Of a stretch of 64,000 bases of DNA, positions 1 through 64,000 are shown piece by piece. The DNA comes from Brucella gallinifaecis. GTDB lineage: Bacteria > Pseudomonadota > Alphaproteobacteria > Rhizobiales > Rhizobiaceae. Under the pieces are notes generated by a model, which saw only the letters and a list, made by a program, of their open reading frames with translations, was not told where the DNA came from and did no database searches. How positions within the stretch are numbered: the first letter of the stretch is position 1; every line of letters starts with the position of its first letter. The stretch lies in contig NZ_ML636800.1 in NCBI RefSeq assembly GCF_006476605.1, positions 248,001 through 312,000 on the forward strand, in the 5' to 3' direction. The position numbers were made by a program, and so were the translations under genes.

Positions 1-1
1 T

Positions 2-1561
2 CAGCCGCAACCCCTCCCCCGCACAGAAACGGTTGCCATGCATGGCGATTATGTTTTCCCGCCATGCAATCTGCTGCAGGAGCCACCTTCGCTCGAAGGC
101 AATGTGATTACACAGGAAATGCTTGAGCGCAGTGCTGGCCTGCTTGAAAGTGTGCTTGAAGATTTTGGTGTTCGTGGCGAGATTATTCATGTTCGTCCAG
201 GGCCTGTCGTAACACTTTATGAATTTGAACCAGCACCCGGCGTGAAATCGTCACGTGTTATCGGACTTGCTGATGACATTGCCCGCTCCATGTCGGCATT
301 GTCTGCGCGTGTTGCAGTGGTGCCGGGTCGTAATGTCATTGGCATTGAACTGCCAAATGCCAATCGCGAAACGGTCTATCTGCGCGAAATGATCGACTCC
401 CGTACGTTTGAATCATCGACGTATCATCTGCCTCTTTGTCTTGGCAAAGGTATCGGCGGCGAGCCTATCATTGCAGAACTTGCAAAAATGCCGCATTTGC
501 TCGTTGCAGGCACCACAGGTTCCGGTAAGTCAGTTGCAATCAATACCATGATCCTGTCGCTGCTCTATCGTTTCAAACCGGAAGAATGCCGCCTGATCAT
601 GGTCGATCCCAAGATGCTGGAACTTTCCATTTATGATGGTATTCCGCATTTGCTGACCCCTGTTGTGACCGATCCGAAAAAGGCCGTTGTTGCGCTCAAA
701 TGGGCTGTGCGTGAAATGGAAGACCGCTATCGCAAGATGGCACGTCTTGGCGTACGCAACATTGAGGGGTTCAATCAGCGTGCAGCATCAGCCAAGGGTA
801 AGGGCGAAACCGTGATGTGCACGGTACAGTCCGGTTTTGACAAGGAAACCGGCGAGCCGACTTATGTTCAGGAAGAACTGGACCTGACACCAATGCCCTA
901 TATCGTCGTCATCATCGACGAAATGGCTGACTTGATGATGGTTGCCGGTAAGGACATCGAAGGTGCTGTCCAGCGTCTTGCACAGATGGCGCGAGCCGCA
1001 GGTATCCATCTTATAATGGCAACACAACGCCCTTCGGTTGACGTTATCACAGGTACGATCAAGGCCAACTTCCCGACCCGTATCTCGTTCCAGGTTACAT
1101 CGAAAATCGACAGCCGTACTATTCTTGGTGAAATGGGTGCAGAACAGCTGCTTGGTCAGGGTGATATGCTGCATATGGCCGGTGGTGGCCGTATCGTGCG
1201 TGTCCATGGACCATTTGTATCGGATGATGAGGTTGAAAAGGTCGTCAACCATCTGAAGGAACAGGGACGCCCGGATTATCTGGCAACCGTCACTGAAGAT
1301 GAAGAGGAAGAAGACAGTGCCGCTGATACAGCTGTATTCGATGCCTCTTCAATGGGATCTGAAGATGGCGATGATGTCTATGAACAGGCAGTGAAGGTTG
1401 TTATGCGCGATAAGAAGTGCTCAACCTCTTACATTCAGCGCCGCCTTGGCATCGGCTACAACCGTGCCGCTTCTCTTGTGGAGCGCATGGAACAGGAAGG
1501 TCTTGTAGGTGCCGCTAATCACGTTGGAAAGCGTGAAATCCTGACCGGAAATCGCGATTGA
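2..1561 (+). CDS. ftsK: DNA translocase FtsK, 3' part (5' end outside window)
   Basis: FtsK is a septal, membrane-anchored ATPase that pumps the chromosome terminus through the closing division septum and activates XerCD at dif. The frame is open from base 2 with no upstream start in view, so the N-terminal membrane domain and linker lie outside the window; only the motor and gamma domains are seen. The Walker A motif (GTTGSGKS) is at about nt 509-532 and Walker B (VVIIDEMAD) near nt 904-930. An acidic linker (EDEEEED) follows, and the C-terminal winged-helix gamma domain ([15 protein letters not shown]) covers the last 70 residues or so. That domain reads KOPS sequences and contacts XerD. 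A hairpin terminator follows the stop codon. Confidence 0.96.
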
Positions 1562-1580
1562 TTATCATCCTGTAAATTTG

Positions 1581-1614
1581 AAAAAGCCGGAGCATATGAA
1601 TGCCCCGGCTTTTT
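1581..1614 (+). terminator. Rho-independent terminator of ftsK
   Basis: AAAAAGCCGG and CCGGCTTTTT form a perfect 10-bp stem around a short loop, 20 nt after the ftsK stop, with the T-run built into the 3' arm. Confidence 0.85.
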
Positions 1615-1765
1615 CATATGCATACACAAGGGCTTACGCAGAGTTGTATTTGACGCTTGCCAATTCCCTTAATAAGGTTAATAATTGGTTTATTCGCACA
1701 TTCTTAACCACCGGACGGAGTAGCCTTTCAGGCGACTGCCGTACCCAAAACAGGGAGAATGATCG

Positions 1766-1945
1766 ATGAAAAGCATTATTATTGGCCCAAGTGTAAAGCA
1801 CACACCTGTAACGCCACAAATATTGCAAAATGCCAAAACGCAGATGCCGAATCCTTCGGAAGATAAAACACAAATCTGTAACGTTTTGCGTCTTTCCAAA
1901 GGCGGTTACTCGCATACCAGACGCAGAGTTCAAAAAAGTGCATAA
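1766..1945 (+). CDS. Doubtful small ORF, 59 residues, no recognised family
   Basis: This short frame begins MKSIIIGPSVKHTPV and ends RRRVQKSA. It is the only candidate gene in the gap between the ftsK terminator and surf1 (1615-2101). A good Shine-Dalgarno sequence, GGGAG at 1753-1757, lies 8 nt before the ATG. The product would be basic, with no signal peptide or membrane segment and two Cys-free halves apart from one Cys. No domain is recognised. The rest of the gap holds a weak hairpin around 1966-1990 and no clear promoter. It may be chance; conservation of the frame in relatives would decide. Confidence 0.25.
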   Translation: MKSIIIGPSVKHTPVTPQILQNAKTQMPNPSEDKTQICNVLRLSKGGYSHTRRRVQKSA

Positions 1946-2101
1946 TTAAATATCATGCTATTCAGGCGCCGCATCCTGTCACAGGGATGTCGGTGCTGTT
2001 TCTTATTTATCAATCACATTCTTTTTCTGTTTCCGCCCTTTATAACAAGGCATATCTGAAGTATTCCAGACAGCAATCTCCCCCGGTTCTCAGGAATAAT
2101 C

Positions 2102-2860
2102 ATGGCAATGCCCGCTCAAACCAGTTCTACAGCACCAAAAAAGAAATCCGCTTTTTTCCTTGGTTTCATGGCTGTGCTGGGCGCATTGTTTTTCGCACTG
2201 TTTTTGAGCCTCGGCATCTGGCAGGTGGAGCGTTTGCAGTGGAAGCTCGACCTGATAGCTCGTATTGATGCACGCATTCATGCCCAACCAGTTGCTGCTC
2301 CCGGTAAAGACGACTGGGCCAATGTCAATCAGGCTGATGACGAGTATAAGCGGGTTACATTGACTGGCTATTATCTCAATGACAAGGAAGTGCTGGTCCG
2401 GGCACTGACCGAACGCGGATCAGGCTTTTGGGTGCTGACGCCTTTGCGTTCAGATGATGATACAATAACCTTCATCAATCGCGGCTTCATACCGGACACC
2501 AAACGTGACCCTTCTTCACGTGCACAAATGCACATTACGGGCCAAACAACGGTCACAGGTCTGCTGCGCATGCCGGAACCGGATGGCTTCTTCCTGCGGC
2601 CCAACGACCCTTCCCGCAATGAATGGAATTCACGCGATGTCAAAGCTTTTGCTGAAAAAGAAGGTTTGGGAACCGTAGCGCCATATTTTATTGATGCTGA
2701 CGCAACATCCAATCCCGGCAATGTTCCCATTGGCGGCCTGACAGTCGTGACCTTCCGTAACAACCATCTATCCTATGCAATCACATGGTTTGCTCTTGCT
2801 GCCATGATTGCCGGTGCTGCCATTTTCGTCTGGCGGCATGAGCGTAAATCAAAAAACTAA
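2102..2860 (+). CDS. SURF1 family cytochrome oxidase assembly protein
   Basis: SURF1 proteins are inner-membrane factors that help insert haem a into subunit I of aa3-type cytochrome c oxidase. The 252-residue product has the family layout: one transmembrane helix near the N-terminus (about residues 18-40, followed by the conserved LGIWQVERLQWK), a large periplasmic domain with the GFWVLTPL and INRGFIP motifs, and a second helix near the C-terminus (YAITWFALAAMIAGAAIFVW). AGGA at 2092-2095 supports the ATG at 2102; the ATG two codons later is an alternative. No cox genes lie in the window, so it may be a lone gene or the end of an operon whose other genes are elsewhere. Confidence 0.9.
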   Translation: MAMPAQTSSTAPKKKSAFFLGFMAVLGALFFALFLSLGIWQVERLQWKLDLIARIDARIHAQPVAAPGKDDWANVNQADDEYKRVTLTGYYLNDKEVLVRALTERGSGFWVLTPLRSDDDTITFINRGFIPDTKRDPSSRAQMHITGQTTVTGLLRMPEPDGFFLRPNDPSRNEWNSRDVKAFAEKEGLGTVAPYFIDADATSNPGNVPIGGLTVVTFRNNHLSYAITWFALAAMIAGAAIFVWRHERKSKN

Positions 2861-2901
2861 AGCGCATTCCGAAAAATGCGAAGCGGTTTTCGGAATGCGC
2901 T
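2861..2901. repeat. Intergenic palindromic repeat, family A, copy 1
   Basis: A 15-bp perfect inverted repeat (AGCGCATTCCGAAAA ... TTTTCGGAATGCGCT) with an 11-nt loop starts at the base after the surf1 stop. Diverged relatives occur at 42192-42217 and 53711-53740. This type of palindrome is common between genes in Rhizobiales. Here it may also act as the surf1 terminator, though the T-run is inside the arm. Confidence 0.75.
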
Positions 2902-2933
2902 GCCATATGGCAGATTTAGCTGTATCTATTTTG

Positions 2934-3089
2934 TCAGTGCTGCGCGTTGCCTTCACGTGCAAGCTCTGCTGTTGGATCTCCGGCAAGACGTTTGCGCGCC
3001 CTGTCATCCATCAACTCATACCACATAGCGTTCAATACAGCGAAAGCGGCTGCAAGCGGCAGACCAAGAAGCCACGAAAAATACCACAT
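2934..3089 (-). CDS. cydX: Cytochrome bd oxidase small subunit CydX
   Basis: CydX is a one-helix membrane protein that binds the CydAB complex and stabilises its haems. The frame encodes 51 residues starting MWYFSWLLGLPLAAAFAVLN and continuing with MWYE, the W-Y-F-W...N-x-MWYE pattern typical of CydX/YbgT. One hydrophobic helix spans about residues 4-22, and a charged tail follows (DDRARKRLAGD). It sits 88 nt downstream of cydB on the same strand, the usual position for cydX. GGAGAG lies a few bases before the ATG. It is too short for most gene finders. Confidence 0.93.
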   Translation of the reverse strand: MWYFSWLLGLPLAAAFAVLNAMWYELMDDRARKRLAGDPTAELAREGNAQH

Positions 3090-3177
3090 CTTGCTCTCCT
3101 TTTCAGATTTGGCCAGAATTTGGCCAGAGTTAGCCCGAGTTAGTTTGAGGCAGGCATAAAATGCCTGCCTTGTTTAT

Positions 3178-4332
3178 TCAGTAGGCGTGATTGCTTTCGT
3201 CTTCGATATCACTCTTCTCAACCTTGCCCCACAGGACCTTGTAGACCCATGACGTATAGGCCAGGATAAGCGGCAGGAAGATCAGTGTAACCACCAGCAT
3301 GATGAACAGTGTCATATGGCTTGATGATGCATCCCAAACCGTCAGACTCGAGCGTAAATCAATCGACGATGGCAGAATGAACGGGAACATTGAGACGCCA
3401 ACCGACGAAATAATTCCGAAGATTGAAACCGCACCAAACAATATTGGCGCAATCTCTCTTTTCATCCGCAGCGTGAGAAGCACAAGCAATGGGCCCAGAA
3501 TACCAAGTGCAGGCGCAATCAGCAGAACAGGATAGTTCATATAATTGTCGAACCATGCTGCATGATCCAGTTCCACGACCTTGCGCAGCGGATTTGACGG
3601 ACCATTTGGCGCAATCGTGCTCGTGATCTTATAACCCGAAACCCACATCCAGCTGATAATACCAGCCAGAACATAGAGAACAGTGGTTAGGACAGCTGCC
3701 ACGCTACCATAGGAACGCGCGCGTGCCTGAACATCACCAGTCGTTTTAAGTACCAGCCAGGCTGCCCCATGCATAACCAGCATGGCAACGGAAAGCAGTC
3801 CGCAAAGTAATGCAAACGGATTTAGCAGACCAAAGAATGTTCCATCATAGAATATCTGAAGATCGCCATTGAACCGGAACGGCACGCCCTGCAGGACATT
3901 GCCCACGGCCACACCAAAGATCAGCGATGGCACAAAGCCGCCAATGAACAGTGCCCAGTCCCAGCCCGTACGCCACGCATCACTATCGCGTTTTGAACGA
4001 TATTTGAAACCGACCGGACGCAGGATAAGAGCGAATAATATGGCAAACATTGCCAGATAAAAGCCCGAGAAGGACACTGCGTAAAGGGGTGGCCATGCAG
4101 CAAAGATAGCGCCACCGCCAAGGATCAACCAGACCTGATTGCCCTCCCATACCGGCCCGATCGTATTGATGACAACCCTTCGTTCAATGTCGGTTTTGCA
4201 AACAAACGGCAGAAGCGTGCCAACGCCAAGGTCAAAACCATCCATTGCGGCAAAGCCGATCAGCAATACGCCGAGCAGCACCCACCAGATGACGCGTAGT
4301 GTTTGATAGTCCAACAAATCGCTGAGTATCAT
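3178..4332 (-). CDS. cydB: Cytochrome d ubiquinol oxidase subunit II
   Basis: CydB is the structural partner of CydA in the high-affinity quinol oxidase that reduces oxygen to water at low oxygen tension. The 384-residue product is of normal length and starts with the family signature (RVIWWVLLGVLLIGFAAMDGFDLG), with several further hydrophobic helices, including GPVWEGNQVWLILGGGA in the first third. It follows cydA after 5 nt, so the two are almost certainly cotranscribed and translated together, and cydX follows. The C-terminus (KVLWGKVEKSDIEDESNHAY) is cytoplasmic and acidic. Confidence 0.97.
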   Translation of the reverse strand: MILSDLLDYQTLRVIWWVLLGVLLIGFAAMDGFDLGVGTLLPFVCKTDIERRVVINTIGPVWEGNQVWLILGGGAIFAAWPPLYAVSFSGFYLAMFAILFALILRPVGFKYRSKRDSDAWRTGWDWALFIGGFVPSLIFGVAVGNVLQGVPFRFNGDLQIFYDGTFFGLLNPFALLCGLLSVAMLVMHGAAWLVLKTTGDVQARARSYGSVAAVLTTVLYVLAGIISWMWVSGYKITSTIAPNGPSNPLRKVVELDHAAWFDNYMNYPVLLIAPALGILGPLLVLLTLRMKREIAPILFGAVSIFGIISSVGVSMFPFILPSSIDLRSSLTVWDASSSHMTLFIMLVVTLIFLPLILAYTSWVYKVLWGKVEKSDIEDESNHAY

Positions 4333-4337
4333 ATTCT

Positions 4338-5915
4338 TTACTCCGCCGGTGCAATGCTGGCAGGTGCGAGCATTGCTTCCGGTTTGCTGTCTGGTTCAGG
4401 TCCAGCCTTGATTGCACGCAACATCAGGCCCATTTCGATAATAAACAGGACCGTATAAATTGCGACAAAACCGGCAATCGTCATCAGAACCGTCGAAGCG
4501 CCAAGATTGGAAACGGCAACAGCCGTTGGCAGAATTCCTTCAATAATCCATGGCTGGCGTCCAAATTCAGCGACAATCCACCCCATTTCTGCTGCAATCC
4601 ACGGAAGCGGGATTGAGAAAACGGCTATTTTCAACAGAAACGGATAGTGGTCCAGCTTGCGACGAGCAGACAATACAAAGAAGGTTCCGGTAAGCAGGAT
4701 CAGGAAGAAACCAATGCCAACCATGATGCGGAAGGACCAGAACAGTGGCAATACACCCGGCACCGTATCATTTGCAGCCTGTGTGATCTGCGCATCGGTT
4801 GCCTGCCGTGGATCATCAACATAGCGCTTGAGAAGAAGCGCATAGCCCATCCACTGGCTGTTATCGGCAAATGCGTCTTTCACATCCTGCGGCACAGCGC
4901 TGGTATCCTGAGCGGCACGAATTTTCTGCAAGGCATCGTAAGCAATCAGGCCCTTGCGGATATGGCCCTGCGCATTTTCAACCAATTGCTCAATGCCTTC
5001 AATCGGCGTTGTCAGCGAGCGCGTGCCAATCAATCCCATGACCCAGGGGATATGAACTGCATAATGGGTTTCGCGTGATTCCTGATCAGGAAAGCCAAAT
5101 ACGGTAAACGAAGCCGGAGCTGGCTCTGTTTCCCACATGGCTTCAATTGCCGCGATTTTCATCTTCTGATGTTCATTGGCGAGATAACCACTCTCATCGC
5201 CCAGAACAACAACAGAAAGAGATGCAGCAAGACCAAAAGAGGCGGCCACAGTCATTGAGCGCTTGGCGAGTTCTGTCGAACGGCCTTTGAGCACATACCA
5301 GGCTGAAACGCCGAGCACAAAAATCGAAGCCGTTACATAGCCCGCTGAAACCGTATGAACGAATTTTGCCTGCGCAACCGGGTTCATCAGAACGGCAAAG
5401 AAATCAGTAATTTCCATGCGCATGGTTTCAGGATTGAAAGCCGAGCCGACAGGATTTTGCATCCAGCCATTGGCGATCAATATCCATAGTGCAGAAAAAT
5501 TCGAGCCGGCAGCGACCGCATAGGTGGCCATCAAATGCCCGACCTTGGACAGTCGATCCCAGCCAAAGAAAAACAGACCGACAAAGGTCGCCTCAAGGAA
5601 AAAGGCCATCAGACCTTCAATTGCAAGCGGCGCCCCGAAAATATCACCGACATAATGGCTGTAATAGCTCCAGTTCATGCCGAACTGAAACTCCATCACG
5701 ATGCCCGTCGCGACACCCATAACAAAGTTGATACCAAACAGCGTACCCCAGAACTTGGTCATCTGCCGCCAGATAAGCCGTCCGGTCATAACATAGACTG
5801 TTTCCATGATGGCCAGCAGCACGGAAAGACCTAATGTCAAGGGTACGAAAAGGAAGTGATAAAGTGCCGTGATTGCAAATTGCAATCGCGACAGGGAGAC
5901 AATATCGAATTCCAT
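4338..5915 (-). CDS. cydA: Cytochrome d ubiquinol oxidase subunit I
   Basis: CydA carries the three haems (b558, b595, d) and the quinol site of the bd oxidase. The start at 5915 (MEFDIVSLSRLQF) was chosen because it matches the usual CydA N-terminus; the frame is open 17 codons further upstream. His20 in LYHFLFVPLT corresponds to an axial haem ligand, and the GRQPW motif lies in EFGRQPWIIEGILPTA. The loop between helices 6 and 7 is long (from KMKIAAIEAMWETE to about PGVLPLFW), so this is the E. coli-like long Q-loop type, not the CIO short-loop type. Length 525 residues is normal. It lies between cydC and cydB on one strand. Confidence 0.97.
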   Translation of the reverse strand: MEFDIVSLSRLQFAITALYHFLFVPLTLGLSVLLAIMETVYVMTGRLIWRQMTKFWGTLFGINFVMGVATGIVMEFQFGMNWSYYSHYVGDIFGAPLAIEGLMAFFLEATFVGLFFFGWDRLSKVGHLMATYAVAAGSNFSALWILIANGWMQNPVGSAFNPETMRMEITDFFAVLMNPVAQAKFVHTVSAGYVTASIFVLGVSAWYVLKGRSTELAKRSMTVAASFGLAASLSVVVLGDESGYLANEHQKMKIAAIEAMWETEPAPASFTVFGFPDQESRETHYAVHIPWVMGLIGTRSLTTPIEGIEQLVENAQGHIRKGLIAYDALQKIRAAQDTSAVPQDVKDAFADNSQWMGYALLLKRYVDDPRQATDAQITQAANDTVPGVLPLFWSFRIMVGIGFFLILLTGTFFVLSARRKLDHYPFLLKIAVFSIPLPWIAAEMGWIVAEFGRQPWIIEGILPTAVAVSNLGASTVLMTIAGFVAIYTVLFIIEMGLMLRAIKAGPEPDSKPEAMLAPASIAPAE

Positions 5916-5994
5916 CTCTTTAGCCGGGGAACCGGCCCTCCTGATGTTATGAGCTGCTAGCGGCATATGCCGAAAACAGCCCCCTACTCATTCT

Positions 5995-7677
5995 TTACCT
6001 CAGGGAATTGAGGATTCTGCCAAAAGACGCTTCTTCTTTGGACATCATTTGAACAAAAGCGCCTTGATTCAAAACAATGGCTCGCTCACAAATGCGTGCT
6101 TCACGCTGAATATGTGTTGCAATCAGCAATGTACGGCCTTTGGCCTGTTCACTCAGGCATGTAAGCACATCTTCAGCCGTCACCTGATCAAGCCCTTCTG
6201 TCGGCTCATCAAGTAGCCACAGGGGTGCATCGGTCAAAAACAGACGCGCCAAAGCAAGCCGTCTGGCCTGACCGCCAGACAGGCCCAAACCGCCCTCGCC
6301 CAGAAGTGTATCCAAACCTTCTGGCTGAGATTTCATGAATTCGCCAAGTCCCGCAGCTTGTAATGCGGCATGAATATCCGCATCGTCCGCGTCCGGTTTT
6401 GCAATTTTAAGATTGTTGCGAAGACTGTCTTTGAACAGTTCAGTGCGTTGTGTCAGAAGCCGCGCAGGAAGAGCATAAACTTCACCACTCTGAGCATGAA
6501 CCTCTCCCGCGAGAACATTAAACAGCGTCGATTTACCCGCACCACTTACGCCAACAACAGCAACATGCTCACCTTGTTTTATAGTGAGATCACCGACTGT
6601 CAATGCGGCTGCCAGTGCCCCTTCATGCCGGACAATAACGCCCTTAAGCTCGACAGCATTGCCTTTCGCCGGCAAAGGCAGGCTGTGGATCATATCCGAA
6701 GCTGCAAGTGCAGGATTAATGCGTCGCGCTGCCAGCACAGTGCGACCAAGTTCCATTGCTCCGCGCCTTAGGGCTGCAAAAGGCTCCATAGAACCAAGAA
6801 TGATCAAAAGTCCCAATGCCGCAACTGGCGCATTAATAAGCTCTGCCTGCATAAGAAGACCCACACCAACAAGCCCTCCAGCCAGAAGAGCAGCATGAAG
6901 GATGCCGAGTTTTACTCCGGTTGACGCTTCGATCCGGTTCAAGATGCGGTCGCTTGTTGCAATATAGCTGTCCGCACGCATTATGCTGGTCTTTTGATTG
7001 ACCAAGCGTCCTGCCATAATGAGTTCTGTCTGGCCTGCGACCAGATCAATGGTACGTGCACGTAAGGCTTCAGTCCCTTTGGCACGCTGACGCATTGGTT
7101 TTTCAGAATGTCTCGCAGCGCGCAGCGGCAGGCCAAGTCCAAAGCCAAGAAGGATCAGCGCGAATATCAATCCGAACGCCGGATGCATTAACCCCAGTGC
7201 AAAACCTGCAATGACAGCTGTTGCTAAGGCTGCACCAGCTGGCACGACTACGCGCAGATAAAGAGAGTCGAGCGCGTCAATGTCGGCAGTCAGCCGGAAC
7301 AAAAGCCGTGCAGGCCGTTTCAATAATGCATTCGCCGCCGCAGGCCGCGCCCAGGCACGAAACAACTTTTCACGAAGAGCCGCCAGAATAGCCAATGTAG
7401 CTTCATGTGTTACCAACCGTTCCAGATAGCGGCTTCCCGTGCGTAGCAATGCAAAGAAGCGGATACCTGCCGCAGGCATAAATACATCAAAGATGATCGC
7501 AGTCGAAACACTCAAACCCGCAATTGCTGTTGCCGTAATGAACCAGCCAGAAAGTCCCAGCAGGGCAATACCTGCCAGCACAGTCATGGTTGCACAGATG
7601 ATACCTGCGTAGAGAAGCTTGCCTTTGCTACGGAAGAAAAGGTGCAAAATGGGTCGTAGTGCCTGAAGACCATTCAT
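5995..7677 (-). CDS. cydC: Thiol reductant ABC exporter subunit CydC
   Basis: CydC and CydD form a heterodimeric ABC exporter that moves glutathione/cysteine to the periplasm and is needed for bd oxidase assembly. The 560-residue protein has an N-terminal six-helix domain (about residues 1-310) and a C-terminal nucleotide-binding domain. The Walker A motif reads GVSGAGKST, the signature LSGGQARRLALAR, and Walker B LWLLDEPTEGLD. It overlaps cydD by 4 nt, which implies coupled translation. Cyd ABC genes directly before cydAB support the assignment over other exporters. Confidence 0.94.
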   Translation of the reverse strand: MNGLQALRPILHLFFRSKGKLLYAGIICATMTVLAGIALLGLSGWFITATAIAGLSVSTAIIFDVFMPAAGIRFFALLRTGSRYLERLVTHEATLAILAALREKLFRAWARPAAANALLKRPARLLFRLTADIDALDSLYLRVVVPAGAALATAVIAGFALGLMHPAFGLIFALILLGFGLGLPLRAARHSEKPMRQRAKGTEALRARTIDLVAGQTELIMAGRLVNQKTSIMRADSYIATSDRILNRIEASTGVKLGILHAALLAGGLVGVGLLMQAELINAPVAALGLLIILGSMEPFAALRRGAMELGRTVLAARRINPALAASDMIHSLPLPAKGNAVELKGVIVRHEGALAAALTVGDLTIKQGEHVAVVGVSGAGKSTLFNVLAGEVHAQSGEVYALPARLLTQRTELFKDSLRNNLKIAKPDADDADIHAALQAAGLGEFMKSQPEGLDTLLGEGGLGLSGGQARRLALARLFLTDAPLWLLDEPTEGLDQVTAEDVLTCLSEQAKGRTLLIATHIQREARICERAIVLNQGAFVQMMSKEEASFGRILNSLR

Positions 7678-9413
7678 TCAGCAGCCCTCTTTTGCCAGAT
7701 TTCCGTTGCTACGCTCATCTTATCAAGGCGAATGATACGATCCATGCGGTTTGCAAGCATCTCATCATGCGTGGAGATTATCAGCGTTTTGCCCTTGGCA
7801 AGATTGATCAGGCTTGTGCCAATACGATTGGCTGTTTCATGATCAAGATGAGCTGTCGGTTCATCAGCGAGAATAATATCAGCACTCTGATCGACAGCAA
7901 CACGTGCCAAAGCAAGTCTGAGGGCTTCACCACCGGAAAGTCCGGCTCCATTTTCACCAATAATGCCTGTTCCCGTAATACCGGCAACATGGTCAAGTGC
8001 CATCTGATCAATGATAGAATGCGTTTTATTTGCATCGATATCCCGGCCAAGCGTAATATTAAATCGGGCGCTTCCAGCAAAAATATGCGGTTTTTGCCCA
8101 ACCCAGCGCATTCGTGAACGAAGCATTGCCGCTGTTTCAGCTTGCAGCACAACGTTACCAATACGGATTTCGCCAGACTGTGGTTGTGTAAGTCCCGCAA
8201 TCAGGGCCAGCAAAGTGGACTTGCCATAGCCACTTGGCGCGAGAAGAGCAACATGCTCACCCGCTTCAATATCAAGGTTGAAATCTTTGAAAACATCCGG
8301 CCCATCTGCATAATGAAAGCTAATATCACGCAAGATGATTGAAGGTTCAGTCCCGGCCATTTTGTTGGACTGCAGTGCTCCCAGAACAGGCATCTCATGA
8401 ATGGCCAGATTTTCCAGCGCATCTATTGCAGCCTCGCCTGAGGCCCGGTCATGCCAGACGGTAGAGAGGTCACGCAAAGGTTCGAAAAAAGCAGGCGCAA
8501 GCAAAAGGATAAATAGCCCTTCTGCGAGGGTGAGCTTGTGCCCCCATGCGCCATAATCAAGCGTTCCAAGAAGATGAAAGCCTATATATACCGCAACCAT
8601 GGCAACGCCGATTGCTGCAAAAAGTTCCAGAACTGCTGATGAGAGAAATGCAATGCGCAAGACAATCATCGTCTTTTTACGCAAGGCTTCAGCATTATCC
8701 CGCAAGCGCGTTGCAGTCATATCCACGGCATGAAAGCTGCGAATAGTTGCCAGTCCGCGCAGCCGATCCAGCAGAAATCCATTCATGTCACCCAGGGCAA
8801 CAAGTTGTTTTTCACTGGCTGCTTTTGCGCGCCAGCCAATCAAGGCCATGAAAATCGGTATTAAAGGCGCTGCTATCAACAAGGTCAGCGCAGCAATCCA
8901 TGAGAACCACAGAACCACCAGCAAGATTGCCAATGGCACCAGCATGACGCGAATACGCACTGGTACAAAACGTGACAGATATGGAACCACCATCTCTGCC
9001 TGCTCTGCAAGAATGCTGGCGGCCTCACCCGAAGAAGATCGTGACGTATCAAGCGGTGAGCGTTGCGAGAGTGCTGTGACCGCTTTTTCACGCAGTTTTG
9101 CCAGTTCCGATCGTGCAGCATCGAAAGCCATAGTTGCGCCACGCGCATCAAGAATGCTGCGGATGCAGCCAAGAAGGAATAAGGCAATAGCTAGATAGTA
9201 GATTGTTGCATCAAAGCCGGTACTGGCAAGTAAACCGACACCATAAGCGATAATTGCAGCTTGCGGCAGCCATATGAGCGCGGCCATGGCCTGAAGCCGC
9301 GCAGCTTTTTTAAGGAGATGTGGAACAGGACGACGCCGCGAACGACGTTTATCGCCCGGCTTTTCGCTCTCCTGTTGCTCCACTTCTTCCGTATGGGCAT
9401 GCGCGATTGTCAC
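7674..9413 (-). CDS. cydD: Thiol reductant ABC exporter subunit CydD
   Basis: This is the partner half-transporter of CydC, with the same role in exporting thiols for bd oxidase assembly. The 579-residue product has a basic N-terminal stretch (DKRRSRRRPVPHLLKK), a membrane domain, then an ATPase domain with Walker A APSGYGKST, signature LSGGEALRLALAR and Walker B IILADEPTAHLD. The start is a GTG at 9413 that overlaps the TGA of the upstream regulator (GTGA), so translation is coupled. An ATG further in is possible but would lose the overlap. Confidence 0.93.
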   Translation of the reverse strand: MTIAHAHTEEVEQQESEKPGDKRRSRRRPVPHLLKKAARLQAMAALIWLPQAAIIAYGVGLLASTGFDATIYYLAIALFLLGCIRSILDARGATMAFDAARSELAKLREKAVTALSQRSPLDTSRSSSGEAASILAEQAEMVVPYLSRFVPVRIRVMLVPLAILLVVLWFSWIAALTLLIAAPLIPIFMALIGWRAKAASEKQLVALGDMNGFLLDRLRGLATIRSFHAVDMTATRLRDNAEALRKKTMIVLRIAFLSSAVLELFAAIGVAMVAVYIGFHLLGTLDYGAWGHKLTLAEGLFILLLAPAFFEPLRDLSTVWHDRASGEAAIDALENLAIHEMPVLGALQSNKMAGTEPSIILRDISFHYADGPDVFKDFNLDIEAGEHVALLAPSGYGKSTLLALIAGLTQPQSGEIRIGNVVLQAETAAMLRSRMRWVGQKPHIFAGSARFNITLGRDIDANKTHSIIDQMALDHVAGITGTGIIGENGAGLSGGEALRLALARVAVDQSADIILADEPTAHLDHETANRIGTSLINLAKGKTLIISTHDEMLANRMDRIIRLDKMSVATEIWQKRAAE

Positions 9414-9994
9414 TCTCGCTTAGGCTCCTTTTTGGCCGCTGTTCTGCCGCGTCCCAGAGCGACAATCCTGTCGGTCGTTTCCAGAAAACGCGTAACCTTG
9501 GCACCAAGCGCCAGAAGGCTTGTTAATCGGTCTGTATCGAGCTTTTTAACGTCATCATACCAGTTGGTGAGCCGTTCAATGAGCGCATACATGTCCTTCA
9601 TGCGCTCCTGCGCGAATTTGTCACCATCATCCTGTGGCTGCTCCATCAGCACTTCACGCAGTACTGAAAGGGTCGGGTCAATTTCCCGCTTTTTGCGCTC
9701 CTCGGCGAGCGTGCGCAGAATCACCCAAACATCACCGGGCGTGGTAAAAAAGTCGCGGCGGTCCCCGGGTATGTGCTTGAGCAAGACAAGGTTCCAGCCT
9801 TGCAGCTCGCGGATACCCATTGACACATTGGAGCGCGATACACCGAGCGCTTCAACAATATCGTCTGCGCATAGAGGTTCAGACGACAGATAAAGCAGCG
9901 CATAAATCTGACCAACCGTACGGTTGATACCCCAGCGGCTGCCCATCTCTCCAAAGTGGAGTACAAACGACTGAACAATTGGCGATAATTCCAA
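9410..9994 (-). CDS. GbsR/MarR-family transcriptional regulator, first gene of the cyd operon
   Basis: The 194-residue product is a winged-helix DNA-binding protein of the GbsR branch of MarR. The N-terminal wHTH (about residues 15-90) contains RTVGQIYALLYL and DIVEALGVSRSNVSMGIRELQGW, the recognition helix. The C-terminal half is helical, probably for dimerisation. The start appears to be TTG at 9994, with GGGAGAG 7 nt before it. It is the first gene of the regulator-cydDCABX operon and overlaps cydD by 4 nt. A 16-bp perfect palindrome lies just upstream, so negative autoregulation of the whole bd operon is likely. The signal it senses cannot be read from the sequence. Confidence 0.85.
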   Translation of the reverse strand: MELSPIVQSFVLHFGEMGSRWGINRTVGQIYALLYLSSEPLCADDIVEALGVSRSNVSMGIRELQGWNLVLLKHIPGDRRDFFTTPGDVWVILRTLAEERKKREIDPTLSVLREVLMEQPQDDGDKFAQERMKDMYALIERLTNWYDDVKKLDTDRLTSLLALGAKVTRFLETTDRIVALGRGRTAAKKEPKRE

Positions 9995-10011
9995 ATCTTC
10001 TCTCCCGTAAA

Positions 10012-10040
10012 TTCTGAAATTTCAGAAATTACTGAAATCC
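10012..10040 (-). promoter_or_regulatory. Candidate operator for the cyd operon regulator
   Basis: TTCTGAAATTTCAGAA at 10012-10027 is a perfect 16-bp palindrome, 18 bp upstream of the regulator start. A further half-site-like TTACTGAAATCC follows at 10029-10040. MarR-type dimers bind such palindromes, and its place before an operon headed by its own regulator makes autoregulation the simplest reading. No binding data are available. Confidence 0.55.
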
Positions 10041-10156
10041 AGATAATTTAAATTGGCCGATCCTTCAATCCTCATGTCTGGATGCAAGGCGCATATGGAC
10101 AATTGGCCGCAGCCCTCAGCACTCCTCCAAATGCCTCAGGCCAATGCTTCCAACCA

Positions 10157-10510
10157 TCAATTCTGGTCGGAAGTAGAAGGAAGCTCTTTGCTATCCTGCG
10201 TTTGATCACGATGAATCACTGCACGACTTAACAACATGAGCGTTACCGGGGTTGTGACGACCACAAACACGGTAATTAATACTTCATGCAAAATTGGTCT
10301 GGATTGCAAGATGGAGAAAAACATGATGGATGCGATCAAGATTCCACCTGCACCGAACGAAGAACCGATAGTTGGTGCGTGAATGCGTTCATAAAAGCTT
10401 TTGAAACGCACAAGACCAATACATCCAACTAGCGTCAAAAATGCGCCGGCGATGAGAAAAAAAGCAATGACAATTGCCGCCCAGACGGGCAGATCGGCAG
10501 CTCCGATCAT
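10157..10510 (-). CDS. phaG: Cation/proton antiporter subunit G (PhaG/MnhG)
   Basis: This is the last gene of a seven-subunit monovalent cation/proton antiporter (Mrp/Mnh/Pha, CPA3 family), an inner-membrane complex that exchanges Na+ or K+ for protons. The 117-residue product has three hydrophobic helices and the family stretch IGLVRFKSFYERIHAPTIGSSFG. The tail after residue 95 is hydrophilic (IHRDQTQDSKELPSTSDQN). It overlaps phaF by 4 nt. Whether the complex prefers Na+ or K+ cannot be decided from sequence alone. Confidence 0.92.
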   Translation of the reverse strand: MIGAADLPVWAAIVIAFFLIAGAFLTLVGCIGLVRFKSFYERIHAPTIGSSFGAGGILIASIMFFSILQSRPILHEVLITVFVVVTTPVTLMLLSRAVIHRDQTQDSKELPSTSDQN

Positions 10511-10788
10511 TCGATCACCTCCCCGCGCATCAGAAATTTAGCGAGCGCAACCGTAGCAACAAAGCCGAGTATTGAAATGATCAGTGCAGCTTCAAAATAG
10601 ATTTCGCTACCGGTGCGCATGCCAAATGTCAGCAGCAACAAAAGCGCATTAAGATAAAGAGCATCCGTTGCCAGCACACGATCTTGCGCCCGTGGGCCAA
10701 TCAGCAGGCGATAAACCACGCAGCCCATTGCAGCGACAAGCATCAACTGTGCTGCCAGAAGCGACCAGAAAAGAATAACTGCACTCAT
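10507..10788 (-). CDS. phaF: Cation/proton antiporter subunit F (PhaF/MnhF)
   Basis: The 93-residue product has three transmembrane helices and the MnhF signature (YRLLIGPRAQDRVLATDALYL). It is a small core subunit of the Pha/Mrp complex. It overlaps phaE upstream and phaG downstream by 4 nt each, fitting strict cotranslation. Confidence 0.92.
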   Translation of the reverse strand: MSAVILFWSLLAAQLMLVAAMGCVVYRLLIGPRAQDRVLATDALYLNALLLLLTFGMRTGSEIYFEAALIISILGFVATVALAKFLMRGEVIE

Positions 10789-11300
10789 GCTGATTGCTCC
10801 TCTTTTAAGATGTCCCTCGCACCGAATATGCGAATAAGCGGCTGTTCATAGCGTTGTTTGATTGTCGTCCGCCACGCCTTGGCATCTTCGAGATCCAGAA
10901 CATGAATTGTCAGTGCCTTTCGGGCAACATTATAATCCACCCATGCAGTTCCCGGCGTTGTTGTTATGATACAGGCAAGAATTGCCAATGCCGTACGGTT
11001 CTCAAGTTCCAGCGGAATGACTACAAAACCGGGATGACGCTGTTTTCGAGGTGACAATATAAGCTTCACAACAGCCACATTTGATGTGAGAATGTCGATA
11101 CTCACCGCACCAAACAGCCATATCATTGTCGGAATTGAACGCAGATGATTTTTTTGCGGTTCCAGCGCCGTCATTGCATAGCAAGCGAGCAGCGAAATCG
11201 GAATCGACAAAAGCAGCTGTGCCCGTGTGAAGCCATTGAGCAAAAGCCAGAATATAATCAAAGCGACGAAGAGCAGTGGGAAAGGCAGAATTTTTCTCAT
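10785..11300 (-). CDS. phaE: Cation/proton antiporter subunit E (PhaE/MnhE)
   Basis: The 171-residue protein has N-terminal helices (FPLLFVALIIFWLLLNGF) and a conserved soluble part with TALAILACIITTTPGTAWVDY and LTIHVLDLEDAKAW, both typical of MnhE. It belongs to the antiporter complex and is encoded between phaD and phaF with 4-nt overlaps on both sides. Confidence 0.92.
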   Translation of the reverse strand: MRKILPFPLLFVALIIFWLLLNGFTRAQLLLSIPISLLACYAMTALEPQKNHLRSIPTMIWLFGAVSIDILTSNVAVVKLILSPRKQRHPGFVVIPLELENRTALAILACIITTTPGTAWVDYNVARKALTIHVLDLEDAKAWRTTIKQRYEQPLIRIFGARDILKEEQSA

Positions 11301-12931
11301 TTTACCTCCACTGTTTCTGCGCCAACACGCGGCGCTTTCAACACACTATTGATATAATCCTGCGGCGAATGCAGCGAACGAGCAGTTGCATCCATATAGC
11401 GCATGGCCGGGCCAGCACCGATTGTCAGGGCCAGACACACACCCAGAAGACCGGCAATCGGCACCACTTCCCGCACCAGAACACGAGGAACATTGCCTTC
11501 CAGCGAAGCCCAGAATGTACGAATACCGGTACGTGTCATGGCAATGAGGGCAGAGAGTCCGGACAACAATATAAGCGCAATTAACACCCAGCTTGCCGGA
11601 CTGACAGGCATTGCCAATGTTGGTGCCGGGCCATCACCATTAAACACCGCAGCAAGGATCAGAAATTTAGCGATAAAACCTGAAAACGGAGGGAGACCAA
11701 TAAGCAAAATTACAACAATTGCAAAACAGGTGCCAAGAATAGCAAGGGTTGCGGGCAAAACAACGCCAACTTCCTCTTCCTCTTCTTCCTCCTCATCATC
11801 ACCATAGGCTTCTATTGTAACAGCAAGAACGTTAGCCGCCGCATCCTGCCCGCGCTCAACCAGTTCTATCAGCAAGAAGAAGGCGGCAATCGTCAAGGTC
11901 GAACTGACCATATAAAACAGGGCAGCGCCGGTCATGGCCGTATTGCCGCTGCCAATGGCTGCAAGCAATGTGCCGGAAGAGACCAGAATGCTGTAGCTGG
12001 CAACGCGCCCCATGGCCTGTGATGCGACCACGCCAATCAGCCCGAAGGCCAGCGTCACCATCCCCCCGTAATAGAGCCAGTCATTACCGAACCCATAAGA
12101 TTCACCCGCTCCTATACCAAACATGAGTGGCGACAAGCGTAGCAGGACATAAATGCCAACCTTGCTCATAATCGCAAAAATAGCAGCAATTGGCGCTGCT
12201 GCGGCCGTATAGGTAGGCACAAGCCAGAAGTTTAGCGGCCACATGCCCGCTTTAACAAGAAAGGCAACGGCAAGAATAGCAGCACCCGCTTCAAGCAGCA
12301 TGCGATCTTCGGCAGCAACCTGAGAAATCTTTTGCGCAAGATCTGCCATGTTCAGAGTGCCTGTAACACCATAGATCAGACTGACACCAATCAGAAAAAG
12401 CGATGATGCAACAAGATTGACGGCAATGTAATGCATGCCCGCCTTGACCCGCGCCGGTCCTGAACCATGCAGTGCCAATCCATAGGATGCTGCCAGCATC
12501 ACTTCAAAGAAAACGAACAGGTTAAACAAATCGCCAGTCAGAAATGCGCCGTTCAGCCCCATCAGCAAAAGCTGAAAGATTGTATGGAAATTCGGACTGG
12601 CTTTATACCAGTGCGCCAGTGCAAAGCTCAATGCTGCCAGTGCAAGCACGCTTGTGAGCACAAGCATCAATGCCGCAAGACGGTCCAGAACCAGCACGAT
12701 ACCAAAAGGCGCAGGCCAGTTACCAATCAGATAGACATCAGCCGCAGGGGCTATATCACTGGCAACACCAAGCAATGTGAAAGCGATGACAATCAGGCCA
12801 ATAATGGAGATCGTGTTGATCGCCATCTTGAGCTTGCGTTTGCGCTCATCAAACAGCAGCAAAAACGCCGCCGTTACAAGCGGCAACAGAATTGGCGCAA
12901 CAATGAGATGTGACTTCCAATCCAAAATCAA
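11297..12931 (-). CDS. phaD: Cation/proton antiporter subunit D (PhaD/MnhD)
   Basis: PhaD is one of the two large proton-translocating subunits related to the NuoL/M/N subunits of complex I. The 544-residue protein has about 14 hydrophobic helices. The core includes FFEVMLAASYGLALHGSG, a conserved Lys-bearing helix (FLVKAGMWPLNFWLVPTY) and further helices downstream. An odd feature is a run of two Asp and eight Glu (GDDEEEEEEEEVGV) in a predicted cytoplasmic loop after about residue 375, encoded by a GAG/GAA purine tract at roughly 11770-11805. It overlaps phaC and phaE by 4 nt. Confidence 0.94.
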   Translation of the reverse strand: MILDWKSHLIVAPILLPLVTAAFLLLFDERKRKLKMAINTISIIGLIVIAFTLLGVASDIAPAADVYLIGNWPAPFGIVLVLDRLAALMLVLTSVLALAALSFALAHWYKASPNFHTIFQLLLMGLNGAFLTGDLFNLFVFFEVMLAASYGLALHGSGPARVKAGMHYIAVNLVASSLFLIGVSLIYGVTGTLNMADLAQKISQVAAEDRMLLEAGAAILAVAFLVKAGMWPLNFWLVPTYTAAAAPIAAIFAIMSKVGIYVLLRLSPLMFGIGAGESYGFGNDWLYYGGMVTLAFGLIGVVASQAMGRVASYSILVSSGTLLAAIGSGNTAMTGAALFYMVSSTLTIAAFFLLIELVERGQDAAANVLAVTIEAYGDDEEEEEEEEVGVVLPATLAILGTCFAIVVILLIGLPPFSGFIAKFLILAAVFNGDGPAPTLAMPVSPASWVLIALILLSGLSALIAMTRTGIRTFWASLEGNVPRVLVREVVPIAGLLGVCLALTIGAGPAMRYMDATARSLHSPQDYINSVLKAPRVGAETVEVK

Positions 12932-13266
12932 TTCTCCTTGCCGTCGACGTGGTCGGTGCGCGTCATACCGCGCGATGCAAGCAGAACAACCAGGAAAAGA
13001 GCCGTCATTGCAAATCCGATAACAATAGCAGTCAGAACCAGTGCCTGCGGCACAGGGTCGGTATATTGCGCCGCCTGAACATTGATACCTGAATCAAGCA
13101 CCGGTGGCGCATTGGTGCGCAGACGCCCCATCGAAAAGATGAACAGATTGACCGCATACGAAACAAGCGCAAGGCCAATCGCAACCTGAAACGTACGTGG
13201 ACGCAAGATCAGCCACACACCGGACGACATCAAAACACCGATTGCCACAGCGAGAACGAGTTCCAT
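12928..13266 (-). CDS. phaC: Cation/proton antiporter subunit C (PhaC/MnhC)
   Basis: The 112-residue protein has three helices and resembles NuoK, as expected of MnhC: GVWLILRPRTFQVAIGLALVS and DPVPQALVLTAIVIGFAMTA are the family motifs. It overlaps phaD by 4 nt and touches the phaAB stop by one base. Confidence 0.93.
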   Translation of the reverse strand: MELVLAVAIGVLMSSGVWLILRPRTFQVAIGLALVSYAVNLFIFSMGRLRTNAPPVLDSGINVQAAQYTDPVPQALVLTAIVIGFAMTALFLVVLLASRGMTRTDHVDGKEN

Positions 13267-16181
13267 CAGATGTCCTCCTTCGCAGCGGCAAGTTTTTCGA
13301 CACGGTGTTTACGGATCGACTGATGCGCCAATGCGATCAACATGAGAACCGTTGCACCAACAACGAGTGCGAAAACGCCAATATCAAACAGAAGTGCGCT
13401 TGCGACAGGCATTTTTCCGACATGCGGTATATCCGCATACTGAAAATAGGTTGTCAGGAAAGGATAGCCGAAAAGCCAGGCGCCGGCACCGGTCGCAGCC
13501 GCAATCAGCAAGCCAAAACCAATCCAGCGAACAGGCAGAATACGCAAGTGATCCTCTACCCAGCGCGTACCAGCCGCGAGATATTGCAAAATGAATGCAA
13601 TCGCCAGAGTTATACCTGCCGCAAAGCCGCCGCCCGGCAAATCATGACCGCGAAGGATCAAATGCACAGCAAGCACGATAATGACCGGGAACAGCCATTT
13701 CATGATGACAGATGGCACCGCCAGATAATCGGTCAGGGTCTCACCCTTTTCACGATCTTCCATCGCTTCATCGTAAGCATCCTGAATTTTCTGCTGCGCA
13801 GTTGAACCTGTGCTGTCAGGTGCCGGGCGGAAACGGCGTAACAATGCGTAAACAGTCAGGCCAACAATGCCGAGAACCGCAATTTCTCCGAATGTATCAA
13901 AGGCACGGAAATCAACAAGTGTGACGTTCACAACGTTTTTGCCGCCCCCTCCTGTGTAGGAATTCTGGAGGAAATAATCACCAATGCTTTCCGGAGATGG
14001 TCTCGTCATCATCGCGTAGGAAATGATGAAAACACCAACACCGCTGCCAATTGCCAGTATGAAATCGCGATAACGGCGGATTCTCGGGCCAAACTTTACA
14101 GGAACAGGATCGGGATCTTCAAAGCGTTTCGGCAGCCAGCGCAGACCAAGAAGCAGCAGAACTGTTGTTACAATTTCAACCAGCAACTGGGTCACGGCAA
14201 GATCAGGAGCAGAGAGCCAGACAAAGGTTATACAGGTAATAAGTCCGGCCCCTCCCAGCAATATCAAAGCTGCGAGACGGTGATATTTTGCCTGATACGC
14301 GGCTCCGATGGCGCAGGCGCCACCCAAAATCCACAGACCCGCAAAGATTGGATCAATTGGTTGCACACCGAGCATACCGGCCTGAATACCGTCCTCAAAA
14401 ATTGGCCATGCAGCAGCGATAAACGCCAGGACAACCACAATACGAAGCTGCGGCTGAAGGCGTCTTGTACTGAGGAAACTCTCAGCCTTACGTGCCCAGT
14501 TCCATGAAACGGTAACAAGCACACGTTCAAAAATACGCTGCCCCTGCAAATGGCGGAACAATGGCGGACCATCTTCACTGGTTGCAAGATAATTTTTAAG
14601 TGCCCAGAAAACAATGATACCGCCAATCATGGCAACAATACTCATCACCAGCGGCAGGTTGAACCCATGCCAGACGGAGAGACTATATTGTGGTGTTGCA
14701 TCGCCCAGAACAGAAGTTACCGCTGAATGCAAAAACGGACCAATGGCAATATTGGGTATGATACCGATCAACAGGCAGAGAAAAACCAGAAGTTCAATTG
14801 GTCGGCGCATCCAGTGTGGCGGTTCATGCGGTGTTTTTGGCAAATCATGGGGTGCAGGGCCAAAAAACGTCGAATAGATAAACCGCAACGAATAAGCGAC
14901 TGTGAAAACACCAGCCACGGTCGCAATATAAGGTGTGAGCGTATCAAGGCTGGATGCCATATGGGTTTCGACGGCTTCGGCAAAGAACATTTCCTTTGAA
15001 AGAAAACCGTTGAGCAGTGGCACACCGGCCATCGACGCGCTTGCCACCATGGCAAGGGTCGCGGTGTAGGGCATCGCTCGCGCAAGCCCGCTCAGTTTGC
15101 GCATATCGCGCGTGCCGGTTTCATGGTCGATAATACCGGCCGCCATAAACAGCGATGCTTTAAAGATAGCATGATTGACCATGTGAAAAATGGCAGCAAC
15201 AGCCGCAAGTGGACTGCCAAGACTTAAAAGCGCGGTAACAAGACCGAGATTGCTGATGGTGGAATAAGCAAGCAACCCCTTGAGATCCTGCTGGAACACG
15301 GCAAAAAAACTGCCGATCAGCAATGTTGTCAGACCTGCCAATCCGAGAAGCCAGAACCATTCTTCAGTTCCGGAGAAAACAGGCCATAAGCGCGCCAGCA
15401 AAAACACACCCGCCTTCACCATCGTTGCGGAGTGTAAATAGGCTGAAACCGGCGTAGGTGCTGCCATCGCGTTCGGCAACCAGAAATGAAACGGAAACTG
15501 TGCAGACTTAGTGAAAGCTGCCATCAGAATAAGAACAAGAGCCACCGTATAAAGCGGATGCGCACGAATAATGTTGCCTGATTCAAGAACTTTGTCGAGA
15601 TCGTAACTGCCAACGATATGGCCAAGCAGCAACACACCAGCCAACAAACAGAAGCCGCCAATGCCGGTTACAGTCAGCGCCATACGTGCGCCATCACGCG
15701 CACTGGCATTATGATACCAGTAGCCGATCAGCAGGAAAGAGAAGATACTGGTCAGTTCCCAGAAAACCGCAAGCAACACGATATTGCCCGACAGAACCAC
15801 ACCAAGCATTGCCCCCATAAATGCCAAAAGAAAGGAGAAAAAGCGCGGAACCGGATCTTCAGGCGACATATAGTAGCGTGCATAGATCACAACCAGCAAA
15901 CCAATGCCGGTAATCAGCATGGCAAAAAGCCACGCAAAACCATCCATGCGAAAAGTTACATTCAGACCATAATTCGGAAGCCAGTCGATCGATCCCCGAA
16001 TAACCCCGCCATCCGAAACGATCGGATAAAGGCTTGCAGTAATTACAAAGGCAACAAGCGCAATCGCAGCCGTGAACCAGGCAGAGCCGCTTCTGTCAAC
16101 TCCACGAAACAGACCTGTTACAGCGCTGCCAAGAAATGGAAGAAGGACCAGCAAAAAAAGCATCCTGCCGTCCATCGTCAT
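13266..16181 (-). CDS. phaAB: Cation/proton antiporter subunit A/B fusion (PhaAB/MnhAB)
   Basis: The 971-residue protein fuses subunit A (NuoL-like, with the C-terminal MnhA extension) to subunit B. The N-terminal two thirds hold the proton-pumping domain (TSIFSFLLIGYWYHNASARDG; FTKSAQFPFHFWLPNAM; HSATMVKAGVFLLARLWP). After about residue 800 comes the MnhB part (SVIMKWLFPVIIVLAVHLILRGHDLPGGG..). This fused form is the group-2 Mrp arrangement found in Rhizobiales pha operons. It is the first gene of a six-gene operon (AB-C-D-E-F-G). GGAGGC lies just before the start, and the second ATG two codons in is an alternative start. Confidence 0.95.
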   Translation of the reverse strand: MTMDGRMLFLLVLLPFLGSAVTGLFRGVDRSGSAWFTAAIALVAFVITASLYPIVSDGGVIRGSIDWLPNYGLNVTFRMDGFAWLFAMLITGIGLLVVIYARYYMSPEDPVPRFFSFLLAFMGAMLGVVLSGNIVLLAVFWELTSIFSFLLIGYWYHNASARDGARMALTVTGIGGFCLLAGVLLLGHIVGSYDLDKVLESGNIIRAHPLYTVALVLILMAAFTKSAQFPFHFWLPNAMAAPTPVSAYLHSATMVKAGVFLLARLWPVFSGTEEWFWLLGLAGLTTLLIGSFFAVFQQDLKGLLAYSTISNLGLVTALLSLGSPLAAVAAIFHMVNHAIFKASLFMAAGIIDHETGTRDMRKLSGLARAMPYTATLAMVASASMAGVPLLNGFLSKEMFFAEAVETHMASSLDTLTPYIATVAGVFTVAYSLRFIYSTFFGPAPHDLPKTPHEPPHWMRRPIELLVFLCLLIGIIPNIAIGPFLHSAVTSVLGDATPQYSLSVWHGFNLPLVMSIVAMIGGIIVFWALKNYLATSEDGPPLFRHLQGQRIFERVLVTVSWNWARKAESFLSTRRLQPQLRIVVVLAFIAAAWPIFEDGIQAGMLGVQPIDPIFAGLWILGGACAIGAAYQAKYHRLAALILLGGAGLITCITFVWLSAPDLAVTQLLVEIVTTVLLLLGLRWLPKRFEDPDPVPVKFGPRIRRYRDFILAIGSGVGVFIISYAMMTRPSPESIGDYFLQNSYTGGGGKNVVNVTLVDFRAFDTFGEIAVLGIVGLTVYALLRRFRPAPDSTGSTAQQKIQDAYDEAMEDREKGETLTDYLAVPSVIMKWLFPVIIVLAVHLILRGHDLPGGGFAAGITLAIAFILQYLAAGTRWVEDHLRILPVRWIGFGLLIAAATGAGAWLFGYPFLTTYFQYADIPHVGKMPVASALLFDIGVFALVVGATVLMLIALAHQSIRKHRVEKLAAAKEDI

Positions 16182-16413
16182 GCGCCCAAGGCCTCCTGTC
16201 CGTAATCAAGGTTGATCCGAAGCAGGCACCGCTCATGAAAAACAGTAACAGAAACGCTCCGGTAAGGTGTCGAGAGGAATCATATGTTCCGATGTCTTTA
16301 TTATGACCGGCTAGTCACTTTTATGGCAATAGCTTTCAATGGCTTATCGCGTTATTTTGAATCATTTTATTCTGGAAACAACCAGAAAAAACAGCATTCA
16401 CGATAAGAGCTTA

Positions 16414-16702
16414 GGGTCAGGCCCCATTAATTTGATGAAAATGGCATCTGAAATGACAAGATATGCCCAAGTATTCAAAGCGAGAGACGTGAGGACCGGG
16501 GTGGTTCCCCCGGTTGAGCGGCTCGACGCAGCAGATCGCTCAAATCGCATACTTGGCATTTCGATGTCCGAAGGATGTGGTCCATCCGCCCGCCTACTTC
16601 GTCGAAAAGTCTTGAAAATGAACCACATTTCCTTCGCCTTTTCTTATCAAATCCGAACGGATGGCCTCACACCATTCCCGTCAAATTAATGAGTCCTGAC
16701 CC
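16414..16702. mobile_element. 289-bp MITE-like element or decayed IS remnant
   Basis: This lies in the 16203-16788 gene gap. The ends are inverted repeats matching at 21 of 24 positions: GGGTCAGGCCCCATTAATTT on the left against GGGTCAGGACTCATTAATTT on the right (reverse complement). Both ends are flanked by TA (16412-16413 and 16703-16704), consistent with a 2-bp target duplication. Length is 289 bp, and no transposase domain is recognised in the short frames inside. Terminal sequences of this kind are known from IS5-like elements, but the family is my guess. The gap on either side (16203-16411 and 16705-16788) shows nothing further except presumed promoters. Confidence 0.7.
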
Positions 16703-16788
16703 TAGCAACCGTCCGCTTTCGTCAGACATATTGACGCGGAAATTTTGCAGACAAATGACAATGCTTCGATTTCTCGAATTAGTGATTC

Positions 16789-18126
16789 CTAACTTTCTAT
16801 CAGCTTTTTCGACAGCTCTGCTGCCTGAATGCGTATATCGGGTACAGCCGTCACTTCCCAAAACAAGCCCTTTGTGACAGGGCCAATCGCAAATATCGGT
16901 CCGGACAGCTCTCCGCGACTATTCACGAGTTGCAAGTCAGCCGTTACATCAAGACCGAGATCCAAAGCATCCGGCTTTCCTAAACCTTGCTCCATCAGGC
17001 TGATCAAGGCGGCATTGCGTGTCGTTGAAAAACGCGAGCTGCCTCCACGACAATCGATAATCGACTGAACATCCAGTTCAGCAATATTCACCGCATGGCG
17101 CTCACGATAACGTACCGCAATATGTTCGCCTTTGTTTTTCACCGACAACAGATGTGCAGCTCTGACAGTTAACTGGCCTGATTGCCGTGCAGCCTCTATC
17201 CGTCTGGCAATTGCAGGAGCCATGCGGTGACGATGAACATCCCACCAGGGTCGCAAATGACGCAGAAAACTCTGACGTTGACTTAAAGGCAATCGATTCC
17301 AGATATTTTTACTATGCGGACGAAGCCCATCAATGACACTGCGCCAATCATTACCCTCGGCTTCACATTGCGAAATCAGCATGCGCACCGTACGAATTAG
17401 TGCGGTCAAGCCATCAGCGACTGGTAAAGCACTTGCTTCAATCGACAATGCGGCAGACGGGGCATGTGCAGCCGGAAGCAATCCCCGCCGTGATATTGCA
17501 TGAATTTCTCCTTTATGCCCTCTATCGAGCAGTGAAACCACACTATCCACCATGGACAACCCAGTCCCAAAAATAGCAACTGAATGTTCCGGGGGAATAT
17601 TAAAATAGCCGTTACTCGACCAGTATTCTCTCACCAAGCGACCCGATGTGGCTATTGCGGTCTCATTGCCGGTCGCAATAATAATTGCATCGGCTGAAAA
17701 ATTTCTTCCATCACCAGTCTGAACGTTCGGCTGTTTATCAACAAAACTAATGTCCGTAACCTCAGCATTTTCTATAAGAACGCGCGGCTTGTCAGCTTCA
17801 TGATATGGCTTGAGAAGACTGTTGAGATAGTGGTGGTAGAGGCAGCGGGGCGCAAAAGAATGAGCCTCCCATATCTCATTTGGTGCAGCCTCGGAACTGG
17901 TTTGAAGCCATTTCAAAAAATGGTCAGGCTCATCCGCATATGCACTCATATTGCTGGCACGGACATTAAGAAGATGATTGGGATTTTGCGTAGAGTAAGC
18001 AATCCCCGCTCCAATAATGCCTGAACGTTCAAAAATTCGTATCTGTATTTGACAAGACTGTTTGAGCAATTGCGCAGCCATCAATATGCCGCTCGCGCCA
18101 CCACCAATGATAATAAATGATTTCAA
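16789..18126 (-). CDS. FAD/NAD(P)-binding oxidoreductase (YdhS-like)
   Basis: The 445-residue product starts with a dinucleotide-binding fold (MKSFIIIGGGASGILMAAQL, GxGxxG at residues 8-13) and continues with ERSGIIGAGIAYSTQNPNHLLNVRASNMSAY, characteristic of the FAD-NAD(P)-binding family that includes E. coli YdhS. A second Rossmann-like motif (AIIIATGNE) is near residue 155 and a third (IFGTGLSMVDSV) near residue 190. The C-terminal GPIFAIGPVTKGLFWEVTAVPDIR is shared by this family. The substrate is unknown. It stands alone, divergent from the nitroreductase gene. Confidence 0.8.
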   Translation of the reverse strand: MKSFIIIGGGASGILMAAQLLKQSCQIQIRIFERSGIIGAGIAYSTQNPNHLLNVRASNMSAYADEPDHFLKWLQTSSEAAPNEIWEAHSFAPRCLYHHYLNSLLKPYHEADKPRVLIENAEVTDISFVDKQPNVQTGDGRNFSADAIIIATGNETAIATSGRLVREYWSSNGYFNIPPEHSVAIFGTGLSMVDSVVSLLDRGHKGEIHAISRRGLLPAAHAPSAALSIEASALPVADGLTALIRTVRMLISQCEAEGNDWRSVIDGLRPHSKNIWNRLPLSQRQSFLRHLRPWWDVHRHRMAPAIARRIEAARQSGQLTVRAAHLLSVKNKGEHIAVRYRERHAVNIAELDVQSIIDCRGGSSRFSTTRNAALISLMEQGLGKPDALDLGLDVTADLQLVNSRGELSGPIFAIGPVTKGLFWEVTAVPDIRIQAAELSKKLIES

Positions 18127-18443
18127 ATCTTAAACCCCATTTGCCTTATGCAGGTAACGAAACATAATCTCGCACCGGCTTTTTCTGGCTCTCTTTATTT
18201 GCTATAAATTTTGTCAGATTTTATAATAAGATAAAAGTCGAAAGCGTTTTTTTCCTGACTAAGCGCTTCAATCAGCTTGAAAAAAGAAACCACTGAAATC
18301 AATAGACGTCACCTCTGTTGACAGTGTGTTTCAGAAACATGGGCTGGCTTCTCCTTTGAAAATCACAATATTTTGCAACAGAGTTTTCACCATGCTGCAT
18401 TAGGCTCGCAGCGTAGAATCGCCGTAACAACAGGAAATGCACG
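18127..18443. other. Divergent intergenic region, no gene seen
   Basis: This 317-bp gap separates the minus-strand oxidoreductase from the plus-strand nitroreductase and must hold both promoters. It is AT-rich with runs of T around 18248-18256. I could not single out a convincing -35/-10 pair or operator. Confidence 0.4.
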
Positions 18444-19043
18444 ATGAGCAATAGCTATATTGACGCCCTCAAAAAACGCCGCACGCAATATGCACTTGGT
18501 AAAAACCTCCCAATATCCAAGGATGCCGTTGCAGAACTGATCCGCGAAGCAGTCAAAAACTCCCCATCTTCCTTTAACTCGCAGAGTTCACGCGCTGTTA
18601 TCCTGTTTGGTGCTGAAAGTGACAAGCTTTGGAACATTGCAAAAGAAGAACTTCGCAAAATCGTTCCTGCTGATGCATTTGCTCAGACGGAAGCCAAGCT
18701 GGACAGCTTTGCGGCAGGTGCAGGTACTGTTCTGTTCTATGAAGATCAGGACGTTGTGAAAGGTCTTCAGGAACAGTTTGCACTTTATGCAGATAACTTC
18801 CCTGTCTGGTCGGAACAAGCTGGCGGCATGGCCCAGCTTTCGGTCTGGTCAGCACTTGCCAATGAAAATATCGGTGCCAGCCTTCAGCACTACAATCCAT
18901 TGATCGATGCTGAAGTTGCCAAGACCTGGGGCGTGCCATCGTCCTGGAAGCTGCGCGCCCAGATGCCCTTCGGATCGAATGAACAGCCATTTGGTGACAA
19001 AGAGTTCATGGACGACGCTCAGCGTTTTAAAGTCTTTGGATAA
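18444..19043 (+). CDS. Nitroreductase family oxidoreductase (Frm2/Hbn1-like)
   Basis: These FMN-dependent enzymes reduce nitro groups or fatty-acid/quinone-type substrates with NAD(P)H. The 199-residue product carries the family N-terminus (LKKRRTQYALGKNLPIS), then the FMN-binding SSFNSQSSRAVILFG, and a central WSEQAGGMAQLSVWSALANENIGASLQHYNPLID stretch typical of the Frm2-like nitroreductases. It has its own terminator, so it is monocistronic. CAGGAAA lies 8-10 nt before the ATG. The natural substrate is unknown. Confidence 0.85.
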   Translation: MSNSYIDALKKRRTQYALGKNLPISKDAVAELIREAVKNSPSSFNSQSSRAVILFGAESDKLWNIAKEELRKIVPADAFAQTEAKLDSFAAGAGTVLFYEDQDVVKGLQEQFALYADNFPVWSEQAGGMAQLSVWSALANENIGASLQHYNPLIDAEVAKTWGVPSSWKLRAQMPFGSNEQPFGDKEFMDDAQRFKVFG

Positions 19044-19062
19044 TCCATTGCAAATCAATATG

Positions 19063-19093
19063 AAAAGCGGCCAGGATTTCTGGCCGCTTTTTT
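19063..19093 (+). terminator. Rho-independent terminator of the nitroreductase gene
   Basis: GCGGCCAG (19067-) and CTGGCCGC (to 19087) form a stem with loop GATTT, followed by a T-run (TTTTTT). Confidence 0.85.
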
Positions 19094-19209
19094 ATTTGTA
19101 GCTAAATCTCTCTCACTATTGTGCCCCCTGCAAAATCAGAATCTATTATGATTGCGCTCATGAGAGTCGGCGTCCAGAAAAACGCACTCGAAACGCAATA
19201 AATATCGAT

Positions 19210-19236
19210 GATCACAGGCTTGCAAAACCTGTGATC
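19210..19236 (+). promoter_or_regulatory. Inverted repeat upstream of the orphan binding protein
   Basis: GATCACAGG and CCTGTGATC are perfect 9-bp arms with a 9-nt spacer, ending a few bases before the ribosome-binding site (GAGGGAAG) of the gene at 19253. The position suggests an operator or an RNA hairpin acting on translation; it lacks a T-run and is not a terminator. Confidence 0.5.
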
Positions 19237-19252
19237 TCCAGAGGGAAGAAGC

Positions 19253-20896
19253 ATGAAGATTACCGCTACAACACGCCTGACATGTTTAACTATTCCTGCT
19301 GCACTCGCATTGGCCCTGTGTCTTTCGGCATCACCTAAAGCCGTGGAAGCTGCAACACCGGCTGACACACTGGTGATCGCGATGAGCATTGATGACATTA
19401 TTTCGCTCGATCCGGCAGAGATTTTTGAAATCACCACATCGGAAATGCTGACCAGCACTTATGAGCGACTGGTCACGACCGATATAAAAGACCCAACAAA
19501 GATTATCCCGCAAATCGCCGAAAGCTGGACATTTTCAGACGATGGCAAATCGATCACATTCAAAATCCGTGACGGTTTGAAATTTGCATCGGGCAATCCG
19601 ATTACAGCCCAGGATGCCGCCTATTCCATTCAGCGTGCGATCAAGCTCGATAAAAGCCCTGCATTCATTCTGAGCCAGTTTGGAATTACACCCGATAATG
19701 TCGAGCAAAATGCTGTAGCCCTTGACGATAAAACATTTGTTTTCACGACCGGCAAGCCGTTTGCACCAAGCTTTGTCATGAACTGCCTGACATCCAGTGT
19801 TGCATCTATCGTTGACAGCAAGCTGGTCAAGGAACACGAGCAGAAAACGGAAAAAACCGATACCTATCCATATGAAACTGACTTTGGCTATGAATGGCTG
19901 AAAAACAATTATGCAGGGTCCGGCCCGTTCGCACTCAAGCAATGGCGTGCCAATGAAGTGTTGTTGCTTGAACGCAATGATAATTATTCCGACCCCAAGC
20001 CTGCGATGAAGCGTGTGATTTATCGTCATGTGAAGGAAGGCATGTCGCAACGGCTTTTGCTTGAAGCGGGCGACATTGATATCGCACGCAATCTGGAACC
20101 CGGTGACATTGAACAACTGGCAAAAGACAGCAAATTCAGCGTTATCAATGCTCCCAAGGGGCGTGTCTATTATCTGTCGATGAACCAGAATGTGCCAGAA
20201 CTGGCAAAGCCGGAAGTGCGTCAGGCGCTGAAATATCTCATTGATTATGACACGATTGAAAACACCCTGATCAAGGGAATTGGCCGTAAACACCAGTCAT
20301 TCCTGCCCGTTGGCATGTTTGGTGCCACAGATGACAAGCCATTCGACTACAATGTTGAAAAAGCCAAGGAACTGCTTGAAAAAGCAGGATTAAAGGACGG
20401 TATCAGTGTCACACTCGACGTCCGCAACAATCAGCCTTATGTCGGTATTGCTGAAAGCATTCAGCAGACAATGGCCAAGGCTGGTGTCAACATTGAAATT
20501 TTACAGGGCGACGGCAAATTGACAACCACGAAAGTGCGTGCACGCAAGCATCAGCTTGCTCTGGGCATCTGGGGTCCGGACTATTGGGATCCGCACACAA
20601 ATGCCGTTACTTTCACCAATAATCCAAACAATGGTGATGAAGTTAATCTGCGCACAACCGCCTGGCAGGCTTCTTGGGATATCCCCGAGCTGACCGCCGA
20701 GACTATGGCAGCGGCCGAAGAGCGCGACACCATCAAGCGCGAGGCCATGTATAAGGATATTCAGAAGAAGTTTCAGGAGACAAGCCCGATTGCTGTTATC
20801 TTTCAGCAAATCGAAACAGCTGTAACCGGTGCCAATGTGCACAACTTCGACATGGTGGCAGATGCAAACTACATTGCCACAGTAACAAAGGACTAA
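19253..20896 (+). CDS. Peptide/nickel-type ABC transporter substrate-binding protein (SBP_bac_5), orphan
   Basis: This is a periplasmic solute-binding protein of the oligopeptide family (DppA/OppA-like). A Sec signal peptide covers about residues 1-33 (cleavage after KAVEA). The mature part has the family motifs LDPAEIFEITTSEMLTSTYERL, AESWTFSDDGKSITFKIRDGLKFASGNPITA and YLIDYDTIENTLIKG. Length 547 residues is normal. No permease or ATPase gene is adjacent: upstream is a terminated nitroreductase gene, and downstream is a terminator followed by the convergent Anbu gene. It therefore works with a transporter encoded elsewhere or alone. GAGGGAAG gives a strong ribosome-binding site. Confidence 0.88.
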   Translation: MKITATTRLTCLTIPAALALALCLSASPKAVEAATPADTLVIAMSIDDIISLDPAEIFEITTSEMLTSTYERLVTTDIKDPTKIIPQIAESWTFSDDGKSITFKIRDGLKFASGNPITAQDAAYSIQRAIKLDKSPAFILSQFGITPDNVEQNAVALDDKTFVFTTGKPFAPSFVMNCLTSSVASIVDSKLVKEHEQKTEKTDTYPYETDFGYEWLKNNYAGSGPFALKQWRANEVLLLERNDNYSDPKPAMKRVIYRHVKEGMSQRLLLEAGDIDIARNLEPGDIEQLAKDSKFSVINAPKGRVYYLSMNQNVPELAKPEVRQALKYLIDYDTIENTLIKGIGRKHQSFLPVGMFGATDDKPFDYNVEKAKELLEKAGLKDGISVTLDVRNNQPYVGIAESIQQTMAKAGVNIEILQGDGKLTTTKVRARKHQLALGIWGPDYWDPHTNAVTFTNNPNNGDEVNLRTTAWQASWDIPELTAETMAAAEERDTIKREAMYKDIQKKFQETSPIAVIFQQIETAVTGANVHNFDMVADANYIATVTKD

Positions 20897-20900
20897 AAAT

Positions 20901-20932
20901 AATGGCCGGGTAATTTACAACCCGGCCATTTT
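20901..20932. terminator. Bidirectional terminator between the binding protein and Anbu genes
   Basis: AATGGCCGGG and CCCGGCCATT form a perfect 10-bp stem with loop TAATTTACAA, followed by TTT. It lies between convergent genes, and its last base meets the end of the Anbu gene. Confidence 0.85.
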
Positions 20933-21666
20933 CATTTCTCAAAACTGAACGAAGGTAGTTGCTCTAGTGCCGCCTTCAAGGCTTCAGACCAGCTTTCTGA
21001 GACTGTTTGATAATAGGGATCACTCGCTTCAAAACGCTTGTGTTCCCCCAGTTCAAAACTGTCTGCCGCATAGACCTGCATGTCGAGCGGCAAGCCAACA
21101 GACAGGTTTGCTTTCAGCGTTGAATCAAATGATACCAGCAGCAATTTCACGGCATCCTCAAAGCTCATATCCGGTTGATAAGCACGCACCAGAATTGGTT
21201 TTCCATATTTGTTTTCACCAATCTGGAAGAAGGGCGTATCTTCAGAACTTTCGATAAAATTTCCTTCCGGATAAATATAGAATAAGCGCGGCTGACCGCC
21301 TTTGATCTGCCCGCCAAGCACAAATGAAGCTCCAAAAGCATCGGCATTCTGGCCACCGGTTGCAGAGCTGCTTATTACTTCCTTGACTGTATCGCCAATC
21401 AGACGTGCGGCCTGAAACATCGAAGGGGCTTCAAATAAGGATGGATGACGGTCTTCCGGCGCTTTCATCCGCTCTTCAAGCAAGCTTGCAACCGCTTGCG
21501 TTGTCGCAAGATTGCCTGCCGACAAAAGGACCATCACCCGCTCACCGGGCTTTGTCCATGTCCGCATTTTTGAGAACTTGGAAATATTATCGAGGCCAGC
21601 ATTCGTCCGTGTATCCGACATGAATACAAGGCCGCGATCAATTTTCATTCCAACGCAATAGGTCAT
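20932..21666 (-). CDS. Anbu-type proteasome-like peptidase
   Basis: Anbu (also called bacterial proteasome homologue) is an N-terminal nucleophile hydrolase related to HslV and the 20S beta subunits. The start at ATG 21666 is chosen over the TTG one codon upstream because it places Thr directly after Met (MTYCVGMKID), so Met removal exposes a catalytic Thr1. Asp in FMSDTRTNAG (position 17 of the mature chain) and a Lys in KFSKMRTW (position 32) complete the proteasome active-site pattern. The length of 244 residues fits the family. It is the distal gene of a four-gene minus-strand cluster with a transglutaminase, an alpha-E protein and an ATP-grasp protein, the classic Anbu neighbourhood. Substrates are unknown. 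Confidence 0.92.
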   Translation of the reverse strand: MTYCVGMKIDRGLVFMSDTRTNAGLDNISKFSKMRTWTKPGERVMVLLSAGNLATTQAVASLLEERMKAPEDRHPSLFEAPSMFQAARLIGDTVKEVISSSATGGQNADAFGASFVLGGQIKGGQPRLFYIYPEGNFIESSEDTPFFQIGENKYGKPILVRAYQPDMSFEDAVKLLLVSFDSTLKANLSVGLPLDMQVYAADSFELGEHKRFEASDPYYQTVSESWSEALKAALEQLPSFSFEK

Positions 21667-21703
21667 CAATAGTTTCCGGCAGGCAAATCTTAAGTTGAAA
21701 TAA

Positions 21704-22501
21704 TCACTGCCCTACATTGATGTGGACCGCAAGACTTTCCACCGCTCCTCCAAGCCTTACACCGGATATCGGTGCTGCATCGCGATAATCCAAACCCGTC
21801 GCAAGTCGAACATAGCGATCATTGGGACAGACATTGTTGGCCGCATCAAACCCCACCCAGCCCAGACCATCGATATGCGCTTCGACCCAGGCGTGACTTG
21901 CGGTTTGCTCGTCTGTGTCTTCCATAAGCAGATAGCCAGAAACATAACGCGCCGGGATTTTCAATAACCGCGCCGCAGACAGAAAGATATGGCTATGATC
22001 CTGACAAACACCCTTTCCTGCCTCCAGTGCGCTTTCAGCATTGGTAGCAACACTGGTCGTACCGGGCATATATTCCACCGCCATATGAACCCTGTTCATC
22101 AGATCATGCAGCAATGCCAGCCGTTCTTGACCCGTGCCCAGATCATGTGTGAGTTCACGAATACGTTCTCCCGGCTGTGTCAATCGCGTTTCGCGCTCAA
22201 AAAGCCATAATGGAGCATATCCATAGACTGGCCCGAGAACACCAACACGATCTTCCACATCGACACGACCACTCGCAGTTATGATAATTTCGGTGATATT
22301 GCGGGCATGTTGAACAAGATCGGTTTTATTGCCAAAACCGTCAATATAGGAGACCTCCGGTTCTCCGCCTTCAATCTTCAATTCCCAATGTTTAACGAGT
22401 TGGCCGGGAAGAGTCGGTGGCCGCAGACGCAGACGCTGCACGGCATAAGGAACCGGGTTTCCATAACTATAATGGGAAACGTGCCGAATATTGAGCAACA
22501 A
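21704..22501 (-). CDS. Transglutaminase-like protein of the Anbu cluster
   Basis: The 265-residue protein has an N-terminal bacterial transglutaminase-like beta domain (about residues 1-80, MLLNIRHVSHYSYGNPVPYA) and a C-terminal papain-like core. The Cys is in GKGVCQDHSHIF, the His in ASHAWVEAHIDGLGW, and the Asp in VGFDAANN, so the catalytic triad is complete. It could be a protease, amidase or transglutaminase. The start appears to be TTG at 22501 with AGGTGAT 6 nt upstream. It lies 9 nt after the alpha-E gene and 37 nt before the Anbu gene. Confidence 0.88.
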   Translation of the reverse strand: MLLNIRHVSHYSYGNPVPYAVQRLRLRPPTLPGQLVKHWELKIEGGEPEVSYIDGFGNKTDLVQHARNITEIIITASGRVDVEDRVGVLGPVYGYAPLWLFERETRLTQPGERIRELTHDLGTGQERLALLHDLMNRVHMAVEYMPGTTSVATNAESALEAGKGVCQDHSHIFLSAARLLKIPARYVSGYLLMEDTDEQTASHAWVEAHIDGLGWVGFDAANNVCPNDRYVRLATGLDYRDAAPISGVRLGGAVESLAVHINVGQ

Positions 22502-22510
22502 GCAATCACC

Positions 22511-23452
22511 TCAATAGAAATTATAGGTTTCCGCGATCTCGTTGCCGAGCCGGTTGTTACGCGCAATGAACTCCGTCAGAAATTCATGCAGACCAATATC
22601 AAAAATAGCGCTGATATCCTGATTTTGCAGTGTCGCATAAATCTGTCTGGCCGTTTCATGACAGATATCGCTATCGCCATAATCCTTGGCAAGAAAGCTC
22701 AAATGCCCATTGATGCTCTGGTAGCAATGGTGGAGCGAGCGCGGCATACGTCCATTCAGAATGAGATAATCTGCAACATGCGCCGGACGATAATCCCCAT
22801 CATAGACCCACCGATAGGATCGATGTGCTGACACAGACCGCAGGATAGACTCCCATTGATAATTGTCGAGGGTCGTACCAACATAGGACACCGCAGGTAA
22901 TAACACGTAATATTTCACATCAAGAATACGGGCCGTATTATCGGCACGTTCAATAAATGTGCCAAGGCCTGCAAAATCAAAAATCTCATTGCGCAGCATC
23001 GTTCCATGAAACGCGCCGCGAATAAGAGCCGTTTCCCGCTTGATCTGGTCAAGCAGCGGAGGCAAGTCAGCCTCTTTCAACGGTTTGTATAATGATTTTT
23101 TCAAAACCATCCACGCTTCGTTGATACTTTCCCATGCCTCGCGCGTCAGCGCGGTTCGCACCATACGCCCGTTGGAGCGTGCTGTTTCCATACACGCCAT
23201 AACACTGGATGGATTATCCATATCGCGCAGCAGAAAATCAGCAACATTTGCTGCCTTATAAGCCTGATATTTCGCTGAGAATGACTGACTTGCGCCAGCC
23301 GATACCACGACCGAAGACCATTCTTCCGGTGCATCAGATGTTTTTGTAAGCGCCATACGCAGTCCCGCATCAACCAGACGTGCCATGTTTTCAGCACGCT
23401 CGATATAGCGAAACATCCAGTAAAGCCCGTTTGCCGTACGGCCAAGAAGCAT
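22511..23452 (-). CDS. Alpha-E domain protein (DUF403) of the Anbu cluster
   Basis: The 313-residue, largely helical protein matches the alpha-E family: MLLGRTANGLYWMFRYIERAENMARLVDAGLRMAL at the N-terminus, LGTFIERADNTARILDVKYYVLLP in the middle, and repeated E-R-A-(D/E)-N helices. Its biochemical role is unknown; it always keeps company with ATP-grasp and transglutaminase genes. It lies between those two here, with short gaps. Confidence 0.9.
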   Translation of the reverse strand: MLLGRTANGLYWMFRYIERAENMARLVDAGLRMALTKTSDAPEEWSSVVVSAGASQSFSAKYQAYKAANVADFLLRDMDNPSSVMACMETARSNGRMVRTALTREAWESINEAWMVLKKSLYKPLKEADLPPLLDQIKRETALIRGAFHGTMLRNEIFDFAGLGTFIERADNTARILDVKYYVLLPAVSYVGTTLDNYQWESILRSVSAHRSYRWVYDGDYRPAHVADYLILNGRMPRSLHHCYQSINGHLSFLAKDYGDSDICHETARQIYATLQNQDISAIFDIGLHEFLTEFIARNNRLGNEIAETYNFY

Positions 23453-23511
23453 AAATTTATTCCCCTTTGCACGCTCTGATCTTTACGCCAGCTGATGCGT
23501 GATATTTTACC

Positions 23512-24924
23512 TTAATCGTCGAGTACCCAGGTATCTTTCGTGCCGCCGCCCTGACTGGAATTTACAACCAGTGAGCCTTCTTTCAAAGCCACGCGCGTCA
23601 ATCCGCCCGGTGTGATCCGAATACGATCAGAGACCAGAACAAATGGCCTGAGATCGACATGACGTGGCGCAAGACCGCTTTCTGTGAAAATCGGAGTTGT
23701 GGAAAGTGCAAGCGTTGGCTGCGCAATATAGTTGCGCGGGCGCGCTTTCAACTTTTCAGCAAAGACATCACGCTCGGCTTTGGTTGCTGCCGGCCCAACC
23801 AGCATTCCATAACCACCCGATCCATGGACTTCCTTGACAACAAGATCGCCCAGATTATCAAGTACATAAGCAAGACTGTCAGGTTCCGAACAACGCCATG
23901 TCGGTACATTTTCAAGAATCGCTTTACGCCCGGTATAGAACTCAACAATCTCGGGCATGTAGGAGTATATCGCCTTATCGTCAGCTATACCTGTTCCCGG
24001 TGCATTGGCGATCGTAATATTACCGGCACGATAGACATCCATAATACCCGGAACGCCTAGGGTTGAATCGGGTCTGAATGTCAGCGGATCAAGAAAATCA
24101 TCATCAACCCGGCGATAAAGCACATCAATCCTGCGATAGCCCTTGGTTGTGCGCATGGCAACACGACCATCAACAACACGAAGATCACTGCCTTCCACCA
24201 ATTCGACGCCCATCTGATCGGCAAGGAAAGCATGTTCAAAATAGGCAGAATTATAAATACCCGGCGTCAGGACAGCGACAGTCGGCACGCCTTGCGTTCC
24301 GGGCGGCGCAACACTTGAAAGAGACTGACGCAATAATTGCGGATAATTTTCAACGGGCCGAACCTTGACGTTCTGAAACAGCTCTGGAAAAAGCTGCATC
24401 ATGGTTTCACGGTTTTCCAGCATATAGGAAACACCGGACGGCGTACGGGCATTGTCTTCAAGTACATAAAACTGATTTTCAGCCGTGCGCACAATATCAA
24501 CACCAATAATATGCGTATACACATTACCCGGTGGGCGGAAACCGATCATCTCCGGCAGAAACGCCTCATTATTGGTGATCAGCTCTTTTGGAATGCGCCC
24601 TGCCCGCACAATTTCCTGACGATGATAAATATCATCGAGAAAAGCATTCAGCGCCATAACCCGTTGCTCGATGCCCTGCGAAAGCTTCCGCCATTCCTGA
24701 CCAGATATAATACGCGGGATAATATCAAACGGAATAAGCCGCTCAGCCGCATCTTCATCGCCATAGACTGCAAATGTGATGCCGGTTTTGCGAAAAACGC
24801 TCTCGGCATCCTGCGTTTTTTGCAGAAGCTTATGCTGATCCTGCTCGTCGATCCACTGCTTGAGAAATTCATATGGCGGACGAACACCCCCGCCCTTATT
24901 AAGCATTTCATCAAATGGCGTCAC
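23512..24924 (-). CDS. Circularly permuted ATP-grasp protein of the Anbu cluster
   Basis: The protein belongs to the circularly permuted type 2 ATP-grasp family (COG2308), a predicted carboxylate-amine/thiol ligase. The GTG at 24924 (then TPFDEMLNKGGGVRPPYEFL) is taken as the start because AAGGGGAA lies 7-8 nt before it; an in-frame TTG at 24948 has no such site. Motifs include FDIIPRIISGQEWRKLSQGIEQRV, NARTPSGVSYMLENR and the nucleotide-loop-like VVKEVHGSGGYGMLVGP. Length 470 residues is normal. It is the first gene of the cluster. It may attach an amino acid or peptide tag, but that is inference from family. Confidence 0.9.
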   Translation of the reverse strand: MTPFDEMLNKGGGVRPPYEFLKQWIDEQDQHKLLQKTQDAESVFRKTGITFAVYGDEDAAERLIPFDIIPRIISGQEWRKLSQGIEQRVMALNAFLDDIYHRQEIVRAGRIPKELITNNEAFLPEMIGFRPPGNVYTHIIGVDIVRTAENQFYVLEDNARTPSGVSYMLENRETMMQLFPELFQNVKVRPVENYPQLLRQSLSSVAPPGTQGVPTVAVLTPGIYNSAYFEHAFLADQMGVELVEGSDLRVVDGRVAMRTTKGYRRIDVLYRRVDDDFLDPLTFRPDSTLGVPGIMDVYRAGNITIANAPGTGIADDKAIYSYMPEIVEFYTGRKAILENVPTWRCSEPDSLAYVLDNLGDLVVKEVHGSGGYGMLVGPAATKAERDVFAEKLKARPRNYIAQPTLALSTTPIFTESGLAPRHVDLRPFVLVSDRIRITPGGLTRVALKEGSLVVNSSQGGGTKDTWVLDD

Positions 24925-25056
24925 TGAATTCCCCTTGTTTTTGAGCAATAGTCCGCCTCAAATCAGAGAAATGCAAGTATGCTGATCATGCAAAAGTGCA
25001 AAGCAGGGTTGCGCAATTTCGTCGCGACACCATAAAGATTGATTGCGATAATTCGC

Positions 25057-25109
25057 GCACTTTAGCTGGGCCCACACTTTAGCTGGGCCCCCATACTTTA
25101 GGTAGGCCT
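25057..25109. repeat. Short tandem repeat, about three 17-bp units
   Basis: CACTTTAGCTGGGCCC occurs twice in tandem (from 25058 and 25075), and a degenerate third copy (ATACTTTAGGTAGGCC) follows from about 25093. The mogA stop codon lies inside the third copy, so the array starts at the very end of the gene and continues downstream. Confidence 0.75.
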
Positions 25110-25616
25110 ATGTGCCTTGACCACCGCAGGATCGGTTTCAATACGGCCAGCGCCAATAAGATCAAGGCAATACGGCACCGCAGGAAAAATCGCTTGCAAG
25201 GTCATGGCAATGGATACCGGCTTGCCCGGAAGGTTGAGAATAAAGGTCTTTCCGCGACTGCCTGCCGTCTGACGGGAAAGAATGGCAGTGGGAGTCTGCT
25301 CAAGACTTGCGCGGCGCATTTGCTCGCCAAAGCCCGGCAATTCCTTGTGAAGAACTGCCTTCATCGCTTCCGGCGTTTCGTCACGTGCACTGGGTCCGGT
25401 TCCTCCTGTCGTCAATATAAGATCGCATCCGATGTTATCTGAAAGATCAATCAGCGTATCGCGTACAGGCTCGATACCATCCGGTATCACGCGATAAATA
25501 GTTTCATAAGGTGTTATAATCGCAGATTTAAGCCAGTCTTGAATAGCCGGGCCACTCAAATCCTTATACTCACCGTGACTTGCGCGATCTGAAATTGTAA
25601 CAATGCCAATTTTCAC
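25098..25616 (-). CDS. mogA: Molybdopterin adenylyltransferase (MogA/MoaB family)
   Basis: MogA adenylates molybdopterin so that molybdate can be inserted to form molybdenum cofactor. The 172-residue protein starts MKIGIVTISDRASHGEYKDLSGPA and has the family active-site motif LTTGGTGPSARDETPEA near residues 70-86, plus the C-terminal NLPGKPVSI. No other molybdenum cofactor gene is in the window. It is a lone gene, and its 3' end runs into a small tandem repeat. Confidence 0.9.
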   Translation of the reverse strand: MKIGIVTISDRASHGEYKDLSGPAIQDWLKSAIITPYETIYRVIPDGIEPVRDTLIDLSDNIGCDLILTTGGTGPSARDETPEAMKAVLHKELPGFGEQMRRASLEQTPTAILSRQTAGSRGKTFILNLPGKPVSIAMTLQAIFPAVPYCLDLIGAGRIETDPAVVKAHRPT

Positions 25617-25925
25617 AATAATATCCCTTCCATTGTAAATTTCTCTTCGCTTATATTCATCCTGATCCTAAAGCCAATCGCGGAAAAATTTTCGAGACAA
25701 ATCCTTGAGATATTTAAATAAATAACTGATTTTATTATCAATACCCGAATTAACTATAAACATAATATTCTGTTTGTTAAACTTTTCGTAAACTTTGGAT
25801 TCAGCTTTGCACAATAGTCTTTAGCCAGCAATTTGCTTGAGGTGAGCATTGCGCGAGTTTTGGTTGATGGCGTTTTCGAGCTTATATTTAAAGCTCTGAT
25901 ACGCCTGGTTTTGTGTACGGGCATC
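25617..25925. other. Divergent intergenic region, no gene seen
   Basis: This AT-rich gap between mogA (minus) and the lysozyme gene (plus) must hold both promoters. The frame of the lysozyme is open back to 25833 but without a ribosome-binding site. No operator or hairpin stands out. Confidence 0.4.
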
Positions 25926-26981
25926 ATGCGTTTTACGATTGTGTCAGCGATTACCCTCGTCTGTACTGCTCTTGCGGGATGTACGTCGAGTACGGGCATA
26001 GATAATCTGATGCCGCAACCATCCGCTGACCTTACCGGTTCAGTGGCAAGACCGGTAGAACCGGCTATGAGCGCCGCAAGAACCTTACAATCCTTACCGT
26101 CTGAACCGCAGCAAGAAATTCTTGCATGGGCTGGACCAGTGCCGGATGCAGGTCCATTCAAAGCGACACCGCCTGCTCCAGTGGCTCAGAGTTCTGAACA
26201 AAGAACTGTCACGCCCGTTTCATTGCCAAAACCCGAAATCAAAGCATATCCACCTGTACGTTTGGCACCCGAACAGCGTCATCGCATTTACAGCCAGCGT
26301 TTTCGGGATGCGAAACCAATCAATTTTGGCAAAACCTCTCCACGCCGCCACGCCGTACACGGGGTCGATGTCTCTCGCTGGCAGGGTAATATTGATTGGG
26401 CAACTCTGCGCAAAAACGGTGCGAATTTTGCTTATATTAAAGCAACAGACGGCGGCGACCATCTTGATCCAATGTTTCGTAAAAACTGGCGTGATGCAAA
26501 AGCTGCCGGTATGAAACGTGGTGCATATCACTTCTTTTACTGGTGCCGCGTAGCAAGCCAGCAAGCCAACTGGTTTATTCGTAATGTCCCGAAGGATCCT
26601 GATGCATTACCACCCGTGATCGATGTTGAATGGAACGGGGATTCCTCATGCAAACGCCGTCCGTCTCCGGCACAGGTCCGTGAAAAAATGCAGGTATTCA
26701 TGGATGCGCTTGAACGCCATTACGGCAAGCGTCCTATCATCTATACCGCACCCGATTTTTATGACGACAATCTCAAAGGTGCGTTCACTGATTATCCGTT
26801 CTGGTTGCGTGCAGTCGCACAGCACCCTTCCAAAGTCTATCCCGGGCGCCGCTGGCTATTCTGGCAATATTCAGGATCAGGCCTGTCCCAAGGTGTTGAT
26901 GGCAAGATTGACCTGAATGTTTTTCATGGAAATGAAGATCAATGGCACAAATTTATACAACGTTATGCCAGTTCGTCTTAA
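25926..26981 (+). CDS. GH25 lysozyme lipoprotein
   Basis: GH25 enzymes are N-acetylmuramidases that cut peptidoglycan. The ATG at 25926 gives MRFTIVSAITLVCTALAGC, a lipoprotein signal with lipobox LAGC, so the mature protein would be lipidated at Cys19. A Pro-rich linker of about 110 residues follows. The GH25 domain starts near HAVHGVDVSRWQGNIDW and includes FAYIKATDGGDHLDP, AGMKRGAYHFFYW and the catalytic DVEWNG stretch. Length is 351 residues. An in-frame longer start upstream would destroy the signal peptide and is rejected. It is monocistronic with its own terminator. It could act in growth, division or a secretion system; context does not say. Confidence 0.9.
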   Translation: MRFTIVSAITLVCTALAGCTSSTGIDNLMPQPSADLTGSVARPVEPAMSAARTLQSLPSEPQQEILAWAGPVPDAGPFKATPPAPVAQSSEQRTVTPVSLPKPEIKAYPPVRLAPEQRHRIYSQRFRDAKPINFGKTSPRRHAVHGVDVSRWQGNIDWATLRKNGANFAYIKATDGGDHLDPMFRKNWRDAKAAGMKRGAYHFFYWCRVASQQANWFIRNVPKDPDALPPVIDVEWNGDSSCKRRPSPAQVREKMQVFMDALERHYGKRPIIYTAPDFYDDNLKGAFTDYPFWLRAVAQHPSKVYPGRRWLFWQYSGSGLSQGVDGKIDLNVFHGNEDQWHKFIQRYASSS

Positions 26982-26986
26982 TAAAA

Positions 26987-27014
26987 AAGCTCATCCCTTC
27001 AGTGGGATGAGCTT
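26987..27014 (+). terminator. Terminator of the lysozyme gene
   Basis: AAGCTCATCCC and GGGATGAGCTT form perfect 11-bp arms with a 6-nt loop, 6 nt after the stop codon. Confidence 0.8.
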
Positions 27015-27018
27015 CGTT

Positions 27019-27050
27019 AGAGCGCGTTTCGATCTGGTTGAACCAGATCG
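27019..27050 (+). repeat. Intergenic palindromic repeat, family B, copy 1
   Basis: The sequence reads AGAGCGCGTTTC followed by the palindrome GATCTGGTTGAACCAGATC. Relatives are at 28316-28346 and 42238-42276 (both in reverse orientation). It lies between convergent lysozyme and metA genes and may also help end metA transcription. Confidence 0.75.
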
Positions 27051-27065
27051 GATCATGCTTTAAAA

Positions 27066-27986
27066 TCAAGATTTTCCGATCTTTTCGAGATCATAGGGCG
27101 TGGACTGATACATTTCATTGATCCAGTTGCCGAAAAGCAAATGGGCATGTCCACGCCAGCAATTCTGTGGCTTGCGGCTGGCATCATCATTCGGAAAGTA
27201 ATTTGCAGGAACTGCTGTATCCGGTAAAAGCTGAATATCCCGAAAATATTCATCAGCCAGTGACGTCGTATCATATTCAACATGGTTGAACATGTGCAAA
27301 GAACGATGCTTCGGATCCTCCAGCAAACAGAGGCCACTCTCCGGGCTATCGACAAGAACCTTCAAGCCGCTATCCAGCGGGATATCCTCTTTTCGCACTT
27401 CCGTCCAGCGAGATACAGGAATGGCGAAATCATCCGAAAACCCACGCAAATAGGGTGACGATGGTGCAAGATTCTGCTGACTGAACACACCAAATGCCTT
27501 GCTCGGCAAGTCATGCTTGTCCATTCCATGAAAATGATGCACGGCAGCCTGGGCAGCCCAGCAAATATTCAGTGTGCGATGAACATGGGTTTGGGTCCAG
27601 TCAAAAACCCGCTGCATTTCATCCCAGTAAGTCACTTCCTCAAACGGCATACGCTCAACAGGCGCTCCGGTGATGACAAATCCATCGAAGCGTTCATGAC
27701 GCACATCTTCCCATGGCCGATAAAAAGACAGCATATGATCAACTGGTGTGTGACGTGCGACGTGATTGGTAATACGAACAAGCGTCAACTCCAGTTGCAA
27801 CGGGGTCGCGCCAAGCAGCCGTGCAATCTGCGTCTCCGTTGTCACCTTGTTTGGCATCAGGTTAAGAAGACCAATTTTCAGCGGCCTGATATCCTGACGA
27901 ATAGCATCTGCCTCACGCATGACCATAACGCCCTCCGCTTCGAGAACGCTGGTTGCCGGAAGATCATCAGGAATTTTTATAGGCAT
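27066..27986 (-). CDS. metA: Homoserine O-acetyltransferase (MetA fold)
   Basis: MetA acylates homoserine in the first committed step of methionine synthesis. The 306-residue protein starts [20 protein letters not shown]. Catalytic Cys lies in LNICWAAQA and catalytic His/Glu in HMFNHVEYD. The residue pair after GAP is VE ([13 protein letters not shown]): Glu at this position marks acetyl-CoA use, whereas Gly marks succinyl-CoA, so acetyltransferase is the better call although many MetA entries are labelled succinyltransferase. The leader carries an apparent SAM-sensing RNA and a hairpin over the start codon, so expression should fall when SAM is plentiful. Confidence 0.92.
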
Positions 27987-28027
27987 ATACGTCAGTCCTT
28001 CACTTTATCGAGGCAGACGCATATGGC
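27982..28027 (-). promoter_or_regulatory. Hairpin sequestering the metA start codon
   Basis: In the minus-strand transcript, GCCATATGCGTC (28027-28016) can pair with GACGTATATGCC (27993-27982) over 12 positions with one mismatch and one G-U pair. The 3' arm contains the metA AUG, and the loop contains the ribosome-binding site (GAAGGA). This would be the expression platform of the riboswitch and points to control of translation. Confidence 0.55.
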
Positions 28028-28047
28028 TTCATCCGTATATTTGCCGG

Positions 28048-28140
28048 TTGGGCCACATCCTTCCTTTGAGGAAGTACCACCTTGCCCGGAAAGGCAGGTT
28101 GGCGTTGGGCGTCGCCCCAACTCTTAATGTGCCACCACTT
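28048..28140 (-). ncRNA. SAM-I-clan riboswitch in the metA leader
   Basis: The minus-strand leader shows the SAM-I/SAM-IV core in order: P1 5' strand (GGCACAT), AAGAG, a short P2 hairpin (TTGGG..CCCAA), GCCAACC, P3 (ACCTGCC..GGGCAAGGT), the AAGGTGGTACTTCC segment comparable to AAGGTGCTAAATCC of SAM-I, P4 (TTCC..GGAA), and the P1 3' strand (ATGTGGCC). P2 is much shorter than in standard SAM-I, with no room for the kink-turn, so it resembles the SAM-I/IV variant. Rhizobiales metA leaders were first described with the unrelated SAM-II class. I matched this by memory of the consensus only. Confidence 0.62.
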
Positions 28141-28315
28141 CTAATCAAACAAATGCATGCTGGCAATAGCTATTAAGCAACAGCGAAATTGCTTTCATGG
28201 AAATTTATTTCAAACATCTGTTATTCGCAGGGCATATATCCTCATCCAACAAACGAGAAAAGATGTGTTTCTCTTCAATATAATAACAGATAAATCCAGA
28301 GGTTTTGGAGCATTG

Positions 28316-28346
28316 ATCTGTTTCAAACAGATCGAAACGCGTGCTA
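28316..28346 (-). repeat. Intergenic palindromic repeat, family B, copy 2
   Basis: Read on the minus strand it is AGCACGCGTTTC followed by GATCTGTTTGAAACAGATC. Relative to copy 1 (27019), one base pair in the stem changes from G-C to T-A on both arms, so pairing is kept. It lies 77 bp upstream of the small membrane protein gene at 28423. Confidence 0.7.
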
Positions 28347-28422
28347 ATAGAAAAATACAGGCTTAACAATTTGTTTATAAATATTTAAATTGTGTTAATA
28401 TATATAAAAAGAGGAGGAATAA

Positions 28423-28524
28423 ATGAGCAATATATTTTTCTGGATAGCGCTGATAATTTTACCAATACTGGCCGGAACAGCTTTTGCTTATATACGCCAC
28501 ATGAATCATCGCGACGATTTTTAG
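28423..28524 (+). CDS. Predicted 33-residue membrane protein, unrecognised
   Basis: The frame starts with an ATG preceded by a near-perfect Shine-Dalgarno sequence (GAGGAGGA at 28411-28418). The product begins MSNIFFWIALIILPILAG, has one hydrophobic helix to about residue 24, then a short charged tail (RHMNHRDDF). It resembles the size and plan of accessory subunits such as CydX or CcoQ, but no family is recognised. It lies in the gap between the metA leader and the NADH dehydrogenase gene, which starts 274 bp further on. The AT-rich upstream region could hold a promoter. The gap after it (28525-28798) shows no other feature. Confidence 0.55.
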   Translation: MSNIFFWIALIILPILAGTAFAYIRHMNHRDDF

Positions 28525-28798
28525 GAGCAGGATCGATTAAAAATCTGAACAAAAGATCATCAAATTCAACTTTAAATATAAAGCGTTAGCACCTCAAACT
28601 GACTTATTCAGTTCCAAATGGGTGATAATGAGCTGAATCACGCAATAATTTTACATAGCATGATCCTAATTATTAAGAATTGACTTCATTTTGCTATTGG
28701 GTGCGTTACGATTAATTTGGTCGCATTAATTTACAAAATGCAACCATTTTTCGAATTGCGTGACACGTAATCACGCCAAACTCAGGTGTATATCTCCC

Positions 28799-30073
28799 AT
28801 GAGCGGACCGGATACCCCCCATATCCTCGTCGTAGGTGCAGGCTTTGGCGGCCTGCAATTAATTCATGATCTAAAAGGTGCAAAGCTCCGCATCACACTT
28901 ATTGATCAGCGTAATTATCACCTCTTCCAGCCATTATTATATCAGGTCGCCACAACGATTCTTGCCACCTCGGAAATCGCATGGCCAATCCGTCATCTTT
29001 TCAAGGACCGTAAAGAAGTCACAACCTTGCTTGGCACCGTAGTCAATGTCGATGCGGCCTCAAAAAAAGTCACACTCGAAGACGGCAGCGAAATTAACTA
29101 TGACATGCTTGTATTGGCTACAGGTGCCCGTCATGCTTATTTTGGCAATGACCGCTGGGAAAAAGTAGCTCCCGGTCTAAAGGCACTGGAAGACGCCACG
29201 ACTATTCGCCGCCGTCTGCTTCTCGCATTTGAACGGGCGGAACGTGAAACCGATGCTGCAAAACGGCAAGCATTGCTGACTTTTTCGGTGGTGGGCGGAG
29301 GACCAACCGGCGTTGAACTCGCAGGCATTATTGCAGAATTGGCCAAGGATACGATGTGGCCGGAGTTTCGTAATATTGATACACGTCAGGCACGTATTTT
29401 GCTGTTGGAAGCTGGTCCGCGCATTTTGACTGCCTTCCCTGAGGGGCTTTCTGACTACGCACAGAAAGCATTGCAGAAAATAGGTGTGGAGGTGCACCTT
29501 GGCGTTCCAGTCAAGGAAATCACGGAAGATGGTGTAACGCTTGGCGATGAGTTTATTCCATGCAAAACTACAATCTGGGCCGCAGGTGTTGCAGCCTCCC
29601 CTGCCGCGGCATGGCTTGGGGCGGAAAGCGATCGTGCAGGACGAGCCCGTGTTTTGCCGGACCTGAGCATAGCCGGGAATGAAAATGTTTTTGTTATAGG
29701 AGACACTGCCTGGGTCGAAGGACCAGACGGCAAACCTGTTCCGGGTATTGCACCAGCTGCAAAGCAACAGGGCGCTTATGTAGCAAAGGTCATTCGCAAT
29801 CGTGTTTCAGGCGTGGCAGCTCCTGCCCCATTCCGCTATCGCCATCAGGGAAATCTGGCCACAATCGGTCGCGGCGCCGCGGTTGTGGATATGGGCCGCT
29901 TCAAGCTCAAAGGTTCCATCGCGTGGTGGGTATGGGGTATCGCTCATATATTCTTCCTGATTGGAACACGCAGTCGGGCCGCTGTCGCATGGAGCTGGCT
30001 CTGGACTTTCATATCAGGGCAGCACAGTGCGCGTCTGATAACACAGGGCAAAGAGACAGAAGATAAGAAATAA
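28799..30073 (+). CDS. ndh: NADH dehydrogenase type II (NDH-2 family)
   Basis: NDH-2 is a membrane-bound flavoprotein that passes electrons from NADH to quinone without pumping protons. The start at 28799 gives MSGPDTPHILVVGAGFGG, with the FAD GxGxxG motif at residues 13-18; an in-frame GTG 39 nt upstream is possible. The NADH-binding GGGPTGVELAG lies near residue 165, and the second FAD motif (NVFVIGDTAWV) near 295. A C-terminal amphipathic or membrane segment (WWVWGIAHIFFLIGTRSRAAVAWSWLWTF) is typical. The gene ends at a strong terminator. Neighbours do not suggest a special role. Confidence 0.9.
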   Translation: MSGPDTPHILVVGAGFGGLQLIHDLKGAKLRITLIDQRNYHLFQPLLYQVATTILATSEIAWPIRHLFKDRKEVTTLLGTVVNVDAASKKVTLEDGSEINYDMLVLATGARHAYFGNDRWEKVAPGLKALEDATTIRRRLLLAFERAERETDAAKRQALLTFSVVGGGPTGVELAGIIAELAKDTMWPEFRNIDTRQARILLLEAGPRILTAFPEGLSDYAQKALQKIGVEVHLGVPVKEITEDGVTLGDEFIPCKTTIWAAGVAASPAAAWLGAESDRAGRARVLPDLSIAGNENVFVIGDTAWVEGPDGKPVPGIAPAAKQQGAYVAKVIRNRVSGVAAPAPFRYRHQGNLATIGRGAAVVDMGRFKLKGSIAWWVWGIAHIFFLIGTRSRAAVAWSWLWTFISGQHSARLITQGKETEDKK

Positions 30074-30075
30074 AC

Positions 30076-30104
30076 AAAACGGCCCGCTTCAAGCGGGCCG
30101 TTTT
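30076..30104. terminator. Bidirectional terminator between ndh and dctA
   Basis: AAAACGGCCCGCTT and AAGCGGGCCGTTTT are perfect 14-bp arms around a single base, with A- and T-runs at both ends. It sits between convergent genes. Confidence 0.9.
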
Positions 30105-30123
30105 CATTGCCTGAAATTTAAAA

Positions 30124-31470
30124 TTATTCAGCTGGCTGCAAAAAGCCTTCCTCGGCCGGTTCCGGCTCAAGCTCCATCGGCGTACCATTCATCGCTGCAT
30201 TCAAACGATCAACATCCAGCTCATTTTCCCAACGTGCAACCACGATTGTTGCAACGGCATTGCCAACAAGATTAGTCAAGGCACGACATTCCGACATGAA
30301 ACGATCAATGCCAAGAATGAGCGCCATACCAGCAACCGGCACGGCAGGAACAACAGACAAGGTGGCTGCGAGCGTGATGAAACCAGCGCCAGTAATGCCT
30401 GCCGCACCTTTGGAGCTTAGCATTGCTACAAGCAAAAGCAGTATCTGATCACTCAGGGACAGCGGTATATCAGTAGCTTGCGCAATAAACAGTGCAGCAA
30501 GCGTCATATAGATATTGGTCCCGTCAAGATTGAAGGAATAGCCGGTAGGTATAACAAGCCCCACAACAGAACGTTTGCAACCGGCCTTCTCCATCTTATC
30601 CATGAGGCTTGGCAACGCAGCTTCCGATGATGATGTGCCAAGGACAAGTAAAAGCTCTTCCTTGATATAGCGGATGAGCGCAATAATAGAAAAGCCATTA
30701 TATCGGGCAACGGCACCAAGAACGATGACAACAAACAGAATTGCAGTAATGTAAAATGTTGCAATCAGCATTGCCAGATTGGCAATCGAACCAATGCCGT
30801 ATTTGCCAATAGTAAATGCCATCGCCCCGAAAGCACCAATTGGCGCAGCCTTCATCAGGATCGATACCAGCTTGAAAACAGGCGTAGTCAACATCTGAAG
30901 GAATTCAGTGACCGGCTTGCCTTTTTCGCCAATCGTTGCGAGCGATATGCCAAAGAGAACCGAGAAGAACAGGACCTGAAGAATATCACCGGATGCGAAA
31001 GCGCCAACAATCGTTGTCGGGATAATGCCAGACAAGAAGCCGGATATCGTCTGCTCATGCGCTTTTTCTGCATAATTGGCGACCGCCTGAGGATCCAGCG
31101 AAGCAGGATCAATATGCATACCCGCACCCGGCTGCACAAGATTGGCAATGATCAGACCAATAATGAGTGCAAGCGTGGAGAATGTAAGAAAATAGATCAT
31201 GGCTTTACCAGCCACACGACCAACTTTCTTCATGTCTGTCATGCCGGCAATGCCAGTCGCAACTGTGAGAAAAATGACAGGCGCAATGATCATCTTTACC
31301 AGCTTGATAAATGCATCGCCCAGTGGTTTGAGCTGCGTGCCAAACTCAGGATAAAAATGACCAAGCAGAATGCCTGCTGCGATTGCAAACACAACCTGCA
31401 CATAAAGCTGCTTATATAATGGAATCGGGCGCTGCGGTTCAACCACAGCACCATTAGGCACAGCAATCAT
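30124..31470 (-). CDS. dctA: C4-dicarboxylate transporter DctA
   Basis: DctA is an inner-membrane symporter that takes up succinate, fumarate and malate with protons. The start at 31470 ([33 protein letters not shown]) is preferred because GGAGGA lies 6 nt before it; the frame is open ten codons upstream. The SDF-family motifs are present: [39 protein letters not shown] and the [24 protein letters not shown] region. The length of 448 residues is normal. It is divergent from dctB and carries a sigma-54 promoter 98 bp upstream, the classic DctBD-controlled arrangement. Confidence 0.96.
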
Positions 31471-31568
31471 GATGTCCTCCATGCGGCTCTGTTTGGACAC
31501 TATCCAAACCTCCCGAGCCGTATTACGTCTTCTCTCCAGCGGCTTTCACCACCATTCGAGCCACAGAA

Positions 31569-31584
31569 TGCAAAACCCGTGCCA
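31569..31584 (-). promoter_or_regulatory. Sigma-54 promoter of dctA
   Basis: On the minus strand the sequence is TGGCAC, GGGTT, TTGCA, an exact match to the -24/-12 consensus with the standard 5-nt spacer. It faces dctA, matching the NtrC-type activator DctD encoded next door. Confidence 0.9.
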
Positions 31585-31647
31585 ACTGAAGAACATGGTC
31601 GTAACATTATGATTATTAACGATTTTTCTAGACATAAAATATCTGAC

Positions 31648-31673
31648 TGTTGGTTTTGTGCGAAAAACCACAC
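31648..31673. promoter_or_regulatory. Candidate DctD-binding upstream activator site
   Basis: TGTTGGTTTT and AAAAACCACACA form an imperfect inverted repeat about 65 bp upstream of the sigma-54 promoter, in the normal range for an enhancer-binding protein. Assignment to DctD is by position. Confidence 0.5.
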
Positions 31674-31700
31674 ATTTAACTTTTCTATTTGTGCAATTTA

Positions 31701-33575
31701 ATGCACACTACTCTTATGTCTCGCATGCACAAAACTTCAGATGAAATCATCGCTACGCCACCCGCACATCATTGGACATGGTGGATTTTTACCGCGGTCT
31801 GCGCTCTCTTATTTGCATTCCTGTTCTGGATAGTCGGTGAAACAGCCCGGGACCGTGCAATTGTAGCGCTGAGCGAGCAGACAAGAATTGATTCAAATCT
31901 GAATGCAGCGCTGTTACGTGCGGTTCTCGAAAAACAACGTGCTCTTCCTCTGGTGCTTGCAAGCGACGAAGAGCTTCCAAATGCGCTTGACACAAGAGAT
32001 ACGAAAGCTGTTGATCATCTTAATCGCAAATTTGAGTTCCTGGCGAAAGGCACGCAGGCATCTGTTATCTACCTGATTGGCCTTGATGGCGCAGCGATTG
32101 CTGCGAGCAACTGGCGCGAACCGGACAGTTTTGTAGGCAATGATTATACATTCCGCCCCTATTTCAAAGAAGCCCTTGCAAACGGAAGTGCCGAATATTT
32201 TGCCCTGGGCAATGTCAGTCGACGTCCCGGCCTTTATATATCGCGGCGTGTGGAAGGACAAAACGGCCCGCTCGGTGTTGTTGTCGTAAAGCTGTCTTTT
32301 GATCAGCTTGAAAGCGACTGGCGTGAAACAGGGCGCCCGACTTTTGTCACCGATGATCGGGGTATTGTACTTATCACAAACCCGCCCTCATGGCGCTTTA
32401 TGACGATTGATGAATTTCCAACCGAACGCATTGAATCTATTCGTCAAAGCCTACAATTCGGCAATGCGCCTCTGAAACCGCTTCCTTTGTCAATCAACAA
32501 AATAGCTGGCGGAGATGATGTTTCTCTCGTTAAAGCGCTTCTGCCTGGAACAGCAAAAACAACTGATTTTCTGACAATTCATTCACAGGTCGAAACAACA
32601 CCCTGGCAATTATACAGCATGGCTCCCATGCGCCCGCAAGTGGAATCTGCTGTGCGTGAGGCACGGTTAATCACCTTTATTATATTTATAGCAATTGCTG
32701 CTCTCGCCGGCTTTTTGCTCAATCGCAGACAACGCGTTATTGCCCGCATCGAAGACGCTCACAGAAGACAGGTTGAGCTTGAACACAGGGTTGCCGAGCG
32801 CACACGCGATCTCATTTGCGCCCGTGACCGCCTTGAAGCTGAAATCAACGATCACCATAAAACAGAAACAATGCTGCAAGGCGTGCAACAGGATCTCGTC
32901 CATGCCAACCGCCTGGCCATTATGGGGCAAGTTGCAGCAGGTGTAGCGCATGAAATCAATCAGCCGGTCGCGACAATCCGCGCATATGCTGACAATACCC
33001 GCACATTCATTGACAGAAAACAGCTCCAAGCAGCAACGCAAAACCTGTCTGAAATAGCAGCCCTGACTGAACGTATCGGAACCATTACAGGCGACTTGCG
33101 TGCCTTCGCACGAAAAGGTCACAAACCGTCAGAACCGGTGTCGTTAGCACGGGTTATATCCGGTGCAATGGTTCTGTTGCGCACTCGCTTTTCAGGCAAT
33201 ATGGATCAGATCAAACTTCAATTACCTGACCCGGATATACGGATTGCAGGCGATTCAATACGCCTTGAACAAATATTGATAAACCTGTTCCAGAACGCGC
33301 TTGAAGCAGTTGCAAGCAAAGGAATTAAAGGAAAAATTGATGTGCGTACAAAATCGCTTTCCAGGAGCGTCGTTCTCATGGTCTGCGATAATGGTGTGGG
33401 TATCCCGCAGCAGATTTTGCAAAATCTGTTTACGCCATTCAATACATCGAAAGAAAAAGGGCTGGGGCTGGGGCTGGTTATCGTCAAGGAAATCCTTACC
33501 GATTATGGCGGTACAATCTCCGTAAGAAGCAATGATAATGGCACAATATTCCGCATAAAATTCAAGAAGGCATGA
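31701..33575 (+). CDS. dctB: C4-dicarboxylate sensor histidine kinase DctB
   Basis: DctB senses periplasmic C4-dicarboxylates and phosphorylates DctD. A first transmembrane helix ([20 protein letters not shown]) and a second near residue 320 ([18 protein letters not shown]) bracket a periplasmic sensor domain of the dCACHE type with [20 protein letters not shown] and [10 protein letters not shown] coiled coil ([28 protein letters not shown]) leads to the phosphoacceptor His in [13 protein letters not shown], then the N box (NLFQNALEA) and the ATP-binding DNGVGIP and GLGLGL motifs. Several in-frame starts (31689 TTG, 31701, 31716, 31725) lack a clear ribosome-binding site, so the N-terminus is uncertain. 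It overlaps dctD by 4 nt. Confidence 0.92.
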
Positions 33576-34930
33576 TGAATATTCCGGTTATACTTGTTGA
33601 TGATGACGAAGCATTGCGGCGTGCTACCCGGCAGACGCTGGAACTGGCAGGATATGCAGTAACTGACTTTGGAAGTGCCAGCGAAGCACTGAGCTTGATT
33701 ACATCATCATTTGACGGCGTGGTCATAACTGATGTTCGTATGCCGCAGATTGACGGGCTGCAATTATTTGCCCGTATTCGCCAGATCGACGCCGACCTCC
33801 CTGTCATCCTCATCACCGGACATGGTGACATCGCAATGGCGGTACAGGCTATTCAGGATGGCGCTTATGACTTTATTTCAAAACCGTTTGCCACCGAGCA
33901 GCTCATTCACAGTGTGCGAAGGGCAGGTGAACGACGAAAGCTTATTCTTGAAAATCGCAGGCTGCGCGAACTGGCCAGTGATGCACAAAATGCAATGCCA
34001 CTGATCGGCCAGACTGCTGCAATTGAAAACCTCCGCCGCACAATCTGTGATATTGCCGACACAGATGTTGATGTCCTGATTGCCGGAGAAACCGGAAGCG
34101 GAAAAGAAGTTGTTGCGCAATTGCTCCACGATTGGGGTCGGCGGCGTAAAGGCAATTTCGTGGCTCTCAATTGTGGTGCCCTGCCTGAAACGGTGATCGA
34201 AAGCGAACTTTTCGGCCATGAGGCCGGTGCCTTTACGGGTGCCCAGAAAAAGCGCATCGGGCGCATCGAACACGCAAGCGGCGGCACGCTTTTTCTGGAT
34301 GAAATCGAAAGCATGCCTGTGGCAACACAGGTAAAACTGCTGCGTGTTCTGGAAATGCGCGAAATTACTCCACTTGGCACGAATGAAGTTCGCCCGATCG
34401 ATCTTCGAGTGGTGGCAGCAGCCAAAACCGATCTTGGCAACCCGGAACAACGCGGGGACTTCCGTGAAGATCTTTATTATCGATTGAATGTCGTCACGCT
34501 GGCCATCCCGCCATTGCGCGAAAGACGGGAAGATATTCCCCTGCTCTTTTCACATTTTCTGACACAGGCTGCACGGCGCTTCAATCGGGAGATTCCCGTA
34601 TTGGATACAGCAACGCATCGCTATCTGATGGAACATAACTGGCCGGGCAATGTGCGCGAACTCATGCATTTTGCAGAGCGTTTTTCCTTAAGTGTAACAA
34701 TTCCTGACCGCGCCCCCGTTTCACAGGATCATCAGGGAACATTGCCACAGCGTCTTGAGAAGTTTGAGGCGTCGCTAATTCGCGAAGCACTTGCCGCACA
34801 TAATGGCAATGTCCAGAATACATTGGAAGCACTCGGCATTCCACGCAAGACTTTCTACGATAAAATGCAACGCCACGGCATCAATCGCGCAGACTACAAA
34901 ACAGCCTATACCGGAGAAGCAATCAAGTGA
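33572..34930 (+). CDS. dctD: Sigma-54 response regulator DctD
   Basis: DctD is an NtrC-type activator. The receiver domain (residues 1-120) has the phosphoacceptor Asp in VVITDVRMP. The AAA+ domain has Walker A GETGSGKE, the sigma-54 contact loop GAFTGAQ, and Walker [12 protein letters not shown]. The C-terminal Fis-type helix-turn-helix reads [22 protein letters not shown]. Length 452 residues is normal. Its ATG overlaps the dctB stop. Its 3' end overlaps the convergent ABC ATPase gene by 25 bp. Confidence 0.95.
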
Positions 34931-35685
34931 CCGGTCGCGCTATGCTGCATCACCTCCATCTGTATACCGTAAATTTCCTTCAGCTTTTCTGGAACCATAA
35001 TCCCTTTCGGAGTTGATTGAGCGATCAATCGACCGCCGTGAAGTGCAAATACGGAATCGCAAAACCGGGCTGCCATATTCACATCATGCAAAACAACGAA
35101 AACGCTGAGATTTTTCTCGTGTGAAAGCTTCTGCACAAGAGACAGAACTTCAATCTGGTGCGCTATGTCCAGAGCAGAAGTCGGCTCATCAAGCAACAGG
35201 CATTCTGCATCCTGTGCGACAAGCATCGCCAGCCAGACACGCTGGCGCTCGCCGCCAGAAAGCGTGTCCACCATGCGGTTGGCAAAAGGTGCAATTCCAG
35301 TCATCTCAATTGCTTCATCCACCTTCTGACGATCAATTGCCCCAAAACGTCCAAGTGCGCCATGCCAGGGGTATCGGCCAAGCGCCACCAGCTCTTTCAC
35401 CAGCATTCCAGAAGCTTGAGCAGTATATTGTGGCAAATAGGCAAGTTTTCGTGCAAACTCCCTGTCACCCCATTCATTCAGCGGCCTGCCACCAAAACGC
35501 ACTGTTCCGCTTGTCGCGGGGTGTTGCCGCGCTAGAATTTTAAGAAGCGTAGACTTGCCCGATCCATTATGCCCGATTAGCGCGGTCAAGCTTGCCGAAG
35601 GTATAGACATGGTCAGCGGGTGCAACAATGTGCGGCCCGGAACTTTAAAGCTGACATCTTCAAGCTCAAACAATGCGGCAGTCAT
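34906..35685 (-). CDS. Iron-siderophore ABC transporter ATP-binding protein (FhuC/FecE-like)
   Basis: The 259-residue ATPase matches the FepC/FhuC family: [23 protein letters not shown] at the start, Walker [10 protein letters not shown], a [27 protein letters not shown] stretch typical of siderophore uptake ATPases, signature [13 protein letters not shown] and Walker [13 protein letters not shown]. No permease or binding protein gene is next to it; its neighbours are dctD (overlapping 25 bp, convergent) and a divergent AraC regulator followed by a TonB receptor. It probably energises siderophore uptake with components encoded elsewhere. Confidence 0.87.
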
Positions 35686-35871
35686 AAATCTGTTCCGTTC
35701 ATGATTGGTTTGCTGGTTGATAGCAAAACATGATCAAGATATACATGTTATAATTTCTGTGCTCGACATTTGTCGTGATCAAGTCTTAAAATTATCGATC
35801 TGGCTGTTTTATCGCATCAATCTGTCTGAAAACCCTGTTCGTGGAAAAATACTTTGGGCTTCCATCCGAAT

Positions 35872-36729
35872 ATGACAAGTCGCATTGAAGACGTCAGCTT
35901 GCTGGATGATCTTCATTACCGTGTCTGGAACAGCGCGATTGCAGATGTCTGGTCGGTAGATTGCGGACCCGGCGCATGCGGTGAATATGTTTCACAAGCA
36001 CCGCGTCTGTTTCTGGTCCTTGAAAGCTGCGGTGCGCTTGCCATTCGGCCCGAGCAAAACTCCCGTTCTCTCATTCAGACAACGGGCTACCCGCGGATTT
36101 GTTATATTCCCGCAGGCATGACCATATGGAGCCATGTGACTATTCCGGGAAAGCTCAGGCATCTGGATCTACATCTCGATACACGTGCGCTTCAGACTCA
36201 TTTTGGCAATACGCTGGACATGCACGCATTAAATTGCCCCCGGCTGATGTTCTCAAACACCAGGATTGAACAAATTGGTCATCTCCTTGCCGAGGAATGC
36301 CAGTCTGACGCGCCATTGCACGACCTTTATGGCGAAGGACTGATCAATGCGCTGGTCAGTGAATTGTTTAAAATCCATCCCGAACCAACAACGCGCATCA
36401 GCAAACTCTCCCCCTGGCAGTTGCGCCGCGTGACTGATTTTATTGAAGACAATTATAATCGTATTATCCGACTTCAGGAACTGGCCTCTATTTCAGGGCT
36501 TTCTGCATCCTATTTCTGTAGCGCTTTCAAGGCATCTACCGGCTTGTCACCACATGCCTGGCAAATGCAAAGACGTGTGGAACATGCCCAGACATTACTG
36601 TTGCAGCCACGAGCTTCACTGCCCAATATAGCAAATATTACAGGATTTTCAGATCAGGCGCATTTTACACGTGTATTCAAGAAGTTAACTGGTATTACGC
36701 CAGCAGCATGGTTACGAATGCAACCTTAG
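35872..36729 (+). CDS. AraC-family transcriptional regulator of the siderophore locus
   Basis: The 285-residue protein has an N-terminal cupin-like sensing domain and a C-terminal AraC double helix-turn-helix (about residues 185-285): RLQELASISGLSASYFCSAFKASTG and NIANITGFSDQAHFTRVFKKLTGITPAAWLR. The ATG at 35872 is preferred over the upstream TTG (35854), though neither has a clear ribosome-binding site. It lies just before a TonB-dependent siderophore receptor, whose upstream region holds two matching direct repeats. It is likely a siderophore- or iron-linked activator like PchR or AlcR. Confidence 0.85.
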   Translation: MTSRIEDVSLLDDLHYRVWNSAIADVWSVDCGPGACGEYVSQAPRLFLVLESCGALAIRPEQNSRSLIQTTGYPRICYIPAGMTIWSHVTIPGKLRHLDLHLDTRALQTHFGNTLDMHALNCPRLMFSNTRIEQIGHLLAEECQSDAPLHDLYGEGLINALVSELFKIHPEPTTRISKLSPWQLRRVTDFIEDNYNRIIRLQELASISGLSASYFCSAFKASTGLSPHAWQMQRRVEHAQTLLLQPRASLPNIANITGFSDQAHFTRVFKKLTGITPAAWLRMQP

Positions 36730-36762
36730 CTTCAAGAACCTGTTTCTTCATTTATATTATCA

Positions 36763-36795
36763 AAATATCGTTCAATTCGGCGAAATATCGATCAA
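36763..36795 (+). promoter_or_regulatory. Direct repeat, candidate AraC-type operator
   Basis: AAATATCGTTCAA (36763-36775) and AAATATCGATCAA (36783-36795) match at 12 of 13 positions with starts 20 bp apart, the two-helical-turn spacing expected of AraC-family sites. The pair lies between the AraC gene and the receptor gene it probably controls. Confidence 0.6.
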
Positions 36796-36940
36796 GCCTC
36801 CCGATATATCATGATGTAAACACTCATATTAATTCACGCGCTGGAAACAGTGCGTAATGAATGCGTCTGGAATAGTCCTGAGGGGAAAATTCCACAAAAT
36901 ATGCAAGGCGCATCCGCTTTATATGAGGGGCTTCAGCAGC

Positions 36941-39103
36941 ATGACCAAATCGACTCAACGAAAAATAATCATGACCCTGGCAAGCGGGACTGCGCTGGCA
37001 TTGATACCGGTAGCATTCATGTCAGCCAAGGCGCAGGATAATACATCAATCCACCTTAATACGCTGGTTGTGAATACGGGAAATAATATCCCGACAGACG
37101 GAACAGCGCCTGTCGACGGCTTTGTTCCTCAAACCACTACCACAGGCTCCAAAGCCAGCGTAGAAATCGATAAGATTCCCCAATCTGTTTCCGTGGTAGG
37201 TCGTGATCAGATTTATGCTATCGGTGCCCAGAAGCTCGATGAAGCCTTACGCTACACTCCCGGAGTTCTTGGCCAGCCGTTCGGCGTGGATAATGATACC
37301 GACTGGCTTTATATCCGTGGTTTTGAGGCCACCCAATATGGCACTTATCTCAACGGATTGCAGAATTTCAGCTATGGTTTCGGTGGCTTCCTGATTGACA
37401 GTTTTGACATCGAACGTATTGACGTTCTTCTCGGCGCGGCATCCGCTCTTTATGGCGGCTCCAACCCGGGAGGCATTGTCAATTACATCAGCAAGCGTCC
37501 GAATGGTGAACGCATCCGCTATATTGAGGCCGGAATCAACAGCTATGGTAATGGCTATGTCGGCTTCGACATTGGAGACAAAGCCACAGAGACAATCAAT
37601 TACCGCATTAACGGCAAAATACAGGGTGGCGACAATTACACCGATTACGCAAAAGAATTTCGCGGTGTTATTTCACCGAGCTTGGAATATAAACCGGATG
37701 AGGCAACCCGCCTTACAATTCTGGCCAATTACACCCATCTTGATCTGACACATGATGGTGGCGGTTTCCTGCCCTATTACGGGACAGTCGTTCCAACAGA
37801 GTTTGGCAAAATTGCGCGTAAAACCAATCTCACAGAGCCTGATATTGACGATTATAAACGTGAACAGGTTCAGATCGGTTATGAATTTGAACACCAGTTC
37901 GACAATGACTGGAAAATTCGCCAGAACCTACGTTATGGAATGGCACATGTAAAAGAGCATAGTCTTTATGCCTATGGTTATGATGCGTTCCTGCCACAGC
38001 CCGCACCGGGTAATCCATATGTTTCACGTATCAATTTCAAGCATGATACAACTGTCAACACATTTCAGGCCGACAATCTGCTTGAAGGTGCTGTAACGAC
38101 AGGTGCGCTTACACATAATCTGTTGTTTGGTGCTGAATACCGATATTTCCGTATCGATCAGATGCAGCAGTCAGGAACAGGGACAACCTTAAATCCCTTC
38201 GATCCGGTCTATGGGGCACCTCAGGAGCCTATGCGCGAGCCCTATATCGATCAGAAACTCAACCGTCACCAGCTTGGCATCTATGCACAGGATCGCGTCG
38301 AGTTTGGCGATGGCTGGATTGTAACGATGAATGGTCGCTATGATTATGTATGGACTGAAGCAACAGGTTTGCCAGCCTATGAATATAATACTGGCCGCCT
38401 TTCCGGGCGTGCTGGTATTGGCTATGCTTTTGAAAATGGCATTACGCCATATTTAAGCGTTGCAACATTCTTCAATCCGATCATCGAAACTCTGGCTGAC
38501 CAAAGCTATGCAAAGCCAGAAAGCGGGACGCAATATGAAGTCGGGGTAAAATACCGTCCCGAATTTTTTGATGGCCTTATCACAGCCTCATTGTTTGATC
38601 TCACCAAAGAAAACGCTCTCTCTGGAAGCAGCTTTGCCCGTGAACAGCTTGGTAAAGTAAACTCACGTGGTTTTGAGCTGCAAGCTCAGGCCAATATCAA
38701 TGAAGACTGGAAAATAACGGCTTCGGTTACAGCTTACGATCTTAAAATCAAAGAGAACGACAGCAATCCAACGCTCATTGGCAACCGTCCCTACCTTCTG
38801 CCGGAACAACAAGTTTCAGCTTTTGTCGAATACACTGTGCCTGAAGGAGCCTTGAAAGGTATCACTCTGGGCGGTGGTATTCGCTATCTTGGCTCTTCTT
38901 ATGCTGATGAAGAGAATACGCTAAAGGTTCCTGCCGTCACACTGGCTGATCTTAAACTGGGCTATGAAAAGGATAATTGGGGCGTTGATCTCAACGTTAC
39001 AAATCTGTTCGACAAAAACTATGTTGCAGGTTGTCAGGGTATTTATGTCTGTGGTTACGGTGAAGGCCGCAAAGCTCTTCTGCGCGTTCACACCAAGTGG
39101 TGA
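36941..39103 (+). CDS. TonB-dependent siderophore receptor
   Basis: The product is an outer-membrane, TonB-driven ferri-siderophore receptor (FhuE/FpvA-like). The start at 36941 is chosen because it begins the signal peptide (MTKSTQRKIIMTLASGTALA..SAKAQ) and follows GAGGGG by 10 nt; the frame is open 28 codons further up. A TonB-box-like LNTLVVN follows the signal. The plug domain includes KIPQSVSVVGRDQI and the barrel starts after about residue 210. The last residues (VHTKW) end in the aromatic residue typical of beta-barrels. The siderophore is unknown. It is followed by a strong terminator. Confidence 0.92.
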   Translation: MTKSTQRKIIMTLASGTALALIPVAFMSAKAQDNTSIHLNTLVVNTGNNIPTDGTAPVDGFVPQTTTTGSKASVEIDKIPQSVSVVGRDQIYAIGAQKLDEALRYTPGVLGQPFGVDNDTDWLYIRGFEATQYGTYLNGLQNFSYGFGGFLIDSFDIERIDVLLGAASALYGGSNPGGIVNYISKRPNGERIRYIEAGINSYGNGYVGFDIGDKATETINYRINGKIQGGDNYTDYAKEFRGVISPSLEYKPDEATRLTILANYTHLDLTHDGGGFLPYYGTVVPTEFGKIARKTNLTEPDIDDYKREQVQIGYEFEHQFDNDWKIRQNLRYGMAHVKEHSLYAYGYDAFLPQPAPGNPYVSRINFKHDTTVNTFQADNLLEGAVTTGALTHNLLFGAEYRYFRIDQMQQSGTGTTLNPFDPVYGAPQEPMREPYIDQKLNRHQLGIYAQDRVEFGDGWIVTMNGRYDYVWTEATGLPAYEYNTGRLSGRAGIGYAFENGITPYLSVATFFNPIIETLADQSYAKPESGTQYEVGVKYRPEFFDGLITASLFDLTKENALSGSSFAREQLGKVNSRGFELQAQANINEDWKITASVTAYDLKIKENDSNPTLIGNRPYLLPEQQVSAFVEYTVPEGALKGITLGGGIRYLGSSYADEENTLKVPAVTLADLKLGYEKDNWGVDLNVTNLFDKNYVAGCQGIYVCGYGEGRKALLRVHTKW

Positions 39104-39127
39104 TGAATAAAGAATATAGTCTCTAAA

Positions 39128-39162
39128 AAACGGCGCCCTGATAAAGTATCAGGGCGCCGTTT
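39128..39162 (+). terminator. Terminator of the siderophore receptor gene
   Basis: AAACGGCGCCCTGATA and TATCAGGGCGCCGTTT are 16-bp perfect arms with a 3-nt loop, ending in T residues. It probably also serves the convergent exporter gene. Confidence 0.9.
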
Positions 39163-39248
39163 ATATTATAATTCATAATAAGATAAGGCAATTTTCTGAA
39201 ATTATAATTTATATGATTTTCAGGACACTTTATAACACAGCTGCCTGA

Positions 39249-40973
39249 TCATGCTGCCTGAACACTATGCAAGCGATTATAGCGCCCATTCTTCAATGCA
39301 AGCAGCTCTTTGTGACTGCCCTGCTCAACAATTTTACCGCCCTCAACAACCAGAATACGATCAGAATTAACAATCGTTGCCAGCCGGTGCGCAATCACCA
39401 ATGTCGTGCGCCCGGCTGAGAGCTCGGTCAGTGACTGCTGAATGGCCCGCTCAGTTTCTGTATCCAGAGCCGAAGTTGCCTCGTCAAGGATCAGAATAGG
39501 TGGATTTTTAAGGAAAATACGTGCAATTGCCAAACGTTGCTTCTGTCCTCCGGACAGTTTCACACCGCGCTCGCCAATAATGGTATCATAGCCATCGGGA
39601 AGATTTTCGATAACATCATCAAGTCGCGCGCGTTTTGCAGCCTGAATGATTTCTTGCTCGCTTGCTCCAAGCCGGCCATAAGCAATATTTTCGCGAATGG
39701 TACCTGCAAACAGGAATACATCCTGGCTTACAATTCCGATATTTGAGCGCAATGACTTTAGTGTCATATTGCGGATATCGATGCCGTCTACGTAAATACT
39801 ACCTTCAGTCGCATCGTAAAAACGTGGCAGCATCGAACAGATTGTCGTTTTTCCAGCACCGGAAGAACCCACAAAAGCAACCGTTTCACCAGCCTTGATA
39901 GATAAATTGAGATTACTGAGAATAGGCTGGGCATTGCTATAGCCAAAGCCCACATTGCGATATTCAATATCGCCTTTCAGACGCTTGACCGGCAATGCAT
40001 TCGCACGATCTGCAATATCCGGGCGCGTATCGAGAAACTCCACATAGCGCTGAAATCCTGCAATTCCCTTTGGATAGGTCTCAATTACAGAATTAATCTT
40101 GTCGATCGGGCGAAAGAAAACATTAACAAGCAACAGGAAGCCCACAAAACCACCGGCAGTCAATTCATCGCGCACAACGAACCATGCACCGGCCAGCATA
40201 ACAACGACCTGCACAAAGCGCATCGACAAATAAGATAGCGACATGGAAGCAGCCATGATTTTATAGGCTGCAAGCTTTGTCTTTTGATAGTTTTCGTTGC
40301 TTTCAGCAAATAGCTTGCGCTCATAATCTTCATTGGTGAAGGCCTGAACAACACGAATTCCACCGACATTCTCTTCAATGCGGGCATTGAAATCGCCGAC
40401 ACGCCGGTAAAGTGCGTGCCAGTTTGAAGTCATGCGACCTCCATAACGCATTGTTACATAAGCCGAGAGCGGCACGATCATGGCTGTGATCAGCGCCAGA
40501 GGAATATGAACCCACATCATCAATGCAAAAGCACCAATCAATGTCATGATAGCTATGAAAACATCTTCAGGACCATGATGTGCGACTTCACCGATCTCTT
40601 CGAGATCTTTGGTTAATCGCGCCACCAGATGTCCTGTTTTCTGATTATCAAAGAAACCGAATGATAGTTTTTGCAGATGATCAAATGCCTTGCGCCGCAT
40701 CTCGGTTTCAATTCTGATACCAAGCATATGCCCCCAATAGGTCACAACAACCTGAAGAAGAGCATTGAGGATATAAATTGCCAACAGACCGATTGCAGCA
40801 AGACTGATAATGCCGAGCTGACCTGTCGGCAGCAAACGATCAATAAAAATCGTTACTGCGACAGGAAATGCCAATTCGAGAAGACCTGCAGCCACAGCAC
40901 TTGAAAAGTCTAACATAAACAAGCCACGATGCGGCCTATAATAGCCAGCAAAGCGCTTTAACAATTCAACCAT
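39249..40973 (-). CDS. ABC exporter (fused permease and ATPase)
   Basis: The 574-residue protein is a half-size exporter of the MsbA/LmrA type. The N-terminal domain (about residues 1-310) holds six helices, and the C-terminal ATPase domain has Walker A GSSGAGKTT, signature LSGGQKQRLAIAR and Walker B ILILDEATSALD. The substrate is not evident. Its place between a siderophore receptor and a siderophore-interacting protein makes siderophore release or iron chelate handling plausible, but generic multidrug export cannot be ruled out. Confidence 0.85.
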   Translation of the reverse strand: MVELLKRFAGYYRPHRGLFMLDFSSAVAAGLLELAFPVAVTIFIDRLLPTGQLGIISLAAIGLLAIYILNALLQVVVTYWGHMLGIRIETEMRRKAFDHLQKLSFGFFDNQKTGHLVARLTKDLEEIGEVAHHGPEDVFIAIMTLIGAFALMMWVHIPLALITAMIVPLSAYVTMRYGGRMTSNWHALYRRVGDFNARIEENVGGIRVVQAFTNEDYERKLFAESNENYQKTKLAAYKIMAASMSLSYLSMRFVQVVVMLAGAWFVVRDELTAGGFVGFLLLVNVFFRPIDKINSVIETYPKGIAGFQRYVEFLDTRPDIADRANALPVKRLKGDIEYRNVGFGYSNAQPILSNLNLSIKAGETVAFVGSSGAGKTTICSMLPRFYDATEGSIYVDGIDIRNMTLKSLRSNIGIVSQDVFLFAGTIRENIAYGRLGASEQEIIQAAKRARLDDVIENLPDGYDTIIGERGVKLSGGQKQRLAIARIFLKNPPILILDEATSALDTETERAIQQSLTELSAGRTTLVIAHRLATIVNSDRILVVEGGKIVEQGSHKELLALKNGRYNRLHSVQAA

Positions 40974-41065
40974 GGCGCGGCTCCTTCACCTACAATTTAT
41001 AGGGTGCCTAGCGCATTATGTTTGCGAGCGAAAGCTTGGAATGGCCGGTTCACTCAGCATTGTGA

Positions 41066-42163
41066 TCAACCTGCCATAAAACCCACGGCATCCTTGTGCC
41101 AATAACCTGCAACCAGTGTTTCTTCACGGCTCTTGCCAAGTTTCTGGCGCCAATGCTGACGGATGATTTTTGCCTGATCCGCCTCACCTGCAAACCAGCC
41201 GAAACTGTCTGGTCCTTCCGGCCATTCTGCTTCACATAGTATCTTTGTCAGCTTTTCAGCAGCGCGCTTCTGGTCTGCATCAATAATCCACTCAATGGAA
41301 ATGCCATGGGGATGCGCCAGTTCCTGAACATCCTGCTCACTATCGACAGCGATAACCACACGCCCCGTTACCTCGTCCGAAAACTCTTCGAGCATTCGTC
41401 CAATAGCCGGAAGACCCGTGGCATCAGCCCCCATCAGATAGCGACTGGCACGACGTAAAGGGCGCCCGACCGGTCCCATCAATCCAACCAGATCCCCTGC
41501 CTTGGCACTCTTTGCCCAAGCACAAGCAAGTCCTTCAACCTCATGAAGATAGAAGTCAATCTCAAGCCAGTTGGCATCAATATCAAGATTGCGGATCGTA
41601 TATGCACGCGAAGCAGGCTTGCGCAAGTCATCCGGCCAGAATGGCAAGCCATTCGGCCCCATAACCGGCCATACCGGCTGCGGCGTTTCAGCGGTCGGTA
41701 ACAGCAACCGGATATGCATGGCACCAAAAAGAGAAAACCGCTTGAGATCCTGACCTGAAAGTCGCAGCCGGAGCATTCGTGGCGTAATTAAATGCGAGGA
41801 AACAACCTGCATCAAACGAAATTGTGGCAGAACTTGCTCGCCTGCCCTATCCCCCTGCCAGACAATTTCGGGTGCTTCTTCCTTTGTGTAAAGTTTGATT
41901 GCAACAGCAGCAAGATCTTTAAGACGATGTAAACCAGTGTCATCATCAGCGTGAAGCGCAACACGATAGCCATCTGTTTTACTATCGATTTCAATACGCC
42001 CAAAGGAATAATCAAATATATGGCTATCGTCGTTCTTATCATACTGAGCGTGATATGAATTCAGGCGATCCACTATATTCGGCAGATAATTATTACCATT
42101 TTGCAGGCGGATATTTGCATAGCTCAGCAGGTTGCAAATGTTTTCAGCAGACGATTGCGACAC
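41066..42163 (-). CDS. Siderophore-interacting protein with N-terminal DUF2218 domain
   Basis: The protein joins a DUF2218 domain (about residues 1-95, with FDYSFGRIEIDSKTDGYRVALHADDDTGLHRLKDLAA) to a siderophore-interacting FAD-dependent ferric reductase (residues about 110-365), which has LRLSGQDLKRFSLFGAMHIRLLLP, SRAYTIRNLD and GDLVGLMGPVG. It probably reduces iron in imported siderophores. The start at GTG 42163 is preferred because GGGTGAGAAAG precedes it and because the longer frame (to 42223) would run through an intergenic repeat. The N-terminus is uncertain. It lies downstream of the haem receptor. Confidence 0.85.
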   Translation of the reverse strand: MSQSSAENICNLLSYANIRLQNGNNYLPNIVDRLNSYHAQYDKNDDSHIFDYSFGRIEIDSKTDGYRVALHADDDTGLHRLKDLAAVAIKLYTKEEAPEIVWQGDRAGEQVLPQFRLMQVVSSHLITPRMLRLRLSGQDLKRFSLFGAMHIRLLLPTAETPQPVWPVMGPNGLPFWPDDLRKPASRAYTIRNLDIDANWLEIDFYLHEVEGLACAWAKSAKAGDLVGLMGPVGRPLRRASRYLMGADATGLPAIGRMLEEFSDEVTGRVVIAVDSEQDVQELAHPHGISIEWIIDADQKRAAEKLTKILCEAEWPEGPDSFGWFAGEADQAKIIRQHWRQKLGKSREETLVAGYWHKDAVGFMAG

Positions 42164-42191
42164 GGACTTTCTCACCCAATTCAGTACACCA

Positions 42192-42217
42192 CCGGAAAAT
42201 CTGGAACAGTTTTCGGG
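42192..42217 (-). repeat. Intergenic palindromic repeat, family A, copy 2 (diverged)
   Basis: Read on the minus strand it begins CCCGAAAACTGTTCC and ends ATTTTCCGG. It resembles the inner part of the repeat at 2861-2901 with several C-to-T type changes. It supports starting the siderophore-interacting gene downstream of it. Confidence 0.55.
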
Positions 42218-42237
42218 AGGCATTAAAACAAAAAATC

Positions 42238-42276
42238 AGAGCGGCGATCTGTCTCCACCAGATCGAAATCCGCTCT
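42238..42276 (-). repeat. Intergenic palindromic repeat, family B, copy 3
   Basis: On the minus strand AGAGCGG pairs with CCGCTCT and, inside it, CGATCTG pairs with CAGATCG. The central GATCTG/CAGATC motif and the TTTC before it match the copies at 27019 and 28316. It lies directly after the haem receptor terminator. Confidence 0.65.
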
Positions 42277-42285
42277 AAAAGATGA

Positions 42286-42315
42286 ATGCATGAGAGCTGA
42301 AAAGCTCTCATGCAT
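42286..42315 (-). terminator. Hairpin ending the haem receptor transcript
   Basis: ATGCATGAGAGCT and AGCTCTCATGCAT form a perfect 13-bp stem with a 4-nt loop, 11 nt after the receptor stop. The T-run on the minus strand is weak, so it may act as an attenuator allowing some read-through to the siderophore-interacting gene. Confidence 0.65.
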
Positions 42316-42325
42316 GAATTCAATA

Positions 42326-44467
42326 TCAACCGCCAATACGACCCGTTATGGCAATTTTAAAGGTCCGGCCTTTGCCCTGATCCAGATCCGAGGTTGGAGA
42401 CCAACCGGTCTGGGCATCGGAATAAGACTTGTTGAAGATATTATCGATGCCAAAATCAAGCTTCAGATGATCATTCATCTTCACATTGGCAAAAACATTG
42501 ACAAGATCATAGCGCGGGTAAGTATAGACATTTTTGCCGCTTGGGCGAACGACCTTACCAAAGCTTTGATACTCAACACCATAGATCAGCTTCTCGTCGA
42601 AAGCTTTCAGACCCAGCGTTGCGCTGACATTATCAAGCGGCGTATTGCTCAGACTTTGTCCCTCATAGATACCATCCTTCATCTCCGCATTTGTAAATGA
42701 AGCAGCAAGATTCACATAACCCCACCAGTTGTCATAGGTGCCTTCAAGTTCGACGCCACGCAGACGTGCCGTGCCAACATTTTCCGAAGTCGTATAAGAG
42801 CCTTTGGATACAGTGTTGATGTAATTCTTAACATCCGTATGGAAGAAATTAAGCTTGGCACGAAGCTGATCTCCGGCATCAAAAATTCCATCCTGTCGCA
42901 AGTTGATACCCGCTTCAAAGGAAGTGGCAACTTCTGGTTCCAACAACAGGTTTGGCTCATATCCTGAACCATGGGAGCCATTTTGACGGAACATATCCTG
43001 CATATGCGGCACGCGATAGCCTTGCGAATAAAGTCCATAGAACTGTATGCCGTCCCATGGCGTTACGCCAATGCTCAGACGCGGGGAAAAACGATGGCCA
43101 TCAGAACTGACATCCTGCGCTGACGCTGTTTTATCGCCTTTAAGCGTTCCATCAAGACGATAACCATCATAACGAACGGCACCAATCAATTCGAGCCACT
43201 TCTGATAATCACCCTGCCATTGAAGAACACCACCATAAGCCTGCTGGTCGCCATTGCCGAAATTATCAGCATCAGATTCACCGCGCATTTTGTAATAATC
43301 CACACCATAAGTAACGGTATGAGTCATGGCGTCTGTTTCAAACTTCGAGCTGTTATAGGCACGGAAACCCGCCGTTGAGACATTATAGAAACGGGTTTTT
43401 CCTATATCGGCCGGTTTCCAGATTTGGTACTGGTCATTATCCGTGCTGCTATAATACGCATTCATAGACAAATCCCATAAAGGGTTATCCTCAGGCCTGT
43501 AGGTATAATTTCCAGTATAGTTGTTTATTATTGTAGAAGCATCATAAGTTGAAAGAGTTGCAGACGTAGAGCCACTGCTTCCCGTCATGATGTCATTATA
43601 TTTCTGACGTGAATATCCGAACTTCAGTTCATGGCCTTCAGCCGGGCGGATTGTTACTTTGCCAAGCCCACTGACTACGCGCTCACCGGTCCAGCGAACG
43701 ACATCACCATCACCATTCTTATAAGGATCGCTATCACGATAATTCAGGTTGCCGATAATATCGAAATTCTCATGAAAACGATAAGCGCCAACCGTACTGG
43801 TCATCCAGCCCTTACCATTGGTTTCATAACGAAGCTTTTCACTCAGCGCCCAGGTTTCATTATCACGCAGAAAATCGCCCGCATCTTTGGTTTCAAAGGC
43901 AACCAGGCCACCAATGCCACCCGAACCATAAGCATTGGAAACAGGACCACGTATAACAGTGACCTGCTTTAGCATTTCTGGTTCAATATAAAACGAGCCG
44001 GAGCCATGACCAACGCGCCAATAATCCTGACGTGCACCGTCCAGAGTAACAGCAACACGGCCATATTCCTGAAGCCCACGGATATTGATCGAAGTCGCAG
44101 GATCATCCCCATTCAGGGATGCATGAACGCCGGGCGTTGAACGAAACAGATCAGCTGCAGTTGTCGCTTGAATGCGATCAATATCCCGCTGCGTCACAAC
44201 ACTTGTCGATGCCATGGCATCAATGGCCGCTGCATTTTGAATGGTCGGCGAAATCGTAATTGTGTCCAGCTGAAGAACTTGCTCTTTACGCTTTTTCTCA
44301 GCGTCATCCTGTTTTGCTGTCTCGTTCTGGACAGGTGCGGGTTGCACTGCATTTTGCGCCAAACCCGGAACAACAGCCCAGAAACTGCCCCCAGCCACTC
44401 CGGCTACAATCGCTGTATCCAACAAATAACGAACACGCCTTGAATTCAATATCACTGCAACCCCCAA
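42326..44467 (-). CDS. TonB-dependent haem/haemoglobin receptor
   Basis: The 713-residue protein is an outer-membrane receptor of the haemoglobin/transferrin/lactoferrin family, likely taking up haem. A long signal region (about residues 1-38, with a hydrophobic core IVAGVAGGSFWAVVPGLA) precedes the TonB-box-like LQLDTITISPT. The plug has SVVTQRDIDRIQATTAADLFRSTPGVHASL and SINIRGLQ. The barrel ends in FKIAITGRIGG without the usual terminal aromatic. A promoter with good -35 and -10 boxes lies 54 bp upstream. Haem receptors in this group are normally iron-repressed; no Fur or Irr box was matched with confidence here. Confidence 0.9.
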   Translation of the reverse strand: MGVAVILNSRRVRYLLDTAIVAGVAGGSFWAVVPGLAQNAVQPAPVQNETAKQDDAEKKRKEQVLQLDTITISPTIQNAAAIDAMASTSVVTQRDIDRIQATTAADLFRSTPGVHASLNGDDPATSINIRGLQEYGRVAVTLDGARQDYWRVGHGSGSFYIEPEMLKQVTVIRGPVSNAYGSGGIGGLVAFETKDAGDFLRDNETWALSEKLRYETNGKGWMTSTVGAYRFHENFDIIGNLNYRDSDPYKNGDGDVVRWTGERVVSGLGKVTIRPAEGHELKFGYSRQKYNDIMTGSSGSTSATLSTYDASTIINNYTGNYTYRPEDNPLWDLSMNAYYSSTDNDQYQIWKPADIGKTRFYNVSTAGFRAYNSSKFETDAMTHTVTYGVDYYKMRGESDADNFGNGDQQAYGGVLQWQGDYQKWLELIGAVRYDGYRLDGTLKGDKTASAQDVSSDGHRFSPRLSIGVTPWDGIQFYGLYSQGYRVPHMQDMFRQNGSHGSGYEPNLLLEPEVATSFEAGINLRQDGIFDAGDQLRAKLNFFHTDVKNYINTVSKGSYTTSENVGTARLRGVELEGTYDNWWGYVNLAASFTNAEMKDGIYEGQSLSNTPLDNVSATLGLKAFDEKLIYGVEYQSFGKVVRPSGKNVYTYPRYDLVNVFANVKMNDHLKLDFGIDNIFNKSYSDAQTGWSPTSDLDQGKGRTFKIAITGRIGG

Positions 44468-44520
44468 CTAGCTTGCATCACACGTCATTAAGATGACAAA
44501 AAAACTCATATTAATTGGAG

Positions 44521-44549
44521 GCTATATTAATCATGATCATAAGAGTCAA
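44521..44549 (-). promoter_or_regulatory. Promoter of the haem receptor gene
   Basis: On the minus strand TTGACT and TATAGC are separated by exactly 17 nt, close to the sigma-70 consensus. The spacer contains ATCATGAT, a short palindrome that could be part of an iron-responsive operator. Confidence 0.6.
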
Positions 44550-45012
44550 CTTAAATTATTATCGCGTGAAAAAATCCGCAATGAAGCCAAAATAGGTGAA
44601 AATGCAAAAGGCTCGCCGATTAAAAACGGACGGGAAAAGTCGGCTGGCCAAGGTTTAGCACAGGGCCGGCGCATGTATTTTTTTACACAAATAGAAATAA
44701 ATTTCTTAATACATGTTTGGCGCGGATCATCATCATATCAGAGATAAGATTTTGCTAATCATTATTAAATTCTCATACAGTAATTTCAGTATTTTATGAA
44801 ATATAGATGTGAATATTAAGGGGTTGCTTTTTTAATACAGGCCGTTATTGTCGCGCCACTTGGAGGAGTTAAGAACCGTCCCAGCGCGTTTACCGCTGCG
44901 GGGCGGTTTCTTATTTTAAAGATTATAAATTTACATCAGCCATTACAGATATCTGTCCGGGCTTCTGGCCATAATCCAGCTTCTGTCACGCCATGAAAAT
45001 CAAGAGACGCAC
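44550..45012. other. Intergenic region, possibly with a small RNA
   Basis: Between the haem receptor promoter and the AI-2E gene there is no convincing gene; an 84-residue frame at 44493-44747 has no ribosome-binding site. The region contains an AT-rich stretch and, at 44871-44917, a strong hairpin with T-rich tail listed separately. Confidence 0.4.
44871..44917 (+). terminator. Strong hairpin with T-rich tail, end of a small RNA or of the AI-2E transcript
   Basis: AAGAACCGTCCC pairs with GGGGCGGTTTCTT with one bulge, plus an inner AGCG/CGCT pairing, followed by TTATTTT on the plus strand. No plus-strand gene precedes it, so it could end an unannotated small RNA. Alternatively it ends the AI-2E gene transcript (stop 96 bp away) on the minus strand. 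Confidence 0.5.
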
Positions 45013-46071
45013 TCAATCAGAATGCAGATTCTTGATGCTTTGCTCCTGCGCCAGAAGCGACCATGCTGCAATGAACATTGCTGCAATCATTGGCCCCACT
45101 ACAAATCCATTAATCCCAACAAGCGAAATCCCGCCAATCGTAGAAATCAGAACAACAAAATCCGGCATACGCGTTCCTTTACCCACCAATGGAGGACGCA
45201 AAAGATTATCGATAAGCCCAATAACCAAAACACCGACGAAAATCAGTATAAGCGCCTGTAGCCACATGCCGTTTACGAGAAACCAGACCGCAACCGGAGC
45301 CCAGACAAGCGAAGCACCAACAACTGGCAGCAATGAGAAAATTGTCATCATGACACCCCATAACAGGGCTGCCTCGATACCAAGCAACCAGAATGTCACG
45401 CCACCAATCGTACCCTGAACAAGCGCGATAATGGCATTTCCTTTAACTGTTGCCCGAATAACGGCTGCAAACTTATCAACAAACTGATTTTTATAATCTT
45501 CGCTGAGCGGTATTGCCTGCCTGATTTTCTCTTCCAGCACCTCTCCGTCGCGAAATAGAAAGAACAACAGATATATCATGATGCCGAAACTGATGATGAA
45601 CTGAAGCGTGTTCTGCCCAAGACTGACCAGGCGGCTTGCGAAAATCTGGCTGCCTTGCAAAATCCCACCAGTAATACGCACTCGCCACTCTGCAAAAGTA
45701 CCAAGTTCGAAACGGACCATCCATTCTTCCAGCGTAGGGGGCAATGCAGCAAGAATACGGGTGATATAGGTGTTCATATCGAACTCACGCGTGCTCAGTC
45801 TCTGATAAACGGAATTACCTTCCTGAACCAGCAAAGCAAATATGAGCAGAGTTGGCAGGATGACAAGACACAGGCACATCAGCACCGAAAGAAATGCTGC
45901 GATGTTTCGTCTGCCATGCAGGGCACGGACAAGCCATTGCTGCACCGGATAGAAAATGAGCGCAAGAATGATGCCCCAAAGCACCGCAGAGTAATAAGGA
46001 ATCAACAACCAGGCGAAAGCCACAGTTACCAGTGCTAAGAGGATGTAAAAACTTGCGCGCTGGACAGACAT
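45013..46071 (-). CDS. AI-2E family transporter
   Basis: The 352-residue protein has about eight hydrophobic helices in the pattern of the AI-2E/YhhT/PerM family. The N-terminal pair (ILLALVTVAFAWLLIPYYSAVLWGIILALIF), a hydrophilic central segment (residues about 90-150), and the conserved VQGTIGGVTFWLLGIEAALLWGVMMTIFSLLPVVGASLVW are all present. Members include sodium/lithium antiporters and proteins of unknown function, so AI-2 export is only the family name. It stands alone. Confidence 0.85.
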   Translation of the reverse strand: MSVQRASFYILLALVTVAFAWLLIPYYSAVLWGIILALIFYPVQQWLVRALHGRRNIAAFLSVLMCLCLVILPTLLIFALLVQEGNSVYQRLSTREFDMNTYITRILAALPPTLEEWMVRFELGTFAEWRVRITGGILQGSQIFASRLVSLGQNTLQFIISFGIMIYLLFFLFRDGEVLEEKIRQAIPLSEDYKNQFVDKFAAVIRATVKGNAIIALVQGTIGGVTFWLLGIEAALLWGVMMTIFSLLPVVGASLVWAPVAVWFLVNGMWLQALILIFVGVLVIGLIDNLLRPPLVGKGTRMPDFVVLISTIGGISLVGINGFVVGPMIAAMFIAAWSLLAQEQSIKNLHSD

Positions 46072-46214
46072 AATAACTCATGCGTTGTTGTGGTGATTGA
46101 AGTTGCCCTAATTCACCTTAAATTTCAATAGCTCACACCAATTCATTCATCAAGCTGGACTCGATCTTATCGAGCCTGTTTATAGATGAAATATAAATTA
46201 GTAATATCGCATAA

Positions 46215-46228
46215 GTACAATTGTATAC
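46215..46228. promoter_or_regulatory. Candidate GntR-type operator before the Liv operon
   Basis: GTACAATTGTATAC contains a perfect 10-bp palindrome (TACAATTGTA). The TTGTATACTA part is close to the TTGTATACAA type of site bound by FCD-class GntR regulators. It lies 17 bp before the -35 box of the operon that is followed by a GntR gene at 51920. Confidence 0.5.
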
Positions 46229-46244
46229 TAAAAAATAAATATTG

Positions 46245-46273
46245 TTGACAATCCGGGGTGTCTATCGTTCAAT
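46245..46273 (+). promoter_or_regulatory. Promoter of the Liv-type operon
   Basis: A perfect TTGACA (-35) and TTCAAT (-10) are 17 nt apart, 57 bp before the start codon of the binding-protein gene. Confidence 0.55.
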
Positions 46274-46329
46274 CTTTCCATGCTGCTCCCCATCAAACGA
46301 GGGAGCGGTACGAAACAAGGGGAATAATA

Positions 46330-47532
46330 ATGTTCAATAGACGCGTAGTTATGAAGACTGCGGTGCTTGGTGCCGTGTCACTTTTTGCCATAATGTCTTC
46401 TGGTGCCATCTCCCAGGCCGCAGATAAAGAACTCAAGATTGGTTTTGTTGGCGTTACCAGTGGTCCAGCCGCTTCCTGGGGGACATCCAATGTCCGCTCC
46501 ATGCAGGTTCGTGCTGACTGGTTAAATGAACTTGGTGGCGTCAAGATCGGTGATGACAATTACAAGATCAAGATCGTCACCTTCGATGACCAGAAAGATC
46601 CAAAACGTGCGATCGCCGGCATGGAAAAAATGGCACAGGAAGGTGTCCATTATGTTGTCGGGCCAAATGTCGATGACGGCGCTGCGGCTGTGCGCCCGGT
46701 CGCCGAATCCAAGGGGATTATCTACTTCCCTTATTCATTTCCAAAAGAGCTTTATACGCCGCCTGCATCTAACGCTATTCTTGGTATGATAGCCAATTAC
46801 CAGTCTGGTCCGGCAATTTATAAATATCTTAAAGAAAACAAGGGTGTAAAAAGCGTTGCATTTGTTGCAGCCAATGAATCTGACCCTTTAAGCCAGCGTG
46901 ATAGCGGCATTGAAGCAGCAAAAGCCCTTGGTCTCGAGGTTGTTTCTACCAGCGATGCCTATCAGAATGATACACGTGACTTTACCCCGGTTCTCACTCC
47001 GATTGTCATGCAAAAGCCCGACCTTCTGGTGCTTTCCGGCGTGGCTCCGGGCAATGCCCCATTATTGATCCGCGCAGCACGTGAATTAGGCTATGAGGGC
47101 TTTATTTCCACGGAAACAGCTCAGGACGCCAAAGTGCTTGAAGAAGGCGCCGGTGACCTTGCAAATGGTTTTATTTCAGTGGGCGGCGCATCAACCCCTG
47201 AAATTGCCTCCGATACGATGAAAGAATTTGTCGACCGTTATACCAAAGCCTATGGCGAATATAATGATGAGTCGAACACAAAGGTCTATGCGCTTGAATA
47301 TATTATCGAAACACTGAAAGCCAATCCTGCTGCAATCGATAATGTTGAAGAATTCAAGAAGACAATCGACACATTCTCCGCACCCAACCCTTACGTCAAA
47401 GGTGATGATTCCAAGCTGAATTATGTTGGAACGACATCATTCACTCAAAAACGTCAATTGGGTATTCCAATGGTTGTCACCGAATATAAAGACGGCAAGT
47501 TTGAAACCTTGTTTGTTGGACAAGTCGACTGA
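46330..47532 (+). CDS. Branched-chain/amide-type ABC transporter substrate-binding protein
   Basis: This is a periplasmic binding protein of the LivJ-like type I family. The ATG at 46330 (MFNRRVVMKTAVLGAVSL) starts a Sec signal peptide ending near SQAADKEL, and AAGGGG lies 8 nt before it; a longer frame to 46258 lacks a signal. The mature part has the family layout (KIGFVGVTSGPAASWGTSNVRS, then FDDQKDPKRAIAGMEKM). The substrate cannot be read from sequence. The linked racemase suggests a hydantoin or another cyclic/amide compound rather than leucine. It heads the operon with livHMGF-like genes. Confidence 0.88.
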   Translation: MFNRRVVMKTAVLGAVSLFAIMSSGAISQAADKELKIGFVGVTSGPAASWGTSNVRSMQVRADWLNELGGVKIGDDNYKIKIVTFDDQKDPKRAIAGMEKMAQEGVHYVVGPNVDDGAAAVRPVAESKGIIYFPYSFPKELYTPPASNAILGMIANYQSGPAIYKYLKENKGVKSVAFVAANESDPLSQRDSGIEAAKALGLEVVSTSDAYQNDTRDFTPVLTPIVMQKPDLLVLSGVAPGNAPLLIRAARELGYEGFISTETAQDAKVLEEGAGDLANGFISVGGASTPEIASDTMKEFVDRYTKAYGEYNDESNTKVYALEYIIETLKANPAAIDNVEEFKKTIDTFSAPNPYVKGDDSKLNYVGTTSFTQKRQLGIPMVVTEYKDGKFETLFVGQVD

Positions 47533-47647
47533 CTTAAGCAAAATAGTCTGAAGCGGGTTAAAATCCCCCGCTTCAGCCTCCCAAACGTCACAAATCGCCA
47601 CGGAGACAAAGGCAAACGCCATTCTCCGCAGGAGGGAGTTTGCCTTT

Positions 47648-48514
47648 ATGGAACAAGTCATAGCCAATGGGCTGTATCTTGGAGCACAATATGCATTGAT
47701 CGCCCTGGGCCTTACCCTGATCTTTGCGCTTATGAATGTTCTTAACTTCGCGCATGGACAGATGTATGTATTGGGCGGGTTCGTCACATACACTATCTAT
47801 GGACAACTTGGGCTGCCCTTTGTGGTGGCATTGATCGCTTCCGCCGCTACATTGATGATTGTCGGCGCGTTAATCGAAAAATTCCTGTTTCGGCCTGTCA
47901 TCAAACGAAGCGTACGCGATGAAAGTACGATGCTGCTTGCAGCAGCAATTGCATTCTTTCTGGATGCGGTGATCCTGCTGCTATTTGGCGAAAAGCAACG
48001 CGGCGTACCAAAAATCATCAACGGCGTTTTTGTTTCCGACTGGTTGATCATTCCTTATGATCGCATTCTGATCGGCGTGCTTGCTGTTATCTTCATCGTA
48101 TCATTTGTGCTTTTCATGCAATTCACGAAACCCGGTCGCGCGATGCGCGCGCTCGCCCAGGATCGCGTTGCGGCGCAATTGATGGGCGTGAATGTCGACC
48201 GCTATTCAATGATCGGCTTCGCATTGGGGGCGATGCTTGCAGGTCTGGTCGGCGGTTTGCTGGTTGCCATTACCGGGGTCAATTCCGGCATTGGTGGAGC
48301 AATTTCCATCAAAGCTTTCATGATGGTGATGATTGGTGGTGCAGGTGTTGTCAGCGGCGCAATTGCCGGTGGCTTCATTCTGGGAATGCTGGAATCGGTC
48401 GGTCTGACCGTTCTTCGTCCCTACGGAGATATCACCTATCTCGTGATCTTTGCCGGATTGATGGTTTTCCTCAGTCTTCGTCCAAATGGTCTTATGGGTA
48501 AACCTTGGGGTTGA
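47648..48514 (+). CDS. Branched-chain-type ABC transporter permease (LivH-like)
   Basis: The 288-residue inner-membrane permease has the LivH start (MEQVIANGLYLGAQYALIALGLTLIFALMNVLNFAHG) and the late motif GLVGGLLVAITGVNSGIG, then IGGAGVVSGAIAGG. It pairs with the next gene to form the channel. GGAGGGAG lies shortly before the ATG. Confidence 0.92.
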   Translation: MEQVIANGLYLGAQYALIALGLTLIFALMNVLNFAHGQMYVLGGFVTYTIYGQLGLPFVVALIASAATLMIVGALIEKFLFRPVIKRSVRDESTMLLAAAIAFFLDAVILLLFGEKQRGVPKIINGVFVSDWLIIPYDRILIGVLAVIFIVSFVLFMQFTKPGRAMRALAQDRVAAQLMGVNVDRYSMIGFALGAMLAGLVGGLLVAITGVNSGIGGAISIKAFMMVMIGGAGVVSGAIAGGFILGMLESVGLTVLRPYGDITYLVIFAGLMVFLSLRPNGLMGKPWG

Positions 48515-48525
48515 TGGGGGCGATC

Positions 48526-49506
48526 ATGACAAAAACTCTGAAACTCATTGGCGTCGCTGCCTTCCTCGCACTGGTCTTCATAGGAATACCATTGCTGATC
48601 ACCATAACGGGGCGCAATGATCTATATTACACCCTGACTTCTGTCGCACTTCTTTCCATTATCAGTGCCGGCGTCTGGATCACCTTTTACATTGGCCGCA
48701 TCAATATCGGTCAGGGTGCCTATGCGCTGATGGGCGGCTATGTATCTGCCATCCTCATGGTAAAATATGGCTTCTCATTCTGGCTGACACTGCCATTGGC
48801 CGGTCTGTTCTGTGCTTTCGCCAGCATCCTGATCGGATTGCCGATTCTACGCCTGCGCGGTGTCTATTTTGCAATGGTCACTTTGGTTCTGACAGAAGTT
48901 GCACGTCTGCTTGCCATGGCACTGCCAATCACCAATGGTGCAAAAGGCATGGTCAATATTCCACTGCCAGGTGGTATTTCAATCTTTGGAATTACCATTT
49001 TGCCCGATTTTGCAACATTGCAAAATCCACGGGCGGCTTTCTACTTCGTATCGATTAGCTTGATGGTGCTGTGTTTTGCAGCTCTTTACAGGCTCATTCA
49101 TTCACGCATCGGGGGTTTATGCCAGTCATTGCAACAAAATGAGGAACTTGCTTCTTCCATCGGCGTCAACATCACCTCCTTGCGTGTGCTGGCCTATGCG
49201 ATTTCCTCCTTCCTCGGCGGACTAGGCGGGGCGATGTTTGTGGCGATTTCACAATCCATCTATCCTTCAAGTTTTACAGTCACAGACTCCGTCAACTTTA
49301 TGCTCAACTGCTTCCTTGGTGGGCTTGGTTATGTCTTTGGCCCAATCATTGGAACTTTTGTCCTTTATTTTGGTTGGGACTTCCTTTTCCAAACCGGAAA
49401 ATTCCAGCTTCTCATTTTCTCCAGCCTGTTGATCATCCTGATGCTGTTCCTGCCAAACGGTCTGCTCAGCCTTAGACTGACCGGTAAAAAAGGAGCAAAA
49501 TCATGA
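48526..49506 (+). CDS. Branched-chain-type ABC transporter permease (LivM-like)
   Basis: The ATG at 48526 (MTKTLKLIGVAAFLALVFIG) is chosen since GGGGG lies just before it; a start at 48514 overlapping the livH stop is also possible. The product has the LivM core SLIS-like helices, AGVWITFYIGRINIGQGAYALMGGYVSAI and the EAA-like loop RIGGLCQSLQQNEELASSIGVN. It is about 326 residues. It overlaps the next ATPase gene by 4 nt. Confidence 0.92.
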   Translation: MTKTLKLIGVAAFLALVFIGIPLLITITGRNDLYYTLTSVALLSIISAGVWITFYIGRINIGQGAYALMGGYVSAILMVKYGFSFWLTLPLAGLFCAFASILIGLPILRLRGVYFAMVTLVLTEVARLLAMALPITNGAKGMVNIPLPGGISIFGITILPDFATLQNPRAAFYFVSISLMVLCFAALYRLIHSRIGGLCQSLQQNEELASSIGVNITSLRVLAYAISSFLGGLGGAMFVAISQSIYPSSFTVTDSVNFMLNCFLGGLGYVFGPIIGTFVLYFGWDFLFQTGKFQLLIFSSLLIILMLFLPNGLLSLRLTGKKGAKS

Positions 49507-50282
49507 ATCCACTTCTTGAGGTCAAAGGCGTTACCAAACGCTTCGGCGGACTGGTGGCAGTCAATGATGTATCTTTTTCTGTAAAAGAAAGAGAAATTCT
49601 GTCCGTTATTGGTCCCAATGGCGCGGGTAAATCCACATTATTTAAACTCATTGCTTCCTTTCTTACTCCGACAACCGGCGAAGTGTTCTTCAACGGCAGC
49701 CGCATATCCGGTCTTGCTCCTCATATCGTTGCACGCAAGGGCGTGGTCCGTACCTTTCAGGAAACAACCATTTTTAAAGGCATGACAGTGCGCGAAAATA
49801 TTATCGTTGCACATCACCTGCGAGCAAAAGCGAGCTTTATCGGTTGTTATATTGGTACAAGCCTCGCCCGGCAGGACCGGCAGGAGTTTGAACGTTCAGC
49901 AGACGAGATTATTGATTTCCTCGGGTTAAATGCCCAGCGCAACGAAATTGCACACAACCTTCCGCATGGGCATCTGCGAGCTCTTGGCATTGCTATTGGG
50001 CTTGCAACGCAACCCAAGGTCCTTCTGCTTGATGAACCTTTTGCCGGCATGAATCATGACGAAACCGTCAAGGCCGTGGAAATGGTGCGTGCGGTACGCG
50101 ATCGCGGCATTACGGTATTGCTGGTGGAACACGACATGCCTGCGGTGATGAATATCTCTGACCGGATTGTCGTTATTAATTTCGGCCAGAAAATTGCCGA
50201 AGGCACTCCAAAGGAGATTCAAGAGAACGAAAAAGTCATCGAAGCCTATCTCGGCGCAGAAGACGAAACGATTGGATACTGA
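49503..50282 (+). CDS. Branched-chain-type ABC transporter ATPase (LivG-like)
   Basis: The 259-residue ATPase has Walker A GPNGAGKST, the LivG-type VVRTFQETTIFKGMTVRENI stretch, and Walker B VLLLDEPFAGM. The signature position reads AHNLPHGHLRALGIAIGLA, a divergent version of the usual LSYGQQRRLEIARAL, a mild oddity worth noting. It overlaps livM by 4 nt. Confidence 0.9.
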   Translation: MNPLLEVKGVTKRFGGLVAVNDVSFSVKEREILSVIGPNGAGKSTLFKLIASFLTPTTGEVFFNGSRISGLAPHIVARKGVVRTFQETTIFKGMTVRENIIVAHHLRAKASFIGCYIGTSLARQDRQEFERSADEIIDFLGLNAQRNEIAHNLPHGHLRALGIAIGLATQPKVLLLDEPFAGMNHDETVKAVEMVRAVRDRGITVLLVEHDMPAVMNISDRIVVINFGQKIAEGTPKEIQENEKVIEAYLGAEDETIGY

Positions 50283-50284
50283 CC

Positions 50285-51007
50285 ATGACAGAGCTTCTTA
50301 ACGTTAAAGATGTCGAACTCTATTATGATCATGTCTATGCATTGAAAGGTGTATCGCTAAGCGTCAATCAGGGTGAAACAGTTGCATTAATTGGTGCAAA
50401 TGGCGCCGGAAAATCGTCTATTCTCAGAGCGATTACAGGGCTTAACAAATTACGCAAAGGCGAAATCTATTTTGAAAACAAGCGTCTGGATGGAACCCGT
50501 TCTGACCGGATTGTCGAAATGGGGATTGCCATGGTTCCTGAAGGACGGCGCGTATTTCCCTATATGACTGTGCGTGACAATCTTTTGATGGGTGCTTTCA
50601 CACGTTCTGCAAAGGCAGAAATAGACAGCACACTCGATATGGTGCTGGGTCGTTTCCCCCGTTTGAAAGAACGTTATTCGCAGGCCGCAGGCACCATGAG
50701 CGGCGGCGAGCAACAGATGCTGGTCATAGGACGCGCATTAATGGCCAAACCCAAATTGCTGTTGCTTGACGAGCCTTCACTGGGTGTCGCACCAAAACTT
50801 GTTCAGGATATTGCACGCTCCATCGTTGCCATCAATCGTGATGAAAAGGTCAGCGTGCTTCTAGTTGAGCAAAATTCCCGCATGGCACTGCGCATTTCTC
50901 AACGCGCCTATGCACTCACGACCGGCAAAATTGTTCTATCAGGCAATTCCGAAGAACTCCTATCTGATGAACGTATCAAAAAGCTCTATCTCGGTGGTGA
51001 AATCTGA
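50285..51007 (+). CDS. Branched-chain-type ABC transporter ATPase (LivF-like)
   Basis: The 240-residue ATPase is the LivF partner: Walker A GANGAGKSS, MVPEGRRVFPYMTVRDNLLMGAF, signature MSGGEQQMLVIGRAL and Walker B LLLLDEPSLG. It starts 2 nt after livG and closes the transporter part of the operon, 65 nt before the racemase gene. Confidence 0.92.
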   Translation: MTELLNVKDVELYYDHVYALKGVSLSVNQGETVALIGANGAGKSSILRAITGLNKLRKGEIYFENKRLDGTRSDRIVEMGIAMVPEGRRVFPYMTVRDNLLMGAFTRSAKAEIDSTLDMVLGRFPRLKERYSQAAGTMSGGEQQMLVIGRALMAKPKLLLLDEPSLGVAPKLVQDIARSIVAINRDEKVSVLLVEQNSRMALRISQRAYALTTGKIVLSGNSEELLSDERIKKLYLGGEI

Positions 51008-51072
51008 TTTCTGGGCGCATAACGCGCCCAGAACAATCCATAATTATAAAAAACATTCTAGGGTCCGAGGAA

Positions 51073-51804
51073 ATGGACATACTTGTCATTAACCCCAATA
51101 CAACTGCATCCATGACGCGCAAAATAGGCAAAGCTGCACAAAGCGTAGCTTTGAATGATACCAATATTATTGCTGTCAATCCCAATGACGGCCCACCAAG
51201 TATCGAAGGATATTTCGATGAGGTTTTTGCTATCCCTAGCATGATCGGAGAAATGCAGAGACATTCACACGCTGATGCATGTGTTATTGCCTGCTTCGAT
51301 GATACGGGTCTTGATGCGGCACGCTGCGCAAGCACAATGCCAGTTATCGGAATTGGCGAAGCAGCCTTTCACATGGCAAGTTTGATTGCGGGAAAATTCA
51401 GCGTTGTGACTACCCTTTCCCGTTCAGTTCCGGCAATTGAGCATAATCTCACACGTTACGGCCTTGCAACACGCTGCGCGAAAGTCAGGGCCAGCGATGT
51501 GGCCGTTCTTGATCTTGAAACTCCTGGCTCCGATGCACGACTTCGCATTTCAGAAGAAATCACCCGTGCGATACATGAGGATCGAGCGGAAGCTATCGTT
51601 CTGGGCTGCGCCGGCATGGCCGATCTTGCAGCTTCATTATCGCAAGAACATGGACTTCCCGTAATCGACGGCGTCACGTCTGCAGTCAAACTTTGTGAAA
51701 GCCTTGTCACCCTTGGCCTTAAAACCTCCAAACGAGGCGGTTATCAGACACCGCGCAATAAAGAGTTTCAAGGCATATTTGCGCCATTTTCGCCTGGAAT
51801 TTGA
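51073..51804 (+). CDS. Asp/Glu/hydantoin racemase family protein
   Basis: The 243-residue enzyme belongs to the cofactor-independent racemase superfamily, in the hydantoin racemase branch: MDILVINPNTTASMTRKIGKAA, the first catalytic Cys in VIACFDDTGLDAAR, and the second in AIVLGCAGMADLA. Hydantoin racemase interconverts D- and L-5-substituted hydantoins. It follows the Liv-type transporter on the same strand and precedes a GntR regulator, so it likely acts on the imported compound. No hydantoinase or carbamoylase is present in the window, so allantoin or an amide remain possible substrates. Confidence 0.85.
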   Translation: MDILVINPNTTASMTRKIGKAAQSVALNDTNIIAVNPNDGPPSIEGYFDEVFAIPSMIGEMQRHSHADACVIACFDDTGLDAARCASTMPVIGIGEAAFHMASLIAGKFSVVTTLSRSVPAIEHNLTRYGLATRCAKVRASDVAVLDLETPGSDARLRISEEITRAIHEDRAEAIVLGCAGMADLAASLSQEHGLPVIDGVTSAVKLCESLVTLGLKTSKRGGYQTPRNKEFQGIFAPFSPGI

Positions 51805-51919
51805 AGCTTGGCAGGCAATATTGTTGACAGTCGAGACCAGTGCTTCGATATGTAAATGAGATTTAACTTAAACACATGCGGCCTCTCTCTATATCCGCAT
51901 CGTCTGTATCTGGACAAAT

Positions 51920-52645
51920 ATGAGCTATCTGGACGCACAAACAACTGACAACATTGAAAATGGTAACAGTAACGGGTCTGCACGTTGGCAACCCGTCTAT
52001 GAGGGGCTGCGCGATGCAGTCGTCAGTCATCAGTTACTTCCAGGCACGAAATTGCCAGAGGATGAGCTGGCATCGATCTATTCTGTCAGCCGGGCGTTTG
52101 TGCGATCGGCATTACAGGCGCTTGCCCACGACCGTCTGGTTCGTCTTGAGCCGAACCGTGGTGCATTTGTTGCAGAACCTTCCCCACAGGAAGCCCGTGA
52201 AGTTTTTGAAGCGCGGACATTGATAGAACCGGAAGTCGCAGGACTTGCGGCGAAAGTAGCAACCACTGATAACGTGAAAATGCTGCGCAAGCACCTCGAT
52301 GAGGAACATGCAGCCCTGCATGCAGGCCGCGACAGTGACGCAATTCGTCTGTCAGCACAGTTTCATCTGGAACTTGCGGCCATTGCCGGCCACTCTATTC
52401 TGGCTGGTTTTATGACCGATCTGTTGCCACGGTCGTCACTCATTATCGCGCTTTATTGGCAACGCCGTGAAACAACATGTGAAAGCCATGCCCATATGGC
52501 ACTTGTAGATGCTATTGAAAAAGGCAAAAGCAAGGAAGCATCTACTCTTATGAAAAAGCACATTCTTGATCTGCTCGCAGGCCTCAATCTCAATCGCAGC
52601 AAAAAAGAACAAAAACGCCTTTCAGATGTACTCAGTAAGATGTGA
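51920..52645 (+). CDS. GntR-family (FCD-type) regulator
   Basis: The 241-residue protein has an N-terminal winged helix (about residues 20-90: LRDAVVSHQLLPGTKLPEDELASIYSVSRAFVRSALQALAHDRLVRLEPNRGAFVAEPS) and a helical FCD effector domain with metal-site-type residues (EARTLIEPEVAGLAA; FHLELAAIAGH; SHAHMALVDAIEKG). It is the last gene of the Liv-type/racemase unit and probably controls it; a palindrome before the first promoter fits. It converges on the DUF808 gene. Confidence 0.87.
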   Translation: MSYLDAQTTDNIENGNSNGSARWQPVYEGLRDAVVSHQLLPGTKLPEDELASIYSVSRAFVRSALQALAHDRLVRLEPNRGAFVAEPSPQEAREVFEARTLIEPEVAGLAAKVATTDNVKMLRKHLDEEHAALHAGRDSDAIRLSAQFHLELAAIAGHSILAGFMTDLLPRSSLIIALYWQRRETTCESHAHMALVDAIEKGKSKEASTLMKKHILDLLAGLNLNRSKKEQKRLSDVLSKM

Positions 52646-52662
52646 TTAAAGGCTGACTTGCG

Positions 52663-53622
52663 TCAGCCTTTTCCCGTCACGGAATACCAGATTGGTTCCA
52701 CAATTTTCATCATCAAAATGACAATAAGCGAACCAAGGAAAAATCCGAAAATACCATCAGCAAATGCCGTCACTGCCCAGTTAACTGTAGCGGCAAGACT
52801 TGCGGCTACCTGCATGGAAAAATCTGTAGCAGTCTGGGAAATCCATGCAAATGGCTGGTGGATGCCAAATTCATGCAAGCCGTGAATAAAGATATTACCG
52901 CCAACCCATAACATGGCCGCAGTACCAATAATAGTAAGCAATAACAATAGCTTCGGAACGAAACGCACAGTCCAGCGCCCAATAGAGCGGATAATAGATA
53001 GCCGTCCCTTACGCGCCATGACGACACCGATATCATCCAGCTTCACGATCATCGCAACAACACCATAGACCAGCACTGTAATCATGAGACCTACCGCAGC
53101 CAATGTCGCGATTTCCATCCAGATGGATGTGGTTTCGATCATGGAAAGCGCAAGCGTCATGATTTCTGCCGATAAAATAAGATCTGTCTTTATTGCGCCC
53201 GCCACACGCTTTTCTTCAAGTGCCGTCGCATCTTTACCCAGTTCTGCTTCATCTTCTTCATGCCCCTGCCCCGGAAAAATCTTGTGCCAGACCTTTTCCG
53301 CCCCCTCAAAACATAGATAGGCTCCCCCAATCATAAGCAATGCGGTGATGGCGACAGGTAAAAAATAGTTCAGCAGCAACAAAGCCGGAATAAGCAGCGC
53401 CTTGTTTTTAAGGCTCCCCATCGCAATTTTACCAATCATTGGCAATTCACGTGCAGCAGCAATGCCTACAACATATTTGGGAGTGACTGCGGCATCATCG
53501 ATCAGCACACCAATGGTCTTGCTTCCGGCTTTCATGGCGTTGGCCGATATATCATCCACTGATGCGGCAGCAATCTTGGCAATGGCAGCCACGTCATCAA
53601 GAAGTGCCAAAAGACCACTCAC
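52663..53622 (-). CDS. DUF808 family membrane protein (YedI-like)
   Basis: The GTG at 53622 (read VSGLLALLDDVAAIAKIAAASVDDI) is taken as the start because GGAGAG lies 7 nt upstream and it matches the usual family N-terminus; the frame is open to 53685. The 319-residue protein has the DUF808 motifs TIGVLIDDAAVTPKYVVG and REL-P-I-KIA-GSLKNK, several hydrophobic helices and VWHKIFPG. Function is unknown. It stands alone. Confidence 0.85.
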   Translation of the reverse strand: MSGLLALLDDVAAIAKIAAASVDDISANAMKAGSKTIGVLIDDAAVTPKYVVGIAAARELPMIGKIAMGSLKNKALLIPALLLLNYFLPVAITALLMIGGAYLCFEGAEKVWHKIFPGQGHEEDEAELGKDATALEEKRVAGAIKTDLILSAEIMTLALSMIETTSIWMEIATLAAVGLMITVLVYGVVAMIVKLDDIGVVMARKGRLSIIRSIGRWTVRFVPKLLLLLTIIGTAAMLWVGGNIFIHGLHEFGIHQPFAWISQTATDFSMQVAASLAATVNWAVTAFADGIFGFFLGSLIVILMMKIVEPIWYSVTGKG

Positions 53623-53710
53623 GTAATTCTCTCCATTATCTATGATTATCGCTGAACCACAGCAGCTATACGAGGCTTTGATCAAATTCTCAGAGGCAGG
53701 ACCCTAAAAC

Positions 53711-53740
53711 ACATCCTGAAAAATGTGAAACAGTTTTCGA
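53711..53740 (-). repeat. Intergenic palindromic repeat, family A, copy 3 (diverged)
   Basis: On the minus strand the sequence starts TCGAAAACTGTTTCACATTT and continues TTCAGGATGT. Compared with the copy at 2861 it differs mostly by transitions and has lost its perfect pairing. It lies upstream of the DUF808 gene, 50 bp downstream of the permease stop. Confidence 0.55.
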
Positions 53741-53790
53741 GAAACACTATCACCCGAAACAACCCAATTTTTTTGGAAATAGCTGTCAAC

Positions 53791-55068
53791 TCAGGATCGA
53801 AGTGCTGATGCCGCACTCATACGCAGTGTCATCAATGCCGGAACCAGTGAAACTATCGCCGCCACTGTAATAAAACCTACAGCAAGCCAGATATCACTCA
53901 TCGCAAATTCCACCGGCATTCTGACCGCAGTTGTTGCCGTAAGCCATGACGTTATAACATTTGCAACCGCATAGCCAATTGCAAGGCCCAGAACAATTCC
54001 AAGCACTAGAAGGAAAAACAATTCACCCCAGACAATTGCCATAATAGAGCCTATCGGCGCACCAAGTGCCCGCAATGCCCCGATCTGACGCTTACGCGCA
54101 CCAATATGCATGACAGCAACCAGCAGCAAGGCAAAAACCACAATCACCTGTGTGCCTATGGCTATGCCAAGTAAAAGACTGCGGGCATCTCCAAGCGTCG
54201 AATAAAGTCGCGTAAGAACCTCTGCCGGGAAGATCGCCAATGTGCGATCAGAGCGATATTCCTGTCGCAACCTGTACGCATCAGCAATGGTCCTGGGTTT
54301 CACCAAAATAGCTGGCACGCCGGGGCTATTCGCCTCAAATAGCTCATCAAGCGGTGCATCGGCATCAATCTCGTGATCATGATCATGCGGCTTCTCATTA
54401 CTCAGCACACCAAGACCATTACCGGGTTTTTCTGCATGTTCGTTGTGGTCATGTTCATCATGGGCTTCCATACCATGCAACTGCCAAACCGCACGGATTG
54501 GAACAAGAATAGCCCGATCCCATGCAGTGCCCGTCGGAGCCATTTTACCCGCAACATGATAGCTGATTTGCGTGTGTGCATGGCCGCCGGTTTCGACAGT
54601 TCCATGCATTGGATTGACTTTGGCGCCTACAGGCAGATCAACCGCTGAACCGATAACCGCCTCGCCCAGACGGGAAAACAGCACGCCTTCAGCAAGCTCC
54701 GGTGAAAGAGATGAAACAAGCTGGGTCGTCGTACCAACAATCGGAAAACCCATTGCGCTGTCGCCAAAGCCGATAGGAGCTGCATAAGCCACCCGGCTGT
54801 CTTTGCTGAGCGTTTCAAGCATCGCGCCAGACATTAGCGGCAAAGGTGACGGTTGCAAAAATACAGAAGAGAGCGTGAGCTGCGTGTCACTACCAGCAGC
54901 ACCAATAACAAGATCGAATTTATCGGATGCACGGGCCGTTCCCAGCCTTACAGCGCGTTCCTGCAAGGTAACGACCGAGCTTAAAGCAACGGAAAGCGCC
55001 AGCAAAATGATAATGGCAACGGCACCGCTCCAGAAGCGGCGCAGATCAGCGAGAATGAATGCGATCAT
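53791..55068 (-). CDS. FtsX/MacB-like ABC permease with a His-rich loop
   Basis: The 425-residue permease has an N-terminal helix (FWSGAVAIIILLALSVALSSVV), a large periplasmic domain, and three C-terminal helices typical of the FtsX domain (IGTQVIVVFALLLVAVMHIGARKRQIGALRALGA). The periplasmic domain contains a His/Asp-rich stretch around residues 200-240 (MEAHDEHDHNEHAEKPG and EKPHDHDHEIDADAP), suggesting metal binding. It overlaps the ATPase gene by 4 nt and is the third gene of a three-gene unit. Similar units (ATPase, FtsX-like permease, small exported protein) are known in Zur-regulated loci of Pseudomonas (PA4063-4066), so zinc handling is a reasonable guess. Confidence 0.8.
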   Translation of the reverse strand: MIAFILADLRRFWSGAVAIIILLALSVALSSVVTLQERAVRLGTARASDKFDLVIGAAGSDTQLTLSSVFLQPSPLPLMSGAMLETLSKDSRVAYAAPIGFGDSAMGFPIVGTTTQLVSSLSPELAEGVLFSRLGEAVIGSAVDLPVGAKVNPMHGTVETGGHAHTQISYHVAGKMAPTGTAWDRAILVPIRAVWQLHGMEAHDEHDHNEHAEKPGNGLGVLSNEKPHDHDHEIDADAPLDELFEANSPGVPAILVKPRTIADAYRLRQEYRSDRTLAIFPAEVLTRLYSTLGDARSLLLGIAIGTQVIVVFALLLVAVMHIGARKRQIGALRALGAPIGSIMAIVWGELFFLLVLGIVLGLAIGYAVANVITSWLTATTAVRMPVEFAMSDIWLAVGFITVAAIVSLVPALMTLRMSAASALRS

Positions 55069-55775
55069 GACAATTCCGTTTCCGCGCTATCGCTTGCAAT
55101 TCTGCCACCTTCAAGACGAATACGGCGCTGCATATGTTCCATCAGCTGCGGATCATGCGTGACAATAACCAATGTTGCTTTCTCTTCGCTCGCCAGCCGC
55201 ACAAGAAGTTCCGCAACATCGCTGCCTGTTTTCTGATCAAGACTGGCGGTTGGCTCATCGGCCACAATCACACCGGGTTTTGACAGAAGCGCCCGTGCAA
55301 TAGCCACACGTTGCATCTCGCCACGCGACAAGGTCTCAATATGCTGGGAGCTACGCGCAATGCCGACTGTTTCAAGCAATTGCAGTGCCCGTTCGCGATC
55401 ATCTGCACTTACCCTGCCACTCAGCTTAAGCGGTAACAGCACATTATTCAGTGCCGAAAGGCCGGGAAACAGATGAAAATCCTGCATCACAAGCCCGATA
55501 TTGCGGGCACGAAAGGCATCACGCTTGAATGAACCCAAGCTGCTTAGTTCGGTTTCACCCCAGATGACTTTTCCGGCTGTCACGGGTTCAAGGCCTGTTA
55601 TCGCATTGACCAATGTGCTTTTGCCTGAACCGGATGCGCCTGTGATTGCAAGGTGAGCACCAGCAGGCAGGCTGAATTTTTCAATTGCAAGAACAGGAAG
55701 CTCCAGCCCGCAAAAGCGCATTTCCAGATTGGTAATATCGAGTGACAGGCCCGACGGCTTGGCAAGCATTATCAT
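55065..55775 (-). CDS. MacB/LolD-like ABC transporter ATPase
   Basis: The 236-residue ATPase has Walker A GASGSGKST, the LolD/MacB-type QDFHLFPGLSALNNVLLPLKL stretch, signature LSRGEMQRVAIARAL (the second G replaced by R) and Walker B VIVADEPTASLD. It starts one base inside the stop of the exported-protein gene and overlaps the permease by 4 nt, so the three are translated together. Confidence 0.85.
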   Translation of the reverse strand: MIMLAKPSGLSLDITNLEMRFCGLELPVLAIEKFSLPAGAHLAITGASGSGKSTLVNAITGLEPVTAGKVIWGETELSSLGSFKRDAFRARNIGLVMQDFHLFPGLSALNNVLLPLKLSGRVSADDRERALQLLETVGIARSSQHIETLSRGEMQRVAIARALLSKPGVIVADEPTASLDQKTGSDVAELLVRLASEEKATLVIVTHDPQLMEHMQRRIRLEGGRIASDSAETELS

Positions 55776-56236
55776 CAGACCGTTTTAAAAGAAGCGTCAC
55801 GCAGACGAAGCTGGCTGACAAAGCCGGTTTCCGGATCCGTCCAGGAACCATATTCAAGCGTGCCCCGCGTCAGAATGGGCGCATTGAACTGCACAAAAGT
55901 TTGTTTGGAAGCAAGATAAACGACCATAATATTATCAGGCCAGTCAGAATCCGAGGAGCAAAAGGGGCATATAGACATCGGAATCTCGGTCAGAACGAAG
56001 AAATTGGCTTCGGCTTTGAGCGGCGGCGCCATAAATCCGCTGATCGACACTTCCTTGCCGGATGCATTTTTGACCTGATCGGAAAATTCGAGGCCCAACA
56101 CGCCAAAACTCTTATAGAGATTATCAAATCCCAGCTGTTCTGCGGCCTGTACCCTGTTTGCAATGCACATCAAAGGCGCGGTTGCCAATGCACCAAGCAT
56201 GAATTGCCTGCGATTGAAATGCGATCCTGTGCGCAT
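55775..56236 (-). CDS. Tat-exported protein with a CPFC motif, DUF3299-like
   Basis: The 153-residue protein begins with a twin-arginine signal (FNRRQFMLGALATAPLMCIANRVQA), cleaved near residue 32. The mature part has FSDQVKNASGKEVSISGFMAPPLKAEANFFVLTEIPMSICPFC followed by SSDSDWPDN. This fits the DUF3299-type small periplasmic proteins found with MacB-like ABC genes. The CxxC could bind metal or act in redox. It is the first gene of the unit, AGGAGAG lies just before the start, and a terminator of the alkaline phosphatase gene lies only 13 bp upstream. Confidence 0.65.
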   Translation of the reverse strand: MRTGSHFNRRQFMLGALATAPLMCIANRVQAAEQLGFDNLYKSFGVLGLEFSDQVKNASGKEVSISGFMAPPLKAEANFFVLTEIPMSICPFCSSDSDWPDNIMVVYLASKQTFVQFNAPILTRGTLEYGSWTDPETGFVSQLRLRDASFKTV

Positions 56237-56248
56237 CGTTCTCTCCTG

Positions 56249-56281
56249 AAAAAGATGGGCAGGCGATAAACACGCCTGCCC
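56249..56281 (-). terminator. Terminator of the alkaline phosphatase gene
   Basis: On the minus strand GGGCAGGCG and CGCCTGCCC form a 9-bp stem with a 7-nt loop, followed by ATCTTTTT. It separates phoA from the Tat-protein gene, which therefore depends on read-through or a promoter inside or near this hairpin. Confidence 0.8.
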
Positions 56282-56295
56282 TTTTAGAAAGTGGA

Positions 56296-58053
56296 CTATT
56301 CTGACTTTGCCTTGCCAAGTGCAAAAGTGTCAGCCAGCACACGGTAAACATCGCTCTGTTCCATGTAACCGCGAAGACCTTCTGAACCCGGTCCCGTTGC
56401 CTGCAAGACAACATCATCGACAGCATGCACGCCAGTATCGTCTTCCTTGGGGATATTGCCCTGTACGAACACTGCTCCCGGTACGTCCTTGTAGGCTTCG
56501 TTGGCTACATATTCGCCCTTTTCATTTTTAATGGCAGGTACGAAAGCGCCATCCATCTTTGGACGGAAGGTTTCATAATGATCCGGGCCATTATTAGCAG
56601 CAAGGAACAGACGACGCGATACGTCGATACGATCCGGGTAACCGTCGCCATTGCTGTCTTCGTAGTTCGGGAATCCGGCAGCATCATAGGTGCCGACCTT
56701 TTCGCGCATTTCAGTGCCCGGCTTGTCATCATCAACCGTACCAATGATTGCAACACCATGGGTATGATCGCCTGTAACGATGATCAATGTATCCGGGTTT
56801 TTCTCGGCAAATTCCCGTGCAACGCCAACAGCCTTGTCAAACTCGATCGTTTCAACCAGTGCGCGATCCCAATCAAGCGGATGGCTCATCTTGTCAACGG
56901 ATGCACCTTCAACCATCAGGAAGAAACCTTCAGGATTCTTGGAAAGCTTATCGAGTGCAGTCTTGGTCATTTCGACGAGACCCGGCTGATTGGGGAATTT
57001 CCCGACAGTGCCCTTCTTGAGGAATTCACGGTCAAGCGTTACATCCATGTTGCCTGTATGGAAAAGGCCGAGCAATTTGTCCTGATTGGACTGGCCCGAT
57101 GCAGCCAACTCGTCCTTGCTTGTAGCCAGCGCATAACCGGCATCCTTGAACAGCTGGATATAATCCTTGTCGTCCTTGCGCTTGGAGCCGGGAACATCCT
57201 TGGCAAGGAAGTAAGCAGAACCACCGCCAAGAATAACATCCGGCTTCACATCATACATCATACCGACAATATCAGCCTTGTCGGAACGCTTACGCGTATG
57301 TGCAACCAATGCCGCTGGTGTTGCATCCTGAATCTCGGAGGTCGAAACAATACCGATCGACTTACCTGTTTGGCGACGCATTGCTTCTGCAATGGTTTCA
57401 ACCTTTGGATCATCCTGGCTGTCAGGCGTGCGGTCAGCATAAACGCCAAGCGCATTCACGCGAGACTTGTGACCGGTCATATAAGCCGACATGGTGTTGG
57501 CACTGTCTGTCGCAATAGAATGAGTTGAGGACGTGCCAATGAAAGCAACTGGCGGAATATCGTCCATAGCCAGACGGCCATTGGCTTTGCCTTCACTCAT
57601 GCCCTTTGACATGATACGTGCACCGGTGCGGTGAGCAACCGAGAGACCATCAGCAATCAGGAATATGATATTCTTGGCTTTGGCTTCATTGCCGGTCGAA
57701 TAAACATCCCAGTTAACTGATTTTGTTTCATCACCAGCAGAAACCTCAACCTTATAGTCGCCAGGCTTGCCAATCTTGAGATCGCGCAAAATCAGGGCCG
57801 AACCAAGAACCTTGTCGTCAGCGCCTTTTTCTTCAGCCGTAAAGTCAGCCTTGCTGCCAAAAACAGCCTCATAGTCCTGACCATTGACGGTAATTTTCAC
57901 GTCTTCCGGTTTAACGACCTTATCAAACTCGACCTTGAAATCGAATGGTGAGTTGACAAGAATTGTCGCCCGATCAATCGGATAGACGGTTGCGGCACCG
58001 GCCGCAGTCGTCAACATGGTAGCCGATGTGAGAGCAAGAAGCAGTTTGCGCAT
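56296..58053 (-). CDS. phoA: Alkaline phosphatase
   Basis: A periplasmic metal-dependent phosphomonoesterase. The ATG at 58053 (MRKLLLALTSATMLTTAAGAATV) begins a signal peptide, and GGGG lies about 9 nt upstream; the frame is open five codons more. An extra beta domain (about residues 25-125) precedes the catalytic domain. The nucleophile Ser is in IATDSANTMSAYMTG, metal ligands in FLIADGLSVAHRTG and VEGASVDKMSHPLDWDRA, and ITVTGDHTHG-like IIVTGDHTHGVAI. Length 585 residues is larger than E. coli PhoA. A Pho-box-like site lies 52 bp upstream, so phosphate limitation should induce it. Confidence 0.9.
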   Translation of the reverse strand: MRKLLLALTSATMLTTAAGAATVYPIDRATILVNSPFDFKVEFDKVVKPEDVKITVNGQDYEAVFGSKADFTAEEKGADDKVLGSALILRDLKIGKPGDYKVEVSAGDETKSVNWDVYSTGNEAKAKNIIFLIADGLSVAHRTGARIMSKGMSEGKANGRLAMDDIPPVAFIGTSSTHSIATDSANTMSAYMTGHKSRVNALGVYADRTPDSQDDPKVETIAEAMRRQTGKSIGIVSTSEIQDATPAALVAHTRKRSDKADIVGMMYDVKPDVILGGGSAYFLAKDVPGSKRKDDKDYIQLFKDAGYALATSKDELAASGQSNQDKLLGLFHTGNMDVTLDREFLKKGTVGKFPNQPGLVEMTKTALDKLSKNPEGFFLMVEGASVDKMSHPLDWDRALVETIEFDKAVGVAREFAEKNPDTLIIVTGDHTHGVAIIGTVDDDKPGTEMREKVGTYDAAGFPNYEDSNGDGYPDRIDVSRRLFLAANNGPDHYETFRPKMDGAFVPAIKNEKGEYVANEAYKDVPGAVFVQGNIPKEDDTGVHAVDDVVLQATGPGSEGLRGYMEQSDVYRVLADTFALGKAKSE

Positions 58054-58104
58054 ATCAGAAATCCCCACTGTGTAATGCGTGTGGGGCTGAAATAGGAAAG
58101 ACTG

Positions 58105-58122
58105 ATGACACTGGTATAACAG
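58105..58122 (-). promoter_or_regulatory. Pho-box candidate upstream of phoA
   Basis: On the minus strand CTGTTAT and GTGTCAT are separated by 4 nt (ACCA), fitting the PhoB consensus of two CTGTCAT repeats 11 bp apart with two mismatches in all. Confidence 0.6.
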
Positions 58123-58136
58123 TTCTTCAATTAAAT

Positions 58137-58148
58137 GGTGAATTCACC
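58137..58148. repeat. 12-bp perfect palindrome
   Basis: GGTGAATTCACC lies 15 bp upstream of the Pho box in the gap between phoA and the amino-acid transporter gene (58054-58351). It may be an operator for either gene. The remainder of the gap is AT-rich without clear features. Confidence 0.4.
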
Positions 58149-58351
58149 TCATTGGTCATTATTACGAGAGCACTGCTTCTGAAGAAAACCAGCCAGCCCA
58201 TAAAATGCCTTCTAGAATTATGATTTCCTAAATGTAAAAATAATAGAAATTAATTCTAGTATACGATCAAGAACAGCAGTTTCAAACGCTTCATTAGAAG
58301 AAAATTCCTATATTGTAGAGAAAATAAAATATTTTTACAGGTGGTCTCCCA

Positions 58352-59125
58352 ATGAAGTTCGCAAAAATTCTCGCTACAGCTGGCCTTATTCAGGCTGCAA
58401 TTCTTGGCACCGCTCTTGCTGGTGACAATCTCGACGCCATCAAATCGGCTGGTGTTTTAAAAATTGGCACTGAAGGCACTTATGCACCTTTCACCTACCA
58501 TGATAAGGACAATAAGCTCGTTGGCTTTGATGTCGAAATAGGCGAAGCCGTGGCGGACAAGCTCGGCGTCAAGCCTGAGTTTATTGAAGGCAAGTGGGAT
58601 GGTCTTATCGCGGGTCTTGATGCAAAGCGTTATGACGCTGTCATCAATCAGGTTGGCATCACCGAAGAACGGCAGAAGAAGTTCAACTTCTCCAATCCTT
58701 ATATTGTCTCCAAAGTCGTGCTCATCGTAAATGATAAAAACGATACGATCAAAGATTTCCCCGATCTGAAAGACAAAAAATCGGCTCAGTCACTCACCAG
58801 TAATTATGGCCGTCTTGCCAAAGAAGCTGGTGCAGAACTGGTTGCGACCGACGGTTTTGATCAATCGATCCAGCTTGTTCTGACGGGGCGTGCAGATGCG
58901 ACGCTGAATGATAGCCTCTCCTTCCTTGATTTCAAGAAACAACAACCGGATGCACCGGTAAAGGTCGTTGCTGAAAAAGAAAATGCCGATGCTTCGGGCA
59001 TTATTGTGCGCAAAGGCGACGACGATCTGGTCGCTGCAATCAACAAAGCCCTTGATGAAATCAAGGCAGACGGTACTTACGCTAAAATTTCACAGAAATA
59101 TTTCGGCCAGGATGTTTCAAAATAA
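58352..59125 (+). CDS. Amino-acid ABC transporter binding protein, cystine-type
   Basis: A periplasmic binding protein of the polar amino-acid family. A short signal peptide ends near residue 23 (LGTALAGDNL). The sequence from GTEGTYAPFTYHDKDNKLVGFDVEI to KWDGLIAGLDAKRYDAVINQVGITEER closely resembles the E. coli cystine binding protein FliY/TcyJ as I remember it, so cystine is the best guess; another small polar amino acid is possible. AGGTGG lies 8 nt before the ATG. A strong terminator separates it from the permease gene. Confidence 0.85.
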   Translation: MKFAKILATAGLIQAAILGTALAGDNLDAIKSAGVLKIGTEGTYAPFTYHDKDNKLVGFDVEIGEAVADKLGVKPEFIEGKWDGLIAGLDAKRYDAVINQVGITEERQKKFNFSNPYIVSKVVLIVNDKNDTIKDFPDLKDKKSAQSLTSNYGRLAKEAGAELVATDGFDQSIQLVLTGRADATLNDSLSFLDFKKQQPDAPVKVVAEKENADASGIIVRKGDDDLVAAINKALDEIKADGTYAKISQKYFGQDVSK

Positions 59126-59140
59126 GTCTTGATTGATTGA

Positions 59141-59180
59141 AACAAAGGAAGCCGGAACCAGTTTCCGGCTTCCTTTGTTT
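59141..59180 (+). terminator. Terminator between binding protein and permease genes
   Basis: AACAAAGGAAGCCGGAA and TTCCGGCTTCCTTTGTT are perfect 17-bp arms with a 5-nt loop, ending in TTT. This would make most transcripts end after the binding-protein gene. Confidence 0.9.
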
Positions 59181-59272
59181 ATCCGCATATTTTCGTCTAA
59201 TGTGCTTCCAAATGCTGCATAAACAGGAAGTGCTATAGAATATTCAGTATTCTCAATTAAGGAACCCGATAC

Positions 59273-59953
59273 GTGCCCGATTGGCTTCAACTTATGGCGG
59301 ATTCTCTGCCCACTCTGCTTTGGGCCGGACTCAAATTTACCATCCCTCTGACGATTTTGTCCTTCATTTTCGGCCTGTCACTCGGACTGCTTACAGCACT
59401 GGTTCGTCTGTTTGCACCGGTTTGGCTGTCTTTCGTTGCCCGATTTTATGTCTGGATTTTTCGCGGCACGCCGATGCTGGTTCAGCTCTTTGTCATTTTC
59501 TATGGACTTCCAAGCGCTGGCATATATCTCGATGCCTTCACGGCTGCCATTATCGGATTTTCACTCAATGTCGGCGCTTATAGTTCTGAAGTTATCCGTG
59601 CCGTCATTTCCTCCGTTCCAAAAGGTCAGTGGGAAGCAGCATATTCCATTGGCATGAGCTGGCGACAGGCATTGATACGCACAATTCTGCCACAGGCTGC
59701 ACGAACTGCGGTGCCTCCGCTGTCAAATACCTTTATCTCGCTGGTAAAAGATACCTCGCTTGCCGCTGCAATCACCGTGCCCGAACTTTTTCAGTCAGCA
59801 CAACGTATTGTCGCAACCACCTATGAACCGCTCGTGCTTTATATCGAAGCAGCGCTGATCTATCTGGCACTGAGCACTGTTCTTTCCAATCTGCAGGGAA
59901 GACTTGAAAAGCGCTTCAGACGTTATGGCGGTACGTTGGAGACAAATTCATGA
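59273..59953 (+). CDS. Amino-acid ABC transporter permease, cystine-type
   Basis: The 226-residue His/Glu/Gln/Arg/opine-family permease starts at GTG 59273 (MPDWLQLMADSLPTLLWAGLKFTIPLTILSFIFG). It has the signature FRGTPMLVQLFVIFYGLP and the EAA loop EAAYSIGMSWRQALIRTILPQAARTAVPPLSN. It follows the binding-protein gene after a terminator and overlaps the ATPase gene by 4 nt. Confidence 0.9.
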   Translation: MPDWLQLMADSLPTLLWAGLKFTIPLTILSFIFGLSLGLLTALVRLFAPVWLSFVARFYVWIFRGTPMLVQLFVIFYGLPSAGIYLDAFTAAIIGFSLNVGAYSSEVIRAVISSVPKGQWEAAYSIGMSWRQALIRTILPQAARTAVPPLSNTFISLVKDTSLAAAITVPELFQSAQRIVATTYEPLVLYIEAALIYLALSTVLSNLQGRLEKRFRRYGGTLETNS

Positions 59954-60711
59954 TTGAGCTGAAAAATATTGTAAAAAGCTTTGATAATGTGGTCATTCTA
60001 GACAATATCAACGTAACAATTGCTGAAGGAACAGTGACAGCACTTGTTGGCCCATCAGGGGGCGGCAAGAGCACCTTGCTGCGTTGCATCAATCTGCTTG
60101 AAATTCCAACGTCTGGCACATTAACTCTGGGCGGCCAAACCATCACGATCAGCCCTGACTACAAACCCAGTTGGCAATCGATCCAGTCTATTCGTCGTCA
60201 AACAGGTATGGTGTTCCAGAATTTTCAACTTTTCCCGCACCAGACCGCGATCCAGAATGTTATGGAAGGTTTGATCACGGTTCTTAAATGGCCAAAGGAT
60301 AAAGCACGGGATCGCGCAATGGAGCTGCTTACAAAAGTGGGCATGGCACATAAAGCCGATGCCTGGCCTGCAACACTGTCAGGTGGCCAGCAACAGCGTA
60401 TTGCGATTGCACGTGCACTTGCACCCTCACCACGTGTTCTCTTGTGTGATGAGCCGACATCCGCCCTTGATCCTGAACTGGCGTCAGAAGTTGTCGATGT
60501 ACTGAGCAAACTTGCCAATGAAGGCACAACAATGGTTATTGCTACGCATGACCTGCGTCTTGCTTCAAAGATTGCGCAAAATGTTGTGTTTCTGGAATCA
60601 GGGAATATTGTCGAAACTGGTAGCGCACATGATGTTTTCGTAAAGCCACAGCGGGATCGCACGAAGCAATTTGTGGCAACGATCAATGCAGCACATAGCT
60701 ACGATATCTAG
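59950..60711 (+). CDS. Amino-acid ABC transporter ATPase, cystine-type
   Basis: The 253-residue ATPase has Walker A GPSGGGKST, GMVFQNFQLFPHQTAIQNVMEGLI, signature LSGGQQQRIAIARAL and Walker [16 protein letters not shown], the GlnQ/TcyN pattern. It overlaps the permease gene by 4 nt and completes the transporter. The gap to the next gene (60712-60964) shows no clear feature. Confidence 0.92.
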   Translation: MIELKNIVKSFDNVVILDNINVTIAEGTVTALVGPSGGGKSTLLRCINLLEIPTSGTLTLGGQTITISPDYKPSWQSIQSIRRQTGMVFQNFQLFPHQTAIQNVMEGLITVLKWPKDKARDRAMELLTKVGMAHKADAWPATLSGGQQQRIAIARALAPSPRVLLCDEPTSALDPELASEVVDVLSKLANEGTTMVIATHDLRLASKIAQNVVFLESGNIVETGSAHDVFVKPQRDRTKQFVATINAAHSYDI

Positions 60712-60964
60712 GGGCAGGACGCTAGGTGTTTAGTTCCGGCATTTGCAACAGCAAAAGCCCTTATTCATGATGATTATATCAGATTCATATGTAGTTTTAT
60801 CAAATTTCCGATAACTGGCCCCTGCCTGCCTCTTGGTAAATATCCAAAGCGCTGCTACATTAAGGGCAACGTAAAAATTGAAGCGCCTTGATTGCGTCCA
60901 TTCAGGATCGCACGGCGCCATAAGGATAAGAACCTTGAAGAACCCCGAGGAGCGCCCCGCAGGA

Positions 60965-62479
60965 ATGGCGCAACAAGGGGCGTCCGGCGGACTAGCGGGC
61001 AATATAAAGACCCGGAATCCGTCCGAAAACGGCAAGCGCAAGCCGCAAAATAATGCCGTTTCAGAAGTCGGCAAGGCAGCACAAGCCTCCGATTCAGGGC
61101 GCTCAGAGACTGAAAGCAAAGGCTCGCAAAGCCAAAGGAAACGTGCGCGCAGACGTCATCGTGGGAAAATGTCCCGCGGTGGAGAAACACCTGCGCAAAA
61201 AAATGTTTCTGCAGAAGCTCCTGCAAACGAAAAACCTTCAGATGGCAAGCCTGCGGGCAAGCTTTCGAATCGTCGTCGTCGTGCCCGTAAGAAAAAACAG
61301 GCGCGTCAGCAAAGTGGTGCACCTCTTCACAACGACAATACGACAAAAACACAAAACGCACCTGCACGCTCTGACAATGCTCACGCACATCAGGCCAAGC
61401 GCAGTCACACAGGAGTGCAGCAGCCGCGCAATAATGCATATGAACCACCGCTTTATGCAGCGCTTGACCTTGGAACCAATAATTGCCGCTTGCTGATTGC
61501 ATCCCCAACGCGCCCTGGTCAGTTTCGTGTTGTGGATGCGTTTTCTCGTATCGTTCGGCTTGGTGAAGGACTCAGCGCAACCGGACGATTGAGCGATCAG
61601 GCCATGCAACGTGCAATTGATGCGCTCAAAATCTGCCATGACAAGCTTGCCGCACGCAAGATCAGGCGTGCTCGTCTCATTGCCACCGAAGCCTGCCGCG
61701 CGGCAGAAAATGGTGAAGAATTTCTCGCACGTGTTCGCGAAGAAACCGGGCTGGAGCTTGAAATCGTTGATCGCCAGACTGAAGCACGGCTTGCTGTTTC
61801 AGGTTGTGGAACGCTTGTCACACGTGAGACGGATGCTGTCGTTCTGTTTGATATTGGTGGCGGTTCGTCCGAAATTGCTTTGATCGACGTATCCCAGCGC
61901 CGTTCCCCGCGACTGGCTGAACATATCACAGCCTGGACATCTCTGCCCGTTGGTGTTGTCACGCTTGCCGAACATTTTGGAGGGCGCAATGTCACCCAGC
62001 AAAGTTTTGATGCCATGGTTGATCATGTCACACAATTGCTTTCCGGTTTTTCGGAACGCAATAGTTTGGGCAAGCTGACCATTGGCTCTCGTTTTCACCT
62101 GCTGGGCACATCTGGCACTGTAACAACTCTTGCTGGTATCCATCTTGGTCTTGAACGCTATGACCGTCGAAGGGTAGATGGTATGTGGATGCAGTCCCAT
62201 GATGTTACACAGATGACCAACCGTCTGTTGTCCTGGGACTTTGAAGCACGGGTTGCCAATCCTTGTATTGGCGCCGACCGCGCCGATCTGGTACTTGCAG
62301 GTTGCGCTATTCTTGATGCCATACGCAATGTGTGGCCGAGTGAAAAACTTCTTGTAGCCGATCGTGGATTACGCGAAGGCATATTGACCGAACTCATGTC
62401 GCGTGACGGTGCATGGCGCCACAACCGCGCACCAGCCGTCAAAAATGGCGGCAAAACCGACGTAAGAAGCAGGCACTAA
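60965..62479 (+). CDS. ppx: Exopolyphosphatase (Ppx/GppA family) with a long basic extension
   Basis: Ppx/GppA enzymes degrade polyphosphate or convert pppGpp to ppGpp. The catalytic part starts near residue 163 ([16 protein letters not shown]), continues with [30 protein letters not shown], the phosphate loop [15 protein letters not shown] and [11 protein letters not shown]. Before it lies about 160 residues rich in Lys, Arg, Gln and Ser ([31 protein letters not shown]), presumably disordered and able to bind RNA or polyphosphate. The ATG at 60965 is preferred to earlier TTG starts because GAGGAG and AGGA precede it. It lies 1 nt before rlmE, so the two are cotranscribed. Confidence 0.87.
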
Positions 62480-62480
62480 A

Positions 62481-63203
62481 ATGAGCAAAGCAGGCGGCAA
62501 CAAAAGCGGTACGAAAACCGGCGGGCGTGGTGGTGCGGGCACCAGCAATCTTCGTGTACGGGTGAAGAAAAAAGCCGGAACGATCAAGGAATCGTCGCGT
62601 CGTTGGCTGGAACGCCATCTGAACGATCCTTATGTGCACAAATCAAGGCAAGACGGCTATCGTTCTCGCGCTGCCTATAAGCTGATTGAAATCAATGATC
62701 GTTACAACCTTCTCAAAAAGGGGCAACGCATCATAGATCTTGGGGCGGCTCCAGGCGGCTGGTCGCAGATTGCGGCCAAGATTGTTGGCTCAACGGACGA
62801 AGCACCACAGGTCGTCGGTATTGATTATCTGCATGTGGATCCGCTTCCGGGTGTCATTCTACTCGAAATGGACTTTCTCGATGATGCTGCCCCTGAAAAG
62901 CTGATGGAAGCACTGGGGGAAAAACCCGATCTGGTTATTTCGGATATGGCGGCGCCAACGACTGGTCATCGCCGTACCGATCACCTTCGCACTGTGCATT
63001 TGTGTGAAGTTGCCGCCGATTTTGCAATATCTGTTCTCAAGCCGGGTGGTCACTTTCTGACAAAAACATTTCAGGGCGGCACTGAAAACGATCTTCTGGC
63101 GATGCTCAAACAAAAATTCAAATCTGTGCATCATATCAAGCCACCCGCATCGCGTGCTGAATCTGTCGAACTTTACCTGCTCGCTCGCGACTTCAAAGGC
63201 TGA
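62481..63203 (+). CDS. rlmE: 23S rRNA (uridine-2552-2'-O)-methyltransferase RlmE
   Basis: RlmE (FtsJ/RrmJ) methylates U2552 in the A-loop of 23S rRNA late in 50S assembly. The 240-residue protein has a Gly/Lys-rich N-terminal tail (about residues 1-35) and the catalytic core: [11 protein letters not shown] (first Lys), [16 protein letters not shown] (SAM binding), [15 protein letters not shown] (catalytic Asp), FLTKTFQGG (Lys) and [12 protein letters not shown] (Glu), completing the K-D-K-E tetrad. It starts one base after the ppx stop. Confidence 0.94.
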
Positions 63204-63224
63204 CAATCGTAGCAGTGAACTCTT

Positions 63225-64000
63225 TCATTTGTCGTTAGACATGCTGGCTTCTTCCAAGGCTGCAACCTCGTTGTGTTTGCGCTTGAACTTGTGTGCGCTC
63301 GAAAGTTCATGCCCCGCATCCGGTGCCAGTCTTGCAAACCAGAAAAAGGCCGTTGCGGATACAAGCGCCACAATAAAGAACCCCACGTGAAAATCGATCA
63401 ACTGAAGTGGTGCAGCGCGAAAAGCTGTACTCAGTTCAAGAACTCCACCAGCCAGTGAAACGCCAAGCGCAATTGAAACCTGTTGCGCCACTGCGGTTAT
63501 AGGTGTCGCCTGACTTGTTCTGGTATCTGGAATTTCGGCAAAAGCCAGTGCATTCACACCAGTGAAGAACAGAGAGCGAAAAAAGCCTCCGATCAACAAA
63601 AAACCGATAATGACACCATAGGGTGTATCGGGGAAAAACAGACCGTTGGCCGCAATGAAGCCCGCTGAAATCAATGATCCATACATCAGCGTACGGCGAA
63701 AACCGAACAGATTATACACCTGCTTCGCACCGAACTTCATGCTTATAGCGCCAATCGCGGAAACGAAAGTCATCATGCCCGACTGGAAGGGCGTCATGCC
63801 AAAACCAAGCTGAAACATTAAAGGCAAAAGAAACGGAATTGCTCCAATACCCAGCCGGAACACACTGCCACCAACAACAGCAGAGCGGAAAACCTGATTG
63901 TTGAAAAGTTTCAGATTAAGCAAAGGGTCAACCGTGCGGCGCGCGTGAACAATATAAAATATTGCGCAGACAAGTCCGAGCGCCAGAACCGCAGCGCCAA
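63225..64000 (-). CDS. MFS transporter, C-terminal part (5' end outside window)
   Basis: The minus-strand frame is open to the window edge with no start, so the N-terminal half is missing; a TTG at 63923 is not a real start because the preceding codons (..HARRTVDP) belong to the same protein. Several hydrophobic helices with RTVDPLLNLKLFNNQVFR, a motif before helix 9 in the DHA2/EmrB branch, and PITAVAQQVSIALGVSLAGG indicate a drug/proton antiporter-like MFS protein. The substrate is unknown. It converges on rlmE. Confidence 0.85.
   Translation of the reverse strand, partial: GAAVLALGLVCAIFYIVHARRTVDPLLNLKLFNNQVFRSAVVGGSVFRLGIGAIPFLLPLMFQLGFGMTPFQSGMMTFVSAIGAISMKFGAKQVYNLFGFRRTLMYGSLISAGFIAANGLFFPDTPYGVIIGFLLIGGFFRSLFFTGVNALAFAEIPDTRTSQATPITAVAQQVSIALGVSLAGGVLELSTAFRAAPLQLIDFHVGFFIVALVSATAFFWFARLAPDAGHELSSAHKFKRKHNEVAALEEASMSNDK

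Follow-up and report, generated by a model that had tools for sequence, protein, structure and literature searches.

The window (the whole 64,000-nucleotide stretch of DNA that was analyzed) carries a four-gene Anbu set at 20932–24924 on the minus strand that is confirmed as real, far beyond chance, and comparison of gene content across related genomes indicates that Anbu is tied to the ligase module of this set, but the module is not tied to Anbu. Both the Anbu operon and the idea that it serves tagging or peptide synthesis are already in print: excerpts of PMC5666114 and PMC6376114 describe the operon, citing Iyer 2009 and Valas & Bourne 2008, and quote Iyer 2009 as proposing peptide synthesis or tagging. 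The contribution of the present analysis is the genome comparison and sharper tests, not the discovery of the cluster. Operons known from Pseudomonas, Yersinia, and others (Valas & Bourne 2008; Iyer 2009; Fuchs 2017; Piasecka 2018) have the same families, order, and catalytic residues, and nothing of substance distinguishes the window copy beyond its lack of an obvious sigma-54 site. Among the openly licensed literature, we noticed no later paper assigning Anbu a function.

The four closely spaced genes lie on one strand and are transcribed in the order ATP-grasp, Alpha-E, transglutaminase-like protein, Anbu, with gaps (calculated from coordinates) of 59 bp between the first pair, 9 bp between Alpha-E and the transglutaminase, and 37 bp between the transglutaminase and Anbu. 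All four products score above their Pfam cut-offs, and Pfam together with solved relatives bears out the original prediction of a complete four-gene cluster in its families, coordinates, strand, and order. An inverted repeat at 20901–20930, terminator-like on both strands in a consensus scan that is not evidence of function, sits between Anbu and a convergent gene for a substrate-binding protein. Brucella tritici is the nearest named relative among the matches listed, with the four genes 85–95% identical (ATP-grasp 95%, Alpha-E 89%, transglutaminase 85%, Anbu 87%). G+C content across the window is 45–52% in 2-kb steps, and from its sequence the cluster is apparently intact and ordinary for its lineage. 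Elsewhere on the minus strand of the window are subunits of a cytochrome bd oxidase, together with two ABC transporter proteins (3178–9413), and a Mrp-type antiporter set (11297–16181), both unrelated to the Anbu cluster, as well as a SAM-I/IV riboswitch (28027–28135, 55.9 bits) just upstream of homoserine O-succinyltransferase (27066–27986), an ordinary arrangement.

The first gene (23512–24924, minus strand, with a likely GTG start at 24924) encodes a circularly permuted ATP-grasp ligase of the COOH-NH2 ligase type, as indicated by both family profile (Pfam CP_ATPgrasp_2, 563.7 bits; CP_ATPgrasp_1, 500.8 bits) and fold, and it matches solved 3n6x with 655 bits. A RimK-type ligase was considered and rejected on closest fold, since the modelled ligase appears nearer to glutathione, glutathionylspermidine, and peptide-spermidine synthetases. 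Glutathione and glutathionylspermidine synthetases, YgiC/YjfC, and Cp1B share the ligase fold with the window protein at about 8–16% identity; we know of no Alpha-E or Anbu partner for any of them.

Alpha-E proteins as a family consist of a duplicated helical unit according to the Pfam description, and the window copy (22511–23452, minus strand) matches the family profile with 320.6 bits. It is all-helical (AF2 model pLDDT 91). The sequence divides into two halves that are homologous and that both contain an ER motif (E18-R19 and E168-R169); hhalign of the N half against the C half gave an E-value of 2e-15, vs. 0.05–0.77 for ten column-shuffled controls. Arginine occupies 11 of the 45 best conserved positions. 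Residues 180–200 are conserved, and 185–189 is a stretch of low confidence. No solved relative was found by sequence at E < 0.9, and the AF2 model bears no clear likeness to any solved fold.

The third gene (21704–22501, minus strand, TTG start) encodes a transglutaminase-like protein (Pfam Transglut_core, 75 bits; Bact_transglu_N, 65.8 bits) whose only solved relative, 3isr, is distant. Alignment places C166, H203, and D219 as the complete Cys-His-Asp triad that had been claimed, so that an active enzyme is predicted.

Anbu itself (20932–21666, minus strand) is a proteasome-like Ntn hydrolase, and Anbus characteristically assemble by way of a C-terminal helix, either helically or as an open split ring. 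The window protein scores 44.5 bits against Pfam Proteasome (cut-off 22.4) and 230–304 bits against five distinct solved sequences, of which three are entered under the name Anbu and the other two under ‘Peptidase’. The best match is full-length (5loy, 304 bits, residues 3–240), and the others are 5nyj (288 bits), 5nyf, 5nyw, and 5lox; 5lox, one of the two ‘Peptidase’ entries, is named Anbu in PMC8665760. The most likely start is the ATG at 21666 (M-T-Y-C...), because the TTG at 21669 chosen by the ORF lister would bury the threonine. Thr then directly follows Met, with no propeptide and with predicted removal of the Met, and Asp17 and Lys32/33 fall where the original prediction had placed them. 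In register with 59 other named Anbus among the matches listed, each of the three residues is identical in 60 of 60 sequences, window included, as well as in 16 of 16 further Anbus, some of them unlinked or solitary and one of them divergent. The genome has two proteasome-family matches, the second of which is on another contig and scores as HslV.

The dependence of Anbu on the module was assessed in two overlapping samples, 192 genomes of the window's class and 299 of its phylum, with counts that ignore kinship. In the class sample, Alpha-E has matches in 75 genomes and the Anbu query in 59; for ATP-grasp and for the transglutaminase N-domain, the figure is 76 each. Close Anbu genes (E < 1e-50) number 54 in 48 class genomes, 47 of which encode an Alpha-E classed as unfused; in the exception, G127, the ATP-grasp gene is at a contig end. 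When linkage is defined as within 4 kb, 33 of the 54 are near both Alpha-E and a transglutaminase domain, 8 are near Alpha-E only, and 13 have no Alpha-E nearby; one of the 13 is near a contig end, and the 13 include the Anbu of G127. In another 11 class genomes a divergent relative is the only match; it never lies near Alpha-E, which each of the 11 encodes elsewhere.

In the phylum sample, 113 genomes encode both Anbu and Alpha-E, 2 encode Anbu alone, 58 encode Alpha-E alone, and 126 encode neither. Disregarding kinship, Alpha-E is thus present in 113 of 115 Anbu genomes, and Anbu is absent from 58 of 171 Alpha-E genomes; the pattern holds in the 212 genomes of at least 3 Mb (99, 2, 47, and 64, respectively). 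The earlier claim that the four families co-occur therefore passed strongly. HslV, taken as a control, was found in 278 of 299 phylum genomes, approximately 165 of the 171 that encode Alpha-E and 114 of the 128 that do not (one genome lacking HslV is miscounted). The two Anbu-only exceptions (G272 and G420, with loci L119 and L120) belong to one genus, are rated 100% complete, and retain Thr, Asp, and Lys, and neither Alpha-E nor ATP-grasp was found in either; at least there, Anbu can therefore act otherwise.

Gene order was compared in 80 named loci, the best 80 of 590 confirmed by ATP-grasp similarity, some of which end at contig edges. The full order is present in 59 of these best 80, ATP-grasp, Alpha-E, and transglutaminase without Anbu in 16, and other arrangements in 5. 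Loci from Rhizobium, Agrobacterium, Shinella, and other Rhizobiales (L048–L050, L052–L056, L087) have the three genes without an adjoining Anbu. The ATP-grasp gene of Devosia marina (L084, 5944–7407) is interrupted, with two same-frame ORFs 3 bases apart, which points to either a pseudogene or a sequencing error.

No transglutaminase domain lies within 4 kb in 8 of the 41 Alpha-E-linked Anbu clusters of the class sample; in a ninth (G076), the sole transglutaminase is large and on the opposite strand. Among the matches listed, the catalytic Cys is lost in 7 of 78 aligned transglutaminases adjoining ATP-grasp and Alpha-E (the alignment includes two proteins of the large kind, L107 and L110), and two of the seven (L105, L109) adjoin an Anbu. 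On a 30-row Alpha-E tree, absence maps to 5 changes, at least 3 of them forced by well-supported branches. The protein is thus dispensable and cannot be an obligatory cutting or transferring step everywhere, and this weakens the original proposal that the ATP-grasp makes an amide that the transglutaminase and Anbu cut or transfer. In two Burkholderia loci (B. stagnalis, L041; B. lata, L043), the downstream transglutaminase lacks the Cys and is followed by a large protein with a transglutaminase-like N-terminus; identity to the alphaproteobacterial genes of the window is 83–84% for ATP-grasp and 68% for Alpha-E, which looks like transfer between classes.

A second kind of cluster contains the same domain families as the window set, but with ATP-grasp and Alpha-E fused (open frames of about 800–1020 aa), accompanied by a transglutaminase and by a protein of roughly 1100 aa whose N-terminus is transglutaminase-like. 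Its ATP-grasp part is 32–37% identical to the window's in three examples. This fused cluster is absent from the window genome, where Alpha-E has a single match. It is owned by 8 of 8 genomes whose Anbu cluster has no transglutaminase vs. 4 of 33 others, a distribution that suggests supply of the transglutaminase in trans where the linked copy is absent.

The account we favor, with confidence somewhat short of even, is that ATP-grasp and Alpha-E make an amide, Anbu hydrolyzes or recycles it, and the transglutaminase assists, probably in connection with nitrogen in many relatives. We base it on the gene identities, active-site residues, Anbu asymmetry, transglutaminase dispensability, the modelled ligase's fold class, and sites in some relatives that resemble promoters. 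From these we infer the substrate, the direction of the reaction, the nitrogen role, and a physical partnership in which ATP-grasp, with Alpha-E as its helical partner, would activate a peptide or protein at its C-terminal carboxylate, as an acyl phosphate, and join it to an amine (amino acid, peptide, or polyamine). Anbu would be a dedicated Ntn hydrolase that removes or recycles the product, and the transglutaminase-like protein would have an accessory role, as an amidase or transferase, that is dispensed with in some lineages. Excerpts of PMC5666114 and PMC6376114 report that the operon's ATP-grasp protein releases phosphate. By analogy, the asymmetry between Anbu and the module fits Anbu acting on the module's product: RimK-RimB and the rlo operon likewise pair an ATP-grasp ligase with a protease, RimB acting on what RimK makes (PMC11957791, in part) and the rlo proteases genetically opposing their own ATP-grasp, in an operon that also carries an inactive transglutaminase (PMC12239564, in part).

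Counting against this amide-making and hydrolyzing account are the solitary Anbus, the 13 of 54 unlinked copies, and the 11 divergent-only genomes, along with the Alpha-E model's lack of a clear solved fold and the window's lack of a convincing sigma-54 site. So do published results, as excerpted: Anbu was inactive on standard proteasome substrates (PMC5666114, PMC6376114), and neither Anbu peptidase activity nor specific interactions among operon proteins were found for the Yersinia bercovieri set (PMC6376114). The authors of PMC5666114 (Fuchs), contrary to Iyer, favor protein degradation, with a ring-shaped array of sites and binding of epoxomicin and MG132 in its support. If so, Anbu would be a general protease, independent of ATP, that acts on damaged or surplus protein when nitrogen is limiting, its neighbors only modulating it, and the two genomes with Anbu and no module would be in keeping. 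We consider this unlikely: Alpha-E is kept in nearly all Anbu genomes, HslV is nearly universal with or without Alpha-E, and the inactivity on standard substrates weighs here too.

Somewhat less probable is a tag-and-degrade system, in which proteins would receive a peptide tag from ATP-grasp and transglutaminase and then be broken down by Anbu, in line with the gene set, the hypothesis of Iyer 2009 and Valas & Bourne 2008 (via excerpts of PMC5666114 and PMC6376114), and the strong co-occurrence. A proteasome-type system with its own tag or unfoldase gene was rejected for the cluster, whose gaps are too small for a tag gene and whose four products have no AAA+ unfoldase match in Pfam; a tag may be encoded elsewhere. 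The inconstant transglutaminase and the Y. bercovieri results also speak against tagging. Of the original suggestion of a tag-and-cleave or ligation/hydrolysis system, ubiquitin-like tagging is thereby weakened, and ligation/hydrolysis stands in agreement with Iyer 2009, which, as quoted in those two papers, means that it is not new. Some mechanism other than all those considered here has a similarly small chance. We doubt still more that Anbu is a transferase or ligase passing an acyl group made by ATP-grasp to an amine, for although its relative connectase ligates and so shows the fold to be capable of it (PMC8665760) and no hydrolysis of test peptides was seen, no acceptor is known and the authors of PMC6376114, as excerpted, still rate peptidase or amidase activity most likely.

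Regulation bears on the nitrogen element of the favored account, in which nitrogen limitation would probably switch the set on in many relatives. The operon is upregulated in nitrogen-limited P. putida (excerpts of PMC5666114 and PMC6376114), and COG3484 appears among predicted sigma-54-regulated groups (PMC12316311, in part). Among the matches listed, a first look gave p of 0.05 or less in 27 of 80 regions vs. 4 expected; with a cut-off set after that look, 17 of 79 upstream regions carry a sigma-54-like site between −160 and −30 relative to the start of ATP-grasp, compared to a null mean of 0.65 (maximum 2) and 1 on the reverse strand. Independent cases are fewer than 17, because several hits come from related genera. 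No convincing site was found in the ATP-grasp upstream regions of the window or Brucella tritici. Upstream of the window's ATP-grasp gene (25058–25088, minus strand), GCCCAGCTAAAGTG occurs in two exact copies 17 bp apart; at least two matches with up to 2 mismatches arose in 6 of 100 shuffles.

A narrower form of the favored account, which we offer tentatively, is that Anbu is no proteasome-like degrader but an amidase dedicated to a single molecule, which would be made by a ligase of the glutathione/peptidyl-polyamine synthetase class with ATP-grasp and Alpha-E as its two subunits. In its boldest form, a long shot, the duplicated Alpha-E would present aminoacyl-tRNA or another polyanionic donor to ATP-grasp, as a split relative of the PEARL-type peptide aminoacyl-tRNA ligases, for which descent from ATP-grasp enzymes has been proposed. 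The comparison narrows the search for the Anbu substrate: the product of ATP-grasp and Alpha-E should be sought, and the transglutaminase treated as optional. In some views Anbu is the ancestor of the proteasome, and if the favored account is true, the fold of the proteasome, at its origin or through reuse, may have been that of a specific amide hydrolase working next to a ligase and not that of a bulk protease.
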